From NCBI RefSeq assembly GCF_009363535.1, contig NZ_CP045369.1, forward strand, positions 1,004,501 through 1,068,500: a stretch of 64,000 bases of DNA. The letters are read 5' to 3'. The notes under the pieces are model-generated. The model did no database searches. It saw only the letters and a program-made list of their open reading frames with translations, and was not told the DNA's origin. The DNA is from Microbulbifer sp. THAF38. GTDB lineage: Bacteria > Pseudomonadota > Gammaproteobacteria > Pseudomonadales > Cellvibrionaceae. Positions 1 through 64,000 of this stretch are shown one piece after another. Every line of letters starts with the position of its first letter. Positions within the stretch are counted from its first letter, which is position 1. Both the position numbers and the translations under genes were made by a program.

Positions 1-1935
1 TTCAATAACCAATGCGGTGCGACGCAATGCACTGATATCTTCCAACGGATTACCCTCTAGCAAAACCAGATCTGCATTTTTACCCACGGTGATGCTGCCG
101 GTATATTGATCGACTCCCATTACCTGGGCGGGTACTAGTGTGGCGGTACGCAGTACATCCATTGCGGGAATACCGGATTTGGCATAAAGCTCCAATTCGC
201 GTAACAGGGTAAATCCAGGAATACCATCGGAACCCGCTACCATGGTCACCTTGTGCTCATGCAGTTTACGCATCATTTTCAGCAGGGCATCGGCGGAGAG
301 GTCGTAGTCATCCCGGTGTTCCGGTTTTACATCCAGCTCGGCACCGACAAATGAGCGCTGGATATTCACCGGTAAATGGTCGGCAATATCTTCAAACTCC
401 GGATCTACTTTGCCAGGTTGGCGCAGCAACATAGAGCTAAATACGGTAGTCGTGGCATCTACCACTGTGCCTTTTTCAGCGAGTTTATCCAGGAATTTAC
501 CAACCTCTGCACTTTCCAAGTCCAGCTCGTGGGCATGTTCACCAATTTCGGTAAAACGCAGTTTTTTACGGGTGTCGATCTTGCCCATAAAATTGAGGAA
601 CAGCATGTTGATATGCTGGATTTCATCAAAGCCGGCATCCACCGCTTCCTCTGCGGTCATAAAGGCGGGGATATGCCCGGATAAGCGCATGCCGTTTTCG
701 TGGATATGTTTGGCTAAAGGAGCGATCCATTCGGGTTCCATGGAGCTGTAGGTTTTTATCTGCTGGTAGCCGTGCTCCGCGTACCACTCGACAATTTCCT
801 TGGCTTCTTCCAGGCTATCTGCCGTTTTACCCATGCGCATGGCATTTTCACTTTCCCGGTCCATAAAGCCCGCACGGAACAGGTCACCGCCGATAATCTG
901 TTCGGACTCATACAGGCCGGATATGCGCATAATATTTTCGTGGGTATTACCGATATCACGCATATTAATAATACCGGCGGCCATATTCAGGGCACCATCG
1001 GTGGATGACAGATGTGCGTGCATATCTCACAGCCCGGGAATCAGGGTATGGCCCTTGGCATCGATACGGGTGGCGTTTTGGGCTTTGATTGGGCGGCGGC
1101 TAATCTTGGTGATTTTGCCGTTTTCCACCAGTAGGTGGCGACGCTTGCGCAGTTTGCTCGCTTCTACATCCACCAGATTAACGTTGCTAATCAGGATCGG
1201 CTGGGCGGAGGTATGGGTGTGCTTTTCGGCGATATCCAGTAAAAACTGGTCGGAAGCGGCAACTTGGCGTTCTTTGAGTTGTTGCAGGTGGGATTTATCC
1301 CAGCCTTTGCGTAGTATGGCGAACCAGCCTCCTTCATCGGCGGCAAACAGATCACCGGATTCATCGTACCAGGCCAGGTTTGGAGTAAAACCCAGGCCAC
1401 TCACACCGTAGAGATGCACGGTTTTTTTCTCATCGCCCTGCTCAAGAGTGAGCTGATCCAGTTTGTGTAGCTGGGCTTGTCCTTGGGGTAGCAAGCCTAT
1501 GCTGTGATCCTTATCGGCAAGTAGCGCTTTTACCAGCTGGGTTTGTACGGCCAGGGTCGAGTTTTTGGGAATATAAAATTGCGCTTCGGAAGTTTTTGCA
1601 CTGCCGTGTTCATCGGTGCCCTGCCAAGTGGCCACAGCATCTTTCAGTGTAAATTCTTCATTGACTGGCACGCCAAAGGGGCTGATACCTTCAATGTGGA
1701 CCTGCTAGGGCATTTTGGCAGCGCCGATCGTGAAGCTCTCCTTTAGGTTGAGTCGGCGGTTATTCCAACCTAGCTTTAATTCCCCGGAAATTTTCGAGCC
1801 CTTTTGTTCGATTACCTCGCTGCTGGCGATACCCCCTTTATCGTAAAAGATATATTCGATCGATTTTGCATAGGCGCAATTGGCAGTGGCGAATACCGCT
1901 GCGGCGACCAGTGTTGCTAGCCTGGACTTTTTCAT
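1..1935 (-). pseudogene. Secreted amidohydrolase, interrupted by two in-frame stops, cut by window edge
   Basis: One reading frame runs on the minus strand from an ATG at 1935 (AAAGG ribosome site just upstream) to the window edge. It is broken by TAG at 1705-1707 and TGA at 1027-1029, with no frameshift. The N-terminus is a Sec signal peptide ending AYA. After the second stop the frame continues with DMHAHLS, which carries the HxH metal ligands of the amidohydrolase (imidazolonepropionase-like) superfamily. Near the edge come GSDGIPG and GKNADLVLLEGNPL, typical of the C-terminal half of these enzymes. The TGA replaces the Trp usually found in the LIPGLWDMHAH signature. The frame is otherwise free of stops, so the decay is recent, or these are sequencing errors or recoded stops. 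The substrate cannot be told. Confidence 0.8.
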
Positions 1936-2214
1936 AGGGCGAACCTTTCTTGTTGTTTTTGCGCAGGGGAGGTTGGCTGTTTTTTTCTATTCAGGCAAGA
2001 GATAGCAGTACAGAGGGTGATCGCTTTTGGAGTAATTTCGGCAGAAGGATGAATCAGGGCGACAGGGCGTTGGGGTAAACCTCAGTGGTTTTTTATTTTA
2101 CTTGTTAAGGGTGTGGGAAATCTTGAGGAGGTTTGGCAACCTGGAAGACAACAAAGCCTGCCAGATTGCCTTGCTCTTGGCGAGAGTGAGTTAGAGTATC
2201 ATTTAACTATGGCA

Positions 2215-3528
2215 TTAATGCTCCGCTTCGCAGGCGCGGGTGAGGTTCTCGTTTCCTTCGGCACCCACCACAATATTGTCCTCAATACGCACGCCGCCGT
2301 AGGGGCGGAACTCTTCAACCTTATTCCAATTAACTTCACTGGCAAGGGAGGAGGCTTTCAATTCCGCCAGCAGACTATCGATAAAGTAGAGCCCCGGCTC
2401 AATCGTAAATACTTGGTTTTCTTCAATAGTGCGGCTGGTGCGTAGGAAAGGGTACTCCGCAGGTGGGGGTGTGGTACCGCCATCGGGGCCACTCTGGTGA
2501 CCACCCACATCATGGACCTGCAGGCCGAGGAAATGGCCCAGACCATGAGGCATAAATGGCCGGGTTAACCCGGACTCCACCGCACTCTCGGCAGAAGTCT
2601 TGATGATTTTGAACTGGGCCAGCAGCTCGCCGACTTTCAGATGGCACTGGCGGTGTAGATCCGGGTAGGGCAGGCCGGGCTTAAGGCCGTCCACCAGTTG
2701 CAGCTGCTTTTCATCCATCGCTGCCACCAGCTGAGCGAACTCGCTGTCGGCATAGCTATAAGTGCGGGTGATATCCGCACAATAGCCATTGCAATCGGCC
2801 CCGGCGTCTATCAGAAAGGTCTTTAACTCTGTGCCGGGCAGGCGTTGGGTGGAGAGGTGCGTGTAGTGCAGTATCGCCGCGTGTTCATTGAGGGCCACGA
2901 TATTGCCGTAGGGCATGGTGTTCTCGCCCTGGCCGGTAGCACTCAAGTAGGCCTGGTTGATCTCGAACTCGCTGGCACCGCTGCGAAAAGCCAGCTCGGC
3001 AGCTCGGTGCCCTGCTACCGCAATGCGATTGGCCTCGCGCAGGCAGGCGACTTCATAGGGGCTCTTGTAAGCGCGCGCCCAATGTAGACGGTTAATCAGG
3101 GTTTCGGGGTTGATCTCGCCGAGTGGCCAGTCCTGGAATCTGTCGGCCTCGCCAATGAAGGCGGCGTTATCCGTGTTTAGGAATTCCCTGGCATCTGCTG
3201 GCTTACTCAACAGCTCGATATCGTAGAGCTCACTCCAGAAGGTCTGTGGCGCGGGCGGGACATAGTGCCAGAAGTCCACCGGGCGGTAGAACAATAGCTT
3301 GGGCTTCTGCCCACGCCTGTAGATCACCCAGCTGTTGGGGTTGTCGGTGACCGGTACCAGGGCCTTGAACTGGGGATTGACCTTAAAAGGGTAGGAGTTG
3401 TCATCCAGAAACTGCATCCTGGGTGCACTGCTGAATACATTCAGGGTATCGAAGCCGCAGGACTCCAATATTTCATCGTAGCGGCGGCACAGGGTGGCCA
3501 TATGATCTGCGTAAAGGTTTTTATCCAT
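2215..3528 (-). CDS. pepQ: Xaa-Pro dipeptidase PepQ
   Basis: Cytoplasmic metallopeptidase of the M24B (pita-bread) family that splits dipeptides with C-terminal proline. Length 437 aa, close to the 443 aa of the E. coli enzyme. The five metal ligands are visible: Asp241 and Asp252 in the DAGADCNGYCADITRTY stretch, His332 in MPHGLGHFLG, Glu377 in TIEPGLYF and the Glu of GGVRIEDN. The N-terminal creatinase-like domain occupies about residues 1-160. It is divergent from purU with an 83-base gap that must hold both promoters. The PepQ subfamily is supported by the long insert between the HGLGH and TIEPG motifs. Confidence 0.95.
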   Translation of the reverse strand: MDKNLYADHMATLCRRYDEILESCGFDTLNVFSSAPRMQFLDDNSYPFKVNPQFKALVPVTDNPNSWVIYRRGQKPKLLFYRPVDFWHYVPPAPQTFWSELYDIELLSKPADAREFLNTDNAAFIGEADRFQDWPLGEINPETLINRLHWARAYKSPYEVACLREANRIAVAGHRAAELAFRSGASEFEINQAYLSATGQGENTMPYGNIVALNEHAAILHYTHLSTQRLPGTELKTFLIDAGADCNGYCADITRTYSYADSEFAQLVAAMDEKQLQLVDGLKPGLPYPDLHRQCHLKVGELLAQFKIIKTSAESAVESGLTRPFMPHGLGHFLGLQVHDVGGHQSGPDGGTTPPPAEYPFLRTSRTIEENQVFTIEPGLYFIDSLLAELKASSLASEVNWNKVEEFRPYGGVRIEDNIVVGAEGNENLTRACEAEH

Positions 3529-3611
3529 GTTCTCCCCGGAATGGATCGCTGAATCAATTAGACGGCATAGTGTATAGTCTGAACTCTGGATATTTGGCCT
3601 GAAATTCGACC

Positions 3612-4448
3612 ATGGAAAAGAAGATACTGCTAACCGACTGCCCTGATGATAAGGGTCTGATCGCGAAGATTACCAATATTTGCTACAAGCACCAGCTCAA
3701 TATCGTCAAGAATGATGAGTTTGTGGACCGCGCAGAAGGCCGCTTTTTTATGCGCACCGCCCTCGAAGGCATCTTCAATGACACGACCTTCCTGGAAGAC
3801 TTGGATATGGCCCTGCCACAGGGGGCCGAGCGGCGCCTGGTATCCACCGAACGCAAGCGCCTGGTGCTGATGGTGACACGAGAATCCCATTGCCTGGGGG
3901 ACATCCTCATGAAGTGCTATTCGGGCGCACTGGATGTAGAGATCGCCGCGGTGATTGGCAACCATCCAGACCTGGGTGGGTTGGTGGAGAAGTTTGATAT
4001 TCCCTTTCACTGTGTACCGGCACAAGACCTGAAGCGCAGTGAGCACGAGGAAAAAGTGGCTGCCCTGGTAGATGACTACAATCCGGATTACCTGGTACTG
4101 GCCAAGTATATGCGGGTACTCACCCCAGAGTTTGTCGCCCGTTATGCTGGTCGAATTATCAATATTCACCACTCCTTCCTGCCGGCCTTTATCGGGGCCA
4201 AACCCTATCAGCAGGCCTATGAGCGCGGTGTGAAAATTATCGGTGCTACCGCTCACTTCGTGACCGATGATCTGGATGAGGGGCCGATTATTGAGCAGGA
4301 TGTAATACATGTGGATCATGCCTATTCGGCGGAGTCCATGGCGGATGCGGGCCGCGATGTGGAAAAGTTGGTTTTGTCCCGTGCACTGCAGTTACTGTTG
4401 CAGGAGCGGGTATTTATCCATGGCAATAAAACCGTGGTATTCAAATAA
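3612..4448 (+). CDS. purU: Formyltetrahydrofolate deformylase PurU
   Basis: Hydrolyses 10-formyl-tetrahydrofolate to formate and tetrahydrofolate, balancing the one-carbon pool and supplying formate to purine synthesis. Length 278 aa (E. coli 280). An N-terminal ACT domain (about residues 4-80, starting LLTDCPDDKGLIAKITN) is followed by a formyltransferase-like domain with INIHHSFLPAFIGAKPYQQA and the catalytic-loop Asp in TDDLDEGPIIEQDV. The stop is followed immediately by the small lipoprotein frame, so the two are probably co-transcribed. Confidence 0.96.
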   Translation: MEKKILLTDCPDDKGLIAKITNICYKHQLNIVKNDEFVDRAEGRFFMRTALEGIFNDTTFLEDLDMALPQGAERRLVSTERKRLVLMVTRESHCLGDILMKCYSGALDVEIAAVIGNHPDLGGLVEKFDIPFHCVPAQDLKRSEHEEKVAALVDDYNPDYLVLAKYMRVLTPEFVARYAGRIINIHHSFLPAFIGAKPYQQAYERGVKIIGATAHFVTDDLDEGPIIEQDVIHVDHAYSAESMADAGRDVEKLVLSRALQLLLQERVFIHGNKTVVFK

Positions 4449-4514
4449 TTGATAAAATCTCCTGAGGCTAATAGCCTTTTGTGGAAGCTTTTTTATGAGC
4501 CAAGAGGGCTTGCT

Positions 4515-4934
4515 GTGCTGAATAAAAATAAATTCAACTCCCCATTTTCCCCAATACGGCTATTTGGGGGATTGGCAATTGCCCTGATATTGACAGGTTG
4601 TACCAGTAACAGCCCGATACCAGGAATGAAGGAATCCTTTGAGACAGAAGTTGCTCCCAATGGCGCCAAGCGTTTTACTTTTACGTTGAAGGGAAAGCAA
4701 CGCGATATCCCTGCGCCAGTCGTGGCAGGCTCCAGTGCTCAGTCCCGTATGCCGAGAGGGCCAGTGGAGAGCGGTGGCCCTTCAAGTCGTCGGGTAGAAG
4801 CCTACTTTGATTGGGCTCTAGAACAGAAGTTGATGGAAACCGGTTTCTGCGAGCGTGGTTATTTTGAAATTGAGCGAATTATCTCCCCATATGGGGGAGA
4901 AGTGCGGGGTGAGTGTCGAGAGGGGGCATTTTGA
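4515..4934 (+). CDS. Small lipoprotein of unknown function
   Basis: Not recognised. The open frame begins with a TTG directly after the purU stop at 4449. The better start is GTG 4515, which has AAGAGGG seven bases upstream and gives a clean lipoprotein signal: basic N-region, hydrophobic LFGGLAIALIL, then lipobox LTGC. The mature protein, about 110 aa, has no membrane segment, is rich in Ser/Pro/Gly in the middle and carries two Cys near the C-terminus (GFCERGYF and GECREG), which could form a disulfide in the periplasm. It lies 66 bases downstream of purU in the same direction. Confidence 0.65.
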   Translation: MLNKNKFNSPFSPIRLFGGLAIALILTGCTSNSPIPGMKESFETEVAPNGAKRFTFTLKGKQRDIPAPVVAGSSAQSRMPRGPVESGGPSSRRVEAYFDWALEQKLMETGFCERGYFEIERIISPYGGEVRGECREGAF

Positions 4935-5042
4935 TACTTTTAGTGTCTTGATTAGAAAAACTTATTGAGTTTGTTAGTTTTTAAGAGGTTAGTCAGTAGG
5001 CTCAGCTATATTCCAGTTTTATACAAAATGTAAATAAGAATA

Positions 5043-5774
5043 ATGAAGTATCAATCAGTCTTGGAACAGGTCTCTACGCAGCAGATCATTGCGGTGTTTG
5101 ACCTTATATCAGATATTATTTTCTGGGTAAAAGATGAATCCGGCTATGTGGTGCATTGTAACCGGGAATTTATTGAGCATGTCGGTTGCAGGTCATTACA
5201 TCAGGTAGTTGGCCGTTCAGATATGGATTTTTCTCCTTCTTATCTCGCTAAAAACTATATACGTGACGACAAAAGGGTGATGTCAGGAGAGACGATTACA
5301 GATCGTCTGGAATTAAATATTGGTAAAACAGGTGAGTTAGTTTGGTTTACGACATCAAAGCGCCCATTGAAGAGTGCCAATGGAGAAATCATAGGAACCT
5401 ATGGTGTAGCTCGAGACCTTAAAGAGACGGTTAAGACTCTCTCTAGAATGGATAAACTTAAAAGGCCAGTTGAATACATAAAAAATAACTATAGTCAGCC
5501 AATTGCGGTTGAAGATTTGGCAGAGGTTGCGAGTTTATCGGTTAGTGCATTAGAGCGGCGTTTCAAAAAATATCTGGATAAAACACCCATGCAATTCGTA
5601 CGGGAAGTCAGATTAGAGAACTCTCGTCGTATGTTGGTGGAAACACAAAGCCCAATATCTGAAATTGCTTATCGGGTTGGCTTTACATCTCATAGTTACT
5701 TCAGTAGACACTTCAAAGGCATGTTTGGACAGCTTCCAGCAAATTATCGCAGTGAAGTTCAGTCGAATATATAA
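5043..5774 (+). CDS. PAS-domain AraC-family transcriptional regulator
   Basis: A 243-aa protein with an N-terminal PAS fold (about residues 15-130: FDLISDIIFWVKDESGYVVH, then the PAC end GEIIGTYGVARDLKE) and a C-terminal AraC/XylS double helix-turn-helix (about 140-240: VEDLAEVASLSVSALERRFK, then ISEIAYRVGFTSHSYFSRHF). The small-molecule or redox input would go through PAS instead of the usual cupin domain. It precedes the TonB receptor and GH18 genes in the same direction, so local control of that locus is a reasonable inference. Base composition is AT-rich compared with the flanking housekeeping genes. Confidence 0.88.
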   Translation: MKYQSVLEQVSTQQIIAVFDLISDIIFWVKDESGYVVHCNREFIEHVGCRSLHQVVGRSDMDFSPSYLAKNYIRDDKRVMSGETITDRLELNIGKTGELVWFTTSKRPLKSANGEIIGTYGVARDLKETVKTLSRMDKLKRPVEYIKNNYSQPIAVEDLAEVASLSVSALERRFKKYLDKTPMQFVREVRLENSRRMLVETQSPISEIAYRVGFTSHSYFSRHFKGMFGQLPANYRSEVQSNI

Positions 5775-6167
5775 AAACCGAACAAGCTGAGTGTCCTCAG
5801 CAACTTTAAAGAAAGTAGTACGCTAACTTCCCCCGATGAGTTGATAGCCGCCCATTTCATTCATTTCTGGAAATTCTAGACCCGAGTTTGACTTAGGGTT
5901 TTATTCCTTAAAATAGGTAGTTAGTCGATTCATTTTTGGCTTTCAGCGACTGCTTGTTTTTTCTTAAAAATCTAAAACGCCGATTTTGTTTCATTAGTAT
6001 CCCAGTATTGATTACCTCCTCATCAAAGTTTTTTTTTAGGGTTTTAGTGCTCAACAAATGAACTGTCTTTTTGGAGTTTAGGGTCCCCGGACAGTTTTAC
6101 GCCAGCCCTTTGAAAGGGGCTGGCATTTTTTGAACCGGTGAGAGAAAAAACAGAAAGTTGGGATGCT
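5775..6167 (+). other. Non-coding leader region upstream of TonB receptor
   Basis: No convincing gene. It is AT-rich with several T runs (for example around 6029-6037) and ends in an intrinsic-terminator-like hairpin at 6101-6131. Because the hairpin lies about 330 bases past the regulator stop but only about 37 bases before the receptor ATG, it looks like part of a receptor leader, or the end of a short untranslated RNA, not the regulator terminator. Confidence 0.4.
6101..6131 (+). terminator. Intrinsic terminator-like hairpin in the TonB receptor leader
   Basis: Perfect 8-bp stem GCCAGCCC/GGGCTGGC at 6101-6108 and 6117-6124 around loop TTTGAAAG, followed by ATTTTTTG. This is the textbook form of a Rho-independent terminator. 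It could end a leader transcript (attenuation of the receptor gene) or a small RNA. Confidence 0.7.
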
Positions 6168-8975
6168 ATGAAAATAATGAAGAAGAATAGCCGAAAAAGG
6201 GTTAATACCTGGAGCAGAGGTTTCACGCAGAAGTCTATGGTTACTGCTATCTCGCTGGTCGTAAGTAGTATGGCGATCGCGGAAGATACTTCGGACTCTG
6301 ATGAGAGAATTGAAGAAGTTCAAGTCATTGGAATTCTTGAGAGTGCTACCAAAAACCTTGAAATCAAACGGGATTCCCTTGCTGTAGTAGATGCTATTAC
6401 TGCAGAAGATATTGGTAAGTTCCCCGATAAAAATGTAGCTGATTCTCTCCAGCGCGTGCCTGGTGTCACTATTGATCGCAGTGGTGGTGAAGGTAGCACG
6501 GTTAGTATTCGGGGAACCAGCTCAGAGTGGACTCTCACCCAGTTAAATGGAAATTACATTGCTACTTCCGGTAGTGGAGCTCCCTCTAGAAATTTTAACT
6601 ACTTATTACTTCCCTCCAGTATGATCAGTAGGGCAGAGGTTTATAAAAGCCCCGAGACAAGAATTGATGAAGGTGGTGTCGGTGGTACCGTTATCCTACA
6701 TAGCCACAAACCTCTTGAACTTGATGCTGGACAAGGTGTAATTACCACAGAGGCGACTTATTCAGATACTACCGAAGAGTGGGACCCACAATATAATGCT
6801 TTCTACTCCTGGAAAAATGAGAGCGAAACTTTTGGTATTTTAGTGGGGTACACCAGCCAGGACCGTGGCGTAACCGGAGTTACCAATTATGCAAGTGGCT
6901 GGCGTTTGCACTCAGATACTGATGAAAATGCAGATTTGTCAGCTCTTGTTGATCAGACCACAGAAGAAGTTTTCAACAATGTGTGGGCGCCCACGCAGGT
7001 AAGTATTCACAACTCTAAGGAAGACCGAACCCGTGATGGATACCAGCTTGCCGCACAGTGGCGACCCACTGAACGCCTGGAATTTGGTTTTGCTTATTTC
7101 GGTTCCAAGCTTGGCTATGACACTAATACTCAAAGCCTGACATTTGCGGAATGGAATGATCATGACGATGCATACTATGGCATTGAAGTGGATGGAGATA
7201 CAGTCGTCACCTATGGTTTTAACGACAATGGTGACCTTAATGAAAATAACTGGGGCGATGGAGATGTCAATGGCGGTGTAGACCTATACCGTGGTTTGAT
7301 GTCTCCCCAGTTGACAGGCTATACCCGCAAGGGTGAATCGGAATCTAATACCTATGATTTTGAAGTTATCTATGAAGGGGATTTTTATACCGCGGCTATA
7401 AATGTTGGGCATACAGAAGCAGAGGGGGGAACTTCTGAACTCACATACGCTAATATGGATGCTCGTTATGGTTCAGTGGATAGCTGGCTTTGGTCAATTG
7501 CAGATGGTAAGCCGAGTTATGAAGTTTCCACAGATCTTACAAAAGATACTGAAGCTTATCCTTATTATGACTGGTTTGGCTCAGATGCTACGGAAAATAG
7601 CGATGAAGAGAGTTACTATCAGCTAGATTTGGCATTTGATACTAACTGGGGAATTGTTAATAAGTTTTATGTGGGCACAAAGTATAGGGATCATGAGGCT
7701 AGATCCTATAGAGATATCTATCGCTGGGATGACGAGACTGATGATAATGGCGGTTACCGAGGTTGGTTACCTGGCGATCAATGGTTCCACAATCCTGATT
7801 ACCACCCAGATACTTCAACTCTAATTAGCGATAAGGTAGTTGATAATAGTGCTGGTAATACAGGTGCCATTGATTATCTGGCATTTGATACCGATGCCTT
7901 GATGGACTATGTGCGTGGAAACTTCAACCTCACTGTTATGCCAGTACTATCTGGCACTTATACAATTGATGAAGAAATATTCTCTACCTATGCCCAAGCT
8001 GATTTTATATGGCGAGACTTCCGCGGAAACTTGGGGGTTCGCTATGTCAGCACAAAATTATCTACTGAAACGTATGATGATATTACTGGAATGGAATCGG
8101 ATGAAGTTATTGCTAACTCCCGCAGTAATACCACAAAAGAATTTTTGCCAAGTTTGAATGTTGCCTGGGATCTAACTGATGATCTGGTAATACGATTTAC
8201 AGCCTCTAAAGCCATGTCAAGGGTGAGTTATGCTTATCTGGGGCAGGCTGAAACTTATGGTCCACCAGTTCATATTATTTCTCCGGATGAGTGGACGGGG
8301 CGAGGAAGTGGCACCTTTGCCAATACGGATCTGGAGGCCATGATCTCCAAGCAGTTGGACCTGGGCCTAGAGTGGTATTACGCCGATGGTTCTGCATTGG
8401 GTGTAACTTTATTTGGCAAGGATATTGACAATCTGCCAATCCAAGTAACTGAAATTGTTGAGCGTGAGCACGATTGTTGTAATGGCCCTATTGAAGTGGA
8501 AATGAAGGGGCAGATAGGAGGAGGAAACGCAACTTCTAGAGGGGTGGAGTTGTTTGCCCAGCATGCTTTCGAAAGTGGCTTCGGTTTTATGGCCAACTAT
8601 ACATTCACCGATACCGGCACTTCCACCATCATTCTTGCTAATGCGTCAATCGAAGCTGAGATACCTGGTACCGCGAGACACCAATATAATTTATCTGCAT
8701 TTTATGAGAATGAAAATTTCGGTGCTCGTGTCTCCTATAATTGGGTGGATGACAGGGTTACAAGTTTGCATCGTGGGTATGCGGTATACGATAAGGACTA
8801 CGGACAGTTGGATCTGAATGCAACCTATACCTTCACTGATAACTTTAATATCTCTGCCTCTATTATCAATTTAACTGAAGAAGTGGCGGAGGGATATTGG
8901 AAACAGGAAAATCGGATGACATACAACAACTACTCTGGGCGCCGATTTTATATTGGTGCAAACTATAAATTCTAA
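6168..8975 (+). CDS. TonB-dependent outer-membrane receptor
   Basis: About 935 aa from ATG 6168. The frame is open from GTG 6138, but that codon sits right after the terminator hairpin with no ribosome site. Lys-rich N-region and hydrophobic core end in SSMAIA, then EDTSDSDERIEEVQVIG. The plug domain (about 45-160) has the TonB-box-like EEVQVIG, the DIGKFPDKNVADSLQRVPGV signature and VSIRGTSSEWTLTQLNG. A 22-strand barrel follows, ending in Phe (FYIGANYKF) as outer-membrane proteins do. The plug signature is that of the large Xanthomonas/Caulobacter-type receptors (TIGR01782 class), many of which import oligosaccharides. The neighbouring GH18 endoglycosidase suggests uptake of glycans released from glycoproteins; the substrate is inference. 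Confidence 0.93.
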   Translation: MKIMKKNSRKRVNTWSRGFTQKSMVTAISLVVSSMAIAEDTSDSDERIEEVQVIGILESATKNLEIKRDSLAVVDAITAEDIGKFPDKNVADSLQRVPGVTIDRSGGEGSTVSIRGTSSEWTLTQLNGNYIATSGSGAPSRNFNYLLLPSSMISRAEVYKSPETRIDEGGVGGTVILHSHKPLELDAGQGVITTEATYSDTTEEWDPQYNAFYSWKNESETFGILVGYTSQDRGVTGVTNYASGWRLHSDTDENADLSALVDQTTEEVFNNVWAPTQVSIHNSKEDRTRDGYQLAAQWRPTERLEFGFAYFGSKLGYDTNTQSLTFAEWNDHDDAYYGIEVDGDTVVTYGFNDNGDLNENNWGDGDVNGGVDLYRGLMSPQLTGYTRKGESESNTYDFEVIYEGDFYTAAINVGHTEAEGGTSELTYANMDARYGSVDSWLWSIADGKPSYEVSTDLTKDTEAYPYYDWFGSDATENSDEESYYQLDLAFDTNWGIVNKFYVGTKYRDHEARSYRDIYRWDDETDDNGGYRGWLPGDQWFHNPDYHPDTSTLISDKVVDNSAGNTGAIDYLAFDTDALMDYVRGNFNLTVMPVLSGTYTIDEEIFSTYAQADFIWRDFRGNLGVRYVSTKLSTETYDDITGMESDEVIANSRSNTTKEFLPSLNVAWDLTDDLVIRFTASKAMSRVSYAYLGQAETYGPPVHIISPDEWTGRGSGTFANTDLEAMISKQLDLGLEWYYADGSALGVTLFGKDIDNLPIQVTEIVEREHDCCNGPIEVEMKGQIGGGNATSRGVELFAQHAFESGFGFMANYTFTDTGTSTIILANASIEAEIPGTARHQYNLSAFYENENFGARVSYNWVDDRVTSLHRGYAVYDKDYGQLDLNATYTFTDNFNISASIINLTEEVAEGYWKQENRMTYNNYSGRRFYIGANYKF

Positions 8976-8997
8976 CACCTCGTTGATCGCAGTGTTG

Positions 8998-9027
8998 GGT
9001 GTAGAGCAAACGCACTACACCATTTTT
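8998..9027 (+). terminator. Intrinsic terminator after TonB receptor
   Basis: Stem GGTGTAG (8998-9004) / CTACACC (9015-9021), 10-base loop, then ATTTTTTG. It separates the receptor from the GH18 gene, so the latter has its own promoter or depends on read-through. Confidence 0.7.
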
Positions 9028-9075
9028 TGATTTTAGATGTTAGATTGTAAAATTCACATAACAACATAATAAAAA

Positions 9076-10407
9076 ATGAGCATAGATATGAAACAACCAA
9101 CACTTAGAGCAATGCAAGCTGCTTGTGCCACCTTTTTATTTCAGGCTGGTGCCTACGCAGGTATTGAAGTGGTCAGTTCAGGCGTATGTCCTTCTGATGC
9201 TACCAAAGTAAGCTATTCTGAAGCGCTTAATTATCCTGATGAATTTTGTGGTCTTCTCAATAGTGGTGATCTTGTCGGTCTATCAGGAGGGGCTTCAATA
9301 GAGCACCTGGGTGACAATTGCCAATTGACGGACAATGAAAGTCGACAAATGTCCAAGACATTATGTAAGTCTGAACCTTCAGCACCACATGTTGTTAGTG
9401 GAAGCAGTTGTTCGTCCGATGCAGACCCGGTTACCTATCTTGAGGCACAAATTTATAAAGATGAGCTGTGCTCTGTTCTGGGAGATTGGGAAATTGCAAG
9501 CCTTGCCGGTAATGCCTCCATGGATGGCAGTGGCTATGGGTGTGGTTCACGCAAGAATGAAATACGTCAGCTGGGCTCCACCCTGTGTAAATCTGATATT
9601 CCTCAAGAAAGTGGATCTGCTCCCAAAGTTGCTTACGTAGAAGTTAATAGTAATAACCTGGGCAATGCAGGCTGCTTTACAGAGAGTGATGGCAGCCAGT
9701 TGTTTGATATAGCTGTGATCTTCGCGGCAAATATTAATTATGATGGTCAGAAAGCTGTACTGCATTTTAATGACCAAGTGTCGGACTTGCTCAATAACAA
9801 TTTGAGTACAGTGCAAGACTTGCAAGACAAGGGTACGAAAGTAGTACTCAGCGTTCTCGGAAATCACCAAAATGCAGGTTGGTCTTGTTTTGCCAATGAG
9901 CAATCCGCAGATGACTTTGCTCAGCAGCTGAAAGATGCAGTCGATCAATATGGTCTGGATGGTATTGATATTGATGATGAGTACTCACAGTGCAGCCAAA
10001 CCTATTCTGACTCCCTGGTAAAAGTGACTAGTGCATTGCGAGAGAAAATGCCAAATAAAATCATTTCCAAAGCACTTTGGAGTGATACCGATACTTTTCA
10101 GGCTGAATGGAACGGCAAGAAACTGGGCGATCAACTCACTTATGGCTGGGAGATGAGCTACTGGTTGGGCTCAAGCTGCACCTCACGAGTTCAGAAGTAC
10201 CTAAACTTGGGGGTCGATAGATCCAAGTTGGGTGTTGGCGCTTCTACTGTGTTGAATAGCGATTCCACTGCAAGTGCATTAGCTTCCTGTAATGAAAATA
10301 ATAATCTGGGTGGCGGCACTATGATTTTTAATGTGACTAAAGATTCTAGTAGCTACCTTTCTACAGTGTGGCCAGGTACTTCAGAGATCCCGAATTGCCT
10401 TAAGTAG
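9076..10407 (+). CDS. Secreted GH18 endo-beta-N-acetylglucosaminidase-like protein with two Cys-rich repeats
   Basis: 443 aa from ATG 9076; ATG 9088 gives a more classical signal peptide (MKQPTLRAM..., ending AGAYA) and may be the true start. Residues about 38-97 and 112-171 are two copies of a module with four Cys at identical spacing (Cys38-58-82-97 and Cys112-132-156-171). From about residue 183 comes a GH18 TIM barrel with the catalytic signature YGLDGIDIDDEY, where Glu302 would be the acid/base. The DDEY form matches Endo H/Endo F1-type endoglycosidases, which cut the chitobiose core of N-glycans, more closely than chitinases. Secretion plus the adjacent TonB receptor fits glycan harvesting from glycoproteins. 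The repeats may bind carbohydrate, but that is a guess. Confidence 0.85.
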   Translation: MSIDMKQPTLRAMQAACATFLFQAGAYAGIEVVSSGVCPSDATKVSYSEALNYPDEFCGLLNSGDLVGLSGGASIEHLGDNCQLTDNESRQMSKTLCKSEPSAPHVVSGSSCSSDADPVTYLEAQIYKDELCSVLGDWEIASLAGNASMDGSGYGCGSRKNEIRQLGSTLCKSDIPQESGSAPKVAYVEVNSNNLGNAGCFTESDGSQLFDIAVIFAANINYDGQKAVLHFNDQVSDLLNNNLSTVQDLQDKGTKVVLSVLGNHQNAGWSCFANEQSADDFAQQLKDAVDQYGLDGIDIDDEYSQCSQTYSDSLVKVTSALREKMPNKIISKALWSDTDTFQAEWNGKKLGDQLTYGWEMSYWLGSSCTSRVQKYLNLGVDRSKLGVGASTVLNSDSTASALASCNENNNLGGGTMIFNVTKDSSSYLSTVWPGTSEIPNCLK

Positions 10408-10465
10408 TTAAAAATTCCCCGTGGAATCTTGTGTGACCTGCTGAAGCGGGGATGTGCTAAAGCTA

Positions 10466-10538
10466 ACTACCCAGTACAGGTGGGAATGTCTGTATTATTA
10501 CTGTTTTTATGGGGACATCCTATACAGCTATGGGTAGT
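10466..10538 (+). repeat. Imperfect long inverted repeat after the GH18 gene
   Basis: ACTACCCA (10466-10473) pairs with TGGGTAGT (10531-10538), with further partial pairing inside (an ATGTC near 10486 against GACAT near 10514). No T tract follows. It may be a folded 3' end or protein-binding site. Confidence 0.35.
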
Positions 10539-10572
10539 AAGTGGTGTGGATATATTTGTTTAGCTTAATATG

Positions 10573-10601
10573 CTTCAGGGTGGTTTGAAGCCACCCTGAA
10601 G
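10573..10601. terminator. Terminator-like hairpin between GH18 gene and toxin-immunity pair
   Basis: Perfect 11-bp stem CTTCAGGGTGG (10573-10583) / CCACCCTGAAG (10591-10601), 7-base loop. It sits 8 bases beyond the stop of the minus-strand immunity-like gene. Neither strand has a clear T run after the stem, so its efficiency is uncertain. Confidence 0.5.
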
Positions 10602-10608
10602 AAAAGCT

Positions 10609-10821
10609 TTATAATAGTTTTTCTAAGGGTATACCTGTTTCCTTTTCAATCACTTTATATTCCTCTTTAAGGAACTCTAGGAATTGAGTCAGCTGTAAGT
10701 GGTGCTCCTCATAATCTGTCTTGTCGCCTATGGTCTCACTTCTTAAAAGGCCTTCTTGATACAAAACGGCATCTCTAACAGCAGAAATTAGTAGTGGTGC
10801 CCAGGTATTAGGTACTTCCAT
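10609..10821 (-). CDS. Tsi2-like immunity protein (antitoxin of the upstream Tse2-like toxin)
   Basis: 70 aa, acidic and predicted all-helical (WAPLLISAVRDAVLYQEGLL, then LQLTQFLEFLKEEYKVIEKE, ending GIPLEKLL). Size, helical pattern and position right after the toxin resemble Tsi2 of Pseudomonas aeruginosa (about 77 aa), the immunity protein that binds and neutralises Tse2. Its ATG overlaps the toxin stop by one base (TAATG), a translational coupling typical of toxin-immunity pairs. The similarity is by eye; the pairing with the toxin is the stronger argument. Confidence 0.65.
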   Translation of the reverse strand: MEVPNTWAPLLISAVRDAVLYQEGLLRSETIGDKTDYEEHHLQLTQFLEFLKEEYKVIEKETGIPLEKLL

Positions 10822-11291
10822 TATATAGCTTCCTTAATTAAGGATTTTTCTAGTATTTTTAACTTATTCTTAAATTGATTCAGAGGCATGTCGTAGGCTG
10901 GGGCTATCGTATAGTGTGTTGCCTCAAATCTGGTGTTATATTCATCTTTTACAATTGCAATTCCTTCTGGCAAAACTGTCCCTGCAGGAATTTTGTAGTA
11001 CTCCCAGTTTTTACCTTTTGGTAAGCCTGGTTTATCAAAAGTGCTGAGTCCCCTGGGGCGATCCTTTATGCAAACCCACTCTGTCCCATCGCGGTATTCT
11101 ATGGTGATATCTGCTGGTCTAGGACGTCCGTTAGACAGAATGAAACCTTTTTCTATAAAGTCGAAGACACCTTGGTCTGATTTTTTGTTCAGAGCTCTCC
11201 ATAGATCTATGGGTGTTTGACCGTCAGAGTAAGAGTCTGCTTTTCCCTTCGCAATTAATATTTCTTTTAAAACTTTAATGCTCACTTTCAC
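10821..11291 (-). CDS. Tse2-like toxin (ADP-ribosyltransferase-fold effector)
   Basis: 156 aa, near the 158 aa of P. aeruginosa Tse2. The C-terminal half carries the family's recognisable pattern: GLSTFDK (81-87), IPAGTVLPEGIAIVKD (101-116) and YNTRFEATHYTIAP (118-131), which line up with the corresponding stretches of Tse2 as I recall them. Tse2 is a cytotoxic type VI secretion effector with an ADP-ribosyltransferase-like fold acting in the cytoplasm. No signal peptide and no secretion-system genes are in this window, so it may be exported by a distant T6SS or act as a plain toxin-antitoxin module. The N-terminal 80 residues differ from Tse2. AT-rich relative to gcvP next door, consistent with transfer. 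Confidence 0.72.
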   Translation of the reverse strand: MKVSIKVLKEILIAKGKADSYSDGQTPIDLWRALNKKSDQGVFDFIEKGFILSNGRPRPADITIEYRDGTEWVCIKDRPRGLSTFDKPGLPKGKNWEYYKIPAGTVLPEGIAIVKDEYNTRFEATHYTIAPAYDMPLNQFKNKLKILEKSLIKEAI

Positions 11292-11507
11292 CTCCGATGT
11301 TGAAAGCTTGGGGCGATTAGAAAGTTTGGCTAAATTTTTGCCAAAACGTACTAATACCGTTTCTTTGTTGTTAGGCGCCGCCTATGTGAGGATTTTTAAT
11401 TAAGTTAACGTAGAATAATATTGTTGGAAGGTGATGGTTGCAAATACGTAGCTATACAGGAAGAGAGAGTTTGTGCCAGTTCGATAATAGTATTGTGGGT
11501 CGAATAA

Positions 11508-11532
11508 AAAAGCGGGCATAAAGCCCGCTTTT
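11508..11532 (-). terminator. Intrinsic terminator of gcvP
   Basis: AAAGCGGGC / GCCCGCTTT stem around ATAAA. On the minus strand the stem runs into TTTTTTATT, 27 bases past the gcvP stop. Confidence 0.85.
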
Positions 11533-11558
11533 AAATCCACCTGTGAGAGTGTTGGATC

Positions 11559-14450
11559 TTACTCAGCGTAGCTCTCAATCGGTGGGCAGGAGCAGATCAG
11601 GTTGCGGTCACCGTAGACGTTGTCGATACGGTTAGCAGCCGGCCACACCTTGTGCTCTTTTAACCACGCCGCCGGGCGCGCAGCGATATCGCGGGAGTAG
11701 CTGTGGGTCCACTCATCGCTCATCACGTCCTCAAGGGTGTGAGGGGCATTGTGCAGCGGGTTGTCTTCAGGGGTGTATTTACCGCTGGTGACATCTTCCA
11801 CTTCCTGGCGAATTGTTGCCATAGCCTCGATAAAGCGATCCAGTTCACCCTTGGATTCACTTTCGGTAGGCTCGATCATCAGGGTGCCGGCTACCGGGAA
11901 GGACATGGTGGGGGAGTGGAAGCCGAAGTCCATCAGGCGCTTGGCGATATCCTCTTCAGTGATGCCGCTGGCTTCCTTAAGTGGGCGCAGATCTACCAGG
12001 CACTCGTGGGCAACAAAGCCATTGGTGCCGGTGTAGAGCAGGGAGTAGTGCTCACCCAGCTTCTTGGCCACGTAGTTGGCGTTCAGGATCGCCATTTCGG
12101 TCGCCTGTTTCATGCCCTGCTTGCCCATCATACGGATATACATCCAACTGATCGGCAGGATGCTGGCGGAGCCCCAGGGAGCGGCGGAGATGGTGCCGTT
12201 ATCCAGCTTGGTTTCCGGAACTTCAGTCACTGGATGGGCTGCCAGGTAAGGCTTCAGGTGTTCGCCAACAGCGATCGGGCCCATGCCGGGGCCGCCACCA
12301 CCGTGGGGAATACAGAAAGTTTTGTGCAGGTTCAGGTGGGATACATCACCACCGAACTGGCCCGGAGCTGCCACGCCAATCAGGGCGTTCATGTTGGCGC
12401 CATCAATATAAACCTGTCCACCAACCTGGTGCACAAGGTCGCAAACTTCACGGATGCCTTCCTCGAATACCCCGTGGGTGGATGGGTAGGTCACCATCAG
12501 CGCGGCAACACGGTCGCCGTGCTCTTCGATTTTGGCTTTCAGGTCTTCGATATCCACATTGCCTTTATCATCACAAGCAACCACAACCACTTTCATGCTC
12601 ACCATCATGGCGGAAGCCGGGTTGGTACCGTGGGCCGAGGCGGGAATCAGGCAGATATCGCGCTGGGTCTCGCCCTTCGCTTCGAAGTATTTCTTGATGG
12701 CAACCAGGCCAGCGTATTCGCCCTGGGAACCGGCATTGGGCTGCAGGCTCACCGCATCGTAACCGGTACAGGCAGACAGCATCTGCTGCAGCTGGCGGAA
12801 CATTTCCGCGTAGCCTTCCGCTTGGTCTACTGGTGCGAAGGGGTGCAGTTTGCCGAACTCTGGCCAGGTGACCGGGATCATCTCCGCGGTGGCGTTCAGC
12901 TTCATGGTGCAGGAGCCCAGGGGAATCATTGAGTGATTCAGGGCGATATCCTTGGCTTCCAGAGACTTGAGATAGCGCAGCATCTCGGTCTCGGAGTGGT
13001 AGGTGTTGAACACCGGGTGGGTCAGGAATTTAGTATCGCGCGCTAGGGCGGCGGGTACACCCAGGGAGCCCTTGCTGGCAATTTCGCTGTCCAGAGTATG
13101 CAGATCGATGCTGTGTTCGGTGCCGATAAAGGCATTGATCAGGTCGGACACATCCTGCAGGGTGGCGGTCTCACTCAGGCTTACACCCAGGGCGTCTTCA
13201 CCAATTTTACGCAGGTTGATTTCAGCGGCCAGGGCGCGCTGGTAAATCTCTTCCTGTTTGGCGCCAACGGTGATATTCAGGGTATCGAACCAGCTGTCGT
13301 GGGCCAGGTTAAAGCCTTCCTGCTGCAGGGCGGAAGCGAGAATGTCTGCCAGGCGCTGAATGCGGGCAGCGATGGTTTTCAGGCCTTCAGGGCCGTGGTA
13401 AATCGCATAGAAAGCGCTCATTACCGCCAACAGCACCTGGGAAGTACAGATGTTGGAGTTGGCTTTCTCGCGGCGAATATGCTGTTCGCGGGTTTGCATG
13501 GCCATGCGCAGGGCACGCTTGCCTTTGCTGTCTACGGAAACACCGATAATACGACCTGGTGCGGAGCGCTTGTAAGCTTCGCGGAAGGCGAAGAAACCGG
13601 CGTGGGGACCACCGTAGCCCATGGGGATGCCGAAGCGTTGGTTACAGCCAACAACTACGTCTGCGCCCATATCACCCGGTGCTCGGAGGGCTACCAGGCT
13701 CATCAGATCAGCGGCCACGGTTACCAGGGCGTTGGCTTCGTGTACTTTGGCAATAATGTCAGTTAGGTCACGTACGCGGCCGGTGCTGCCGGGGTATTGC
13801 AGCAGGGCACCGAACAGCTCGGCGGGGATATCTTTTTCCACATCGCCTACAACTACTTCGAAGCCGAAGTGCTCGGCGCGGGTTTTAACTACGGCGATGG
13901 TCTGCGGGTGGCAGTCCTGGTCCACAAAGTAGACGTTGGATTTGTTGCGTTTGACCTGGCGCTTACACATGGCCATGGCTTCAGCTGCTGCGGTACCTTC
14001 ATCCAGCATGGAGGCATTGGCCAGCTCCATACCGGTGAGGTCCATAATCATTTGCTGGAAGTTCAGCAGGCCTTCCAGGCGGCCCTGGGCAATTTCCGGC
14101 TGGTAAGGGGTATAGGCGGTGTACCAACCCGGGTTCTCCAGCACATTGCGCAGGATTACATTGGGGGTAATGGTGTCGTGGTAACCCATACCAATAAAGG
14201 TGCGGTAGATCTTGTTGCGCGCCGCGATATCTTTCAGCTCCGCGAGGGCCTCAACTTCATTGATCGCATCGGCCAGATCCAGCTCATCAGTCTTGCGAAT
14301 GGCTTCGGGCACGGTTTTCTCGATCAGCTCGTCGAGGCTGGCAACTCCGAGGGTTTCCAGCATGGCCTCTACCTGTTTGGCATCGGGGCCAATATGGCGA
14401 TGGATAAAGGCGTCGTGTTGTTCCAACTGCTGCAGCGATGGTTGGGTCAT
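11559..14450 (-). CDS. gcvP: Glycine dehydrogenase (decarboxylating), P-protein
   Basis: PLP-dependent P-protein of the glycine cleavage system: decarboxylates glycine and passes the aminomethyl group to the lipoyl arm of GcvH. The open frame extends to 14669, but ATG 14450 ([20 protein letters not shown], with AGGAACGAAG upstream) is the family start and gives 963 aa (E. coli 957). The PLP Lys lies in [18 protein letters not shown]; the Gly-rich stretch and the N-terminal FIHRHIGP are family hallmarks. gcvT and gcvH are not adjacent here, unlike in many relatives. I looked for a glycine riboswitch upstream and found none. Confidence 0.97.
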
Positions 14451-14945
14451 AAACTTCGTTCCTGTAGTCGCAGGGAGTCGTCGCGGTGCGCTCGCGGTTA
14501 AAAATAGCACCTGGCCTCGATACCGCTTTTCCTGTGGAAAGCCTCGGGCCTCCGCGTAGCGGATAGGCGAGGGTAACGCTTGGGAGAAACGGTTTGCTGG
14601 CAGCCCCAGTGTTGCAATACGGAACCAGAGGGGAAGCCGGGCCATAGCGGCAGGCGCGCATCTTAGCAACCGTTGCGGGTGTCGGCAATCTGCGGGATTT
14701 GAACGAGGAAACTGCTAAATTTGGGGGTAAAAAGTGGGTTAAATCCTGTGAGATGGGGGTTGGGGCGATTTTGTTCTACCCGGGACAGAGCAGACTTGGC
14801 GAAAGGTGTCATCTGAGAGTTTAAATGGCCTCGAAAGTGGAACAGGTTGGCTATAGAAGCTTTGATAGATTTAGGAACCCTCTGAAAAGTCCACAAGAGC
14901 ACTGCAGAATAGTCAAAAGGTTCCTATGCACTAACAATCTCTTTG
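14451..14945. other. Intergenic region upstream of gcvP
   Basis: About 495 bases with no supported gene; a 79-codon minus-strand frame (14663-14902) lacks any protein character. It must contain the gcvP promoter and leader. No riboswitch consensus or intact tRNA was recognised. A hairpin at 14928-14952 belongs to the neighbouring hydrolase gene. Confidence 0.5.
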
Positions 14946-14952
14946 TTAGTGC
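14928..14952 (-). terminator. Hairpin at 3' end of nucleoside hydrolase-like gene
   Basis: Perfect 10-bp stem GCACTAACAA (14928-14937) / TTGTTAGTGC (14943-14952) with a 5-base loop. It overlaps the stop codon of the minus-strand gene. There is no strong T run, so it may be a Rho-independent terminator of modest strength or an mRNA-stabilising end. Confidence 0.5.
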
Positions 14953-16424
14953 TGTTTAGCTCGACATCTAGCTCCCTTCCGCGCAGAATTAAAACGATCA
15001 CGCAGACGCTCAATCATCACTGTACGAGCAGCGTCATGGTTGATGCCCATAACCACATTCACTTCTAAGCCTTTGCCGTTTTCTGTAAAGGTGGTTTTAC
15101 CTACGGTGGGGTCGAAGGTGATGGGGTCATAAGGCGTCATGCTGTCGGCCAGGCCGGCATTTAGCTGGTCAACCTCAATAAACCCGGGTACCAGATCCAT
15201 CTCCAGAGTTTCAGGCTCCAACAGCACCAGTGCGGCGATAATGTCCCACAGGCGAATAACGGCATCCATGGCGAAGTCGCCGTTACCCTGGAAATCTCCA
15301 CCTTCAAACTCGCGAATGGAACTGAGCAGTTGGGAGGTGTAGCAGGCTTCCGGAGTCGCGCGGCGTTCGGCCAGGGCTTCGATGGTGTTGCCCTGTACCT
15401 TGGCCATGTCGGTAGAGTTGGTGGGTACCAAATAGGTTTCAATATCATTTTCACTCAAGGCGTCAAAGGCCCACTGGGCACTTAGCGGGTCGAGCAGAAT
15501 ATTGAATTCCTGGTGGGTGCTGAAGTCGCTTTCACAGCCGAAGCTTGGGTGAGAAAAAATATTCCCGCCCAAGTTGCGGGATTTATCGCCGAAGCAAGCA
15601 GCCTCGTGATTTGCGGTGAAGGGTTCGTAATTTTCAAAGCCGCCGCCCATCATTATCACACGGTCAATTTTAGCCAGCTGTTCTTCATTGGCCTTGCCGA
15701 GTACACGGGCCAGGGTGGTCAGTTTGCCGGTATTGAAAACGACTGGAGACTGCTCCAGGTTATCCAGCGTTTCCAGGATAATGTCTTCAGCCAGCTCAAA
15801 GTTGAAAGAAACACCATTATTGCCCTGATAGCGATAGTGATCCTGTTTTGCGCGGGGGATTAGGTGGTCAGTTCCGTATAAGGTGGAGCCGTTATCGCGC
15901 CAGGGGCCGGGTACATACTGGCCATAAAGGTTAATGCCCATGGCATTACGGCGCTCCAAATTCCATGTGCCGGTGCTGAAATCGGAGGAGTTGGGCAGCT
16001 GGTAATCATCGCGGCCAGCTACAGCTTTGTCGTCATTTACCGGAGTGCTGGAGGCCTTACCGTTAGCCCCATAAGCGACCTCCTCAGTGGCAAAGTAGGC
16101 ACCACGTATCACTTTGGTATCGTTGTTACCCAACCACTCAAGGATGTTGTAAACCGTGTTGGCTCCGTGCGCTACAGTATTGAAGGAGTCTTCCACCACT
16201 GCCAGTTCCAGGGTGTAGCGCGGGTCTTTGGCAATCAGCATCAATGCTACGGCATCGTCAAAGTTATTGAAGTCGCCGATCCAGATAATCGGTTGGGCAT
16301 CTTCATTTTTGGTTGCTTGGTGCAGGCGCTTTCCATGGCGGCCATTGTCCGCATGGCAGGAGGCCAGGGTTGCAAAGCTACCCAGAATCAGGGCTCCGGC
16401 AGATAGCCAACGTTTTAATTTCAT
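14946..16424 (-). CDS. Exported nucleoside hydrolase-like lipoprotein
   Basis: 492 aa, much longer than typical nucleoside hydrolases (about 310-350). The N-terminus is a signal with lipobox LASC (Cys23), so the mature protein is probably anchored in the periplasm or outer membrane. The fold is recognisable from IIWIGDFNNFDDAVALMLIA near residue 46, the family's N-terminal calcium site, and from the later RVIMMGGG stretch. The usual DxDxxxDD motif is changed: it is one residue shorter and has Asn53 for the second Asp. This leaves doubt about nucleoside N-ribosidase activity. An alternative is a related exported hydrolase on another ribosyl or sugar substrate. Confidence 0.7.
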   Translation of the reverse strand: MKLKRWLSAGALILGSFATLASCHADNGRHGKRLHQATKNEDAQPIIWIGDFNNFDDAVALMLIAKDPRYTLELAVVEDSFNTVAHGANTVYNILEWLGNNDTKVIRGAYFATEEVAYGANGKASSTPVNDDKAVAGRDDYQLPNSSDFSTGTWNLERRNAMGINLYGQYVPGPWRDNGSTLYGTDHLIPRAKQDHYRYQGNNGVSFNFELAEDIILETLDNLEQSPVVFNTGKLTTLARVLGKANEEQLAKIDRVIMMGGGFENYEPFTANHEAACFGDKSRNLGGNIFSHPSFGCESDFSTHQEFNILLDPLSAQWAFDALSENDIETYLVPTNSTDMAKVQGNTIEALAERRATPEACYTSQLLSSIREFEGGDFQGNGDFAMDAVIRLWDIIAALVLLEPETLEMDLVPGFIEVDQLNAGLADSMTPYDPITFDPTVGKTTFTENGKGLEVNVVMGINHDAARTVMIERLRDRFNSARKGARCRAKQH

Positions 16425-16558
16425 CTATATTTCCCTAAGGTTGGAGTGTCTTAAATTGGCGATTTCACGACTCCTCCCTGAGTCGATAAATGGCCACTCC
16501 TGTAATAACTGCCATTAACGCTTGTTAGCTATAAATAGTGCTCAATTACAAAAGTTAA

Positions 16559-16578
16559 TGCCGGCGTAAACGCCGGCA
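16559..16578 (-). terminator. Terminator hairpin after MAT2B-like gene
   Basis: Stem TGCCGGCG (16559-16566) / CGCCGGCA (16571-16578), loop TAAA. On the minus strand it is followed by TTAACTTTTG. It lies 52 bases beyond the stop of the 16630-17517 gene. Confidence 0.6.
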
Positions 16579-16629
16579 CAGGTACATCCCTATACCATTT
16601 GTTTTCTTTTATTGGTTTTCTATTAGATT

Positions 16630-17517
16630 TTAATTCTGGATAAAAGATTTCAGGTTGCGTGCCAGTTGCTGAGGCAATGGTTCGGTCCCTTTGATGCCCA
16701 GGTTTGTTAAGCGTGATTTATCCAGCTGACAATTGTAGGGGCGCGGTACTGAAAAATTGGGTTTGCTATCTGCGCTGATATGGTCAGTACTCAATTCGCA
16801 CACTTTGGCAATAATATGCGCGAGTTCAAAGCGGGTGCAGGCGGTGTCGCCGCTCCACTGGTAGATTCCTTCAAACTGGGTGCCACCGCGGATTTTCAAC
16901 AGGCATTGCTCCAATACTTCTGCCACTTCCTCCACACTGGTGGGAAAGCGAATTGCCCAGTGATCCAGTGTGACCGGCTTTTGTTCTCGCAGCGTCTCTA
17001 ATAGGGCGGTAATACCAGATTCCTCCAGGTAGGCGACGGGTCCAAACAGCCAGGGTAATCTTAAAACCCAATGGTTACCGTTTTTCAGTACCGCTTCCTC
17101 TCCTGCCAACTTGCTTCGACCGTAGAAATTCACGGGATTGGGTGTGTCATCGGAAGTGTAGGGTGGGGCAGTACCATCAAAGACATAGTCGGTGCTGATA
17201 TACACCAACTGAGCATTGATTTCGCTACAGTACTTTGCCAATAACTCAGTACTGCCGACATTGAGTTGCCAGGCGGTATCTGGATTGTCGGCACAGCGGT
17301 CTGGCCAGCGCTCGGCGGCACAGTGGATTACCACATCCGGCCTAATTTCCCGCAGAGAAGCTTTGACTGCGCTGCTATCCGATAAGTCCAGGCGAATTAA
17401 GTTTTCGCCTGCGCGAGAAAAAGCGGTCCCGGTTGCGGAAAAAGTAGGGCTGTTGGAAAGTTGCTTTAATACACTACGGCCCAGCAGGCCGGAGGCGCCG
17501 GTAATCAGGATTTTCAC
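16630..17517 (-). CDS. MAT2B/RmlD-like SDR oxidoreductase
   Basis: 295 aa extended short-chain dehydrogenase: Rossmann motif GASGLLG at residues 7-13, the TDYVFDG stretch and the active-site pair in YGRSK. It belongs to the dTDP-4-dehydrorhamnose reductase (RmlD) superfamily. However, CAAERWPDRCADNPDTAWQL, LDHWAIRFPT, YQWSGD and the PRPYNCQLD stretch follow the regulatory beta subunit of eukaryotic methionine adenosyltransferase II closely. No rhamnose pathway genes are nearby, so a role in dTDP-rhamnose synthesis is unlikely. The actual substrate or partner is unknown. It lies downstream of argS in the same direction, 163 bases away. Confidence 0.8.
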   Translation of the reverse strand: MKILITGASGLLGRSVLKQLSNSPTFSATGTAFSRAGENLIRLDLSDSSAVKASLREIRPDVVIHCAAERWPDRCADNPDTAWQLNVGSTELLAKYCSEINAQLVYISTDYVFDGTAPPYTSDDTPNPVNFYGRSKLAGEEAVLKNGNHWVLRLPWLFGPVAYLEESGITALLETLREQKPVTLDHWAIRFPTSVEEVAEVLEQCLLKIRGGTQFEGIYQWSGDTACTRFELAHIIAKVCELSTDHISADSKPNFSVPRPYNCQLDKSRLTNLGIKGTEPLPQQLARNLKSFIQN

Positions 17518-17680
17518 GGGTTACTTTCCTTCGATTAGGCCGGTGGGGAAGAGGTGGCCTATATGGGGCAATGGATGGTGCGGGATGGTTTGGCGGGAGG
17601 CTGTGGAAGCCTGCTCACCAGAGAGCCGCCCGGCCAGCCTGCCTGCATATTTGCTGGAGGTATGGCCGGGCAGGAACAAT

Positions 17681-19417
17681 TTACATTTGCTCCATGACTT
17701 CAATACCGAGCAAGCCGAGGCCAGTCGCGATAGTGCTGGCCACCAGGTTACACAGCTGCAGACGGCTGTGCTTCTGTTCTTCACTTACCCCTTCTTTCAG
17801 TACCGGGCAGGCTTCGTAGAAGCTCATATAAGTGCTGGCCAGCTCGTACAAATAGGTACAGAGCACGTGTGGGAAGGTGTCTTTGGCTACCTGATCGAGG
17901 ACTTCGCCAAACTGGCTCAGTTTTACTGCCAGTGCGCGCTCTTGGGGGCTTTCCAGATGAATATCGCCCTTGAGTTCACTCGCCTCAATACCGGCCTTGC
18001 GGAAAATACTGCGTACGCGGGTATAGGCATACTGTAGGTAGGGGGCCGTATTACCTTCAAAGCTGAGCATGGATTCCCAGCTGAAGATGTAATCGTTAGT
18101 GCGGGTCTTGCTCAAGTCTGCATATTTCACCGCGCCGATGCCCACCTTGCGGGCGATTTCCGCACAGGTTTGTGCATCCAGCTCTGGGTTTTTCTCGGCT
18201 ACCAGTTTCTCTGCGCGCTCTACGGCTTCATCCAGCAGGGCGGCCAGTTTTACCGTACCGCCGGTACGGGTTTTAAATGGTTTGCCGTCGTCGCCCATCA
18301 TGGTGCCAAAGGTACAATGTTCCAGGCCTACTGCTTCCGCTACGAACCCCGCTTTGCGGGAGGCCACAAAGGTCTGTTGCAGGTGCAGAGATTGGCGGGC
18401 ATCCACTACGTAGAGAATACGGTCTGCGTTGAGCTGGTTGGCGCGGTAGCGGATGGCAGCTAGGTCGGTGGTAGCGTATAGGTAACCACCGCCCTTCTTC
18501 TGGATAATCATCGGGCTGGGGTTGCCCTCTTTATCAGCCATTTCTTCCAGGAACACCACGATAGCCCCCTGATCTTCGACGGCGATGCCGCGGTCTAGCA
18601 GCTCTTTAACCAGTACTGGTAAATCGTCGTTGTAGCGGCTTTCGGCATAAATATCTCCAGGCTGAAGAGTGACATTGAGCTTGGAGTAGATCTCTTCACA
18701 GTGGCTGATAGAAATATCGATAAACTGTTTCCACAGTTTCAGGCACTGCTCATCGCCACCCTGCAGTTTCACAACATAGTCACGGGCGCGATCGGCAAAA
18801 CCCTCCTCCTCATCGAAACGTACCTTGGCTTCGCGGTAAAAGACTTCCAGGTCGGCCAGGGCCACTTCCGCATCGTTGTCTGCCAGCTTGTCGGAGAGGT
18901 GCGCCAGCAACATGCCGAACTGAGTACCCCAGTCGCCCACATGGTTTTGGCGAACCACCTTGTGGCCCTGGAACTCCAACAGGCGCGCAAGGGCATCACC
19001 GATAATGGTGGTGCGCAAATGGCCCACGTGCATTTCTTTGGCCAAGTTGGGGGAGGAGTAGTCGATAACTACGGTCTTGGGCTCTTCAACAGAGGCAATA
19101 TTGAGGCGCTTGTCGCCTTGGGCAGCTAACAGCTGTTGGCTCAGCCACTGTTCACTTAGATGGATGTTTAAGAAGCCAGGACCGGCGATCTCTACCTTTT
19201 CGATCATATCGCCCTTGTCCAGCTGCTCAAGGATCTTGCTGGCCAGCTCACGCGGGTTGGTGCCCAGTCGCTTTGCAGCGCCCATAGCGCCATTGGCCTG
19301 GTAGTCGCCAAATCCGGCTTTCTTCGCAGGTGCCACAATCGGGCCGCATTCTTCGGGGATACCGGCGGCAAGCATGGCGGCCTGGAATTTGTCGGAGAGG
19401 AGTTGGCGAATATTCAT
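17681..19417 (-). CDS. argS: Arginyl-tRNA synthetase
   Basis: Class I aminoacyl-tRNA synthetase charging tRNA-Arg. 578 aa (E. coli 577). The HIGH-type motif is HVGH at residues 130-133 within the [17 protein letters not shown] stretch; the KMSKS-equivalent lies in [10 protein letters not shown]. The N-terminal Add-1 domain and the C-terminal DALR anticodon-binding domain are complete. Divergent from sbcB. A 9-bp inverted repeat (17628-17636 / 17663-17671) lies just past the stop but lacks a T tract. Confidence 0.98.
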
Positions 19418-19576
19418 AGAGGGTTATAGCTGTCTTAAATTCGTGGAAACGCCGAATTTTAATGGGCGGTGGCGGCTTTGCAACCAGCGTTCACTGGAGA
19501 GCGACTCAAATCTGGGTTCAGGTGTCCAGATGGCGTGGTGCTCAGTGGTATGATGCCGCCAAATTATGGAGGTACC

Positions 19577-21004
19577 GTGAGTTCTACCACACTTTATTGG
19601 CACGATTATGAAACCTGGGGCACAGACCCGGGTGCCGACAAACCGGCGCAGTTTGCCGGTATCAGGACCGACGAAGCGCTGAATATCGTCGGCGAGCCAT
19701 TGATGATTTACTGTCGCCCTTCAGCGGACTGCCTGCCGCAGCCTATGGCGAGTCTGGTGACCGGCATCAGCCCGCAAAAGGCCCTGGCCAATGGTGTACC
19801 GGAAATTGAATTTATCCAGCGTATCCTCGCCGAGCTGGGTGCGCCCGGTACCTGTGGTGTGGGCTACAACAGTTTGCGCTTTGACGACGAAGTAACCCGC
19901 TACACCCTGTACCGCAACCTGCTCGACCCCTATGAGCGCGAGTGGCGCTCCGGTAATAGCCGCTGGGACATTATCGACATGGTGCGCCTCACTTACGCTC
20001 TGCGCCCCGAGGGTATCCAGTGGCCGACACGCGAAGACGGTGCGCCGTCTTTCCGCCTGGAAGAACTGACCGCTGCCAATGGAATTTCCCACGAGGGCGC
20101 TCATGATGCACTCTCTGATGTCCACGCTACGATTGATATGGCGCGGCTGATCCGCAAGCAGCAACCGAAGCTTTACGATTATGTTTTCCGCCTGCGCCGC
20201 AAGCAGGAAGCCGCCAAGATGATCGATATGCGCGAGCGCCGCCCGCTGTTGCATATCTCCGGCAAGATCTCTGCCAATCATGGGCACTTAACTTATGTGA
20301 TGCCACTGGCCAGCCATCCGGTGAATCGCAATGCTGTGATTGTTGCCAATTTGGCGATGGACCCCGAGCCTTTACTCAACCTGGATGCGGATACGCTGCG
20401 TGAGCGCCTCTATACCGCTCGCGATCAGCTGGGTGAAAGCGAACTGCCGGTTGGGCTGAAACTGGTGCACTTGAACAAGTGCCCGATATTGGCCCCAGCC
20501 AATATGCTCGACGATAAACGCGCCAGTGAACTGGGCATCGACCGGGCGGTTTGCGAAGCCAACTGGCAGAAGTTGAAAAGCGTTGATCTGACCGAGAAAC
20601 TGCACAACGTTTTTCTGGATCGGGAGTTTCCCCAGAAAGATGTAGAGGCGGATCTCTACGGCGGTTTCCTCAGCGATGCCGATCGCGATATCTGCCGTGA
20701 GCTGCACCGCGGCTTGGCAGCCCGAGGGCCCGAAGCCCTGGCTGGCGAAGTGCCATTCAGCGATAAGCGCCTACCCGAGTTATTGTTTCGCATGCGTGCG
20801 CGCAACTTCCCTGAGACCCTATCGGACGAGGAGCATCAGCGCTGGCAGATCTGGTGTTTCCAGCGGTTAACCGATCCCACCGCAGGGGCCTCTATCACCC
20901 TCGAAGATTACTTCCGCCAGCTGTCCGAACTGCGAGTACAGCATCCGGAGCGGATATCGCTGATTACCGAGCTGGAAAACTGGGGCGATAGTCTGCTCGC
21001 CTAA
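19577..21004 (+). CDS. sbcB: Exodeoxyribonuclease I
   Basis: 3'-5' single-strand DNA exonuclease of recombination and mismatch repair. The open frame begins at 19469, but GTG 19577 with a perfect GGAGG at 19568-19572 is the clear start and yields 475 aa, exactly the E. coli ExoI length. The DnaQ-fold acidic residues are visible: LYWHDYETWGTDP (Exo I), the Asp in WDIIDMVRL, and HDALSDVHATIDMARL (Exo III). The C-terminal SH3-like and helical domains are present. Followed by pyrB 110 bases downstream. Confidence 0.96.
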   Translation: MSSTTLYWHDYETWGTDPGADKPAQFAGIRTDEALNIVGEPLMIYCRPSADCLPQPMASLVTGISPQKALANGVPEIEFIQRILAELGAPGTCGVGYNSLRFDDEVTRYTLYRNLLDPYEREWRSGNSRWDIIDMVRLTYALRPEGIQWPTREDGAPSFRLEELTAANGISHEGAHDALSDVHATIDMARLIRKQQPKLYDYVFRLRRKQEAAKMIDMRERRPLLHISGKISANHGHLTYVMPLASHPVNRNAVIVANLAMDPEPLLNLDADTLRERLYTARDQLGESELPVGLKLVHLNKCPILAPANMLDDKRASELGIDRAVCEANWQKLKSVDLTEKLHNVFLDREFPQKDVEADLYGGFLSDADRDICRELHRGLAARGPEALAGEVPFSDKRLPELLFRMRARNFPETLSDEEHQRWQIWCFQRLTDPTAGASITLEDYFRQLSELRVQHPERISLITELENWGDSLLA

Positions 21005-21114
21005 TGTGTTGAATCGCGCCAGCGGCCATTCTTTCACTGGGTTCTATTGCGGTGCCCGAGTAGAATGCCGCTCGCGAATACCCGCGCCCACAAGGCGCAA
21101 TCACTGGAGTAACC

Positions 21115-22131
21115 ATGGACTTTATCGGAGCCAATATTCTGTCCGTCAGCCAGTTCGAACGTGCCGATATAGAGCGCGTATTCGATGTGGCTGACGCCAT
21201 GACCCCTTACGCCCAGCGTGAAAAAGTTACACGCGTGTTGGAGGGAGCGATTCTCGGCAATATGTTTATGGAGCCGAGCACCCGTACCCGCTTGAGTTTT
21301 GGGGCTGCTTTTAACCTGCTGGGTGGCACGGTTCGGGAAACTGTGGGGATTACCGCCAGCGCTATGGCCAAGGGCGAATCCCTCTACGATACGGCGCGGG
21401 TACTGTCGGGCTACAGCGATGTGATTTGTATGCGCCACCCGCAGGAGGGCTCGGTGGCGGAGTTCGCCGCAGCGAGTCGCGTGCCGGTGGTCAATGGCGG
21501 TGATGGCGCTAATGAGCACCCCACCCAGGCGCTGTTAGATCTCTACACTATTCGCAAAGAACTGGCCGCCCATGGCCGCACCCTGGATGATTTCCGCATT
21601 GCCATGATTGGCGATCTCAAACACGGTCGCACCGTACACTCCCTGTGCAAGCTGCTGTGCTTATTTGGCAGGGTGCATATCACTCTAGTCTCCCCACCGG
21701 AGCTGGCAATGCCCGACGCGATTGTGGAGAAGCTGCGCGAGGTGGGGCACGAGGTGACGGTCACCGACCAGCTGGAATCCTCGATCGCCCATGTAGATAT
21801 CGTCTACTCCACCCGTATCCAGGAAGAGCGCTTTGCCTCCCAGGATGAGGCCAACCGCTACCGTGGGCGTTTCCGCCTAAACCGGGCGATATTTACCCGC
21901 TATGCAGAGCCCAATACGGTGATTATGCACCCTCTGCCGAGGGATTCACGCGCAGAGGCCAACGAGCTGGATATTGATTTGAATGAACATCCGAGCCTGG
22001 CAATTTTCCGCCAGACCGATAATGGTCTATTGGTGCGTATGGCTCTGTTCGCCCTATTACTTGGAGTGGAAAACCAGGTAGATAAATACGCCCGTGAAGT
22101 GCATTGGCACAGCCGCCGCAACCCGGTTTAA
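21115..22131 (+). CDS. pyrB: Aspartate carbamoyltransferase catalytic chain
   Basis: Condenses carbamoyl phosphate with aspartate, the committed step of pyrimidine synthesis. 338 aa, somewhat longer than the E. coli chain (311). The carbamoyl-phosphate loop MEPSTRTRLSF, the HPTQALLDLY motif and MHPLPRDSRAE are intact. The ribosome site CTGGAG precedes the ATG. No pyrI regulatory chain and no pyrC-like dihydroorotase follow, so this is a solitary, probably unregulated or differently regulated, catalytic chain. Confidence 0.96.
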   Translation: MDFIGANILSVSQFERADIERVFDVADAMTPYAQREKVTRVLEGAILGNMFMEPSTRTRLSFGAAFNLLGGTVRETVGITASAMAKGESLYDTARVLSGYSDVICMRHPQEGSVAEFAAASRVPVVNGGDGANEHPTQALLDLYTIRKELAAHGRTLDDFRIAMIGDLKHGRTVHSLCKLLCLFGRVHITLVSPPELAMPDAIVEKLREVGHEVTVTDQLESSIAHVDIVYSTRIQEERFASQDEANRYRGRFRLNRAIFTRYAEPNTVIMHPLPRDSRAEANELDIDLNEHPSLAIFRQTDNGLLVRMALFALLLGVENQVDKYAREVHWHSRRNPV

Positions 22132-22249
22132 CGTCACTTTCCTTGTTTTCAGATAACGCCGCTTTTTTCTGTTAATCTGATTGAGTTACCCCGGCCAGAA
22201 ATACAATAGCTGGCCTGGGTTTCTCCGCAATCGCATCAGGGAAAGATGC

Positions 22250-23683
22250 ATGTCGAATCAGATATCGTCAGCGGTATTCTTGCGCGGCGCGCTCATCCTG
22301 ACGCTGCTCCTTGTCGTTTTGATCTCGAAAAGTGCCGCGCAGGAAGATGCTTCCCCCCATGTGGCGCTGTTGTCTATTGATGGTGCCATAGGCCCGGCCA
22401 CAACCGATTATTTTAAGCGCGCCACTGAGAATGCTGGCGCGCGCGGTGCCGAGTTAATTATTGTGCATATCGATACTCCTGGCGGTCTCGATGCAGCGTC
22501 CCGGGATATTATCCAACATATCCTTTCCTCCCCCATTCCTATTACTACCTATGTGTATCCCTCGGGTGCCCGTGCAGCCAGTGCCGGCACCTATATCCTC
22601 TATGCCAGCCAGATAGCGGCAATGGCCCCGGCTACAACACTAGGGGCCGCCACGCCAGTGCAAATAGGCGGGCCCCCAGGAACGCCACCCCCTGGTGGTA
22701 ATCCAAAAGAGAACGACCAAAAAGAGGAGACAGAAGAGGCGAATAAAGAGGACGAAGAAAGTGAAGAGGAGGACAAAAAGGAGAAACCATTATCCGGCAC
22801 TGCTATGGAGCGCAAGATGGTGAATGATTCCGTTGCTTTTATTCGAGGTTTAGCACAACGCAATGGACGCAATGCGGAGTGGGCGGAGAAAGCCGTTCGT
22901 GAAGCGGCAACTCTGACTGCCTCGGAAGCGCTGGAGATGAATGTTGTCGATATCGTTGCCAAGAATGACGAGGATTTATTAAAGCAGCTGGCCGGGCGCA
23001 AAGTTTCTCTCGACTCCGGCGATATTACTATTTCGGCGGAGATTGCCCAGCTCCCCATCGAAAATTACGAGCCGGATTGGCGCAATGAATTACTGGCCCT
23101 GATTACCAATCCCCAGGTGGCTTATATTCTTTTATTAATTGGTATTTACGGCCTGATTTTCGAGGGATATAGCCCCGGCGCTTTTGTACCCGGCATCGTG
23201 GGGGTTATTTGCCTGTTATTGGCCTTCTATGCTTTGCAGGTTTTGCCGATTAATTATGCCGGATTGGCGCTGATTATCGTTGGAGCGCTTTTGATTGTGG
23301 CGGAAGTCTTTATGCCCAGTTTTGGCGCCCTGGGAATTGGTGGAATTATTGCGTTGGTGATTGGCTCGGTGATGCTGATAGACACCGACGTACCGGGTAT
23401 GCAAGTGTCGCGAAAATTGATCGCAGCGATTGCCGGCGTAAGCGGTGTTTTTCTTTTGGGTCTTTTAATGGCGGTGGGCAGGAGTTTGCGCAAACCGCGG
23501 CTTGCCTCCGATCAGGCCCTGGTGGGACGAGTGGCGGTGGTGAGCAATGTGAGCAAAGAAGAGGTGCTTGTGCACCTCGATGGAGAAATTTGGCGGGCAC
23601 GTTGTGAGACGCCACTGGAGCCGGGGCAGCGTGTGCGCATTATCGCTCAGCGCGGTTTGCTGCTCTATGTGGAGCCGGGCTAG
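22250..23683 (+). CDS. NfeD1-type membrane serine protease (ClpP class)
   Basis: About 477 aa from ATG 22250 (the frame is open from 22181, but that start lacks a signal peptide). Signal sequence, then a ClpP-like protease domain (about 35-270) with the Ser111-Lys189 dyad: GARAASAGTY and ERKMVNDSVAFIR. Four to five hydrophobic helices follow (about 285-420), then a C-terminal OB-fold NfeD domain. The insert between Ser and Lys (about 150-180) is unusually long and almost entirely Glu/Asp/Lys. The partner slipin gene follows, as in the conserved NfeD-stomatin operon, where the protease is thought to cleave the stomatin's C-terminus. Confidence 0.9.
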   Translation: MSNQISSAVFLRGALILTLLLVVLISKSAAQEDASPHVALLSIDGAIGPATTDYFKRATENAGARGAELIIVHIDTPGGLDAASRDIIQHILSSPIPITTYVYPSGARAASAGTYILYASQIAAMAPATTLGAATPVQIGGPPGTPPPGGNPKENDQKEETEEANKEDEESEEEDKKEKPLSGTAMERKMVNDSVAFIRGLAQRNGRNAEWAEKAVREAATLTASEALEMNVVDIVAKNDEDLLKQLAGRKVSLDSGDITISAEIAQLPIENYEPDWRNELLALITNPQVAYILLLIGIYGLIFEGYSPGAFVPGIVGVICLLLAFYALQVLPINYAGLALIIVGALLIVAEVFMPSFGALGIGGIIALVIGSVMLIDTDVPGMQVSRKLIAAIAGVSGVFLLGLLMAVGRSLRKPRLASDQALVGRVAVVSNVSKEEVLVHLDGEIWRARCETPLEPGQRVRIIAQRGLLLYVEPG

Positions 23684-23763
23684 CTTTAGCTTGGCAATTG
23701 GTTGTTATTAGGTGGGCCGATAGGCTCGATAAATTTTGCTGGTGGTGACAGGGAGAGAGTAGC

Positions 23764-24528
23764 ATGGTCAGTTATTTTATTGGGCTGTTAGTACTCGCGC
23801 TAGTGCTACTGCTGATGTATGCCATCCGTATTTTGCGGGAATATGAGCGTGCGGTGGTTTTTTTTCTGGGGCGCTTTCAGACGGTGAAAGGACCCGGCCT
23901 GATTATCATCATCCCAATTATTCAAACTATGGAGCGGGTGGATTTGCGAACCGTAGTGATGGATGTTCCCACGCAGGATGTGATCAGTCGCGATAACGTT
24001 TCGGTAAAAGTGAATGCGGTGGTTTATTACCGGGTTGTTAATTCACAGTCAGCGATTATCAATGTTGAATTTTATCATGAAGCTGTCAGTCAACTGGCCC
24101 AGACGACGCTTCGATCTGTACTGGGTAAGCATGAGTTAGATGAGATGCTTTCCGAGCGGGACAAACTCAATGTGGATATTCAAAAGATCCTCGATGAGCA
24201 GACCGATGCCTGGGGAGTGAAGGTCACTAATGTCGAAATTAAACATATCGACCTGGATGAGAGTATGGTGCGTGCCATTGCCCAGCAGGCCGAAGCTGAG
24301 CGGGCACGGCGAGCCAAGGTGATCCACGCAGAAGGCGAAGCGCAGGCGGCCTTAAAATTAACGGAAGCGGCCAATCAGCTATCGCAAAATGCCAACGCGA
24401 TTACTTTGCGCTACATGCAGACCATGATTGATATCGCCGGAGCAAATAATAGCTCAACGATTGTATTTCCCTTGCCGCTGGATTTGATTGAGCCTTTGTT
24501 GAAGCGCGGTGCTGAGGCACAAAAATAA
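23764..24528 (+). CDS. Slipin (stomatin-like SPFH-domain membrane protein)
   Basis: 254 aa: one N-terminal membrane segment (residues 4-22), an SPFH/Band-7 domain (about 25-190, with [13 protein letters not shown] and [20 protein letters not shown]), and a coiled coil rich in Ala/Glu ([20 protein letters not shown]). Forms membrane microdomain oligomers. 80 bases after the NfeD protease gene in the same direction, the standard pairing for this family; probably one operon ending at the terminator at 24558-24587. Confidence 0.92.
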
Positions 24529-24557
24529 GAAAGCGCATTTTTCTGGGAAACGGAACT

Positions 24558-24587
24558 AAAAAGGCCGCATTGGGATGCGGCCTTTTT
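24558..24587. terminator. Bidirectional terminator between slipin gene and pgi
   Basis: AAAAAGGCCGCAT / ATGCGGCCTTTTT stem with loop TGGG, giving T runs on both strands. It lies between two convergent genes. Confidence 0.9.
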
Positions 24588-24610
24588 AGTGGGGCTCTTG
24601 GCAAATTGTC

Positions 24611-26233
24611 TTATAAGAGCTTTTCCATTAAAGAGCGGGTAGAACTATCCCAATCCTCAGGCGCATGTTCTTCTGCGGCTTTATATATCTTTCCGCTTAA
24701 CTGTTTGCCTAGCTCTACACCCCACTGGTCAAATGGGTTAACTCCCAAAAGGCAACCGCCTGTGAAAACCTTGTGCTCGTAAAGTGCTAACAGTGCGCCC
24801 AGGTGATGAGGATCTAACTTTTCCAGGATGAGGGTATTACTCGGGCGATTACCGGGGATGGCTTTGTGCGGAGCCAACGCATGGGCCTCGCGGTGGGTAT
24901 AGCCGGCATCTTCCAGTTCCTGGCGTGCCTCGTGAATGGATTTGCCGCGCAATAGAGCCTGGCTTTGGCTGATACAGCAGGCCAGTAGCCATCGGTGTTG
25001 CTCATGCAGCTCGGAGGTAGGCTGCTTGATAGCGATAAAATCCGCAGGAATCAGATCGGTACCCTGGTGCAATAGCTGATGGAAGGAGTGCTGCCCATTG
25101 GTGCCTTCGGTGCCCCAGATCACACTGCCGCTGGGGTACTCCAGGGGTTTCCCCTCTTTGTCTACGCTTTTGCCCAGGCTTTCCATATCCAATTGTTGCA
25201 TCCAGGCGGGAAACTTAGACAGGCGCTGAGCGTAGGGCAGAATCACCTGGCTGCCGGCACCCCAGCACTGGCGATACCAGAACTGAATAAGCGCCAGCAA
25301 TACCGGCAGATTTTCCTCCAGTGGGACATTGGAAAAATGGGTGTCCATGCCATGAGCACCGGCAAGAAGTTCCTCATAAACCTCATAGCCACAGGCCAGG
25401 ATGATCGGCAGGCCAATTGCAGACCACAGAGAGTAGCGACCACCCACCCAGTCCCATATGGGAAAAATATTTTCCGGGGCGATGCCAAAGTCTTGTGCTG
25501 CAACAATATTGCTGCTGACCGCTACAAAGTGCTGGGACAATTGTTTTTCATTGGCGCCAGAGGCCAAAATCCAGCGGCGCGCGCTTAAGGCATTCTCTCG
25601 GGTTTCCAGGGTGGAGAAAGACTTGGAGGCAACAATAAAAAGTGTCTCCTCCGGGTTGAGATCTTGGATAGTACCGCTCAGGTCTGCACCATCAATATTT
25701 GCTACGAAATGTACGCTAATACCTGGTTTGTGCCATGAGCCCAGAGCCTCGACCACCATACGAGGACCGAGATCGGAGCCGCCGATACCGATATTCACGA
25801 TATGGCGAATGGGTTTGCCACTAAACCCCAGCCATTTTTCTTTGTGGATATTATCCGCAAACCGTTGCATCTGGGCGCGACAATCGGCCACGGCGCGCTC
25901 ATGCTCGGTTTTGGGCGTTCCCTGGAAGCGCAGCGCAGTGTGTAGTGCTGGGCGGTGCTCGGTATTGTTGACATTGGCACCCTTAAATAAGGCTGCAATC
26001 TGGCGGCTCAATTCCTGCTCTTCAGCATACTCGAGCAGCAGCTGCAATGTCTCTTGACGCAAGTGATTTTTGCTGAAGTCCAGATAGATGCCGGCCGCCT
26101 CGCAGCTGAAACTGGTTGTGCGCTGAGGGTCGGTGGCGAAAAGCTCACGTAAAGACCATTTTTGTTGTTCGAAATGAGATTGTAATTGTTGAATTGCTGA
26201 GGAGCGGCTCAGAGTTAAAGTTTCACTTGTCAT
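24611..26233 (-). CDS. pgi: Glucose-6-phosphate isomerase
   Basis: Interconverts glucose 6-phosphate and fructose 6-phosphate. 540 aa (E. coli 549). Signatures: VNIGIGGSDLGPRMV, VASKSFSTLETREN, the catalytic Glu region in WDWVGGRYSLWSAIGLP and the C-terminal lysine in the FDQWGVELGK stretch. It is single in its transcription unit, convergent with the slipin operon. Confidence 0.97.
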   Translation of the reverse strand: MTSETLTLSRSSAIQQLQSHFEQQKWSLRELFATDPQRTTSFSCEAAGIYLDFSKNHLRQETLQLLLEYAEEQELSRQIAALFKGANVNNTEHRPALHTALRFQGTPKTEHERAVADCRAQMQRFADNIHKEKWLGFSGKPIRHIVNIGIGGSDLGPRMVVEALGSWHKPGISVHFVANIDGADLSGTIQDLNPEETLFIVASKSFSTLETRENALSARRWILASGANEKQLSQHFVAVSSNIVAAQDFGIAPENIFPIWDWVGGRYSLWSAIGLPIILACGYEVYEELLAGAHGMDTHFSNVPLEENLPVLLALIQFWYRQCWGAGSQVILPYAQRLSKFPAWMQQLDMESLGKSVDKEGKPLEYPSGSVIWGTEGTNGQHSFHQLLHQGTDLIPADFIAIKQPTSELHEQHRWLLACCISQSQALLRGKSIHEARQELEDAGYTHREAHALAPHKAIPGNRPSNTLILEKLDPHHLGALLALYEHKVFTGGCLLGVNPFDQWGVELGKQLSGKIYKAAEEHAPEDWDSSTRSLMEKLL

Positions 26234-26411
26234 GGTGGTCGTTAATTAACTCTCTTGTGAGAAATTTTTATTGCGGTGTTTGCAAGCTTATCGACACTTG
26301 CTGGTAAAAGGTTGGCAATGCTAACGCATTACCTTCGCTGGACCAGTGCCCGAGACGGTACAGTCTATTACAGAAAATGCGATTTCGGTAAGAATGGGTG
26401 CCCCAAAAAAA

Positions 26412-26439
26412 CAAATGCCGCTCGTGAAAGCGGCATTTG
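26412..26439 (-). terminator. Intrinsic terminator downstream of small lipoprotein gene
   Basis: CAAATGCCGCT (26412-26422) / AGCGGCATTTG (26429-26439), six-base loop. On the minus strand the stem is followed by TTTTTTT, so it ends transcripts coming from the lipoprotein gene at 26742. Confidence 0.85.
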
Positions 26440-26526
26440 GTGGTGATTCATACTAAATAATGCTTTGTTCCTTATGTGTCTATCAGTGCAGATTTAGTCA
26501 AAACCTCATTTAGTATGAATCACCAC
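26440..26526 (-). repeat. 19-bp perfect inverted repeat in lipoprotein 3' region
   Basis: Positions 26440-26458 and 26508-26526 are exact reverse complements (arm begins GTGGTGATTCATAC), separated by 49 bases. In the minus-strand transcript this forms a long stem-loop that abuts the terminator stem. It is unlikely by chance; a stable 3' UTR structure or the body of a small RNA are possible readings. Confidence 0.75.
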
Positions 26527-26547
26527 GCTGTTCTGCTTGAAATGATT

Positions 26548-26742
26548 TTACTTCACCACTTTCATGCAGCGTACTCTATCAGAAGCCATCCAGCAGTCAG
26601 CATCTGCGGGGCAGGCCATGGAAGTTGGAATTTGTTCAGCGCCGGGTGGGCAGTAAGCTGGCGGTGCCGGAGGGCTACAGCAACCTGCTAGAACCAGTGC
26701 ACTGATAATACCGATTAAGTACTTGGCTGGAGTGAAATTCAT
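26548..26742 (-). CDS. Small Cys-rich lipoprotein
   Basis: 64 aa. AAAGGAG seven bases upstream of the ATG is an excellent ribosome site. Signal peptide KYLIGIISALVLAGC ends in lipobox LAGC; the mature part (about 43 aa) starts CCSPPAPPAYCPPG and carries further Cys pairs (MACPADADCW, VRCMKV). Probably a small outer-membrane lipoprotein held by disulfides. Family not recognised. Its 3' region has an unusual long stem-loop and a strong terminator. Confidence 0.75.
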   Translation of the reverse strand: MNFTPAKYLIGIISALVLAGCCSPPAPPAYCPPGAEQIPTSMACPADADCWMASDRVRCMKVVK

Positions 26743-27253
26743 CCCCTAACTCCTTTCCGTTGATGTTAGCCATTAGCATAGCCAATAAAACGTCACCTGT
26801 TGGTCAGCTTTGCAAAATGTGTTTTACAAAGATGCCGCCTAATTGAGTGTAATAGGCGCAGAGAGAAAAATACTGTCAGGAGGGAATTCGGGAAGAAGAT
26901 GGCGCCAGTTTATGAATTTTCTCCTGTAAAAATCGGGGTTTTTCTTTGGGTTGATGTGCAGTGTGCCGAAGTTTTGAGTGATTTCTTTAAATAACTTTGC
27001 TTTTATTTTTTTAAATTAAATTTTAATTGGCTGATGTATTTCTTGAGCCATATATTTTAGGTGGCTTTTTCTGGGTTGGGTAAGAACACTTAAAAAAATG
27101 GCAGCTTATTACTTTGGGAATAAGTGAGTTGCTTGTTTGGTAAAGGGCGGCAGCACTATTGGCTGCCTGGAGATGATCAGTAGTGAATAAAAGGAAAAAG
27201 TTTGGCGTTGAAACAGGTGGGAACCTAGCTGCTTCAACGTCGAGTAAGCAACC
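26743..27253. other. AT-rich intergenic region
   Basis: About 510 bases with no supported gene. A 64-codon plus-strand frame (26800-26994, TTG start) and a 68-codon minus-strand frame (27109-27315) lack a ribosome site or protein character. The right-hand part is strongly AT-rich (around 27000-27060). It must contain the promoter of the small lipoprotein gene. Confidence 0.45.
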
Positions 27254-28357
27254 TTAATGGATGGGCTTCGGACCGTGGAGGAAATTTCCAAAAGCCTGGG
27301 CCAGGGTTTCATCACGTGCGGGGTCGCGTAATGTGCTTAGCAGAGAGGCTCGCACTTGGGGGAGGAACATCAGGTCAGAGAGCAATAAATTGAATGTGCT
27401 TTGGTTGTTACTCTGTGCCAGAGCATTGAGCCAGAGCTGGGCTAGTGGCTGATCTTCCAGGTCCAGGGGGCAGCGGCTGCCGATGGCGGCGAGCAGCTCG
27501 ACGGATTTAACCGAGATGGGTGGAACCGAGGTAGATCGAATATCGCTTGACGACGGTTGCAGTTGCAGTGCCTCTAGCAGTTCTTTTAGCAGAGAGTGGC
27601 GTAGGCCTAGCGCTGGCGAATTGGAAATGCCCCGCACCGCGGCGGCGATCAGGGTGAAGTCAGGGGTATCTTGGGTGTCAATATTCAATGACTCGCGTGC
27701 GCGAATGGCGATTACTTCCACCAGTTGGTGATCGATCGCTTCATTTTCCAGGCAGTGGCAAAGGTTGATAAAAACCGGTGCGGCAATATGTGGAATTTGG
27801 CGCAGCAGCAGTTCTTTCTGTGGCTCCCAGCGGGTAGCCAAGTCAGCGATGCCCTGTAGCCCGAGATTGTCCCAGCGGGAACTTTGAGGGTCACTGAAGT
27901 AATCGAGCACCGCTGCATAGTGCGTGCTGGGTGTCTGTTTTAATAGTTTTGCGGTATAGGCGTGGAATGCCGCCTGACGCTCGTTAGAGGGTGTGAAGAG
28001 CAGGCCGCTTTGCTGCAGTAGCTGATCGAGTTGTACCGCAGATTCGGAAGCGGGCGCCTGTTCGAGTTCCTGGGCTAGGGCGCGCAGCAAGCCATCGCGG
28101 GCCTGCAATTGCAGTTTACCCTGCTCATCGAGAGGAAAGCGCAGAAACCATACAGCGGGTTCACCACCTTCAGCGGGCTGCAATAAGAGCCCGCTCCAGG
28201 CCTGGCGCAAATAGGGATAAGGCCAGGCTTTTTGCCCCGCCTCGAAAGCCTCGGCTGTGGACTTTGTCACAGGCTGGAGACGCCGGCCCAGATCGAACCA
28301 GCGTAATTTAAAGTCCGCCTCTTCGATCAGGGCGCTCAGGGTACCGCTTTCACTCAT
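27254..28357 (-). CDS. DUF3549 family protein
   Basis: 367 aa from ATG 28357; the frame extends upstream to 28513 only because it overlaps nhaC, and the longer N-terminus is Pro/Cys-rich and unlike the family. The start MSESGTLSALIEEADFKLRW followed by FDLGRRLQPV and the WPYPYLRQAW pattern fit DUF3549, a gammaproteobacterial family of unknown function. Soluble and mostly helical, with no signal. The start lies inside the end of nhaC (8-base overlap), so the two are translationally coupled. Confidence 0.8.
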   Translation of the reverse strand: MSESGTLSALIEEADFKLRWFDLGRRLQPVTKSTAEAFEAGQKAWPYPYLRQAWSGLLLQPAEGGEPAVWFLRFPLDEQGKLQLQARDGLLRALAQELEQAPASESAVQLDQLLQQSGLLFTPSNERQAAFHAYTAKLLKQTPSTHYAAVLDYFSDPQSSRWDNLGLQGIADLATRWEPQKELLLRQIPHIAAPVFINLCHCLENEAIDHQLVEVIAIRARESLNIDTQDTPDFTLIAAAVRGISNSPALGLRHSLLKELLEALQLQPSSSDIRSTSVPPISVKSVELLAAIGSRCPLDLEDQPLAQLWLNALAQSNNQSTFNLLLSDLMFLPQVRASLLSTLRDPARDETLAQAFGNFLHGPKPIH

Positions 28358-29852
28358 GACAGCTTTGTAGATTTCCTTCTTTGCTGGGGGATGCTGTGGC
28401 CGCCACTGAGATTGGCATCTGCTTAAAGTGCAACCAGCCGTAGGCGATGGCCAGCAGTGGGCAGATGATATTGAACAGGGCGTAGGGTAGGTAGGAGAAG
28501 GTATAAACGCCAAGGGTAGCCGTCATATAGGCCCCACAGGTATTCCAGGGAATCAACACCGAGGTGATGGTGCCGGAGTCCTCCAGGGTGCGGGACAGAT
28601 TCAGGCCGTGCAGGCCCTTCTCTTCAAAGGCTTCCCGGAACATGCGGCCCGGAATAATAATCGCCATATACTGGTCGCCAGCGGCGGCATTCATGCCGAA
28701 ACAGGTGAATACCGTGGAAGTCACCAGGCCGCCCACAGTTTTAATACGCGTCAGGGTCCAGTTGACGATCACCTGTAGGAAACCGGCACGCTCCATGGCG
28801 CCACCGAAGGCCATGGCGGAGGTGATCAGCCACACGGTATTGAGCATGCTGCTCATACCGCCTTTCGAGAGGAGTGCAGCGACACTCTCATTCGTAGAGG
28901 TGGATTTATAGCCATCGAACAGGCTGTACCAAGCGCCTTTGAGGGCGGCCAATGCCCCCTCACCGCCACCCAGGCGACGAGCGGTTTCCGGTTCGAAAAT
29001 CAGCGCGATGGCACAGCCAACCAGGGAGCCGATAATCAGGGTCGGAAAGGCGGGAACCTTGCGCCAGGCCATTGCCAGTAGCAAGATCAGAGGCAGTAGG
29101 CTGATCAGTGAGATTTTAAACTCGCTCTTCAGTGCGCCTAGCAAGGATTCAATGTCTGAGGCTGAAGAGGTGCTGGTTTCTGAAGTAAAGCCGAGGAAAG
29201 CAAACACCCCCAGGGCGATCACGAAGGCTGGAATCGCGGTCGACATCATATGGCGGATATGTTGGAACAGATCGTTGGATGTTACCGCCGCAGCCACATT
29301 GGTGGTGTCAGACAGCGGTGACATCTTGTCGCCAAAGTAGGCGCCGGAAATGACCGCGCCAGCAGTGATTTCCGGGGACAAGCCGAGAGCGGCGGCAATC
29401 CCCATCAGGGCCACACCCAGGGTGCCGGCGGTGGTCCAGCTGGAGCCGATACTGAGGCCTACCACGGCACAAATAATACAGCTGGCGGCGTAGAACCACT
29501 GGGGCGAGAGTATTTGTACCCCGTAATAAATCATCGATGGCACCGTGCCGGCTAATATCCAACTGCCAATCAAAGCACCCACGGCCAGTAGTATTAGAAT
29601 TGCGCCGAATACCAGGCCGATACCGTGCAGCATACCGCCTTCCATATCGCTCCAGCTGTGGCCGTTCTTCATGCCCATCAGCGCAACCACGCAGGCACAT
29701 AACAACAGTGCGATTTGGTTGGGGCCGTAGGAGGAGTCGGCGCCGTAGAAATACACTGACAGCGACAAGAGAGCGATCAGGATCCCCAGGGGGATCAGCG
29801 CGTCCAGCAGGCTGGGCGTGCGCGGTTCATTAGTGGGGGTGGCTTGAGACAA
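28350..29852 (-). CDS. nhaC: Na+/H+ antiporter, NhaC family
   Basis: 500 aa with about 11-12 membrane helices. NhaC family features: LSIGSSWTTAGTLGVAL, then GAVISGAYFGDKMSPLSDTT with the charged residues of the transport path, and the C-terminal PWNTCGAYMTATLGV stretch. Inner-membrane exchange of sodium for protons, fitting a marine bacterium. It is the first gene of a two-gene unit with the DUF3549 gene; the 280-base gap to the divergent acyltransferase gene holds both promoters. Confidence 0.92.
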   Translation of the reverse strand: MSQATPTNEPRTPSLLDALIPLGILIALLSLSVYFYGADSSYGPNQIALLLCACVVALMGMKNGHSWSDMEGGMLHGIGLVFGAILILLAVGALIGSWILAGTVPSMIYYGVQILSPQWFYAASCIICAVVGLSIGSSWTTAGTLGVALMGIAAALGLSPEITAGAVISGAYFGDKMSPLSDTTNVAAAVTSNDLFQHIRHMMSTAIPAFVIALGVFAFLGFTSETSTSSASDIESLLGALKSEFKISLISLLPLILLLAMAWRKVPAFPTLIIGSLVGCAIALIFEPETARRLGGGEGALAALKGAWYSLFDGYKSTSTNESVAALLSKGGMSSMLNTVWLITSAMAFGGAMERAGFLQVIVNWTLTRIKTVGGLVTSTVFTCFGMNAAAGDQYMAIIIPGRMFREAFEEKGLHGLNLSRTLEDSGTITSVLIPWNTCGAYMTATLGVYTFSYLPYALFNIICPLLAIAYGWLHFKQMPISVAATASPSKEGNLQSCHE

Positions 29853-30132
29853 GGTGGACTCCTGCTTGGCTGCGTGGCTTGTGCCGTATTCGTTATCTTT
29901 GTTTTTGCCGTCGGCGGCGGTTGACCTTCCTATTCTCCCGGCTTGGGGCGGTGAAGTCTACTTTGAATGGCGAATAGGGCAGGGGGATCTTTTAGCTGAC
30001 TGAGCGGACTAAACATACTTTCATCACTTCGGTCAGCCATCTGGTCAAGTGAGGTGCTAGCAGTTCGGCGAGGCTTCCGGTATGTTCTGCGCCGATTTCT
30101 TATCCCGGTCGCTATGAGGCCGCAAAAATACA

Positions 30133-31350
30133 ATGAGCCCGGATCGCCTCTGGTTAGTAAGTCCGGCAGGTAGTGATGTCATGAGAGCAAGTGAGTTAGA
30201 CCCCGCTCAATTTGAGGATATGCGCCCCTATCGCGATGATGAAGTGCGCGCTGTATTGGATCGGCTGATTGCCGACCCGGAAATGTCCCACGCCGTAGCG
30301 CATTTCCTGATTCCCAAGCTGGCGCGCCTGGAGGGCCCCCTGGCTTGGTTGGTGCGTCAGTTCCTGCGTTTTGAGTTCCGCAAGGTGCACGATGTACGCG
30401 GTGTGCAGGATGTTGTAGAGAAGTACATCGACAAGGTGGTGAGGCGCACCACCGCCGGGCTGACGATTTCCGGGCTGGATACCCTGCCGCGGGACCGCGC
30501 CTGCTTGTTTGTGAGCAATCACCGGGATATCGCTATGGACCCGGCTTTCGCCATTGTGTCCATGTATAAAGAGGGGCACGAAACTTCCCGTATCGCCATT
30601 GGCGACAACCTGCTGAGCAAGCAGTTTGCCAGCGATATTATGAAGCTCAACAAATGCTTTACGGTCAAGCGCAGCTCCGGCAGTCGTCGTGAAAAGCTAC
30701 AGGCCGCCATGGAGTTGTCCAACTATATCTACCACTCCATTGTGAATGACAATGAGCACGTTTGGATCGCGCAGCGCTCCGGGCGTGCGAAGGACGGCAT
30801 GGATCGCACCAACCCGGCTCTGGCGGCCATGTTCGCGATGACCAAGGATCGGGATATGTCCTTTGCCGACTTCTGGCGCAAGCTGCACATAGTGCCGCTG
30901 TCTATCTCTTACGAATGGGACCCCTGCGATGCCCAGAAGGCCAAGGAGCTCTACATCACAGAGCACAAGGAAGAGTACAAGAAAGCCAAAAACGAGGATC
31001 TGGCCTCCATCGGCAAAGGTGTGATTGGTTTCAAAGGGCGGGTGCATACCGCATTTGGTACACCTATTGAAGCCGACTTCAATGACGTCAACAGCCTTGC
31101 CGAGGAGATCGATCGGCAGATCGTTGGCAATTACACTCTGCATCCCACCAATCTAATCGCCTACGAGATGATCTACGGTGAAGTGTCCGGGTTGCCGGTG
31201 GGCTATCCACACAAGCCCTGGGACGCCAGCGAACATCGGGAAACCCGCGAGAAGTTTGAAGCGCGCATGGCCAAGATCGATGAGCGCTGGCGGGAAAAGG
31301 CCATCCAGGCTTACGCCAATCCGGTGGTTTCCCGCCTGGCGTTTGAATGA
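30133..31350 (+). CDS. Glycerol-phosphate type acyltransferase
   Basis: 405 aa with a central PlsC/LPLAT domain: the acyltransferase signature NHRDIAMDP (catalytic His and Asp, about residues 135-143) and a later IAQRSGRAKDGMDRTNPAL stretch that takes the place of the EGTR block. The second Met (30181) is an alternative start with GGCAGG upstream. No membrane helices are obvious, so a peripheral enzyme. It probably acylates a lysophospholipid or related acceptor in the cytoplasmic leaflet; the exact substrate is unknown. Followed by dinG. Confidence 0.82.
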   Translation: MSPDRLWLVSPAGSDVMRASELDPAQFEDMRPYRDDEVRAVLDRLIADPEMSHAVAHFLIPKLARLEGPLAWLVRQFLRFEFRKVHDVRGVQDVVEKYIDKVVRRTTAGLTISGLDTLPRDRACLFVSNHRDIAMDPAFAIVSMYKEGHETSRIAIGDNLLSKQFASDIMKLNKCFTVKRSSGSRREKLQAAMELSNYIYHSIVNDNEHVWIAQRSGRAKDGMDRTNPALAAMFAMTKDRDMSFADFWRKLHIVPLSISYEWDPCDAQKAKELYITEHKEEYKKAKNEDLASIGKGVIGFKGRVHTAFGTPIEADFNDVNSLAEEIDRQIVGNYTLHPTNLIAYEMIYGEVSGLPVGYPHKPWDASEHRETREKFEARMAKIDERWREKAIQAYANPVVSRLAFE

Positions 31351-31452
31351 TCACTGTTGGGGGTGCTTTGTCCTAGCGGTGCTGGTGGCGAGCGGGCGCT
31401 TAGTGGATAATAACGCCCCCTGCGCCACCCACTAGCGAATAGATTCTCCCCT

Positions 31453-33591
31453 GTGCTCAACGACAAACACAAAAGCGCCATCCAGGCTGCCTACAGCCAG
31501 TTCTTGTCCAACCGTGGTCTCAAGGCCCGCTACGGGCAAAAACTGATGGTGGCGGCCATTGCCCGCACTCTAGGTTCGATTGCACAGAATGCCAGTGGTG
31601 AGCGCGACAGCGATAAAACCGATGGCGAGCATATTTGTGTAGTAGAAGCCGGCACGGGCACCGGCAAAACGGTTTCCTATTTACTCGCCGCCATTCCCCT
31701 GGCCCAGGCCCAGGATAAAACCCTGGTGATCTCCACCGCTACCGTGGCCCTGCAGGAGCAGATTATCCACAAAGACCTGCCGGAGGTGTTACGCCACAGT
31801 GGTCTCAACTTTGAGTTCGCTTTGGCCAAAGGACGTGGCCGCTACCTGTGTCTGTCCAAATTGGATCAGCTGCTCTCCAGTTTCTCCTCCAGCGGTACCG
31901 GCCTCTCCCTGGGGCTCTATGAAGACGAGCTCCCCCAGGTGGGGGAAGACAGTGTTGCCCTTTATCAGAAAATGACTGACAGCCTGGCCTCTGGCCGCTG
32001 GGATGGCGACCGCGATAACTGGCCGGAGACGATTGAGGTTGATGACTGGAGCCGGGTAACGACAGATCACCGCCAGTGCAGTGGCCGTCGCTGTCCCCAT
32101 GTAACCAATTGCAGTTTTTTCCGTGCGCGGGAGAGTCTGGGTAAGACTCAGGTGATTGTTGCCAACCACGACCTGCTGTTGGCGGATCTGGCTCTGGGTG
32201 GCGGTGCCATATTGCCGCCGCCAGAAGAGACGATTTATGTGCTCGACGAGGCCCACCACCTGCCGGACAAAGCCCTCAATCACTTCTCCCACCACAGCCG
32301 CGTCGGGGCCTCTACCGGTTGGCTGGACCAGGCCAATAAGGCCCTGGGGCAGATGCTCGGTGAGATTGGCGATGGCGCCGAGCTGGATCGCTGTGGTGAA
32401 CAGCTGCCGGCGGTGCTCACCTCCGCCAAGCAGGGCTTGGAGCAGATGTGGCCGCTAATCGAAGAGCTGTGCGAATTCGAGGATGAGCGCGGCAATACCA
32501 CTCGCCATCGCTTCGAGGGCGGCGTGGTGCCGGATTCCATGATGCGGTTAGCGGAAAAGCTGCGCGAGGATTTCGACGAGCTGGAAAGCCTGTTTGGCAA
32601 AATGCTGCAAACCGCTCAGCGCATGCTTGAGGACGCCCACTCGCCGGTGCCCATTGTGGACTTGGAGCGCTGGTACCCACAACTCGGCAGCTGGTATGGG
32701 CGTGCCGAGGCCAATTTGATGCTCTGGGCTAACTATGCCCGCGCCGACGCGGATGGCGCTCTGCCACAGGCGCGCTGGGTCACTCTGGTAGATTGGGGTG
32801 GTTCGACAGATTTCGAAGTGTGCTGCTCGCCAATCCTGGCTGGCAAGACCCTGGAGTACAGCTTATGGCGTCGCTGTTACGGTGCGGTGCTTACCTCTGC
32901 GACCCTCACCGCACTGGGCAAATTTGATCGCCTGCGCATGCGTGCCGGCACTCCGGAAAATGCCAGCTACCAGGTAGTACCCAGTCCCTTCGACTTTTCC
33001 CGTGCCACCTTGCAGGTACCTGCCAGCGCAGTGGATGCGGGCAATGCGGACCAGCATACTGATGCGGTGATCGATGCCTTGCCGGAGCTGCTCAAGGATT
33101 CCGGCGGCTCGCTGGTGCTGTTTTCCTCACGCCGGCAAATGGAGACCGTCTACGAGGCGTTGCCGGGTACCTGGCGCAATCGAATCCTGATGCAGGGGCA
33201 GCAATCCCGTCAGCAGTTACTCGATTCTCACCGTGAAATCGTCGATGGTGGTGGAAGCAGTGTGCTGTTTGGTCTCGCCAGCTTCGCCGAGGGACTCGAT
33301 CTCCCGGGGGATTACTGCAAACATGTGGTAATTGCCAAGTTGCCCTTTGCGGTGCCCGATGACCCTATTGAGGCGGCCCTGGCGGAATGGATTGAGGCCA
33401 AGGGCGGCAATCCGTTTATGCAGATCACGGTACCGGATGCGGCCCTGAAATTGGTGCAGGCCTGCGGTCGCCTGCTGCGAGCGGAAGGGGATAGCGGCAC
33501 GGTGACATTATTGGATCGCCGGGTGGTGAGCCGTCGCTACGGCCAGGCCATTCTCAATTCACTGCCGCCGTTTAACCGTCGTATCGAATAA
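31453..33591 (+). CDS. dinG: ATP-dependent DNA helicase DinG
   Basis: Fe-S superfamily 2 helicase (XPD-like), 5'-3', involved in resolving R-loops and replication-transcription conflicts. 712 aa (E. coli 716) from GTG 31453. Walker A VEAGTGTGKT; the four Cys of the 4Fe-4S domain begin in CSGRRCPHVTNC; DEAH box VLDEAHHLPDKAL; motif III-like LTSATLTALG; motif VI QACGRLLRAEGD. The ribosome site in front of the GTG is weak. Confidence 0.96.
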   Translation: MLNDKHKSAIQAAYSQFLSNRGLKARYGQKLMVAAIARTLGSIAQNASGERDSDKTDGEHICVVEAGTGTGKTVSYLLAAIPLAQAQDKTLVISTATVALQEQIIHKDLPEVLRHSGLNFEFALAKGRGRYLCLSKLDQLLSSFSSSGTGLSLGLYEDELPQVGEDSVALYQKMTDSLASGRWDGDRDNWPETIEVDDWSRVTTDHRQCSGRRCPHVTNCSFFRARESLGKTQVIVANHDLLLADLALGGGAILPPPEETIYVLDEAHHLPDKALNHFSHHSRVGASTGWLDQANKALGQMLGEIGDGAELDRCGEQLPAVLTSAKQGLEQMWPLIEELCEFEDERGNTTRHRFEGGVVPDSMMRLAEKLREDFDELESLFGKMLQTAQRMLEDAHSPVPIVDLERWYPQLGSWYGRAEANLMLWANYARADADGALPQARWVTLVDWGGSTDFEVCCSPILAGKTLEYSLWRRCYGAVLTSATLTALGKFDRLRMRAGTPENASYQVVPSPFDFSRATLQVPASAVDAGNADQHTDAVIDALPELLKDSGGSLVLFSSRRQMETVYEALPGTWRNRILMQGQQSRQQLLDSHREIVDGGGSSVLFGLASFAEGLDLPGDYCKHVVIAKLPFAVPDDPIEAALAEWIEAKGGNPFMQITVPDAALKLVQACGRLLRAEGDSGTVTLLDRRVVSRRYGQAILNSLPPFNRRIE

Positions 33592-33691
33592 CCTCTTTAA
33601 GTAGGCCCCGTTTTCGACTCTCGGCCTGGCGTGCCTGCCAGGGGGGCTGGAATCACACACCGTCGCTAAGGCGGTCCCAGGTATTGGATTT

Positions 33692-34015
33692 ATGCAAGCT
33701 ATTTACTTTGAAGTCGCCGATCAACTGTTGCAGCTCGAGGCGGAGTTGCGTCGCATGGCCCTGTGGCAGGAGGAAGCCCCAACGGCGGAAGCCCTGGCCA
33801 GTACTGAACCTTTCTGTGTCGACACCCTGACTCTGCCCCAATGGCTGCAGTTCATTTTCCTGCCGCGTATGCGCCAGCTGATTGAGGGGGAGATGCCGCT
33901 ACCGCAACAGTGCGGTATAGCGCCGATTGCTGAGGAGTTTTTTAAAGACCGCGGTGGTGCCGAGACCCTGGTAATCATCCTTAAGGGCATCGACGAGCGC
34001 TTACAGCGCGGTTGA
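33692..34015 (+). CDS. yqcC: YqcC family protein (DUF446)
   Basis: 107 aa helical protein matching the YqcC family (family pattern LPQWLQFIFLPRM followed by FFKDRGGAETLVIILKGID). In enterobacteria yqcC is linked to the tRNA pseudouridine synthase gene truC; here it follows dinG by 100 bases and truC is absent. Function unknown. Confidence 0.88.
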   Translation: MQAIYFEVADQLLQLEAELRRMALWQEEAPTAEALASTEPFCVDTLTLPQWLQFIFLPRMRQLIEGEMPLPQQCGIAPIAEEFFKDRGGAETLVIILKGIDERLQRG

Positions 34016-34026
34016 GTACCTCTGTC

Positions 34027-34060
34027 CGGCGCCTACCCGCAGGGCGCCGAGGCTTCTTTT
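34027..34060 (+). terminator. Terminator after dinG-yqcC
   Basis: CGGCGCC (34027-34033) / GGCGCCG (34043-34049), 9-base loop, then AGGCTTCTTTTC. It lies 12 bases past the yqcC stop. Confidence 0.65.
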
Positions 34061-34312
34061 CGGCTATCTTCAAATACCTCCCAACCGGTAACGATTCACG
34101 CCTAGCAACCGAATTCTCAAGATCTGGCGCGTGTCACATTGTCGCGCTTGCATCGCTCGACGGTAGGAACATCCCTGTTCACCGGGCTCTTTCATAGGCT
34201 AATATCGACTTTTTGTTTGCGTGGGGAGGAATTTCTGCGCTTGCAACCGTGAACGCTGCGCAGACGGCGTGGTCGGATTTGAATGCTAATGGGGCAAGAG
34301 GTAATTGTTAGG

Positions 34313-35005
34313 ATGCAGAAATTTTCCCTTCTGTGGTTATTGGTGGTGGTCCAGTTACTAGTGGGCTGCAAGTCGCTGATGTATCCCGAACAGAACCAGC
34401 AGGGGGCTGAGCCAATTGCTGCGCAACCGGGACAACCTCAGGGAGAAATGCTTCAGTGCCCGGAGCCTGTAGAGGTGATTTGTGCGGAGCCTGAGGTCAG
34501 GGTTGTTGAGAAGGTCGTCGAACGAACTGTTGAAAAAGTAGTCGAAGTGCCCGTCGCCAAAGATAAACTGGTTCTCGGAGCGGTAGAGGAAATCTCCATC
34601 GAACCCTTAGGCTTGGTTATTGAGTCTGTTGTGGATACCGGTGCACCGACAACCACCTTGCGCGCGCAGACTTTGACTCGCTTCGAGCGCGACGGTGAAG
34701 ACTGGATCAGAATCGAACTGGCACTGCCGGAAGTAGATGGCAAAGCCAAAACCTCTTCCATAGAGCTGCCTATTCAGCGCCATATCCGCGCGAACCGTGT
34801 TGGCTTTCCGAGCCAGCGTCGCCCGGTTGTGGAAATGAACCTGACCGTGGGTGAGGTTACTCACATGGTTGAGGTCAGCCTGACCGATGAGGGTGGCAAC
34901 GATATTATGATGGTGCTGGGGCGCAACTTCCTCAAGGATGCTGCGGTTGTCGATGTGAGCCGGCGCAATATCCAGGGACAACCTCGGGTGTTCGGGAATA
35001 AATAG
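34313..35005 (+). CDS. RimB-like retropepsin-fold protease, lipoprotein form
   Basis: About 230 aa from ATG 34313; the frame is open from 34283, but that start places an acidic stretch ahead of the signal. Lipoprotein signal FSLLWLLVVVQLLVGC. A spacer with a Val/Glu repeat (VRVVEKVVERTVEKVVEVPV) leads to the DUF785 / putative ATP-dependent zinc protease domain (about 90-225), recognised by VIESVVDTGAPTTTLRA, the retropepsin-like DTG active site, and VLGRNFLKDAAVVD. First gene of the trio with the UUP1 protein and the glutamate-ligase-like protein. Domain families suggest a peptide-tag addition/removal system at the cell envelope; the substrate is unknown. Confidence 0.85.
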   Translation: MQKFSLLWLLVVVQLLVGCKSLMYPEQNQQGAEPIAAQPGQPQGEMLQCPEPVEVICAEPEVRVVEKVVERTVEKVVEVPVAKDKLVLGAVEEISIEPLGLVIESVVDTGAPTTTLRAQTLTRFERDGEDWIRIELALPEVDGKAKTSSIELPIQRHIRANRVGFPSQRRPVVEMNLTVGEVTHMVEVSLTDEGGNDIMMVLGRNFLKDAAVVDVSRRNIQGQPRVFGNK

Positions 35006-35066
35006 ACCGCTTATTGCATATACAGTTAGGTTCCCTTTGGAACCATAGATTTACGGGGAAGGGCGA

Positions 35067-36599
35067 ATGTCGCCGCGCGTTCAAGTTTATGTTATTGCGG
35101 CATTGCTCGCATTGATCGGAGCGGGTCTCACCGCTTACAAACATTTTGAATTGGGTTTTCCACTGTTGCCGGGTGAATACCGCACCGTGTGGACTATCGA
35201 AGCCAAGGTGGGCTTCGTTGCCGAAGGCGGTCCGGTCAAAGCGGCGTTAACGCTACCCCGCGAGCAGCGCAATATGGAAATTCTTGGGGAAACTTTCAGT
35301 TCCTCCGGTTTTGGCTTTTTCATCGCCCGGGAAAATGATGAGTATCGGGCGGTGTGGACGCGTCGCTCCGCCGAAGGCTCCCAGTCCCTGTTCTACCGCC
35401 TCGATGTCTACCAGACGCCCGGTGCGGCGTTGGAGCAGCCTCTGAACCTCAGCACTGAGGTGAAGAAACCCTTCCTCGGTGCGCGTGAGCAGGAAGCCGT
35501 GCGACTGGCTATCGATTCCTTGGTGAAGCAGGCCCGCGAACGCTCCTCCGATGTGGAGTCCTTTACTACCCAGTTGCTATTTGAGTTGAATGACGATGGC
35601 AACCAGGACCGCAACCTGGTTTTCCGCCACTACGCCGATAAATCCCTGGTGGATGTGGCTCTGCTGATGCTCGCCACCGCCGATATTCCTGCCCACCGCA
35701 TCCGCGGTCTTTATTTAGAGGACGACCGCCGCCGCCTCGATCCAGAGGACCTGCTTGAGGTGTATGACGGCCAGCGCTGGATTGTGTTTGAACCCACTAG
35801 TGGCCTGCCTGGCATTCCCGACAATTTCTTTATCTGGCAGCGCGGCGGCAAGAGCCTGCTCGATCTGGAGGGTGGCCGCAATTCGCAGGTGACCTTCTCG
35901 GTGATTTCCAACGACGTGCCCGCACGGGATGTTTCTATGCGCAGCACGCTGGGTGAGAAAGAGGCGCTGGTGGATTTCTCCATCTACAGCTTGCCTATCG
36001 AGCAGCAGAGCATTTTTAAATTGATCCTGCTGGTGCCGGTGGGTGCTCTGGTGGTGGTACTGTTGCGTATCTTTGTTGGGCTGCGCACCTCCGGTACTTT
36101 CATGCCGGTATTGTTGGCGATTGCTTTCATTGAAACTCAGCTGTTTACCGGCCTGGCAATTTTCGTTTTGATCTTGGTGCTCGGCCTGTGGGTGCGCTTC
36201 TACCTGAGTCGGCTTAATTTGCTCCTTGTGTCGAGGATCGCCGCCGTGGTGGTCACGGTGGTGTTGATTATGGGAGTGATCAGTGTGGTCAGTTATAAGC
36301 TCGGCATCGAGCAGGCGCTGACGGTGACCTTCTTCCCGATGATTATTCTGGCCTGGACCATTGAGCGCATGTCCATCGTGTGGGAGGAAGATGGTCCCTA
36401 CGAGGTAGTTGTGCAAGCCGGCGGCAGCCTGTTGGTGGCAGTGCTGGCCTGGTGGGTGATGACTAACCGCTATGTGGAGCACTGGACCTTTAATTTCCCA
36501 GAACTGCTGCTGGTACTGCTGGCCTTTATCCTGATTGTGGGCAACTACACCGGCTATCGCCTCAGCGAGCTGATGCGTTTCCGGCCGTTGGTCAAGTAG
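35067..36599 (+). CDS. Inactive transglutaminase fused to seven-helix membrane domain (UUP1 family)
   Basis: 510 aa: one N-terminal membrane anchor (about 7-24), an extracytoplasmic region holding a transglutaminase-like fold (about 150-270), and a C-terminal block of about seven helices (from about 315). The annotated family is described as an inactive transglutaminase because the Cys of the triad is not conserved; I see no good Cys in the expected region here (there is no Cys in the protein). Operon middle gene, 61 bases after the protease gene and 9 before the ligase-like gene. Confidence 0.88.
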   Translation: MSPRVQVYVIAALLALIGAGLTAYKHFELGFPLLPGEYRTVWTIEAKVGFVAEGGPVKAALTLPREQRNMEILGETFSSSGFGFFIARENDEYRAVWTRRSAEGSQSLFYRLDVYQTPGAALEQPLNLSTEVKKPFLGAREQEAVRLAIDSLVKQARERSSDVESFTTQLLFELNDDGNQDRNLVFRHYADKSLVDVALLMLATADIPAHRIRGLYLEDDRRRLDPEDLLEVYDGQRWIVFEPTSGLPGIPDNFFIWQRGGKSLLDLEGGRNSQVTFSVISNDVPARDVSMRSTLGEKEALVDFSIYSLPIEQQSIFKLILLVPVGALVVVLLRIFVGLRTSGTFMPVLLAIAFIETQLFTGLAIFVLILVLGLWVRFYLSRLNLLLVSRIAAVVVTVVLIMGVISVVSYKLGIEQALTVTFFPMIILAWTIERMSIVWEEDGPYEVVVQAGGSLLVAVLAWWVMTNRYVEHWTFNFPELLLVLLAFILIVGNYTGYRLSELMRFRPLVK

Positions 36600-36608
36600 G
36601 GGATAGCG

Positions 36609-37613
36609 ATGCTGCAGTTCTCATTCAAGCACATCATCAACAAGGTCCGCGGCGGTATCGTTTCGCCGCTGGCCTTGAACAGGATGGGCATTCTCGGCAT
36701 GAATGCACGCAACATTAACTACATTGCGCGCTACAACGACCGGGAAAAATTCCCCATTGTCGATGACAAGCTCAATACCAAACGTGCGGCCAAGCGCGCG
36801 GGAATCCCGGTGCCGGAGTTGATCGCGGCTTTCGAAACCCCGGCCAGCCGCAAGCGTGTGATGGAAGTGATTGATCCCCTGTGGAAGTTTGTGATCAAGC
36901 CAGCGCGTGGTTCCGGGGGAAAAGGCATCCTGGTCATTGCCGGGCGCGAAGGGGAGAAGTACAAGAAGATTTCCGGCTCTCAAATTGAAGCTCTGGATAT
37001 CTTGCGCCATGTTAACAATATCCACAGTGGCCTCTACAGTCTCGGCGGTAAGCCCGACCGGGTGATGGTGGAAGCGTTGGTGGATTTCGATCCCATCTTC
37101 CAGGATTACTCTTTTGAGGGGGTGCCGGATATTCGTGTAATCGTATTCCGTGGTTACCCGGTTATGGCGATGTTGCGCTGCTCCACTCATAGCTCCGATG
37201 GCAAGGCCAATTTGCACCAGGGGGCTGTGGGGGTGGGTATTGACCTGGCCACGGGCAAAAGCTGCCACGCGGTTCAGCGCGGCTTGCGTATCCAGCGCCA
37301 CCCGGATACGCAGATGTCTTTCGGTGAGTTGAAGGTCCCCGGTTGGTACGATCTAGTGCGCTTAGCGGCAAGCTGCTACGAAATGACCGGCCTCGGTTAT
37401 CTCGGCTGCGATATCGTTCTGGATCGCGAGCGCGGTCCGCTGCTGCTCGAAGCCAATGCTCGTCCAGGCCTCGCCATTCAGGTGGCTAACGGCGTCGGTT
37501 TGCGCCAGCGCCTGCGTTTTATCGAGGGGCTGGACGAGGAAATGCACGAGAAAAAAGTCGACGAGCGGGTGGCATTTTCCATGCGTGAATTCGCCGCGGA
37601 AAAAACCCTTTAA
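36609..37613 (+). CDS. Alpha-L-glutamate ligase-like ATP-grasp protein
   Basis: 334 aa RimK-related ATP-grasp ligase. The ATP-binding lysine loop FVIKPARGSGGKGILV (about 97-112) and the metal-binding end LLLEANARPGLAIQVANG are intact, so it should be catalytically active. It would form an amide bond between a carboxylate (probably a peptide or amino acid) and an amine. Tight spacing (9 bases) to the UUP1 gene indicates one operon with it and the RimB-like protease. No gene for a small peptide substrate was found between them. Confidence 0.9.
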   Translation: MLQFSFKHIINKVRGGIVSPLALNRMGILGMNARNINYIARYNDREKFPIVDDKLNTKRAAKRAGIPVPELIAAFETPASRKRVMEVIDPLWKFVIKPARGSGGKGILVIAGREGEKYKKISGSQIEALDILRHVNNIHSGLYSLGGKPDRVMVEALVDFDPIFQDYSFEGVPDIRVIVFRGYPVMAMLRCSTHSSDGKANLHQGAVGVGIDLATGKSCHAVQRGLRIQRHPDTQMSFGELKVPGWYDLVRLAASCYEMTGLGYLGCDIVLDRERGPLLLEANARPGLAIQVANGVGLRQRLRFIEGLDEEMHEKKVDERVAFSMREFAAEKTL

Positions 37614-37667
37614 TCTATTCGGCTGCGCACATTCGCTACCAGTTTTATTCTCTTCACGAGCGGTGTG

Positions 37668-38828
37668 TCAGGAGGAGGCAGCTGAATCCGACTGGCACTG
37701 CTTGATCAGCCTGCTCAGGCGCCGGCTTTGCATTTTCAAGCTGAATTCCAGCTCTTTAATCTTGCTTTGAAGAGCCAGTGAGCGCCACTTTTCTGCGATT
37801 CGATCCCCGCGGCAGTGGGCGCGCTGTAACTGCAGGTTTTTCCAGTTTTCCAGTGCCCTGGCAAACTGTATGGCCTCGTTCTCCAATAGCTTTAACCAGT
37901 CCTCCCTGTGCGCGCTACCCCCGAGCTTTTCCTTCGCCTGGCTGAACTGCACTGCCAGCTTGGCTTTTTGTATCTGCACCGCAGGAGGAGTTTTCAGATC
38001 GCGGGTAATGCCAACCCAGCTCAGCAGCTTGATCAGCCACTTGGTCGGGTCGTATTGGTACCAGTGGATACCATTGCGGTAGTCGGTCTGAAAGGCGTGG
38101 TGATAGTTGTGGTACCCCTCGCCGAATACAAACAGGTTGAGAAAGAGATTATCCCTTGCACTGATATCGTTTTTATAAGGGCGCTTGCCCCACATGTGGG
38201 CGAGGGAGTTCACCAGAAAAGTAGTGTGATGGTTGACTACGATACGCAGTATTCCCGCGAGCAAAAGCATACCTATCAAGTCTCCGGTGAGGAGCCCCAG
38301 TACGATGGGAATACCCAGATTCATGGAGAGGGTGATGGGGATATAGTGATTGTGTTGCCACATCACGATCTTGTCCCGCTTCAGGTCCTCGACATTTTTG
38401 TAATCGAGATGACTACTCGGGTACTCGTGCATCATCCAGTCGATATGGGAAAACCAAAAGCCGCGCATCGCTGAGTAGGGGTCGCGATCATTGTCGTCAA
38501 TATGCCGGTGGTGTAAGCGGTGGGCGGCACACCAGGTCAGGGTAGAGTTTTGCAGGGCAGCAGCGCTGAATAAGGCAAAGAACAGGCGTAGCGACCAATG
38601 CGCTTTGTAGCTCCTGTGGGACCAGAGCCGGTGATTGCCCGCTGTCACCGAGAGACTGCACAGTGCGGCTAATAGAGCGAAGGCGAGCCACTGGTACCAG
38701 TGATATCCAACCATCAGCCCGTAGATGGGCACGGCGGTCAGGGCCAGGAAGCCTGTACTGGCAAACAGCACTGTGGGGACCCAAAAGCATTTGCGTTTGG
38801 TTGTGGATGTCGACGAAGCGTTATTCAT
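37668..38828 (-). CDS. Acyl-CoA desaturase (delta-9 type), copy 1
   Basis: 386 aa membrane di-iron desaturase introducing cis double bonds into acyl-CoA. Three His boxes: HRLWSHR, HRLHHR and HNYHHAF (HxxxxH, HxxHH, HxxHH), plus four hydrophobic helices (WVPTVLFASTGFLALTAVPI at the start). A C-terminal extension of about 90 residues beyond the desaturase core is charged and helical, probably coiled coil, and is shared with copy 2. Downstream of copy 2 in the same direction, separated by 299 bases holding four 14-bp tandem repeats. Confidence 0.93.
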   Translation of the reverse strand: MNNASSTSTTKRKCFWVPTVLFASTGFLALTAVPIYGLMVGYHWYQWLAFALLAALCSLSVTAGNHRLWSHRSYKAHWSLRLFFALFSAAALQNSTLTWCAAHRLHHRHIDDNDRDPYSAMRGFWFSHIDWMMHEYPSSHLDYKNVEDLKRDKIVMWQHNHYIPITLSMNLGIPIVLGLLTGDLIGMLLLAGILRIVVNHHTTFLVNSLAHMWGKRPYKNDISARDNLFLNLFVFGEGYHNYHHAFQTDYRNGIHWYQYDPTKWLIKLLSWVGITRDLKTPPAVQIQKAKLAVQFSQAKEKLGGSAHREDWLKLLENEAIQFARALENWKNLQLQRAHCRGDRIAEKWRSLALQSKIKELEFSLKMQSRRLSRLIKQCQSDSAASS

Positions 38829-38940
38829 ATTTCGAGCCTGTCTGTGAAACGGTCTCGGGGAAGCCCCCTTATTTGGGTGGCGCAGTTTTTCTTTTAAGGT
38901 ACTTAGCGGTGTATTCCTGGGAGTAGTTCCCGGTTACAAA

Positions 38941-38996
38941 CATAACGGTACTCACATAACGGTACTCACATAACGGTACTTACATAACGGTACTCA
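38941..38996. repeat. Four tandem 14-bp repeats upstream of desaturase copy 1
   Basis: CATAACGGTACTCA occurs four times head to tail; the third copy differs by one base (TTA for TCA at its end). They lie 113-168 bases upstream of the start codon of the minus-strand desaturase. The pitch of 14 does not match the helical turn. They may be a regulator array or a variable-number repeat. Confidence 0.9.
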
Positions 38997-39127
38997 GAGA
39001 ATATAGATAATTATTGGGAGGAGGCGCAGAGGGTTCTTGGTGGCCAGCAATCAAGCCTTCCCCCTTGTGGCGCCTCGTCAATCTGGTGGAGTTACGGCAG
39101 CTAACTGAGCCAGATCTAAAGCCCGAC

Positions 39128-40294
39128 CTAGCCTGCCGTTGCGGGGCTCAGGGGTAGCTGGCGCATCATGAGTCGCAGGCGCTCGCTCTGCATTTTTAGC
39201 CTGAATTTCAGCTCGCGAATTTGTGTTTGAATAGTTGCCAGTTTCCATCTTCCCGAGGCGTTATCTGGGGCTATGGCGCGACGCTGGGTCATCAGTGCTT
39301 GCCAGCGATCGAATATTTCACAGAAATCCTGGCGCTCTCGCTGTAATAGTTCGCGCCAGTATTCCTGATCCTGTGTCGCTAGTTTCTCCAGTTGCTGTTC
39401 GGCCCGTTCAATTTCCACCTCCTGAGTTGCTCTATAAATCTGTAGCTTTGTGGCAGCTCTCAGCTGCCAGGTGATGCCGAGCCAGCTGAGGCTTTTTATC
39501 AGCCATTTGGTCGGATCGTAGGCAAACCAACCAACGCCGTTGCGATAGTCCGCGGGAAAGGCATGATGGTAATTGTGATAGCCCTCGCCAAAAGCAAAGA
39601 CATTGATAATAGGGTTGTCCCGAGCCGAAATATCGCCCTTAAATTTTCTTTTGCCCCAGCGGTGCCCGAAAGAGTTGAGGGCAAAAGCGGCATGGTGATT
39701 GACCACCATACGCAACACGCCCGCCAGTAAGAACATGGCGATAATATCGCCGGTAATCAGACCGAGGATCAGGCAGATCGCAAAGTTCATACCGATGGCG
39801 ATCGGCAGATAGTGACGGTGCTGCCACATCACAATTTTGTCCCGCTGAAGGTCTTTGACATTGTCATAGGTTTTCCTGCCTGATGGATATTCGTGCATCA
39901 TCCAATCCAGGTGTGAAAACCAGAGCCCCCGCTTAGAGGAGTGGGGGTCCAGGTCATTATTGTCGGTATAGCGGTGGTGCAGCCGGTGTGCCGAACACCA
40001 GTTCAAAGTGGTGTTTTGTAGGGTTGCAGCGCTGAAAAGGGCAAACCATAAGCGAAGCATCCAGTGGGCTTTGTAAGTTCTGTGGGTCCATAAGCGGTGG
40101 TTACCGGCGGAGATAGAAATGCCGCACAGCCCGGTAATGATTAGGAAGGCGAGCCATTGCTGCCAGGAGTAGCCATATTCGAGCCCATACAGAGGCACGG
40201 CAGTCAACGCAAGGAAGCCCGTGCTGGCGAAGAGAAGTGTAGGTGCCCAATAACGTTTTCTTTTCACCGTATTGCTTGCCGAAACTGTACCCAT
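39128..40294 (-). CDS. Acyl-CoA desaturase (delta-9 type), copy 2
   Basis: About 388 aa from ATG 40294 (frame open to 40321). It is a close paralogue of the downstream gene along the whole length: RKRYWAPTLLFASTGFLALT, HRLWTHR, HRLHHR, HNYHHAF and the same charged C-terminal helical extension. Tandem duplication with both copies intact suggests separate regulation (for example by temperature or lipid state) or different chain-length preference. Confidence 0.92.
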   Translation of the reverse strand: MGTVSASNTVKRKRYWAPTLLFASTGFLALTAVPLYGLEYGYSWQQWLAFLIITGLCGISISAGNHRLWTHRTYKAHWMLRLWFALFSAATLQNTTLNWCSAHRLHHRYTDNNDLDPHSSKRGLWFSHLDWMMHEYPSGRKTYDNVKDLQRDKIVMWQHRHYLPIAIGMNFAICLILGLITGDIIAMFLLAGVLRMVVNHHAAFALNSFGHRWGKRKFKGDISARDNPIINVFAFGEGYHNYHHAFPADYRNGVGWFAYDPTKWLIKSLSWLGITWQLRAATKLQIYRATQEVEIERAEQQLEKLATQDQEYWRELLQRERQDFCEIFDRWQALMTQRRAIAPDNASGRWKLATIQTQIRELKFRLKMQSERLRLMMRQLPLSPATAG

Positions 40295-40473
40295 CCGCTC
40301 TACCCCGGAGATCAGCAGCACATTGAGTATTGGCTGTTACAAAGCCCTTCACCCTAAGGGGGGAGATTTGGCGCTGAATAACATCCCAGTGAAAATTGTG
40401 GCACAAATTTATTGGTTGGCCTGAATAGCGCAAGTTCACAAGTCTCCTTAGGAAAACAAGTGTTGGCACATAG

Positions 40474-40490
40474 TGCCTCTTTTTGGTGCG
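40474..40490 (+). promoter_or_regulatory. NtrC-like enhancer site (candidate)
   Basis: TGCCTCTTTTTGGTGCG resembles the 17-bp NtrC palindrome (TGCACC-N5-GGTGCA): the right half is perfect but for the last base, the left half has two mismatches. It lies about 108 bases upstream of the sigma-54 -24 element, the usual enhancer distance. A single degenerate site is weak evidence. Confidence 0.3.
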
Positions 40491-40580
40491 ATAAATAGGA
40501 TTGTTGGCACTTGTTGGGTCACCTTGCCGGGGTTAACCATGGAGAGAGGGGGCAGCTCTTACTATATCCGGCAAAAAACT

Positions 40581-40596
40581 TGGCACACCGATTGCA
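40581..40596 (+). promoter_or_regulatory. Sigma-54 (RpoN) promoter
   Basis: TGGCACACCGATTGCA fits the consensus TGGCAC-R-N4-TTGCW at every fixed position. The -24 GG is at 40582-40583 and the -12 GC at 40594-40595. The start of transcription is expected near 40606. It is the only perfect match I found in the window, and it points to the structured RNA at 40606-40732, not directly to a start codon. Confidence 0.75.
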
Positions 40597-40605
40597 GTAT
40601 TAGAA

Positions 40606-40732
40606 ATGTACGGGACGCATGACCCGTACTTCGGGGAGTTTGCATGGGGTTATGGCAAACCGTTTCCACTGAGAAACTTCCCGTTTTCTCTCATCATCGC
40701 TGATTACGGCCCCGCACTGCGGGGTCTTTTTT
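40606..40732 (+). ncRNA. Candidate sigma-54-dependent small RNA
   Basis: From the predicted start the transcript would fold as a chain of hairpins. These are GTACGGG / CCCGTAC near its 5' end, GTTTGC (40638-40643) / GCAAAC (40655-40660), GTTTC (40662-40666) / GAAAC (40673-40677), then an unpaired pyrimidine-rich stretch (CCCGTTTTCTCTCATCATCG). It ends in an intrinsic terminator: GCCCCGC (40709-40715) / GCGGGGT (40719-40725) followed by CTTTTTTT. That promoter-to-terminator unit of about 125 bases without a supported reading frame is the layout of a trans-acting small RNA. No known family was recognised. A 72-codon frame across it (40606-40824) runs through the terminator and is judged spurious. 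Confidence 0.65.
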
Positions 40733-40898
40733 TCCTCTCTCTGTTTTCCCTCACGCTCACGTCTGAAAAAAATTTTATTTTTGTGACTCTGTGTGGAATT
40801 CTGATTGGCACTAATGCCTGGTAAATAGACGCCCCATTCGCGCCTAGGTATAAAGGCCCCCTTTGTTTTGCCTGCAATGCCAACGAATCGAGTTAAGC

Positions 40899-42902
40899 GT
40901 GTCCGAACCTCAAAACCCCGTCCCGCCCCATCACCCCTTCCTGCTGTCCACTCCGGAAGAGCTGCACTCCCTGGGTGCACTGGAGCTTGCCCATCAAACT
41001 GGTCGCCTGCAGGGGCTGATGATGGATGTGGATTCTGGCTTGTGGGAATGGCACTTGAACAGCGGTGCCCAGCGCGCCCAGGGGGATATCTGGCACCTGT
41101 TCGCCGACAGTGCCGACCGGGCCCTTCAGGCCCTGTGGTCCGGCACCGAGTTGCACCCGGTTCACTCCGATGAGCGCCACCGTATTCTCTCACTGCGCCA
41201 CCGAATCGCCAGTCAGGGGGGGTATTTCGATCTCGCCTTCCGCGCCTATGACATCACCGGCCAGCTGCGCTGGCTGCGTTTTTGTGGGCGGGCGACCACC
41301 AGTGCTGACGGCAGCGAGGTGATCACCATAGGCACTTGTGCCGACTACAGCGAGGCTCTGTCCCAGCGCTACCTGTCGAGCCTGCCCAGCGAGCGGCCAC
41401 TGCAGGCGCTTTCCGGGGTTGGGGACGGCTTGTGGGAGTGGGATTTACGCGCCGATGAAATGGTTCTCGACGACGCCTGCTGGGGAATTCTCGGTTACGA
41501 GGTGAGCCCCATACGCAGTATCGGGCGCTCTGCCGCCGAGCAGTGGAAGGCGCGCATCCTTACAGAGGATATAGCCAGAGTGGAACAATCCATGCTGGAC
41601 CATGTGCGCGACCGCCTGCCCCTGGATGTGGAGTTCCGCTTGTGGCGCTCTGATGGCAGCCTGGTGTGGGTGCGTTGCCGCGGCAAGGCGCAGCTTGACA
41701 GTCGCGGCCAGCCGGTGCGAGTACTCGGGATTTTGCAGGATGTCAGTGCCAGCCGTGAGACCCAGGCGCGCCTGGAGCGGGAGTTGCACCAGCAGCGTGA
41801 GGAAAATGCCCACCGCGCCGATCTTTTATTCAGCCTGAGCCACGAGTTGCGCACCCCACTCAACGCCATTTTGGGATACAGCCAAATGGTGGAACTGGAT
41901 CAGAGTCTGAACTCCGATCAACGCCAGCGCCTTGGGGAGATCCGCCGAGCGGGTCAACACCTATTGCACCTAGTGGGGGATGTACTGGAGCTCGCCCGTA
42001 TCGATAGTCGGCGGCTCGGCCCCTCAATGGAATCGGTGCGCCCGGTGGAATTGGTGGCCGAATGTAAACGCCTGCTGGAACCTCTGGCAGAGACCCGCCG
42101 GGTCAGCCTGGTTTACGAGCCCCTCGGCTGGGAGTCCGCCTATATCTGCGCGGACCCTGTGCGCTACAAGCAAGTGGTGCTAAACCTTGCCGGCAACGCG
42201 GTGAAATACAATCGGGACAATGGCAGGGTCATTATTAACTTCACTCCCCAGGCGGAGGGATGGCTGCGCCTGAGTATTCTCGATACTGGCAAGGGAATTC
42301 CGCCGGAGCGGCGCAGTGAGGTGTTCGAACCCTTCAATCGGTTGGGAGAAGAGAAGGGCCATATCGAAGGCACCGGTGTAGGTTTGGCAATCGCCAGGCG
42401 CCTCACCGAGGCTATGGGCGGGCGTATCGACTTTGACAGTCAGGAGGGGCAGGGCTCGGTTTTCTGGATTGAGTTCCCCATGATCGACGCGCCCGATGCC
42501 CTGATGAGTTTTTCCGCCCATCCACAGGAACCGCCGAAGCTGCCGGAAGGGCGACTGCTGCTTGTGGATAACCGCCCGGCTGCGGCGGATCAGCTCAGGG
42601 AGATGCTGAAGGAGACTCCCCAGATTCAATGCCTGGTTGCCACCGATGTAGTGGAGGCCATTTTTATCGCGCGAACCCAACGCCCCGATGTGCTGCTGTT
42701 TCACAGTGAGGTACCGGGTATGTCTGCCGCCGACCTACTGTCCATTTTGCAGGAGGATATCGCCACCAGGGCTATGCGCTTTGTATTGGTTGGTGAAAAA
42801 CCGAATGGGGAGAGCTACCTGGTTCTGCCGTCAGAGTTTGATTTTATGCAGTTATCCCGTGTGCTGGCGGAAACCCTTGGGCGGTCTGGGAGGTCGGTTT
42901 AA
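40899..42902 (+). CDS. PAS-PAS hybrid sensor histidine kinase with degenerate receiver
   Basis: 667 aa from GTG 40899 (the frame is open from a TTG at 40863). No membrane segment: two PAS/PAC units (about 35-155 and 165-290), the HisKA box SLSHELRTPLNAI with phospho-His315, and an HATPase domain with NLAGNAVKYN, DTGKGIP and GTGVGLAIARR. The C-terminal 120 residues are receiver-like (RLLLVDNRPAAADQLREML), but the phosphoacceptor Asp position reads His (VLLFHSEVPG), so phosphorelay through it is unlikely. Cytoplasmic sensor; the partner regulator is not adjacent. It follows the sigma-54 RNA candidate by 166 bases. Confidence 0.88.
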   Translation: MSEPQNPVPPHHPFLLSTPEELHSLGALELAHQTGRLQGLMMDVDSGLWEWHLNSGAQRAQGDIWHLFADSADRALQALWSGTELHPVHSDERHRILSLRHRIASQGGYFDLAFRAYDITGQLRWLRFCGRATTSADGSEVITIGTCADYSEALSQRYLSSLPSERPLQALSGVGDGLWEWDLRADEMVLDDACWGILGYEVSPIRSIGRSAAEQWKARILTEDIARVEQSMLDHVRDRLPLDVEFRLWRSDGSLVWVRCRGKAQLDSRGQPVRVLGILQDVSASRETQARLERELHQQREENAHRADLLFSLSHELRTPLNAILGYSQMVELDQSLNSDQRQRLGEIRRAGQHLLHLVGDVLELARIDSRRLGPSMESVRPVELVAECKRLLEPLAETRRVSLVYEPLGWESAYICADPVRYKQVVLNLAGNAVKYNRDNGRVIINFTPQAEGWLRLSILDTGKGIPPERRSEVFEPFNRLGEEKGHIEGTGVGLAIARRLTEAMGGRIDFDSQEGQGSVFWIEFPMIDAPDALMSFSAHPQEPPKLPEGRLLLVDNRPAAADQLREMLKETPQIQCLVATDVVEAIFIARTQRPDVLLFHSEVPGMSAADLLSILQEDIATRAMRFVLVGEKPNGESYLVLPSEFDFMQLSRVLAETLGRSGRSV

Positions 42903-42920
42903 TTCAAGAACAGGGAAGAG

Positions 42921-42944
42921 CTGGCCCGACGACAGCCGGGCCAG
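42921..42944. terminator. Hairpin between convergent kinase gene and suhB
   Basis: CTGGCCCG (42921-42928) / CGGGCCAG (42937-42944), 8-base loop. It sits between two convergent stops. No strong T tract on either side. Confidence 0.5.
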
Positions 42945-42958
42945 TGAGCGGGTAGGAA

Positions 42959-43762
42959 TTAGCGCACAGAACCCAGGTGCTTGCCTACGATCTGCAGCAG
43001 TGGCTTGAAGACCTTGGGGGTGGCGCACACCAGGTGTCCGGAATCCAGGTAGTCCTCACCACCGCGGAAATCGCTGATCAGGCCACCGGCCTCTTTGACC
43101 AACAGGGAGCCTGCCGCGATATCCCAGGTATTCAGGTACATCTCCCAGAAGCCGTCAAAGCGCCCGGCCGCTACATAGGCCAGATCCAGTGCGGCGGCGC
43201 CGGGGCGGCGGATGCCGGCGGTCTGCCCGGCGATCTCTTTCAAAGCGCCCAGGTAGGGGTCGATATTTTCCAGAGCTGGGCCATTGAAGGGTAGGCCGGT
43301 GCCAATCAGTGCACCGCGCAAACCCTGGCGTGGGGAAACGCGGATGCGACGGCCGTTCAGGGCCGCGCCGCGGCCGCGGCTCGCGGTAAATTCTTCACGC
43401 TTAATGGGGTCGAGTACCACCGCGTGCTCGATGCGGCCGCGATAGCGACAGGCAATAGATACCGCAAACTGGGGTACGCCGTGGATAAAGTTGGTGGTGC
43501 CGTCGAGGGGGTCGATAATCCACTCGTAGTCGGGCTCAGCGCCTTCGATCAGGCCGCTCTCTTCAGCGCGGATGCTGTGCTTGGGGTAGGCCTTGCGCAG
43601 GTGGTAAATAATTTCCTGTTCGCTAGCCTTGTCCACTTCTGTGACGAAATCGTTGCGCGTTTTTTCCTCGAATTTCATCAGGTCGCCGCGCTCCCAGGCC
43701 CGTTCGATCAATTCTCCGGCCTTGCGCGCCGCGCGCAGGGCAATATTTAGCATGGGTTCCAT
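42959..43762 (-). CDS. suhB: Inositol-1-monophosphatase / Nus factor SuhB
   Basis: 267 aa, identical in length to E. coli SuhB. Mg-dependent phosphatase motifs: IRAEESG, WIIDPLDGTTNFIHG and WDIAAGSLLVKEAGG. In E. coli it hydrolyses inositol 1-phosphate and also serves in the rRNA antitermination complex. Divergent from trmJ with a 135-base gap, the gene order conserved in gammaproteobacteria. Confidence 0.96.
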   Translation of the reverse strand: MEPMLNIALRAARKAGELIERAWERGDLMKFEEKTRNDFVTEVDKASEQEIIYHLRKAYPKHSIRAEESGLIEGAEPDYEWIIDPLDGTTNFIHGVPQFAVSIACRYRGRIEHAVVLDPIKREEFTASRGRGAALNGRRIRVSPRQGLRGALIGTGLPFNGPALENIDPYLGALKEIAGQTAGIRRPGAAALDLAYVAAGRFDGFWEMYLNTWDIAAGSLLVKEAGGLISDFRGGEDYLDSGHLVCATPKVFKPLLQIVGKHLGSVR

Positions 43763-43897
43763 AACTATTCCGCACTAAGTGGTTGAAGTGGTTAAAAAGC
43801 AGACCGCGGGTTAACCGCAGCGGACGCGATTGTATGGATTCCCGTTCCTTTTTGCTACACTCGCGCGCCCCCATGACACCGAATTATTACTTTCAGT

Positions 43898-44689
43898 ATG
43901 GCCAAGCCCCCTTTAGACACGACTCCGCTCAGCGCGCTCGACAATGTGCGCGTGGTTCTGGTTAACAGCGCCCACCCCGGAAATATCGGTGGTGCCGCGC
44001 GCGCCCTGAAGAATATGGGCTTGAGCCAGCTCTATCTGGTGGCGCCGCGGGAATTCCCTGCGGCCAATGCCGTGTGGCGCGCTGCCGGTGCCGCGGAGCT
44101 GCTGGATAGCGCCGTGGTGGTGGATACTTTGGAAGAAGCGGTGGCAGATTGCGGCTTGGTGGTGGCCACCAGCGCCCGCGAGCGGCGCATTCCCTGGCCC
44201 CTGCTGACGCCGCGCCAGTGCGGCGAGCGGGCAGTGGCCGAGGCCTCCAGCCACCCGGTGGCACTGGTGTTTGGCCGAGAAGATCGCGGCCTCACTAATG
44301 AAGAGCTGCAGGCGTGCAATTACCATGTGCATATTCCCGCCAACCCGGAGTACAGCTCTCTCAATTTAGCCACCGCCGTGCAGGTACTGACCTATGAAGT
44401 ACGCATGGCGGCGCTGGAGGCGGAAAAAGGCGAGCCTGTGAGCTATGCCGACTGGGACCGCCCTCCGGCTAAAGCCAGCGACATGGAGCTCTATTTCGAT
44501 CACCTGCAGCAGGCGCTGGGCGAGCTCGGCTTTATCGACCCAGATAATCCCCGCCAGACCATGACCCGTTTGCGCCGACTGTATAGCCGTGTGCGCCCGG
44601 ATGATATGGAGCTGGGCATCCTGCGCGGCATGCTCACCGCCATTCAGAACTATATCCACCGATCTGGTGGTAAGGGTCGTCCCGACTAG
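43898..44689 (+). CDS. trmJ: tRNA (cytidine/uridine-2'-O-)-methyltransferase TrmJ
   Basis: SPOUT (trefoil-knot) methyltransferase that modifies the ribose of tRNA position 32. 263 aa (E. coli 246). Start motif [20 protein letters not shown], then [19 protein letters not shown] and the knot-end [19 protein letters not shown]. Upstream of iscR, as in E. coli and relatives. Confidence 0.96.
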
Positions 44690-44722
44690 CCGGTTGAGTA
44701 CCCGAGTACTTTGCTCGGTTAT

Positions 44723-44755
44723 ATACTTGACTAAGGTGCTGGGTTATTTCATACT
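44723..44755 (+). promoter_or_regulatory. iscR promoter with IscR type 1 site
   Basis: TTGACT (-35, 44727-44732), 17-base spacer, CATACT (-10, 44750-44755). The -35 lies within ATACTTGACTAAGG...GGGTTAT (44723-44747), which follows the pattern of the E. coli iscR type 1 operator bound by [2Fe-2S]-IscR. Negative autoregulation is expected. About 44 bases upstream of the iscR ATG. Confidence 0.65.
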
Positions 44756-44798
44756 CGCGCCCCGATCGGAAAAGGCTGTACATCAGTTGGGAGCTGGT

Positions 44799-45275
44799 AT
44801 GCGTTTAACAACCAAAGGCCGCTATGCGGTAACCGCCATGCTGGATCTGGCGTTGCATGCAGAGCGTGGGCCGATCAGCTTGGCAGATATTTCCAAACGG
44901 CAGGGCATCTCTCTGTCCTACCTGGAACAGTTATTTTCCCGCCTGCGGCAGTCTGGGCTGGTGTCCAGTGTGCGCGGTCCCGGCGGCGGATACCGCCTGG
45001 CCCGGGATGGCGAAGAGATTTTTGTGGCTCAAATTATTGATGCGGTCAACGAATCGGTGGATGCCACCAGCTGTGGCGGCAACGCCGATTGCGCCAATGG
45101 CGAGCAGTGTCTGACCCATTACCTCTGGTCCGATTTAAGCGACCAGATTCACGGTTTCCTGAGCGGTATCAGCCTGGCCAATCTGGTGTCGCGCGCCGAG
45201 GTGCAGGAAGTGGCGCGCCGCCAGGATATGCGCGAAGCACCGGAACAGCGGGTCGCCGTACTCGGCGGTCTGTAA
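44799..45275 (+). CDS. iscR: Fe-S cluster-binding transcriptional regulator IscR
   Basis: 158 aa Rrf2-family regulator from ATG 44799 (the frame is open from 44589 inside trmJ, but [20 protein letters not shown] is the family start). Winged helix about 1-70 with [19 protein letters not shown]. The [2Fe-2S] ligands appear in [16 protein letters not shown]: three Cys with five residues between each, plus the His. Represses its own isc operon when holding a cluster. Confidence 0.97.
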
Positions 45276-45333
45276 ATATCGGCCACGGTTGTGGCCAAAG
45301 CGGAATATTTGAGAATTATTGAGCGGAAACGGT

Positions 45334-46554
45334 ATGACTATGAAGCTTCCCATCTACCTGGATTATTCAGCTACCTGTCCGGTTGACCCGCGTGTCGCTG
45401 CAAAGATGGCAGAGCAGCTGACGATGGAAGGCAACTTCGGTAACCCGGCTTCCCGGTCCCACCTATACGGCTGGAAGGCCGAGGAAGCGGTGGAAAATGC
45501 CCGCCGCCAGGTGGCCGAACTGATTAATGCCGATCCCCGCGAGATCGTCTGGACCAGTGGTGCCACCGAGTCAGACAACTTGGCGATCAAAGGTGCGGCG
45601 CACTTCTACCAGGGTCGTGGCAAGCACATCATCACCTCCAAGATCGAGCACAAAGCAGTGCTGGACACCTGTCGCCAGCTGGAGCGTGAAGGCTTCGAGG
45701 TCACCTACCTGAATCCCCGTGAAGACGGCATTGTTACCCCGCAACAGGTTGAGGAAGCACTGCGTGAGGACACTATTTTGGTGAGCCTGATGCACGTGAA
45801 CAACGAGATCGGTGTGATCAACGACATCGCCGCAATCGGCGAATTGTGCCGTTCGCGCAAAGTGATCTTCCATGTGGATGCGGCGCAGAGCGCGGGCAAG
45901 CTGCCCATCGACCTGCAGGAGATGAAGGTCGATTTGATGTCCTTCTCCGCCCACAAGATTTACGGCCCCAAAGGCATTGGCGCCCTGTATGTTCGCCGCA
46001 AACCCCGCGTGCGACTGGAAGCACAGATGCACGGCGGTGGCCACGAGCGCGGTATGCGTTCCGGTACCCTGCCCACCCACCAAATTGTGGGTATGGGTGA
46101 AGCTTTCCGCATTGCCAAAGAAGAAATGGTGCAAGAAGGCGAGCGTTTGGTGTCCCTGCGCAATCGTTTCTGGGATCAGATCAAAGATATGGAAGAAGTC
46201 CATATCAACGGTTCCGCCGAACAGCGCGTTCCGGGCAACTTGAATGTCAGCTTTGCCTTTGTAGAGGGTGAGAGCCTGATTATGTCCCTGCGTGACCTGG
46301 CGATTTCCTCCGGCTCCGCCTGTACCTCTGCGAGCCTGGAACCCAGCTACGTGCTGCGCGCCTTGGGCGTAAACGATGAGCTGGCACACAGCTCACTGCG
46401 TTTCAGCTTCGGCCGCTTCACCAGCGAGCAGGATGTGGATACCGCAGCGGCCGCCGTGCGCAAGGCGGTGGAGAAACTGCGTGAATTATCGCCGCTTTGG
46501 GATATGTACAAAGACGGTGTCGACCTGAACAAGATTGAATGGGCCGCTCACTAA
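45334..46554 (+). CDS. iscS: Cysteine desulfurase IscS
   Basis: PLP enzyme that takes sulfur from cysteine and hands it to IscU and other acceptors. 404-406 aa, depending on ATG 45334 (GAGCGGA at a good distance) or ATG 45340 (matches the E. coli start and length of 404). PLP Lys in [14 protein letters not shown]; mobile-loop active Cys in [14 protein letters not shown]. The N-terminus is [14 protein letters not shown], with Cys in place of the Thr seen in E. coli (SATTPVD), probably a neutral change. Confidence 0.98.
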
Positions 46555-46581
46555 GCGCGCGCATGAGTTAGGAGAAAAGTC

Positions 46582-47004
46582 ATGGCCTATAGCGATAAAG
46601 TAATTGACCACTACGAACACCCCCGCAACGTCGGACGTATGGACGACAAGGCGAACAACGTGGGCACCGGCATGGTGGGTGCGCCCGCCTGTGGTGACGT
46701 GATGCGCCTGCAGATTCAGGTGAACGATGCGGGTGTGATTGAAGATGCCAAGTTCAAAACCTACGGTTGCGGCTCTGCCATCGCCTCCAGCTCGCTGCTC
46801 ACCGAATGGGTAAAAGGCAAGACCATCGATGAGGCGGAGCAGATCAAAAATACTGCCATCGCCGAAGAGCTGGCCCTGCCGCCGGTGAAGATTCACTGTT
46901 CCGTGCTGGCGGAAGATGCGATCAAGGCCGCTGTGCGCAATATCCGTGAAAAGCGCGGTGAGTCTGCCGAAGCCGCTGACGCGCAGGAATCCGCCGCAGG
47001 TTAA
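46582..47004 (+). CDS. iscU: Fe-S scaffold protein IscU
   Basis: 140 aa (E. coli 128; the extra residues are an Ala/Glu-rich C-terminal tail). The three cluster Cys are in GAPACGDVM, TYGCGSAIA and KIHCSVLA, with the ligand Asp in CGD. LPPVK, the motif read by the chaperone HscA, lies just before the third Cys. 27 bases after iscS with AGGAGAA upstream of the ATG. Confidence 0.98.
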   Translation: MAYSDKVIDHYEHPRNVGRMDDKANNVGTGMVGAPACGDVMRLQIQVNDAGVIEDAKFKTYGCGSAIASSSLLTEWVKGKTIDEAEQIKNTAIAEELALPPVKIHCSVLAEDAIKAAVRNIREKRGESAEAADAQESAAG

Positions 47005-47043
47005 CCATCGGGCCCCGAGCCCAATAGTAGTGAAGGTATTGTT

Positions 47044-47367
47044 TTGGCTATTACCATGACCGAGGCCGCTCAGGCTCATATTAAGAGTCAGCTGGCCAAG
47101 CGCGGCACAGGTATCGGTATTCGTGTGGGTGTGAAGACCGCCGGGTGCTCAGGCCTTGCCTACGTACTGGAATTTGTCGATTCGGCAGAGGCCGAAGACG
47201 TGGTGTTCGAGCAGGATGATGTAAAGCTGATCGTGGACCCCAAGAGCCTGGTTTACCTGGACGGTACCCAGCTCGATTTCGTCAAGGAAGGGCTCAACGA
47301 GGGCTTTACCTTCACCAACCCCAACGTTAAGAATGAGTGTGGCTGCGGCGAGAGTTTTCACGTCTGA
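47044..47367 (+). CDS. iscA: Fe-S assembly protein IscA
   Basis: A-type carrier that delivers Fe-S clusters. 107 aa, the E. coli length, if translation starts at TTG 47044 (GAAGGT upstream); ATG 47056 would shorten it by four residues. The three Cys are Cys35 in AGCSGLAY and the pair in [11 protein letters not shown] strong terminator hairpin follows the stop by about 20 bases. Confidence 0.96.
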
Positions 47368-47385
47368 GTGTGGCCCGCTACAGAG

Positions 47386-47420
47386 AGGCCGGGTGCACTG
47401 TGCATACCGGCCTTTTTATT
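47386..47420 (+). terminator. Intrinsic terminator between iscA and hscB
   Basis: AGGCCGG (47386-47392) / CCGGCCT (47407-47413), with an inner TGCA/TGCA pairing in the loop, followed by TTTTATT. It lies inside the isc operon and would reduce expression of hscBA-fdx-iscX relative to iscRSUA. Confidence 0.8.
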
Positions 47421-47422
47421 GG

Positions 47423-47438
47423 CCCGGCAATTGCCGGG
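47423..47438. repeat. 16-bp perfect palindrome upstream of hscB
   Basis: CCCGGCAATTGCCGGG, directly after the iscA-hscB terminator and about 50 bases before the hscB ATG. It could be an operator or part of a second RNA structure. Confidence 0.6.
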
Positions 47439-47489
47439 TGGGGCGCCGCCGCCCAGTTTTTAAGGCCCAGTGCCGGCAGGTGAACTGAG

Positions 47490-48017
47490 ATGGCAACCAA
47501 CCTGACCCATTTCGAAATATTCGGGCTAGAGCCCGCCTTTGAGCTCGATCGCAGCGCCCTGGCCGCGCGCTATCGGGAATTACAGCGGGAATTCCACCCG
47601 GACAAATACGCCTCCAAATCCGAGCGCGAACAGCTGCTCGCTATCCAGATGGCCGCGCAGATCAATGAAGCCCACACGGTTCTTCGCGATCCAGTACAGC
47701 GCGCCGCCTACCTGCTCAAACTCGCTGGAGTGGAAGTGCCGCCGGAGCAGACCACCGCCGATACAGAATTCCTGATGCAGCAAATGCTGCTGCGCGAGCG
47801 TCTCGAAGAAGTGCGCGAACAGCCAAATCCCGCCGTCGCCCTGGAGGAACTTGCCGATGAGGTCGATGGCCTCTACCGGGGTGAACAGCGGCAATTTGCC
47901 GAGACCTATGCCGCAGGCAAGTTCAGCGAAGCCGAGGACTCCCTGCGCAAGCAGCAGTTTCTGGTGAAGCTGCAATCGCAGGTGGAAGAGCTGGAAGCCG
48001 ATTTGTTCGGCGATTAA
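47490..48017 (+). CDS. hscB: Fe-S co-chaperone HscB
   Basis: 175 aa (E. coli 171). N-terminal J domain with the HPD motif in EFHPDKYASKSERE and the C-terminal helical domain that binds IscU. Delivers IscU to HscA and stimulates its ATPase. Its start is ATG 47490, 122 bases after iscA because of the terminator. Confidence 0.96.
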   Translation: MATNLTHFEIFGLEPAFELDRSALAARYRELQREFHPDKYASKSEREQLLAIQMAAQINEAHTVLRDPVQRAAYLLKLAGVEVPPEQTTADTEFLMQQMLLRERLEEVREQPNPAVALEELADEVDGLYRGEQRQFAETYAAGKFSEAEDSLRKQQFLVKLQSQVEELEADLFGD

Positions 48018-48098
48018 ACAATCGCTATCAGAAAATAAACCGGGATCTGGCGCAGGCAGTGCCAGTGCGATAAATCCCGCTGACAGAAGAGATAAGTA

Positions 48099-49970
48099 AT
48101 GGCATTACTGCAGATTTCTGAACCGGGACAGAGCCCCGACCCCCATCAGCGCAAATACGCGGTGGGCATCGACCTGGGCACCACCAACTCGCTGGTGGCC
48201 ACGGTGCGCAGCGGCTCGGCAGAAGCCATTGCTGCAGAGGATGGCAGTGTCATTCTGCCCTCGGCGGTGCATTACAGCCGTGAGGGTATCACTGTTGGCG
48301 CCGAGGCCCGCGCCCGCGCCGCTGCGGATCCCTACAACACCATGCTATCGATCAAGCGTTTGATGGGCCGCGGTGTGGCGGATGTGAAAAGCCTGGGTGA
48401 GCAGCTGCCTTACCATTTTTCCGACAGTAATGGCGGCATGCCCACTATCGAAACCGCTGCCGGACCGGTCAATCCGGTGCAGGTGTCTGCGGAAATTCTC
48501 AAAAAGCTGGCCCAGCGCGGCCGCGATGCACTTTACGGCAAAGCCGGCGGGGAGCTCGACGGCGCGGTGATCACCGTGCCGGCCTACTTTGACGACGCCC
48601 AGCGCCAGGCCACCAAAGATGCGGCCAAGCTGGCCGGTCTCAAGGTACTGCGCCTACTCAACGAGCCCACTGCGGCGGCGGTGGCCTACGGCCTCGACCG
48701 GGGAGAAGAGGGCGTGATCGCCGTTTATGACCTGGGCGGTGGCACCTTTGATATTTCTATTCTGCGTCTGTCCCGCGGCGTTTTCGAAGTAATGGCCACC
48801 GGCGGCGACACCGCACTGGGTGGTGATGACTTTGACCGCATTATCGCTGCTTGGATTGCCGAGCAGGCGGGCCTCGGCACCGACCTGGATGCGTCCGCCC
48901 AGCGGCGGTTGCTGGATAGCGCCTGTGCCGCCAAGGAAGCCCTGGCCAATGTTGAACAGGTAGAGCTTCACCATGGGGACTGGACCGGTGTGCTCGATCG
49001 GGAAGCCATGGCTTCACTGTTGGACCCTCTAATCGACAAGACCCTGCGCGCCTGTAAGCGCGCCCTGCGCGATGCGGATATCGGCGTGGATGAAGTACAG
49101 GAAGTCGTTCTGGTGGGCGGTTCCACTCGTACGCTGCGGGTGCGGGAACGGGTTGAAGACTATTTTGGCCGGGCGCCCCACGCGGAGATCGATCCGGATC
49201 AAGTGGTGGCAATTGGTGCCGCCCTGCAGGCCGATGTGCTCGTGGGCAACAAGTCCGATGACGACCTGCTGCTGCTGGATGTAATCCCCCTGTCTCTGGG
49301 ACTCGAGACCATGGGTGGGCTTACCGAGAAGTTGATCGCGCGCAATACCACTATTCCGGTGTCTAAAGCCCAGGAGTTCACCACTTTTAAAGATGGCCAA
49401 ACTGCTATGGCGATTCACGTGGTGCAGGGTGAGCGGGAGCTGGTCAGCGACTGTCGCTCGCTAGCGCGCTTCGAATTGCGCGGTATTCCCGCAATGGTGG
49501 CGGGTGCTGCCCATATCCGCGTGACATTCCAAGTGGATGCAGATGGCCTGCTTTCTGTGACCGCCATGGAAAAGAGCAGTGGCGTCAGCGCGGATATCGT
49601 GGTGAAACCTTCCTACGGCCTGGAGGATAAGGACATTGCGCGCATGCTGCAGGAATCCTATACCCATGCCGCCGAGGATATCGCCCTGCGCGCCCTGCGC
49701 GAGGCCCAGGTAGAAGCGGAACGGACCCTGGAGAGCCTGCTGGTTGCCCTGCGTGAAAACGGTGCCCAGTTGCTGGAAGAGCATGAGTTGAGCGAGCTGG
49801 AACACGCCATGGAAGCTCTGCGGCTGGCTCACAATGCCGGCGACGCAGAGGAGATCCGCCTGCGTATGGAGGCCCTAAACAAATTGTCTGAGCCTTTCGC
49901 TGCACGGCGTATGGACGCTTCGATTAAGCGCGCTATGCGCGGTCACAGCCTGGACGAATTTGATAAATAA
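48099..49970 (+). CDS. hscA: Fe-S chaperone HscA
   Basis: Hsp70-type chaperone dedicated to IscU; 623 aa (E. coli 616). ATPase signatures [29 protein letters not shown] and [15 protein letters not shown] are intact. The substrate-binding domain with its IscU LPPVK groove begins near residue 390 ([14 protein letters not shown]). 81 bases after hscB. Confidence 0.97.
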
Positions 49971-50047
49971 GCGGTGGGCGCCCAGCCTGCACAACCTGCG
50001 GCCGGGGCTTGCCCCCGTCGGATTGAGACCATAGAGAGTCAGTACCC

Positions 50048-50386
50048 ATGCCGAAGATAGTATTTTTACCCCACCCGGAAATGTGCCCCGAGGGTAAAGT
50101 GGTGGAAGCGGAGAGCGGCGTCAGTGTGATCGATGCGGCCTTGGCCAATGACATCGAGATAGAGCACGCCTGTGAAAAAGCCTGTGCCTGCACTACATGT
50201 CACGTCATCGTGCGCGAAGGCTTCTACTCCCTGGAGGAGCCCGATGAACTGGAAGAGGATCTACTGGACAAGGCCTGGGGTCTGGAGCCAGAGTCGCGCC
50301 TGTCTTGTCAGGCGATCGTTGAAGATGAAGACCTGGTTGTAGAAATTCCCAAGTACACCATCAACCAAGTGTCGGAAAAGCACTGA
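50048..50386 (+). CDS. fdx: [2Fe-2S] ferredoxin, isc-type
   Basis: 112 aa adrenodoxin-like ferredoxin that supplies electrons to cluster assembly. The four Cys are in EHACEKACACTTCHVIV (C-x5-C-x2-C) and LSCQAIV. 77 bases after hscA; part of the isc operon. Confidence 0.97.
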   Translation: MPKIVFLPHPEMCPEGKVVEAESGVSVIDAALANDIEIEHACEKACACTTCHVIVREGFYSLEEPDELEEDLLDKAWGLEPESRLSCQAIVEDEDLVVEIPKYTINQVSEKH

Positions 50387-50414
50387 GCACAGCGGTATTG
50401 AGGAAGCTGAATCA

Positions 50415-50609
50415 ATGAAGTGGACTGATATTCACGATATTGCGATCGAGCTCTGTGATAGGCACGAAGATGTAGACCCGCTCACGGTCAATTTTGTCGA
50501 TCTGCGCAATTGGGTAATGGCGTTGCCGGAATTTGACGATGACCCCAGCCGTTGTGGCGAGAAGATTCTGGAGGCTATTCAGGCCGCCTGGATTGAAGAG
50601 TGCGACTAG
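50415..50609 (+). CDS. iscX: Fe-S assembly protein IscX
   Basis: 64 aa (E. coli 66), acidic. Family pattern WTDIHDIAIELCDRHEDVDP and VMALPEFDDDPSRCGEKILE. Binds IscS and Fe, modulating sulfur transfer. Last gene of the isc operon. Confidence 0.95.
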   Translation: MKWTDIHDIAIELCDRHEDVDPLTVNFVDLRNWVMALPEFDDDPSRCGEKILEAIQAAWIEECD

Positions 50610-50740
50610 CCAGACCGGTTTTAAGGGGGTATTGGTATTGGAGTACAAAAGTCGATCAATACCCCGTATAATCCGCCGGCCGCGAAAAGCGGTGATTAAA
50701 AATTGAGTACCCCCGGTGGGTATGAAAGGAATATCACGGA

Positions 50741-50767
50741 AGAGCAACTGAGCAGGTTGCTCTTTCT
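50741..50767 (+). terminator. Terminator at the end of the isc operon
   Basis: AGAGCAAC (50741-50748) / GTTGCTCT (50756-50763), 7-base loop, then TTCT. It separates iscX from ndk. Confidence 0.6.
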
Positions 50768-50808
50768 GTATGTAAGTTCAGTTACGAAAAATCAATTTGG
50801 AGATAACC

Positions 50809-51237
50809 ATGGCCCTGGAGCGTACCCTTTCTATCATTAAGCCGGACGCAGTAGCCAAGAATGTAATCGGTGAAATCGAGAGCCGTTTCGAGAAAGCTGG
50901 CCTGAGCATCGTTGCTATGAAGATGGCGCACCTGTCCCGCGAGAAAGCCGAAGGTTTTTACGCTGAGCACAAAGAGCGTCCTTTCTTCAAAGACCTGGTT
51001 GACTTCATGACTTCCGGTCCGGTTGTTGTACAGGTTCTGGAAGGCGAAAACGCTATCCTGGCTAACCGCGAGCTGATGGGCGCGACCAACCCGAAAGAAG
51101 CTGCTGCCGGCACCATCCGCGCCGACTTCGCTGAAAGCATCGACGCCAACGCCGTACACGGTTCCGACTCTGCAGAGTCAGCTGCCCGCGAAGTAAGCTA
51201 CTTCTTCGCTGACGACGAAATCTGCCCGCGCGCTTAA
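50809..51237 (+). CDS. ndk: Nucleoside diphosphate kinase
   Basis: Transfers the gamma-phosphate from ATP to nucleoside diphosphates. 142 aa from ATG 50809, with TTGGAG upstream (the frame opens at 50797). The active-site His sits in ANAVHGSDS and the family start is [14 protein letters not shown]. Followed by a hairpin (51253-51276) before rlmN. Confidence 0.97.
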
Positions 51238-51252
51238 TTCGCGCCCTGAATC

Positions 51253-51276
51253 GCACCGGCCCGTCCGGACCGGTGC
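51253..51276 (+). terminator. Hairpin between ndk and rlmN
   Basis: GCACCGG (51253-51259) / CCGGTGC (51270-51276), 10-base loop. Followed by AACTCTTCC, so a weak terminator or a processing site. Confidence 0.4.
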
Positions 51277-51300
51277 AACTCTTCCCCCGAGGTGAACTGA

Positions 51301-52419
51301 ATGACCACAGAGAAAACCAACCTGCTCGGCCTTTCTGTCGAAAAGCTGGCCGCCTTTTTTGAATCATTGGGCGAGAAGCGCTTCCGCGCGGTTCAGGTTT
51401 TAAAGTGGATTCACCAGAATGGGGTTGATGACTTTGCTGAGATGACTAATGTCAGCAAGGCCCTGCGCCTGAAGCTGGCGGAAGTGGCCGAAGTTCGCGC
51501 GCCAAAAGTATTGGGGCAATGGGACTCCGCCGACGGCACGCGCAAATGGTTGATTGAAGTCGAAGGTGGCAATGCCATCGAGACCGTCTATATCCCCGAT
51601 GGGGATCGTGGCACTCTGTGTGTCTCCTCCCAGGTGGGCTGCTCCCTGGATTGCAGCTTCTGCGCCACCGGCAAACAGGGTTTCAACCGCGATCTGACTG
51701 CGGCAGAAATCATCGGGCAGGTGTGGATTGCCTGTAAATCTTTTGGCCAGTTAGAGCCGAAAGGTCCGCGCAAAGTCACCAACGTGGTGATGATGGGCAT
51801 GGGTGAGCCGTTGCTCAACTTCGACAATGTGGTCGATGCCATGAACCTGATGATGGAAGACAATGCCTACGGTATCTCCAAGCGCCGTGTGACCCTGTCG
51901 ACTTCGGGTGTGGTACCGGCACTGGACCGCCTCGCCGATGTCACTGATGTGAGTCTGGCAATTTCCCTGCACGCGCCCAATGATGAGTTGCGCAACGAAT
52001 TGGTGCCGATCAACAAAAAATATCCCATCGCCGTCTTGTTGGATTCTGCCAAGCGCTATATCGAGCGTATGCCGGATACGCACCGCAAGATGACGATCGA
52101 GTACACGCTAATGCGTGAGATCAACGACCGCCCGGAGCACGCTGAGCAATTGGCGGAGCTGCTGAAAGAGATTCCGGTGAAAATTAACCTGATTCCCTTT
52201 AACCCGTTTGAGCTGTCCGACTATCAGCGAGTGAGCAATAACGCACTGCGTCGCTTCCAGCAGATACTGCTTGATAAGGGTTATACGGTTACCGTGCGCA
52301 CTACCCGCGGCGACGATATCGATGCGGCCTGTGGCCAATTGGCCGGAAGTGTGAATGACCGCACCCGCCGCTCCGAGCGCTACCGCAACGCCGAACGCCC
52401 GGTGCGTATTGTCGGCTGA
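51301..52419 (+). CDS. rlmN: Dual-specificity rRNA/tRNA adenosine C2-methyltransferase RlmN
   Basis: Radical SAM methylase of 23S A2503 and tRNA A37. 372 aa (E. coli 384). The cluster-binding CxxxCxxC is CSLDCSFC in [20 protein letters not shown]; the catalytic C-terminal Cys is in the DAACGQLAG stretch. GAGGTGAAC precedes the ATG. The conserved neighbour pilF is displaced 5 kb downstream by the two peroxidase genes. Confidence 0.97.
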
Positions 52420-52443
52420 TTGTTTGATACTGATTGTTCTACT

Positions 52444-52490
52444 CAGCCCGGAAGTCTTGATTAGCTGATCGCTATTACATGTCCGGGCTG
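52444..52490 (+). repeat. Inverted repeat downstream of rlmN
   Basis: CAGCCCGGA (52444-52452) and TCCGGGCTG (52482-52490) are perfect complements, 29 bases apart, 25 bases past the rlmN stop. No T tract follows, so a folded 3' end, not a classical terminator. Confidence 0.45.
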
Positions 52491-52704
52491 TCTTGGTAAC
52501 TTCTATCATTTGCGTACTTTTCACTTGTGGCGTTGGCAGAAGAACCTATTTTCAACTTTTTAGTTTCCCTGAAAGTATTTGTGATCGCACCTTGCTTGCG
52601 TCTTGGTGAAGCACAATTTTTTCTTTTTGGTGTCAACCAAACTCCCTGATACGGCGTTAACAGTCCAGAATTTTAAAAATCGAAAGAAAGGACTGTTTTA
52701 ATTT

Positions 52705-54639
52705 ATGCAAGTTCAGATACTGGATACAAAAGTTTTTTCCAGGGAGCTTTTGCGGCTCTTTTTCCTCATGCTCTTTTTATCGTTGGCTGGATGTGATTCA
52801 GGGGCATCAGGAGGTGGCGACAATCCAGCTCCAGATGCCGTACAGAATGACTCTGATTCTGGCACTGATTCAGAGTCTGATTCCGAGCCAGAACCAGAGC
52901 CTGAACCTGAACCAGAGGCTGAGGAGGGTAGTGCGCCCAATGAATTGATTGGCCATGCCTATTCTGGAACCAGCATCGGTCTTGCTTGGGAGCGGGATGG
53001 TGAAACCTATTTTATCTATCGAAATGGCGAAAAGATTGCACAAACCAGCAACAGTTTTTTCGTCGATCACGATCTTTCGGTGGATACTGAATATGTTTAT
53101 TCGGTAAACACAGCTGATACTGCCAGCGAAATAGAAGCTTCCCGGGTTGCCGTTAAAACGTTAGTCAACAATACGAATGCGGGGCTAAATAACGGCACAG
53201 AAGACGATGTCTTAAATGAGCGCATATCCACTTTTGCCGAGTGTAAAAATGCCTCCAGTGCGCTTGATCTACTCGAAGAGGACTTGGATAACTGCCTGGC
53301 AGCTATGCTCGAACTCAATCGTATGGCTTCCCTTGTTGAGGATATACGCGCTTTTGCTGCACGTGTTCGCAGCGAACAGGAACCAGTCATGGTGGAGCTG
53401 GGTATGCGGCTGTTTCACAATAAATCCTTAAGTGCTAACCAAGATGCCTCTTGTTCATCCTGCCATCATCCCGCAATAGGCTGTGGTGGCGACAACTTGT
53501 CGATGCCGGTCGGGGTTAATGCGATAGATGTTGCTCTGCTGGGCCCCGGGCGCTCTGATGGCGTTAATGAAGTGCCTTTGGTCCCCAGGAACGCTCAGCC
53601 GATTTGTAATGCTTCTTTATGGTCTCGCGGTCTGTTCTGGGACAACCGGGTTTCAATGAGTCCTAATGGAGTTCTTCGCACGGACTCGAGAGATGTCACG
53701 AATAATACCGCCGCTGCCGTGGGTTCTGGGTCTCTGGCATTACTGATGGCACAGGCACACTTCCCCGTTACAGCTCCGCCAGAAATGGGGGATATTATCG
53801 ACTTTGGCTACGATGATACTGTCGATGAGAACTTTACCGCTTACCGCGAAGATATTTTGGCAGCTAACCTGGATATTGAAGCCTGGGCACCGCTATTTAT
53901 TTCTGCATTTGGTGATGGTGAGATTAATTTCAGTCGTATCGCCCAGGCCATTGCCGCTTATGAAGCAGTACAGATATTTATCGACAATCCATTTTTTGCC
54001 TATGTCGAAGGCAATTTGCAAGCGCTTAGTACTGAAGAAAAACGTGGCGCTATCACATTTATGTCAAGAGATGCTGGCTGTACTTTTTGTCATAAAGGAG
54101 CCTTCTTCACCTCCGAGGCACTGATGGCTGCCAACTATCCGCAGATCGGAATAGGTACTGACGAGAGTGGAAGCGGAGCGGATTTGGGCGGAGAGGGTTC
54201 CTTGGGTTTTGGAGCCTTCCGCGCTCCCACCTTGTTAAATGTGGCAATTACGGGCCCCTGGGGGCATAACGGGCAGTTTGCTAGCTTGAGAAGGAATGTT
54301 GAGCATTACAGGGATCAGGGAGCCTCAATTGCCAGCTACTTTGCCAATAATGAGATGTGTGATCTTGAGCAGTTTAAAGATTTACAGGATTGCCCCAGTA
54401 AAGTGGCCCCTAATGGCCTGGCCCTGTCCCAGGATATTCTTGCAGAAAATGATGGCGGTGGTGTTAATCGCCTGACCGATGATGAGATTGATCTTGTTGT
54501 AACATTCCTGGATACCCTTACCGACCCAAATGCGGCAAATAGCAGCTCGAATGAGATCCAGTTCCTGATCCCTCCCAGAGACGGTGGCCCAGATGGCAAA
54601 CAATTGGATGCTAAAAACCGGAGTGGGGATAATCTATAG
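52705..54639 (+). CDS. Di-heme cytochrome c peroxidase-like lipoprotein, copy 1
   Basis: 644 aa. Signal with lipobox LAGC, then an acidic Ser/Asp/Glu/Pro linker (about 40-75), a fibronectin type III-like domain (about 75-160: GTSIGLAWERDGETYFIYR, VDTEYVYSVNTAD), and a di-heme peroxidase (MauG/CcpA-like) domain with heme motifs CSSCHH at 250-255 and CTFCHKG at 459-465. Probably anchored in the outer membrane, reducing peroxide or oxidising an unknown partner. A very close tandem paralogue follows. Confidence 0.85.
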   Translation: MQVQILDTKVFSRELLRLFFLMLFLSLAGCDSGASGGGDNPAPDAVQNDSDSGTDSESDSEPEPEPEPEPEAEEGSAPNELIGHAYSGTSIGLAWERDGETYFIYRNGEKIAQTSNSFFVDHDLSVDTEYVYSVNTADTASEIEASRVAVKTLVNNTNAGLNNGTEDDVLNERISTFAECKNASSALDLLEEDLDNCLAAMLELNRMASLVEDIRAFAARVRSEQEPVMVELGMRLFHNKSLSANQDASCSSCHHPAIGCGGDNLSMPVGVNAIDVALLGPGRSDGVNEVPLVPRNAQPICNASLWSRGLFWDNRVSMSPNGVLRTDSRDVTNNTAAAVGSGSLALLMAQAHFPVTAPPEMGDIIDFGYDDTVDENFTAYREDILAANLDIEAWAPLFISAFGDGEINFSRIAQAIAAYEAVQIFIDNPFFAYVEGNLQALSTEEKRGAITFMSRDAGCTFCHKGAFFTSEALMAANYPQIGIGTDESGSGADLGGEGSLGFGAFRAPTLLNVAITGPWGHNGQFASLRRNVEHYRDQGASIASYFANNEMCDLEQFKDLQDCPSKVAPNGLALSQDILAENDGGGVNRLTDDEIDLVVTFLDTLTDPNAANSSSNEIQFLIPPRDGGPDGKQLDAKNRSGDNL

Positions 54640-55089
54640 ACTTCAGTTTGATCCATAGCATAGCCCTATGAATGGCTAGAAATAATTGGAAATAAAATGA
54701 TGGGCATAATAGGGGTTGCTGATTTTTGACTTCTTTGTGCCCTCCTCTGTGATAGCAGCAGGCTTTGCGTATTTAATATTTCTGCTTAGGTCACAGCTGA
54801 GGTGGGGCTGCCAAGTGGTTGGCTTTGTCACTGTGCCTTTTGCCTCTTTTATATCCTGAGGTAATTCACACTATCTCATTTCACTCGCCGAGTGTAAGTG
54901 CTTTGCGACTCTCTCAACAGAATTCGCAGGGTTAAGGCTTTAGGCTCGTTATTTTTATGCCCGGCGAAATTGTCAGGAATCGGAGAGCTCTGGGAGTATT
55001 AGCTTTTGGTGCCGTCTAGGGCACTAGTTTACCCATTGCCTGTCCAGAGTTTCTCTAACGATTTTAATGGGCAGGGTCGATCAGGTTTT
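54640..55089. other. Intergenic region between peroxidase paralogues
   Basis: About 450 bases. No supported gene and no clear terminator. It includes the leader of copy 2; the open frame of copy 2 reaches back to 55006, but that part has no signal-peptide character. Confidence 0.4.
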
Positions 55090-57024
55090 ATGAAATCACA
55101 AAGCAAAAATTCAATTGTGCCGGTCATGGCATTGCTACGATTGCTGCTCTTGCCACTATTTTTGCTGGCGGTAGGCTGTAGTTCCGGTTCTTCCGATAGC
55201 GATGACAGCACCAGCTCGGAAACCGTAGAAGGCAATACTGGTTCTGGTGGCGATACAGAGACGGGTGATGATACGGTCGATGACGGGGATACGGATACAG
55301 ACACCGGCACAGGAAGCGGGCAGGGCACTGCCCCGCAGGAGCTGATCGCCAATGCCTTTTCCGGAACCAGTATCGGCCTCTCCTGGCAGCGTGATGGAGC
55401 GACCTATGCCATCTATCGCGGTGGGGAAAAAATTGCCGAGACCAGTAACAGCTATTACGTAGATCAGGGGCTTTTAGTTAATACCGCTTATAGCTACTCG
55501 ATAACCAGTGGCGATTTGGGCAGCGATAGTGAGACGGCACAGGTCACTGCGAAAACACTAGTCAACAACACCAATAGCGGCCTAAGTAATGGTGCGGTTG
55601 CGGCACCGGTCCTCGATCGCCTGGTGAACATTAACGAATGCAAAAATGTTCGCAGCGCATTGAATTTATTGGATGAAGATCTGGATACCTGCCTGGCAGC
55701 CATGCTGGAATTGAACAATATGGCCGGGCATTTAGAGGATATGCGTGCTTTTGCCGCCAGGGTGCGAAGTGAACAAGACCCTGCCATGCTCGAGCTGGGT
55801 ATGCGCCTGTTCTACAGTCAATCCCTCAGTGCCAATGGTGACGTGGCCTGTGCCTCCTGCCACCACGCCGCTATCGGCTGTGGCGGTGATAATCTCTCCA
55901 TGCCCGTGGGTGTGAATCCGCTAGACCCTGCATTGGTTGGCCCTGGCCGCTCTGATGGTATCAATGAGGTACCCATAGTGCCCAGAAATGCCCAGCCTAT
56001 TTGTAATGTGGCATTGTGGAGTAGCGGGCTCTTCTGGGATAACCGGGTGGCTCTCACTGATCGTGGATTACGCACCGACTCACGGGATGTCAGTCTCAAT
56101 ACTGAAGCGGCGGTGGGCACTGGCACCTTGGCGTTGATGATGGCGCAGGCGCATTTTCCGGTAACCAATCCTGCGGAGATGGGCGATGTCACACAGTTTG
56201 GTTACGATGGCACTACTGACAGCGGCAATACGAATTACCGCGAGGACATCATAGCGGCCAATCTGGAGCGGGAATCCTGGAGTGCACTGTTCAGTGCGGC
56301 CTTTGGTGATAACCAGATTACTTTCAGTCGCATAGCCCAGGCCATAGCGGCCTTTGAAGCGGTACAGCTTTTTATCGATAACCCCTTCTTCGATTATGTG
56401 GATGGCGATGTGAATGCGCTCGATAGTGATGAGAAGCGCGGAGCCATTACTTTTATGTCGGGGAATTCCGGCTGTACCAATTGCCATGCGGGTGCATTTT
56501 TTACTACGGAAGGACCGCGACCTGCGAACTATCCACAAATTGGTATTGGCACCGATGAAAATGGCAGCGGCGCGGATCTAGGTGCGAACGGTGCTGGTGC
56601 TTTTCGCCCACCAACACTATTAAATGTCGCGCTCACTGGCCCTTGGGGGCACAGTGGTCAATTTGCGACTTTGCGCAGAAATGTTGAGCACTATCGCGAT
56701 CGCGCTGCATCGGTTAACCAGTACTACACCAATAGCGAAATGTGCGATTTGGCACAGTTTCAGGAATTAGTAGATTGCGCCAATAAAGTGGCCCCTAATG
56801 GCCCCGCGCTCTCTCAGGCGATTCTCGCGGCTACTGGCGGGGATGCGGGTAATAATCTCAGCGATGCCGAGATTGATCTGGTAGTGCGCTTTCTCGAGAC
56901 ACTGACGGACCCGGATGCCGCCAATGCGGCATCCAATCCCGTCCAGGCCCTGATCCCTCCCCGCGACGGCGGCCCAGATGGCAAACAGCTTGACGCTAAA
57001 GATGGCGCCGGTAACGAGCTCTAA
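55090..57024 (+). CDS. Di-heme cytochrome c peroxidase-like lipoprotein, copy 2
   Basis: 644 aa from ATG 55090, the same length as copy 1 to the residue. Lipobox AVGC after LLRLLLLPLFLLAVGC, Thr/Asp/Gly-rich linker, FN3-like domain (GTSIGLSWQRDGATYAIYR) and di-heme peroxidase domain with CASCHH and CTNCHAG. The C-termini of both end IPPRDGGPDGKQLDAK plus a short tail. Linkers and signals diverge, while the domains stay alike, as expected for a tandem duplication under selection. GC content is higher than in copy 1. Confidence 0.86.
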   Translation: MKSQSKNSIVPVMALLRLLLLPLFLLAVGCSSGSSDSDDSTSSETVEGNTGSGGDTETGDDTVDDGDTDTDTGTGSGQGTAPQELIANAFSGTSIGLSWQRDGATYAIYRGGEKIAETSNSYYVDQGLLVNTAYSYSITSGDLGSDSETAQVTAKTLVNNTNSGLSNGAVAAPVLDRLVNINECKNVRSALNLLDEDLDTCLAAMLELNNMAGHLEDMRAFAARVRSEQDPAMLELGMRLFYSQSLSANGDVACASCHHAAIGCGGDNLSMPVGVNPLDPALVGPGRSDGINEVPIVPRNAQPICNVALWSSGLFWDNRVALTDRGLRTDSRDVSLNTEAAVGTGTLALMMAQAHFPVTNPAEMGDVTQFGYDGTTDSGNTNYREDIIAANLERESWSALFSAAFGDNQITFSRIAQAIAAFEAVQLFIDNPFFDYVDGDVNALDSDEKRGAITFMSGNSGCTNCHAGAFFTTEGPRPANYPQIGIGTDENGSGADLGANGAGAFRPPTLLNVALTGPWGHSGQFATLRRNVEHYRDRAASVNQYYTNSEMCDLAQFQELVDCANKVAPNGPALSQAILAATGGDAGNNLSDAEIDLVVRFLETLTDPDAANAASNPVQALIPPRDGGPDGKQLDAKDGAGNEL

Positions 57025-57065
57025 TGGCGGCATAAACCCCTTCATCCTTGGAGAGCCTTTGATTC

Positions 57066-57094
57066 CCCGGAGAGCTGGTCGCTCTCCGGGTTTT
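57066..57094 (+). terminator. Intrinsic terminator after peroxidase copy 2
   Basis: CCCGGAGAGC (57066-57075) / GCTCTCCGGG (57081-57090), 5-base loop, then TTTTC. The remaining bases up to pilF (57095-57368) hold the pilF promoter and nothing else I can see. Confidence 0.85.
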
Positions 57095-57368
57095 CTTATA
57101 GCAGCGTGTTTCGATTTTTTTTCGCTACATAAAGGAGGCGCTGTCGAGCCAATTGGAATTTATTAGGTGTATACAGCTGAAACTGGCAGTACTTTGCGGC
57201 ACTATATGAGGGGGGAAAGCGGGGTTAAACCGGGCTGATGATGGGGTAACTGAGTGAATATGGGGGCAGTTTTGCCGCAAAAAGGTTCACGAAGCTGTTT
57301 TGTTACCTACTCCACCCCAGTTTGTTGATCGATAGTGATCAATCATTGCGACCCCGCTTGATGGATAG

Positions 57369-58175
57369 ATGAAAAATAAATGTACAGGTGATGTCGTGTC
57401 TGCAAAATCTTTTGGCCTGCCGTTTCTTGGCCTGATTCTCACTGTGTTACTGGGGGGATGTGTGACTACTGGCTTGCCAGAGCGCCAGGAGGTGAACCTG
57501 GATAAGGCACTGGAAACTCACGTTCAGCTGGGAATTCGCTACCTGCAGAGTGGAGATAACCGTGAGCAGGCTCGCCGTCACTTTAACAAGGCCTTGGAGT
57601 TGGGTCCTAAAGACCCGCTGGCTCACCACGGCCTGGCCCTGCTGTACCAGACTGATGGTGAATTAACGGTGGCAGAGTCCCACTTTAAAAAAGCCCTGCG
57701 CTACAGCGATGACTTCTCGATGGCGCGCACCAATTATGGGGTTTTCCTGTACCAGCAGGAGCGCTACGAGGACGCTTTGGAGCAGTTCCACCACGCCTCC
57801 AATGACCTGACCTATAATCGCCGCTTCTTTGCCCTGGTGAACTACGGCCGCACCGCCAATCGCCTGGGGATGGTGGAGGAGGCCGAACGGGCCTACACGC
57901 GCGCCCTCGCCCTGAATAGTAATCTGCCCGTTGCCCTATTGGAGTTGGCAGATCTCAAATATGATGCCGGCGATTATGTCAAGGCTAAGCAGTACCTGGA
58001 CCAGTACAGCGAAAATTACCGTCAAACACCGCAATCTTTATGGTTGGGGATTCGTATTGAGAAGGTGTTTGGCAATCGCGACAAGGAGCTGAGTTATGCT
58101 CTTGCGCTGAAAAATTTGTACCCGTACTCTGCGGAAACACTGAAATATCAGGAGTTGAGTGGTAATGACGGATAG
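57369..58175 (+). CDS. pilF: Type IV pilus biogenesis lipoprotein PilF/PilW
   Basis: 268 aa. Lipobox LGGC after PFLGLILTVLLGGC, then six TPR repeats (about 50-260: HVQLGIRYLQSGDNREQARR, then HHGLALLYQTDGELTVAESH and so on). Outer-membrane pilotin that assembles the PilQ secretin. The stop overlaps the rodZ start by 11 bases, so the two are coupled. Confidence 0.92.
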   Translation: MKNKCTGDVVSAKSFGLPFLGLILTVLLGGCVTTGLPERQEVNLDKALETHVQLGIRYLQSGDNREQARRHFNKALELGPKDPLAHHGLALLYQTDGELTVAESHFKKALRYSDDFSMARTNYGVFLYQQERYEDALEQFHHASNDLTYNRRFFALVNYGRTANRLGMVEEAERAYTRALALNSNLPVALLELADLKYDAGDYVKAKQYLDQYSENYRQTPQSLWLGIRIEKVFGNRDKELSYALALKNLYPYSAETLKYQELSGNDG

Positions 58176-59136
58176 TAATTCCGTGCACCGCGACAGCGGC
58201 CAAACTGAATCCAATACGCAGGTTTCTCCCGGTGCGCTGTTGCTCGCCGCGCGCGAGGCGGCAGGACTCTCCCGTGAGGAGCTTTCTCGGCGCCTGTGTA
58301 TTATCGATAACACTGTCGAGTGGCTGGAAACAGATCTCTACGAGCGCCAGCCGGAAGCGGTTTATGCGCGGGGTTATATCCGCAATATCTGCCGCGAGCT
58401 GAGTATTGACTCCACAACGGTACTCGCGGCCTACGATGCTGCGCGCCCGAAGCCGCAAGCGCGCAGAGAGTCACGCCGGATCGAGATCAGAGCCGATTCC
58501 CTGCGCCCGGCGAGCAAGCGCGGCCACGGTTTGTTGGCGCTACTGCCGCTGGTGGCGGCAGGCGCTGTGTTCTGGTGGCTCTATGATGGTCCGGTAAATA
58601 TTCCCGGTCTGCAGACACCAACAGAACAATCAGCAGAACAAAATAGACCCCTTGCCGAAGCGACTGAGCCATCCGTTACCTCCAGCGAAAGTGAATTTTC
58701 GGGGCCGAGTTCGACTGAGCTGCAGGTTGCCGCGGCACCGGAGCAACAGCCTCAGCTCGCCGTGGAAGAAATGGTGGAGGAAGCTCAGGCTCCCGAGCCA
58801 AATGCGCCTTCTGAGTTAGAGTCTGAGCCCAGCGAGCAAACTGCAGAAGCGGCAGCGCAGCTTCCCGCGGCGGTGGCGCAGCTGGATGAGCAGTTGCAGG
58901 GAGCCCTGCGTCTCAGTTTCGATGAGGATGCCTGGGTTGAAGTGAAGGATGCCGAGGGCGTAGTGCTGCTTGCCGGCGTGCAGCAAGCGGGTACTTCCAA
59001 GAGCCTGGATGGGCGCGCTCCCTTTGAAGTGATGCTCGGCAATGCTCGCGGAACCAGGGTGGTTTACCGCGAGCAAACCATCGAAAGTGACCCTATCGGC
59101 AGCCGCCGCACCCGCCGCCTGATTGTGGGCAATTAA
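58165..59136 (+). CDS. rodZ: RodZ-like cytoskeletal/HTH membrane protein
   Basis: 323 aa from ATG 58165 (GGAG at 58151-58154). N-terminal HTH (about 24-90: GALLLAAREAAGLSREELSR), one membrane segment (about 122-140: HGLLALLPLVAAGAVFWWLY), a long Glu/Ala/Pro periplasmic linker, and a C-terminal DUF4115 domain (ALRLSFDEDAWVEVKDAEG). RodZ connects MreB to the envelope and sets cell shape. ispG follows 100 bases downstream, as is usual. Confidence 0.9.
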   Translation: MTDSNSVHRDSGQTESNTQVSPGALLLAAREAAGLSREELSRRLCIIDNTVEWLETDLYERQPEAVYARGYIRNICRELSIDSTTVLAAYDAARPKPQARRESRRIEIRADSLRPASKRGHGLLALLPLVAAGAVFWWLYDGPVNIPGLQTPTEQSAEQNRPLAEATEPSVTSSESEFSGPSSTELQVAAAPEQQPQLAVEEMVEEAQAPEPNAPSELESEPSEQTAEAAAQLPAAVAQLDEQLQGALRLSFDEDAWVEVKDAEGVVLLAGVQQAGTSKSLDGRAPFEVMLGNARGTRVVYREQTIESDPIGSRRTRRLIVGN

Positions 59137-59236
59137 AGGATCTTCGCCGTTTGGGTGCGAACTCTGTAGGTTTGCGCCCAATCTCTCTATAATCTCCCCC
59201 TCGATTTTTTAGCAGCAATACTGCCAGGTCAGCCCT

Positions 59237-60349
59237 ATGCAATTTGAATCTCCCATTGTCCGCCGCAAGTCGCGCCAGATCATGGTGGGTAATGTACCGG
59301 TCGGTGGCGATGCGCCGATCTCGGTGCAGAGCATGACCAATACCGAAACCTGTGACGTGGCCGCCACGGTGGACCAAATCCAGCGATTGGAAAAAGCCGG
59401 TGCGGATATCGTGCGGGTCTCGGTGCCCAGCATGGAGGCCGCCGAGGCTTTCGGGGAAATTAAAAAACAGGTGAATGTCCCGCTGGTGGCGGATATCCAC
59501 TTCGACTATCGCATCGCCCTGCGCGTGGCCGATCTGGGCGTGGATTGCCTGCGCATCAACCCCGGTAATATCGGCCGCGAGAAACGTATCCGCGCGGTGG
59601 TGGATAAGGCCCGCGATCTGAATATTCCGATTCGTATCGGTGTGAATGCGGGCTCCCTGGAAAAAGACCTGCAGAAAAAATACGGTGAGCCCACCCCGGA
59701 TGCACTGGTGGAATCGGCCCTGCGCCACGTTGAGATTCTCGATAGCCTGAACTTTCAGGATTTCAAGGTGAGCGTGAAGGCCTCGGATATCTTTATGGCT
59801 ACCGCCGCCTATCGCAAACTGGCCCAGCAGATTGAACAGCCTCTGCACCTGGGGATTACCGAGGCCGGTGGCCTGCGTGCCGGCACGGTCAAATCCGCAA
59901 TTGGCCTCGGTGCCCTGCTGCTCGACGGCATTGGCGATACCCTGCGGGTCTCCCTAGCTGCAGATCCGGTGGAAGAGGTAAAGGTGGGTTGGGACCTGCT
60001 CAAGAGCCTGCGTCTGCGCAGTAAAGGAATCAACTTTATCGCCTGTCCCAGCTGCTCCCGCCAGAATTTCGATGTGGTAAAAACCATGAACGAGCTGGAG
60101 ACGCGCTTGGAAGACGTCACGACACCGTTGGATGTGGCGGTGATCGGTTGTATCGTCAATGGTCCCGGCGAAGCGAAGGAGGCGGATATCGGCCTCACCG
60201 GCGGCACCCCAAGCCACGCGGTCTATGTAGACGGCCAGCCGGACCGCAAATTCAAGAATGAGAACCTGGTGGATGATTTGGAACGCCTGATTCGTGAGAA
60301 GGCCGCAGCCAAGGCCGAGCGCGAGGCGGATATCATTGCCAAGGCGTAA
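59237..60349 (+). CDS. ispG: (E)-4-hydroxy-3-methylbut-2-enyl-diphosphate synthase (IspG)
   Basis: 4Fe-4S enzyme of the MEP isoprenoid pathway. 370 aa (E. coli 372). TIM-barrel start [20 protein letters not shown] and the Fe-S Cys in [11 protein letters not shown] and [14 protein letters not shown]. Followed by hisS at 66 bases, same direction. Confidence 0.97.
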
Positions 60350-60415
60350 CGGGCACGCCCCTTGCACCGTACCTGAATCGTCGATTTAAGAAATTTAGAA
60401 ATTTAAGGAACAGCG

Positions 60416-61678
60416 TTGAAACAACTTCGCGCAATTCGCGGCATGAACGACCTGCTGCCGGAACAGTCACCGACTTGGCAGTATGTGGAAGCCACTCTCA
60501 GTGAACTCTTTGCCCGCTACGGCTACAGTGAAATCCGCACGCCCATCCTGGAGGCAACCCAGCTGTTCAGTCGCGCCGTGGGCGAGGCTACCGATATTGT
60601 CGAAAAGGAAATGTACACCTTTGAGGACAAGAGCGGGGACAGTGTTACTCTGCGCCCGGAAGGTACTGCCGGCACCGTGCGCGCGGCGATCCAGAGTAAC
60701 CTGCTGAATCAGCCCCAGCGCCTGTGGTATTTCGGCCCCATGTTCCGCTACGAACGCCCGCAAAAAGGCCGCCTGCGTCAGTTTCACCAGTTTGGTGTGG
60801 AAGTGTTCGGCATTGAAGGGCCGGATATCGATGCGGAAATCCTGATTATGACCGCGCGCCTGTGGCGCCAGCTGGGCCTTGCTGATCACGTTACCCTGCA
60901 GTTGAACAGCCTGGGCAACTCCGACAGCCGTGCGGCTTACCGCGAGGCCCTGGTGGCCTATCTCAGCGAGCGCCGCGAGCAGCTGGATGAGGATAGCCAG
61001 CGCCGCCTGGAGCGCAATCCCCTGCGTATTCTCGATAGTAAAAATGCGCAAACCCAGGAACTGCTCGCCGACGCCCCCTGTCTACTGGATTTCCTTGATG
61101 AGGAATCCGCCGCCCATTTCGCCCAACTGCGCGAAATGCTGGATGCGGCGGGGGTGAAATATGAGATCAACTCTAAGTTGGTGCGCGGTCTCGACTACTA
61201 CGGCAAAACCGTTTTCGAGTGGGTGACCGACAGCCTCGGCGCCCAGGGCACTGTCTGTGCCGGTGGCCGCTACGATGGTCTGGTAGAGCAGATGGGTGGA
61301 AAATCCACTCCCGCAGTGGGCTTTGGCCTGGGTGCCGAGCGCCTGGTGCTGATGTTGGAAACCCTTGAAGTCTTGCCGGGGAGCCTGGCGCAACAGGTAG
61401 ATGCCTACCTGGTGGCGGTGGGTGATGTACAATCAGCCGCCCTGGCCGCCGCCGAGCAATTGCGCGACGAGTTGCCTTGGCTGCGCCTGCAGGCACACTG
61501 CGGAGGCGGTAGCTTTAAGAGCCAAATGAAGAAAGCGGATAAAAGCGGTGCCGATTACGCACTGATTATCGGCGAGGATGAGGCTGCTAACGGTCAGATT
61601 ACAGTGAAGTATCTGCGCTCCGACCAACAGCAACAGACCCTCGCGCTCACAGAGCTGGCGGCATTGCTGCAGAGCTGA
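60416..61678 (+). CDS. hisS: Histidyl-tRNA synthetase
   Basis: Class II synthetase, 420 aa (E. coli 424), from TTG 60416 with TAAGGA upstream. Motif 2 is [19 protein letters not shown]; the HisA motif [15 protein letters not shown] and motif 3 [14 protein letters not shown] are intact. TTG as the start codon is unusual for such a gene, but the family N-terminus [14 protein letters not shown] fixes it. Confidence 0.97.
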
Positions 61679-61748
61679 TTCAAATACTCAGGGTGGCGGA
61701 GGCCCCCGCCAGGATAGTTAGAAAACCACAGGAAAGGCGATTTACCCA

Positions 61749-62465
61749 ATGTCTGAGCATCTTACCGAACAAGAACAAATAGAAACGCTGAAGCGCTGGT
61801 GGGCGGAAAACGGCAGGGGCATTGTAACCGGCGTGGTCCTGGCTCTGGTCGGCTACTTCGGCTATCAGTGGTGGCAGGGTGACCAGCGCGCTAAGGCCGA
61901 GGCGGCATCCGACCTGTACCAGGGATTTATTGAAGCGGTTTCCGCCAATAACAGCCAGCCCGACAACAAGCAGCTGACTACCGCGAAAACCCTCGCCGAG
62001 CAGCTGAAAAACGAATACGGCAGCCGTATCTATGCCAGTCAGGCCTCTCTGCGCCTGGCCGCTATCGCCGCCGACAAGAATGATCTGGAAGCCGCACAGA
62101 CACAACTGCAATGGGTCCTCGACAACACCAAAGAGGAAGCTCTGGAGTTACTGGCCAAGCGCCGCCTGGCCACTGTGATTGCCGCCCGCGGCAACCCGGA
62201 CGAAGCGCTGAAACTGATCGAGGGCAATGTGCCTCCGGCCTTTGCTGCCCTCTATTCCGAGACCCGCGGCGATATCCTCAGACAGAAAGGCGATGATGCG
62301 GGTGCCCGCAGTGCCTATGAGCAGGCTTTATCCGAGTTGTTGCCGGAACAGGCGGGCAGCACACAGCTGCTGCGCCTCAAAGTGGAAAGCCTGGCGGTGG
62401 CCTCTGGCGAGGAACAGGAACAGGAACAGAAACCAAGCGAACCAGCACCTGAGGGAGACGAGTGA
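61749..62465 (+). CDS. yfgM: YfgM/UPF0070 family membrane protein
   Basis: 238 aa: N-terminal Glu-rich part, one membrane helix (about 25-45: GIVTGVVLALVGYFGYQWWQ) and TPR-like periplasmic helices. YfgM is a partner of the SecYEG-PpiD complex. The stop overlaps the bamB start by four bases (ATGA), and the hisS-yfgM-bamB-der order is conserved. The C-terminal Gln/Glu repeat tail is longer than in E. coli (206 aa). Confidence 0.93.
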   Translation: MSEHLTEQEQIETLKRWWAENGRGIVTGVVLALVGYFGYQWWQGDQRAKAEAASDLYQGFIEAVSANNSQPDNKQLTTAKTLAEQLKNEYGSRIYASQASLRLAAIAADKNDLEAAQTQLQWVLDNTKEEALELLAKRRLATVIAARGNPDEALKLIEGNVPPAFAALYSETRGDILRQKGDDAGARSAYEQALSELLPEQAGSTQLLRLKVESLAVASGEEQEQEQKPSEPAPEGDE

Positions 62466-63628
62466 TGGGATTTCTCAATCGCGCTGTGGGGCGCACGGCA
62501 GCAGTTGCCCTGGCGGTAGCCCTGGGTGCCTGCGCCTCCAACGAGAGCAAGGAAGATGTCGAGCCGGTGGAGCTGGTGGATTTCGCCCCTAGCGTCCAGC
62601 TGCGCGAAGTCTGGTCGGCAGATGTGGGCAGTATCGACGAGAAGCGTTATGCCATGCTGCAACCTGGGTTGGCAGACGGCAAACTGGTCGCCGCCAGTAG
62701 CGATGGTGAGGTGACCGCCTTCGATCGCAGCAGTGGCAGACCCCAGTGGGAAACCGACCTGGATATTGAATTGAGCGGTGGCGTCGGTGTTGGCCTCGGC
62801 CTCGCCGTAGTAGTGGACTATCGCGGTCGCGCAATAGCCCTGGATCTGAACAACGGCGCCCAGCTGTGGAAGTACCAAGTTTCCGGTGAAGTGGTCTCCG
62901 CGCCGGCGGTTGGCTCCGGGGTTGTGGTCCTGCAAACCGTGGACGGCAAGCTGGTGGGGCTCAATGCCAGCAACGGCGAAGAACTGTGGAGCCACAACAC
63001 CACCTTGCCGGTACTGACTTTACGCGGCACCGCGGCGCCGGTGATCAGCGGCGGCCTGGTGGTCGCCGGTCTCGACAACGGCAAATTGATCGCCCTGGAT
63101 GCCCGCGATGGCATTCCCCGCTGGGAGCAGCGCGTTGCCATACCGCAGGGCTCCGCCGAACTGGAGCGAGTTGTGGACATCGATGGCTCGCCGGTAGTGC
63201 GCGGCGATCTGGTGTTTGCCGCTAGCTATCAGGGCCGGGTTGTTGCCCTGTCCAAAGAAAATGGTCGCGGCCTTTGGGCGCGCGATGCCTCCACCCATCA
63301 CGCGGTAGCTGTGGGAGGTGGCAATGTTTACCTCAGTGGTGCCTCGGGTAGTGTGTACGCTTACAATGTGGGCGCCGGCCAGATTGCCTGGAGTAACAAC
63401 GAATTGCTGCGCCGCGAGTTGAGTGGCCCAGCGTACTTCCAGGACGTTGTGGTTGTCGGTGACCTGGAAGGTTATCTGCATGTACTCGACCCCAATTCCG
63501 GCCAGTTTATCGGCCGAGAAGAGGTCGATAATGACGCGATCCGTATCCCCATGCTGGTGGATGGCGACCTGCTATTTGTCCTGTCTGACGACGGCAAGCT
63601 GGTTGCTCTAACCCTCGCTCGGGGTTAA
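62462..63628 (+). CDS. bamB: Outer-membrane assembly factor BamB
   Basis: 388 aa lipoprotein (E. coli 392). Lipobox LGAC after TAAVALAVALGAC. Eight-bladed PQQ-like propeller visible as repeats of LWSHNT/LWKYQV-type strands (residue W positions around 75-130, 175 and later). Scaffold of the BAM complex that inserts outer-membrane proteins. Confidence 0.96.
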   Translation: MMGFLNRAVGRTAAVALAVALGACASNESKEDVEPVELVDFAPSVQLREVWSADVGSIDEKRYAMLQPGLADGKLVAASSDGEVTAFDRSSGRPQWETDLDIELSGGVGVGLGLAVVVDYRGRAIALDLNNGAQLWKYQVSGEVVSAPAVGSGVVVLQTVDGKLVGLNASNGEELWSHNTTLPVLTLRGTAAPVISGGLVVAGLDNGKLIALDARDGIPRWEQRVAIPQGSAELERVVDIDGSPVVRGDLVFAASYQGRVVALSKENGRGLWARDASTHHAVAVGGGNVYLSGASGSVYAYNVGAGQIAWSNNELLRRELSGPAYFQDVVVVGDLEGYLHVLDPNSGQFIGREEVDNDAIRIPMLVDGDLLFVLSDDGKLVALTLARG

Positions 63629-63714
63629 TCGCGCAAGATTGCTGCGGCGGACAGGCAGTCCGCCATGGGGCACAAAGCCCGCAAAAGGAGCCTGCTTCGC
63701 AGGTGAATTGAAAT

Positions 63715-63745
63715 CGCCCGCCTTGTGCGGGCGTTTGTATTTATT
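63715..63745 (+). terminator. Terminator between bamB and der
   Basis: CGCCCGC (63715-63721) / GCGGGCG (63727-63733), loop CTTGT, then TTTGTATTTATTTATT. Two smaller hairpins (63646-63664 and 63692-63704) precede it, so the gap is highly structured. Confidence 0.7.
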
Positions 63746-63768
63746 TATTAGGCTAAAGCCAGAATTCT

Positions 63769-64000
63769 ATGCTGCCAGTTATCGCCCTGGTCGGGCGCCC
63801 CAACGTGGGCAAATCCACACTGTTTAATCGTCTTACCAAGAGCCGCGACGCCTTGGTGGCCAACTACGCCGGTTTGACTCGCGACCGCAAGTACGGCGAG
63901 GCCGAAATCGACGGACGCAAGGTGCTCCTTGTCGACACCGGCGGTATTACCGGCGGGGAAGAGGGCATGGATGCGGCTATGGCGCAGCAGTCCATGCAGG
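63769..64000 (+). CDS. der: GTPase Der (EngA), 5' part
   Basis: The first 77 codons of a two-G-domain GTPase needed for 50S ribosome assembly; cut by the window edge. G1 motif [15 protein letters not shown]2 [11 protein letters not shown] and G3 [11 protein letters not shown] are in the first G domain. It follows bamB as in most gammaproteobacteria. Confidence 0.95.

What the first reader, a model, noticed from the sequence alone, without database searches (positions are those of the whole stretch)
40581..40732. Sigma-54-driven structured RNA candidate between a desaturase and a histidine kinase
A promoter matching the sigma-54 consensus at all fixed positions points to a stretch of about 125 bases made of three short hairpins, an unpaired pyrimidine-rich segment and a perfect intrinsic terminator. 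No reading frame in it looks like a protein. This is the architecture of sigma-54-controlled regulatory RNAs such as Qrr, CrcZ or NrsZ, but the sequence does not resemble any of them that I can recall.
Basis: partly seen in the sequence, partly recalled or inferred. Interest (0 to 1): 0.75.

Follow-up and report, generated by a model that had tools for sequence, protein, structure and literature searches.

The report
Nitrogen-starvation small RNA of Microbulbifer
A short stretch of DNA between two genes of a marine bacterium very probably encodes a small regulatory RNA, conserved across its genus, that the cell's nitrogen-shortage switch (NtrC with sigma-54) turns on and that probably binds and silences target messages.

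Summary
Window 40581-40733 carries a sigma-54 promoter, a two-hairpin RNA, an unpaired pyrimidine-rich segment and an intrinsic terminator. A covariance model finds the RNA in 47 of 48 genomes of the genus, 11 of them not used to build it. Its exact 22-base core occurs in 26 stretches of the species-genome collection, all Microbulbifer. The sigma-54 GG-N10-GC element is kept in 47 of 47 loci; hairpin 1 covaries. No Rfam family reaches its cut-off.

New here is the probable activator: two NtrC-like sites 31 bp apart lie upstream. A matrix built only from glnA promoters of the genus singles out that spacing upstream of the sRNA, and the genome encodes NtrB and NtrC.

It works like NrsZ but lacks NrsZ's motif and position. 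Its resemblance to PrrF rests mostly on the terminator. The invariant segment is complementary to the ribosome-binding site of a CocE/NonD hydrolase mRNA: at least 10 Watson-Crick pairs in a row in 21 of 30 orthologues, against 0 of 106 control starts. Repression under nitrogen limitation is the likeliest action. Expression and targets are untested.

The parts
40474..40490 (+). upstream NtrC-like enhancer site 1, TGCCTCTTTTTGGTGCG
   Evidence: Best hit in the window's upstream region of a matrix trained on glnA sites (12.0 of 23.8, p 0.02)
40505..40521 (+). NtrC-like enhancer site 2, TGGCACTTGTTGGGTCA, 31 bp from site 1 (weak)
   Evidence: Best 31-bp pair of this upstream region; pair score only 0.8, reached by 0 of 200 shuffles; the spacing stands out over 43 upstreams
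40581..40596 (+). sigma-54 promoter (-24/-12), TGGCAC-N5-TTGCA
   Evidence: Only match in the window; strict form in 45 of 47 genus loci, GG-N10-GC in 47 of 47
40607..40733 (+). small RNA, about 127 nt (start inferred from the promoter, end from the terminator)
   Evidence: Covariance model R1, 47 of 48 genus genomes
40608..40629 (+). stem-loop 1
   Evidence: 5 of 8 pairs have changes on both sides in relatives
40632..40683 (+). stem-loop 2, closed by CGGG/CCCG
   Evidence: outer helix 99.5% of cells paired, 4 of 6 pairs invariant
40680..40701 (+). invariant core CCCGTTTTCTCTCATCATCGCT; its single-stranded part 40684-40701 is the probable mRNA-pairing seed
   Evidence: Identical in 45 of 47 genus loci; 26 stretches in the species-genome collection, all Microbulbifer
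40708..40733 (+). intrinsic terminator (8-bp stem, T7)
   Evidence: present in 47 of 47 loci (45 by script, 2 read); one pair CG to UA in two
39128..40321 (-). fatty-acid desaturase gene, divergent neighbour
   Evidence: Pfam PF00487; synteny
40863..42902 (+). PAS hybrid histidine kinase gene, downstream neighbour (start codon uncertain)
   Evidence: Pfam PF08447, PF00512, PF02518; synteny

Best explanation
This is a stand-alone trans-acting small RNA of the genus Microbulbifer. Under nitrogen limitation phosphorylated NtrC binds two tandem sites and drives sigma-54 RNA polymerase at 40581-40596. That yields an RNA of about 127 nt ending at the terminator. Stem-loop 1 protects the 5' end, stem-loop 2 presents the tail, and the unpaired segment UUUUCUCUCAUCAUCGCU base-pairs, probably with Hfq, with ribosome-binding sites. 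The best-supported target is the mRNA of an apparently secreted CocE/NonD-family (S15-like) hydrolase, whose translation would be blocked. Shown by computation: locus, conservation, structure, sigma-54 promoter, NtrC-like sites, complementarity. Inferred: transcription, NtrC binding, Hfq dependence, direction of regulation, identity of targets.
For: R1 hits in 47 of 48 genus genomes, 11 of them outside the 36 loci it was built from. GG-N10-GC in 47 of 47 loci. Cells paired 95.5%, against at most 47.3% with partners slid; covariation score reached by 0 of 500 shuffles. NtrC sites: matrix from 46 sites of 23 glnA promoters; spacing 31 scores 10.9 in the sRNA upstreams, against a mean of -6.1 (sd 3.0) over spacings 17-79, next best -2.6; 40 of 43 upstreams have a 31-bp pair at p<=0.02. 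NtrC and NtrB are encoded; glnA of this genome has sigma-54 and NtrC-type sites. Core complementary to the hydrolase ribosome-binding site: Watson-Crick run >=10 in 21 of 30 orthologues, against a maximum of 8 in 106 control starts; 13 of the 22 orthologues not picked by the pattern search reach 10.
Against: No expression data. In one search two measures are weaker: pairs with changes on both sides (11 of 500 shuffles as high) and further pair types (79 of 500). The window's own NtrC pair is weak (score 0.8), and 3 of 43 upstreams (G006, G067, G062) show no convincing pair (p 0.065-0.14). The target pattern is barely enriched genome-wide (61 matches against 47 for the reversed pattern in 20 genomes), and a 15-base search showed no recurring target in the part of its list printed. 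Duplex energies of target and controls overlap (mean -18.2 against -11.4, best control -20.9), and with G-U pairs 4 of 106 controls also reach 10 (24 of 30 for the target). Eleven of 48 genomes lack the hydrolase and all eleven keep the RNA, so other targets must exist. Orthologues, and many control starts, are related and not independent.
Confidence: 0.82

Rival explanations
1. A sigma-54-dependent RNA under a different enhancer-binding protein (an NtrX-, CbrB- or LuxO-like regulator), with the upstream sites only resembling NtrC sites.
For: Site 2 is weak and its left half often reads GAAC or GTTC instead of GCAC. G006, G067 and G062 lack a clear pair.
Against: Site 1 fits glnA-derived NtrC sites, and the 31-bp spacing is that of the high-scoring glnA pairs in 23 of 30 glnA promoters read (other spacings were not scanned at glnA).
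Confidence: 0.1
2. A distant descendant of the iron-stress RNA PrrF whose Fur promoter was replaced by an NtrC/sigma-54 promoter. Compatible with the best explanation; it concerns descent.
For: PrrF is the best Rfam match at this locus (31.4 bits, E 0.0017). In 11 of 48 genus genomes a PrrF-model match at E<=0.001 lies on this RNA. In 29 of 30 PrrF-model loci read, the best R1 match lies on a PrrF copy, same strand, up to 33.5 bits. In the order search R1 and PrrF matches coincide in 5 genomes (G365, G405, G281, G149, G084). Same layout, with UCUC-UCAUCA segment.
Against: A model without the terminator (R2) finds nothing significant in the same 30 loci: best match on a PrrF RNA body 11.9 bits, E 0.95, like the best of 12 control loci, 11.7 bits; some of its weak matches are in register. 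Scores are far below PrrF's 90-bit cut-off. 37 of 48 genus genomes, G000 included, have no PrrF match at E<=0.001. No Fur-box-like sequence better than 11 of 19. Three sister-genus genomes carry PrrF-like RNAs behind sequence that looks by eye like Fur boxes, elsewhere. GcvB also scores 22.7 bits here.
Confidence: 0.1
3. The core is conserved because it is a protein-binding element (an Hfq or other sponge), not a base-pairing seed.
For: U-rich segment before a terminator; no target found that all genomes share.
Against: A 22-base exact sequence, not a simple repeat; no AAYAAYAA or ANGGA motif; strong complementarity to one ribosome-binding site across the genus.
Confidence: 0.12
4. A leader or attenuator, or a small-protein gene, rather than a trans-acting sRNA.
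For: A 72-aa ORF starts at 40606.
Against: Terminator before the kinase gene in 47 of 47 loci; the ORF start is ACG in L002 (GTG in L003); the core does not vary at third-codon positions; the RNA persists without the desaturase.
Confidence: 0.03

Closest known systems
NrsZ (Pseudomonas aeruginosa nitrogen-regulated sRNA; passages of reviews PMC9308961 and PMC8395346 seen; the original paper is not held)
   Same: Stand-alone sRNA from an RpoN promoter under NtrB/NtrC control, induced by nitrogen limitation; interacts with a 5'UTR that holds a ribosome-binding site
   Different: NrsZ is about 226 nt, processed, lies in the ntrC-PA5126 spacer, carries ACAGGCAG and activates rhlA. Here: about 127 nt, not next to ntrC, no ACAGGCAG, predicted repression
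PrrF (Rfam RF00444)
   Same: Two stem-loops, UCUC-UCAUCA single-stranded segment, terminator; weak covariance-model similarity, carried mostly by the terminator
   Different: 31-38 bits against a 90-bit cut-off; sigma-54/NtrC instead of a Fur promoter
GlnZ (3'UTR of glnA, Enterobacteriaceae; abstract start and passages of PMC9731577 seen)
   Same: sRNA of nitrogen limitation that depends on an NtrC/sigma-54 promoter
   Different: GlnZ is released from glnA mRNA; this has its own promoter and locus
Qrr and CrcZ
   Same: sigma-54-dependent sRNAs
   Different: No Rfam family at cut-off here; no CA-motif repeats; NtrC-like upstream sites rather than LuxO or CbrB control

Membership tests
NtrC/sigma-54-dependent sRNA (functional class) | sigma-54 -24/-12 promoter | tested here: met
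   GG-N10-GC in 47 of 47 genus loci with the RNA
NtrC/sigma-54-dependent sRNA (functional class) | NtrC enhancer sites upstream | tested here: met
   By sequence only: 40 of 43 upstreams with a 31-bp pair at p<=0.02, matrix from glnA alone
NtrC/sigma-54-dependent sRNA (functional class) | induction by nitrogen limitation, lost in rpoN or ntrC mutants | not testable with these tools
   Needs RNA measurement
NrsZ | ACAGGCAG motif | tested here: not met
   Absent from 40580-40735, + strand
NrsZ | location next to ntrC | tested here: not met
   ntrC at about 4.41 Mb and the sRNA at 1.045 Mb of the same contig
NrsZ | about 226 nt, processed | tested here: inconclusive
   Predicted primary length about 127 nt; processing not testable
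PrrF (RF00444) | Rfam gathering score 90 bits | tested here: not met
   31.4 bits in the window; 33.9-38.5 bits in 11 of 48 genus genomes
PrrF (RF00444) | sequence and structure similarity of the RNA body without the terminator | tested here: not met
   R2 on 30 PrrF loci: best on the RNA body 11.9 bits, E 0.95; control best 11.7 bits
PrrF (RF00444) | Fur box at the promoter | tested here: not met
   Best 11 of 19 to a recalled Fur consensus in 40321-40658
Qrr | match to the Rfam family | tested here: not met
   No family at gathering score, none of this name at E<=10; that Rfam holds a Qrr model is recalled
Qrr | LuxO control | not tested
   No LuxO matrix was run
CrcZ/CrcY | repeated CA motifs (AAYAAYAA, recalled) | tested here: not met
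   None in the RNA

The most novel reading that the evidence does not exclude
A PrrF-type iron-stress RNA, or a new RNA with the same seed logic, was rewired in the ancestor of Microbulbifer from Fur to NtrC/sigma-54, came to lie beside a desaturase gene, and became a genus-wide nitrogen-starvation regulator of secreted hydrolases, ectoine synthesis and amine oxidation.
Probability: 0.1. Interest if true: 0.75.

Novelty: new member of a known kind. Interest (0 to 1): 0.52.

Why it matters
NrsZ is the NtrC/RpoN-controlled stand-alone sRNA named in the two reviews whose passages I saw; my impression that few others are known is recalled. This adds what appears to be an unrelated family in Microbulbifer. 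A full-text search for Microbulbifer with small RNA listed 5 papers, none on a Microbulbifer sRNA by title or abstract start. It gives a testable promoter, a seed and a named candidate target, and its apparent restriction to one genus suits a study of how new sRNAs emerge.

Tried and rejected
Conserved micro-ORF: rejected. The ATGGCA in the loop of stem-loop 2 opens frames of differing length and stop (read by eye).

Homologues outside the genus: R1 matched 72 of 381 non-genus genomes of the order at E<=0.01, none above 36.4 bits. The 11 best were read: four copies of a 3'-end RNA of another genus, one PrrF, the rest gene ends or terminators. The other matches were not read. Five weak second matches inside the genus (29-32 bits) were read and look like gene ends with terminators.

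R1 lands on PrrF copies in 29 of 30 PrrF-model loci (in L128 its best match lies outside the listed copies), but the terminator-free model R2 does not reach significance there and does no better than in 12 control loci. Odds left unchanged.

Functional tie to the desaturase: weakened. G006 and G067 have no desaturase at the locus yet keep RNA, promoter and terminator.

Family-level synteny: stretches next to suhB of nine non-genus genomes of the family. Two (G164, G291) end within about 0.6 kb of suhB and say nothing. Of the other seven, six have a kinase-like gene (30-33% identical), G346 none; no desaturase match and no strict sigma-54 promoter in any.

Target search 1 (15-base wobble complement, 48 genomes): no gene seen to recur in the printed part of the list; the loci read gave no shared mRNA start. 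Target search 2 (20 genomes): 46 of 61 matches were read. The hydrolase recurs in 8 genomes, ectC in 4, an FAD oxidoreductase in 2. Only the hydrolase was followed genus-wide: 30 of 37 genomes with an orthologue were read.

Rows dropped: 4 of 47 genomes (G019, G068, G025, G017), because the extraction missed them, and the decayed second copy of G004. 7 of 30 glnA promoters were not used (31-bp pair under the cut), and glnA of 18 of 48 genomes was not read. The 31-bp spacing was imposed when picking glnA sites. In one search, 76 of 182 control starts were left out because their loci were fetched for complementarity or hold the target gene. One search missed G025 and G017, which I counted.

Papers: passages only of PMC9308961, PMC8395346, PMC9731577, PMC10117139 (its sRNA NcS25 shows no sigma-54 motif) and PMC8092317 (an ammonium-responsive E. 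coli sRNA; only its reference list matched). All others: listings.

Full report
What is there. Window 40581-40596 reads TGGCACACCGATTGCA, the only TGGCAC-N5-TTGCW match in 64 kb (shuffles mean 0.15). Taking -12 as the C of TTGC, transcription should start near 40607. The stretch 40600-40740 folds to -50.8 kcal/mol against -37.5 for shuffles (z -3.48). It contains SL1, a long SL2, an open pyrimidine-rich segment and a terminator. Upstream is a divergent fatty-acid desaturase, downstream a PAS hybrid histidine kinase.

Conservation. BLAST of the region matches 36 of 58 genomes searched, own included: 36 of 37 of the genus and 0 of 21 others. A covariance model R1, built from 36 loci, matches 47 of 48 genus genomes, and 46 of 46 that are at least 90% complete and at most 5% contaminated; the miss is an 80%-complete assembly. 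Eleven of the 47 were not used to build it. Outside the genus 72 of 381 genomes of the order give weak matches, none above 36.4 bits; the 11 best were read and are not this RNA. The 22-base core is found in 26 stretches of the species-genome collection, all titled Microbulbifer. The region has no match in the plasmid collection, and no Rfam family reaches its cut-off in the window.

Promoter and structure. The strict form TGGCAY-N5-TTGCW is present in 45 of 47 loci, GG-N10-GC in 47 of 47 (G019 and G068 are the exceptions to the strict form). The bases around it differ between species. In a structure of 26 pairs, 95.5% of cells pair, against 34-47% when partners are slid. The covariation score and the number of double-changed cells exceed all 500 shuffles; the number of double-changed pairs is reached by 11 and that of further pair types by 79. 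Five of 8 pairs of SL1 and one terminator pair change on both sides; three of the four pairs of the inner helix of SL2 are unpaired in 6-7 of 35 rows as aligned, where single-sequence folds show a helix formed with other letters. CCCGUUUUCUCUCAUCAUCGCU is identical in 45 of 47; G006 and G067 differ.

Evolution of the locus. Of 36 genomes looked at, 34 have both desaturase and kinase beside the RNA; G015 is cut by a contig end and G006 lacks the desaturase. In one search G062 and G064 have both and G067 lacks the desaturase. The remaining eight were not examined. G004 carries a second, decaying copy (promoter kept, terminator lost) upstream of a second desaturase gene, which suggests that desaturase and RNA were once duplicated together. 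In seven informative non-genus genomes of the family the stretch beside suhB holds a kinase-like gene in six, and no desaturase or strict sigma-54 promoter. The RNA thus appears to have arisen, or arrived, in the ancestor of the genus (inference).

Activator. Upstream regions share TGC-N5-TTTTGGTGCR and, 31 bp on, a weaker palindromic site. In this genome glnA has a strict sigma-54 promoter and two NtrC-type sites 31 bp apart. I trained a matrix on 46 sites of 23 of the 30 glnA promoters read and scanned 43 sRNA upstreams. Spacing 31 scored 10.9, against -6.1 (sd 3.0) over spacings 17-79, and 40 of 43 upstreams held a pair at p<=0.02 against 200 Markov shuffles each; G006, G067 and G062 did not. 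The window's own pair is among the weaker (0.8; 0 of 200 shuffles as high). In some species the pair sits some 20-75 bp further upstream with the spacing unchanged. ntrB and ntrC lie downstream of glnA (NCBIfam 388 and 755 bits). The position labels of the single-site column printed are shifted by my script; the pair positions are right.

Mode of action. The open invariant segment suggests base pairing. A search for its complement just before ATG in 20 genomes gave 61 matches against 47 for the reversed pattern, so there is no broad excess. One gene recurred in 8 genomes: a CocE/NonD-family protein (PF02129 and PF08530; TIGR00976) with a signal-peptide-like start (by eye). Its orthologue was found in 37 of 48 genomes and 30 starts were read. 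The Watson-Crick run to the seed is at least 10 in 21 of 30, and in 13 of the 22 not selected by the pattern (4 of these 13 are close relatives of selected ones). In 106 control starts with a Shine-Dalgarno-like motif the longest is 8, also in the 11 with GAGAG. Counting G-U pairs, 24 of 30 against 4 of 106 reach 10; duplex energies overlap. Different species use different overlapping parts of the seed (GAUGAGAGAAAAC, GAGAGAAAACG, GCGAUGAUGAGAGA). Pairing would cover the Shine-Dalgarno sequence, hence repression (inferred). ectC (ectoine synthase, 4 of 20) and an FAD oxidoreductase (2 of 20) are weaker candidates. All eleven genomes without the hydrolase keep the RNA, so it cannot be the only target.

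Comparison. The control logic is that of NrsZ (review passages), but NrsZ's motif and position are absent. Layout and sequence come nearest to PrrF, far below its cut-off, with no Fur box. R1 lands on PrrF copies in 29 of 30 PrrF-model loci and coincides with PrrF matches in five genomes of the order search, but a model without the terminator does not find them significantly (best on the RNA body 11.9 bits; 11.7 in control loci). The resemblance is therefore mostly the terminator, with a faint in-register remainder. I file it as a new sRNA family of the known NtrC/sigma-54 kind.

Limits. No transcript data; Hfq dependence and direction of regulation are inferred; orthologues are not independent samples; the control starts come from loci fetched for other reasons and include many orthologues of the same genes.

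Noticed in passing
window 37668-38828 and 39128-40321 (-): Two tandem fatty-acid desaturase genes, 57% identical; in G004 one of the pair is broken and a second, decaying sRNA copy sits beside the other.
   Followed up: partly
window 38940-38996: About four copies of a 14-bp tandem repeat (ACATAACGGTACTC) between the two desaturase genes.
   Followed up: no
L231-L260 (glnA loci): The 30 glnA loci read have a sigma-54 promoter; in 23 of them two NtrC-type sites 31 bp apart pass my score cut.
   Followed up: yes
L179 (G000 C1:3488693) and L176 (G000 C1:848570): Strict sigma-54 promoters before a gene that looks by eye like an outer-membrane beta-barrel protein and before one that looks like an efflux-type membrane-fusion protein.
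   Followed up: no
L173 (G023 C10): A 15-base perfect complement of the sRNA core lies 36 bases before the start of a gene that looks by eye like glycerol kinase.
   Followed up: no
L169, L170, L171 (G103, G346, G291): PrrF-like RNAs below the Rfam cut-off, behind sequence that looks by eye like Fur boxes, in sister genera.
   Followed up: partly
L307 (G034 C25): Hydrolase-like start with the complementary ribosome-binding site but an early stop; apparently a broken copy.
   Followed up: no
L083, L084, L088, L090 (genus g34): Four similar sequences with a terminator, apparently at the 3' end of a gene, in another genus of the order.
   Followed up: no
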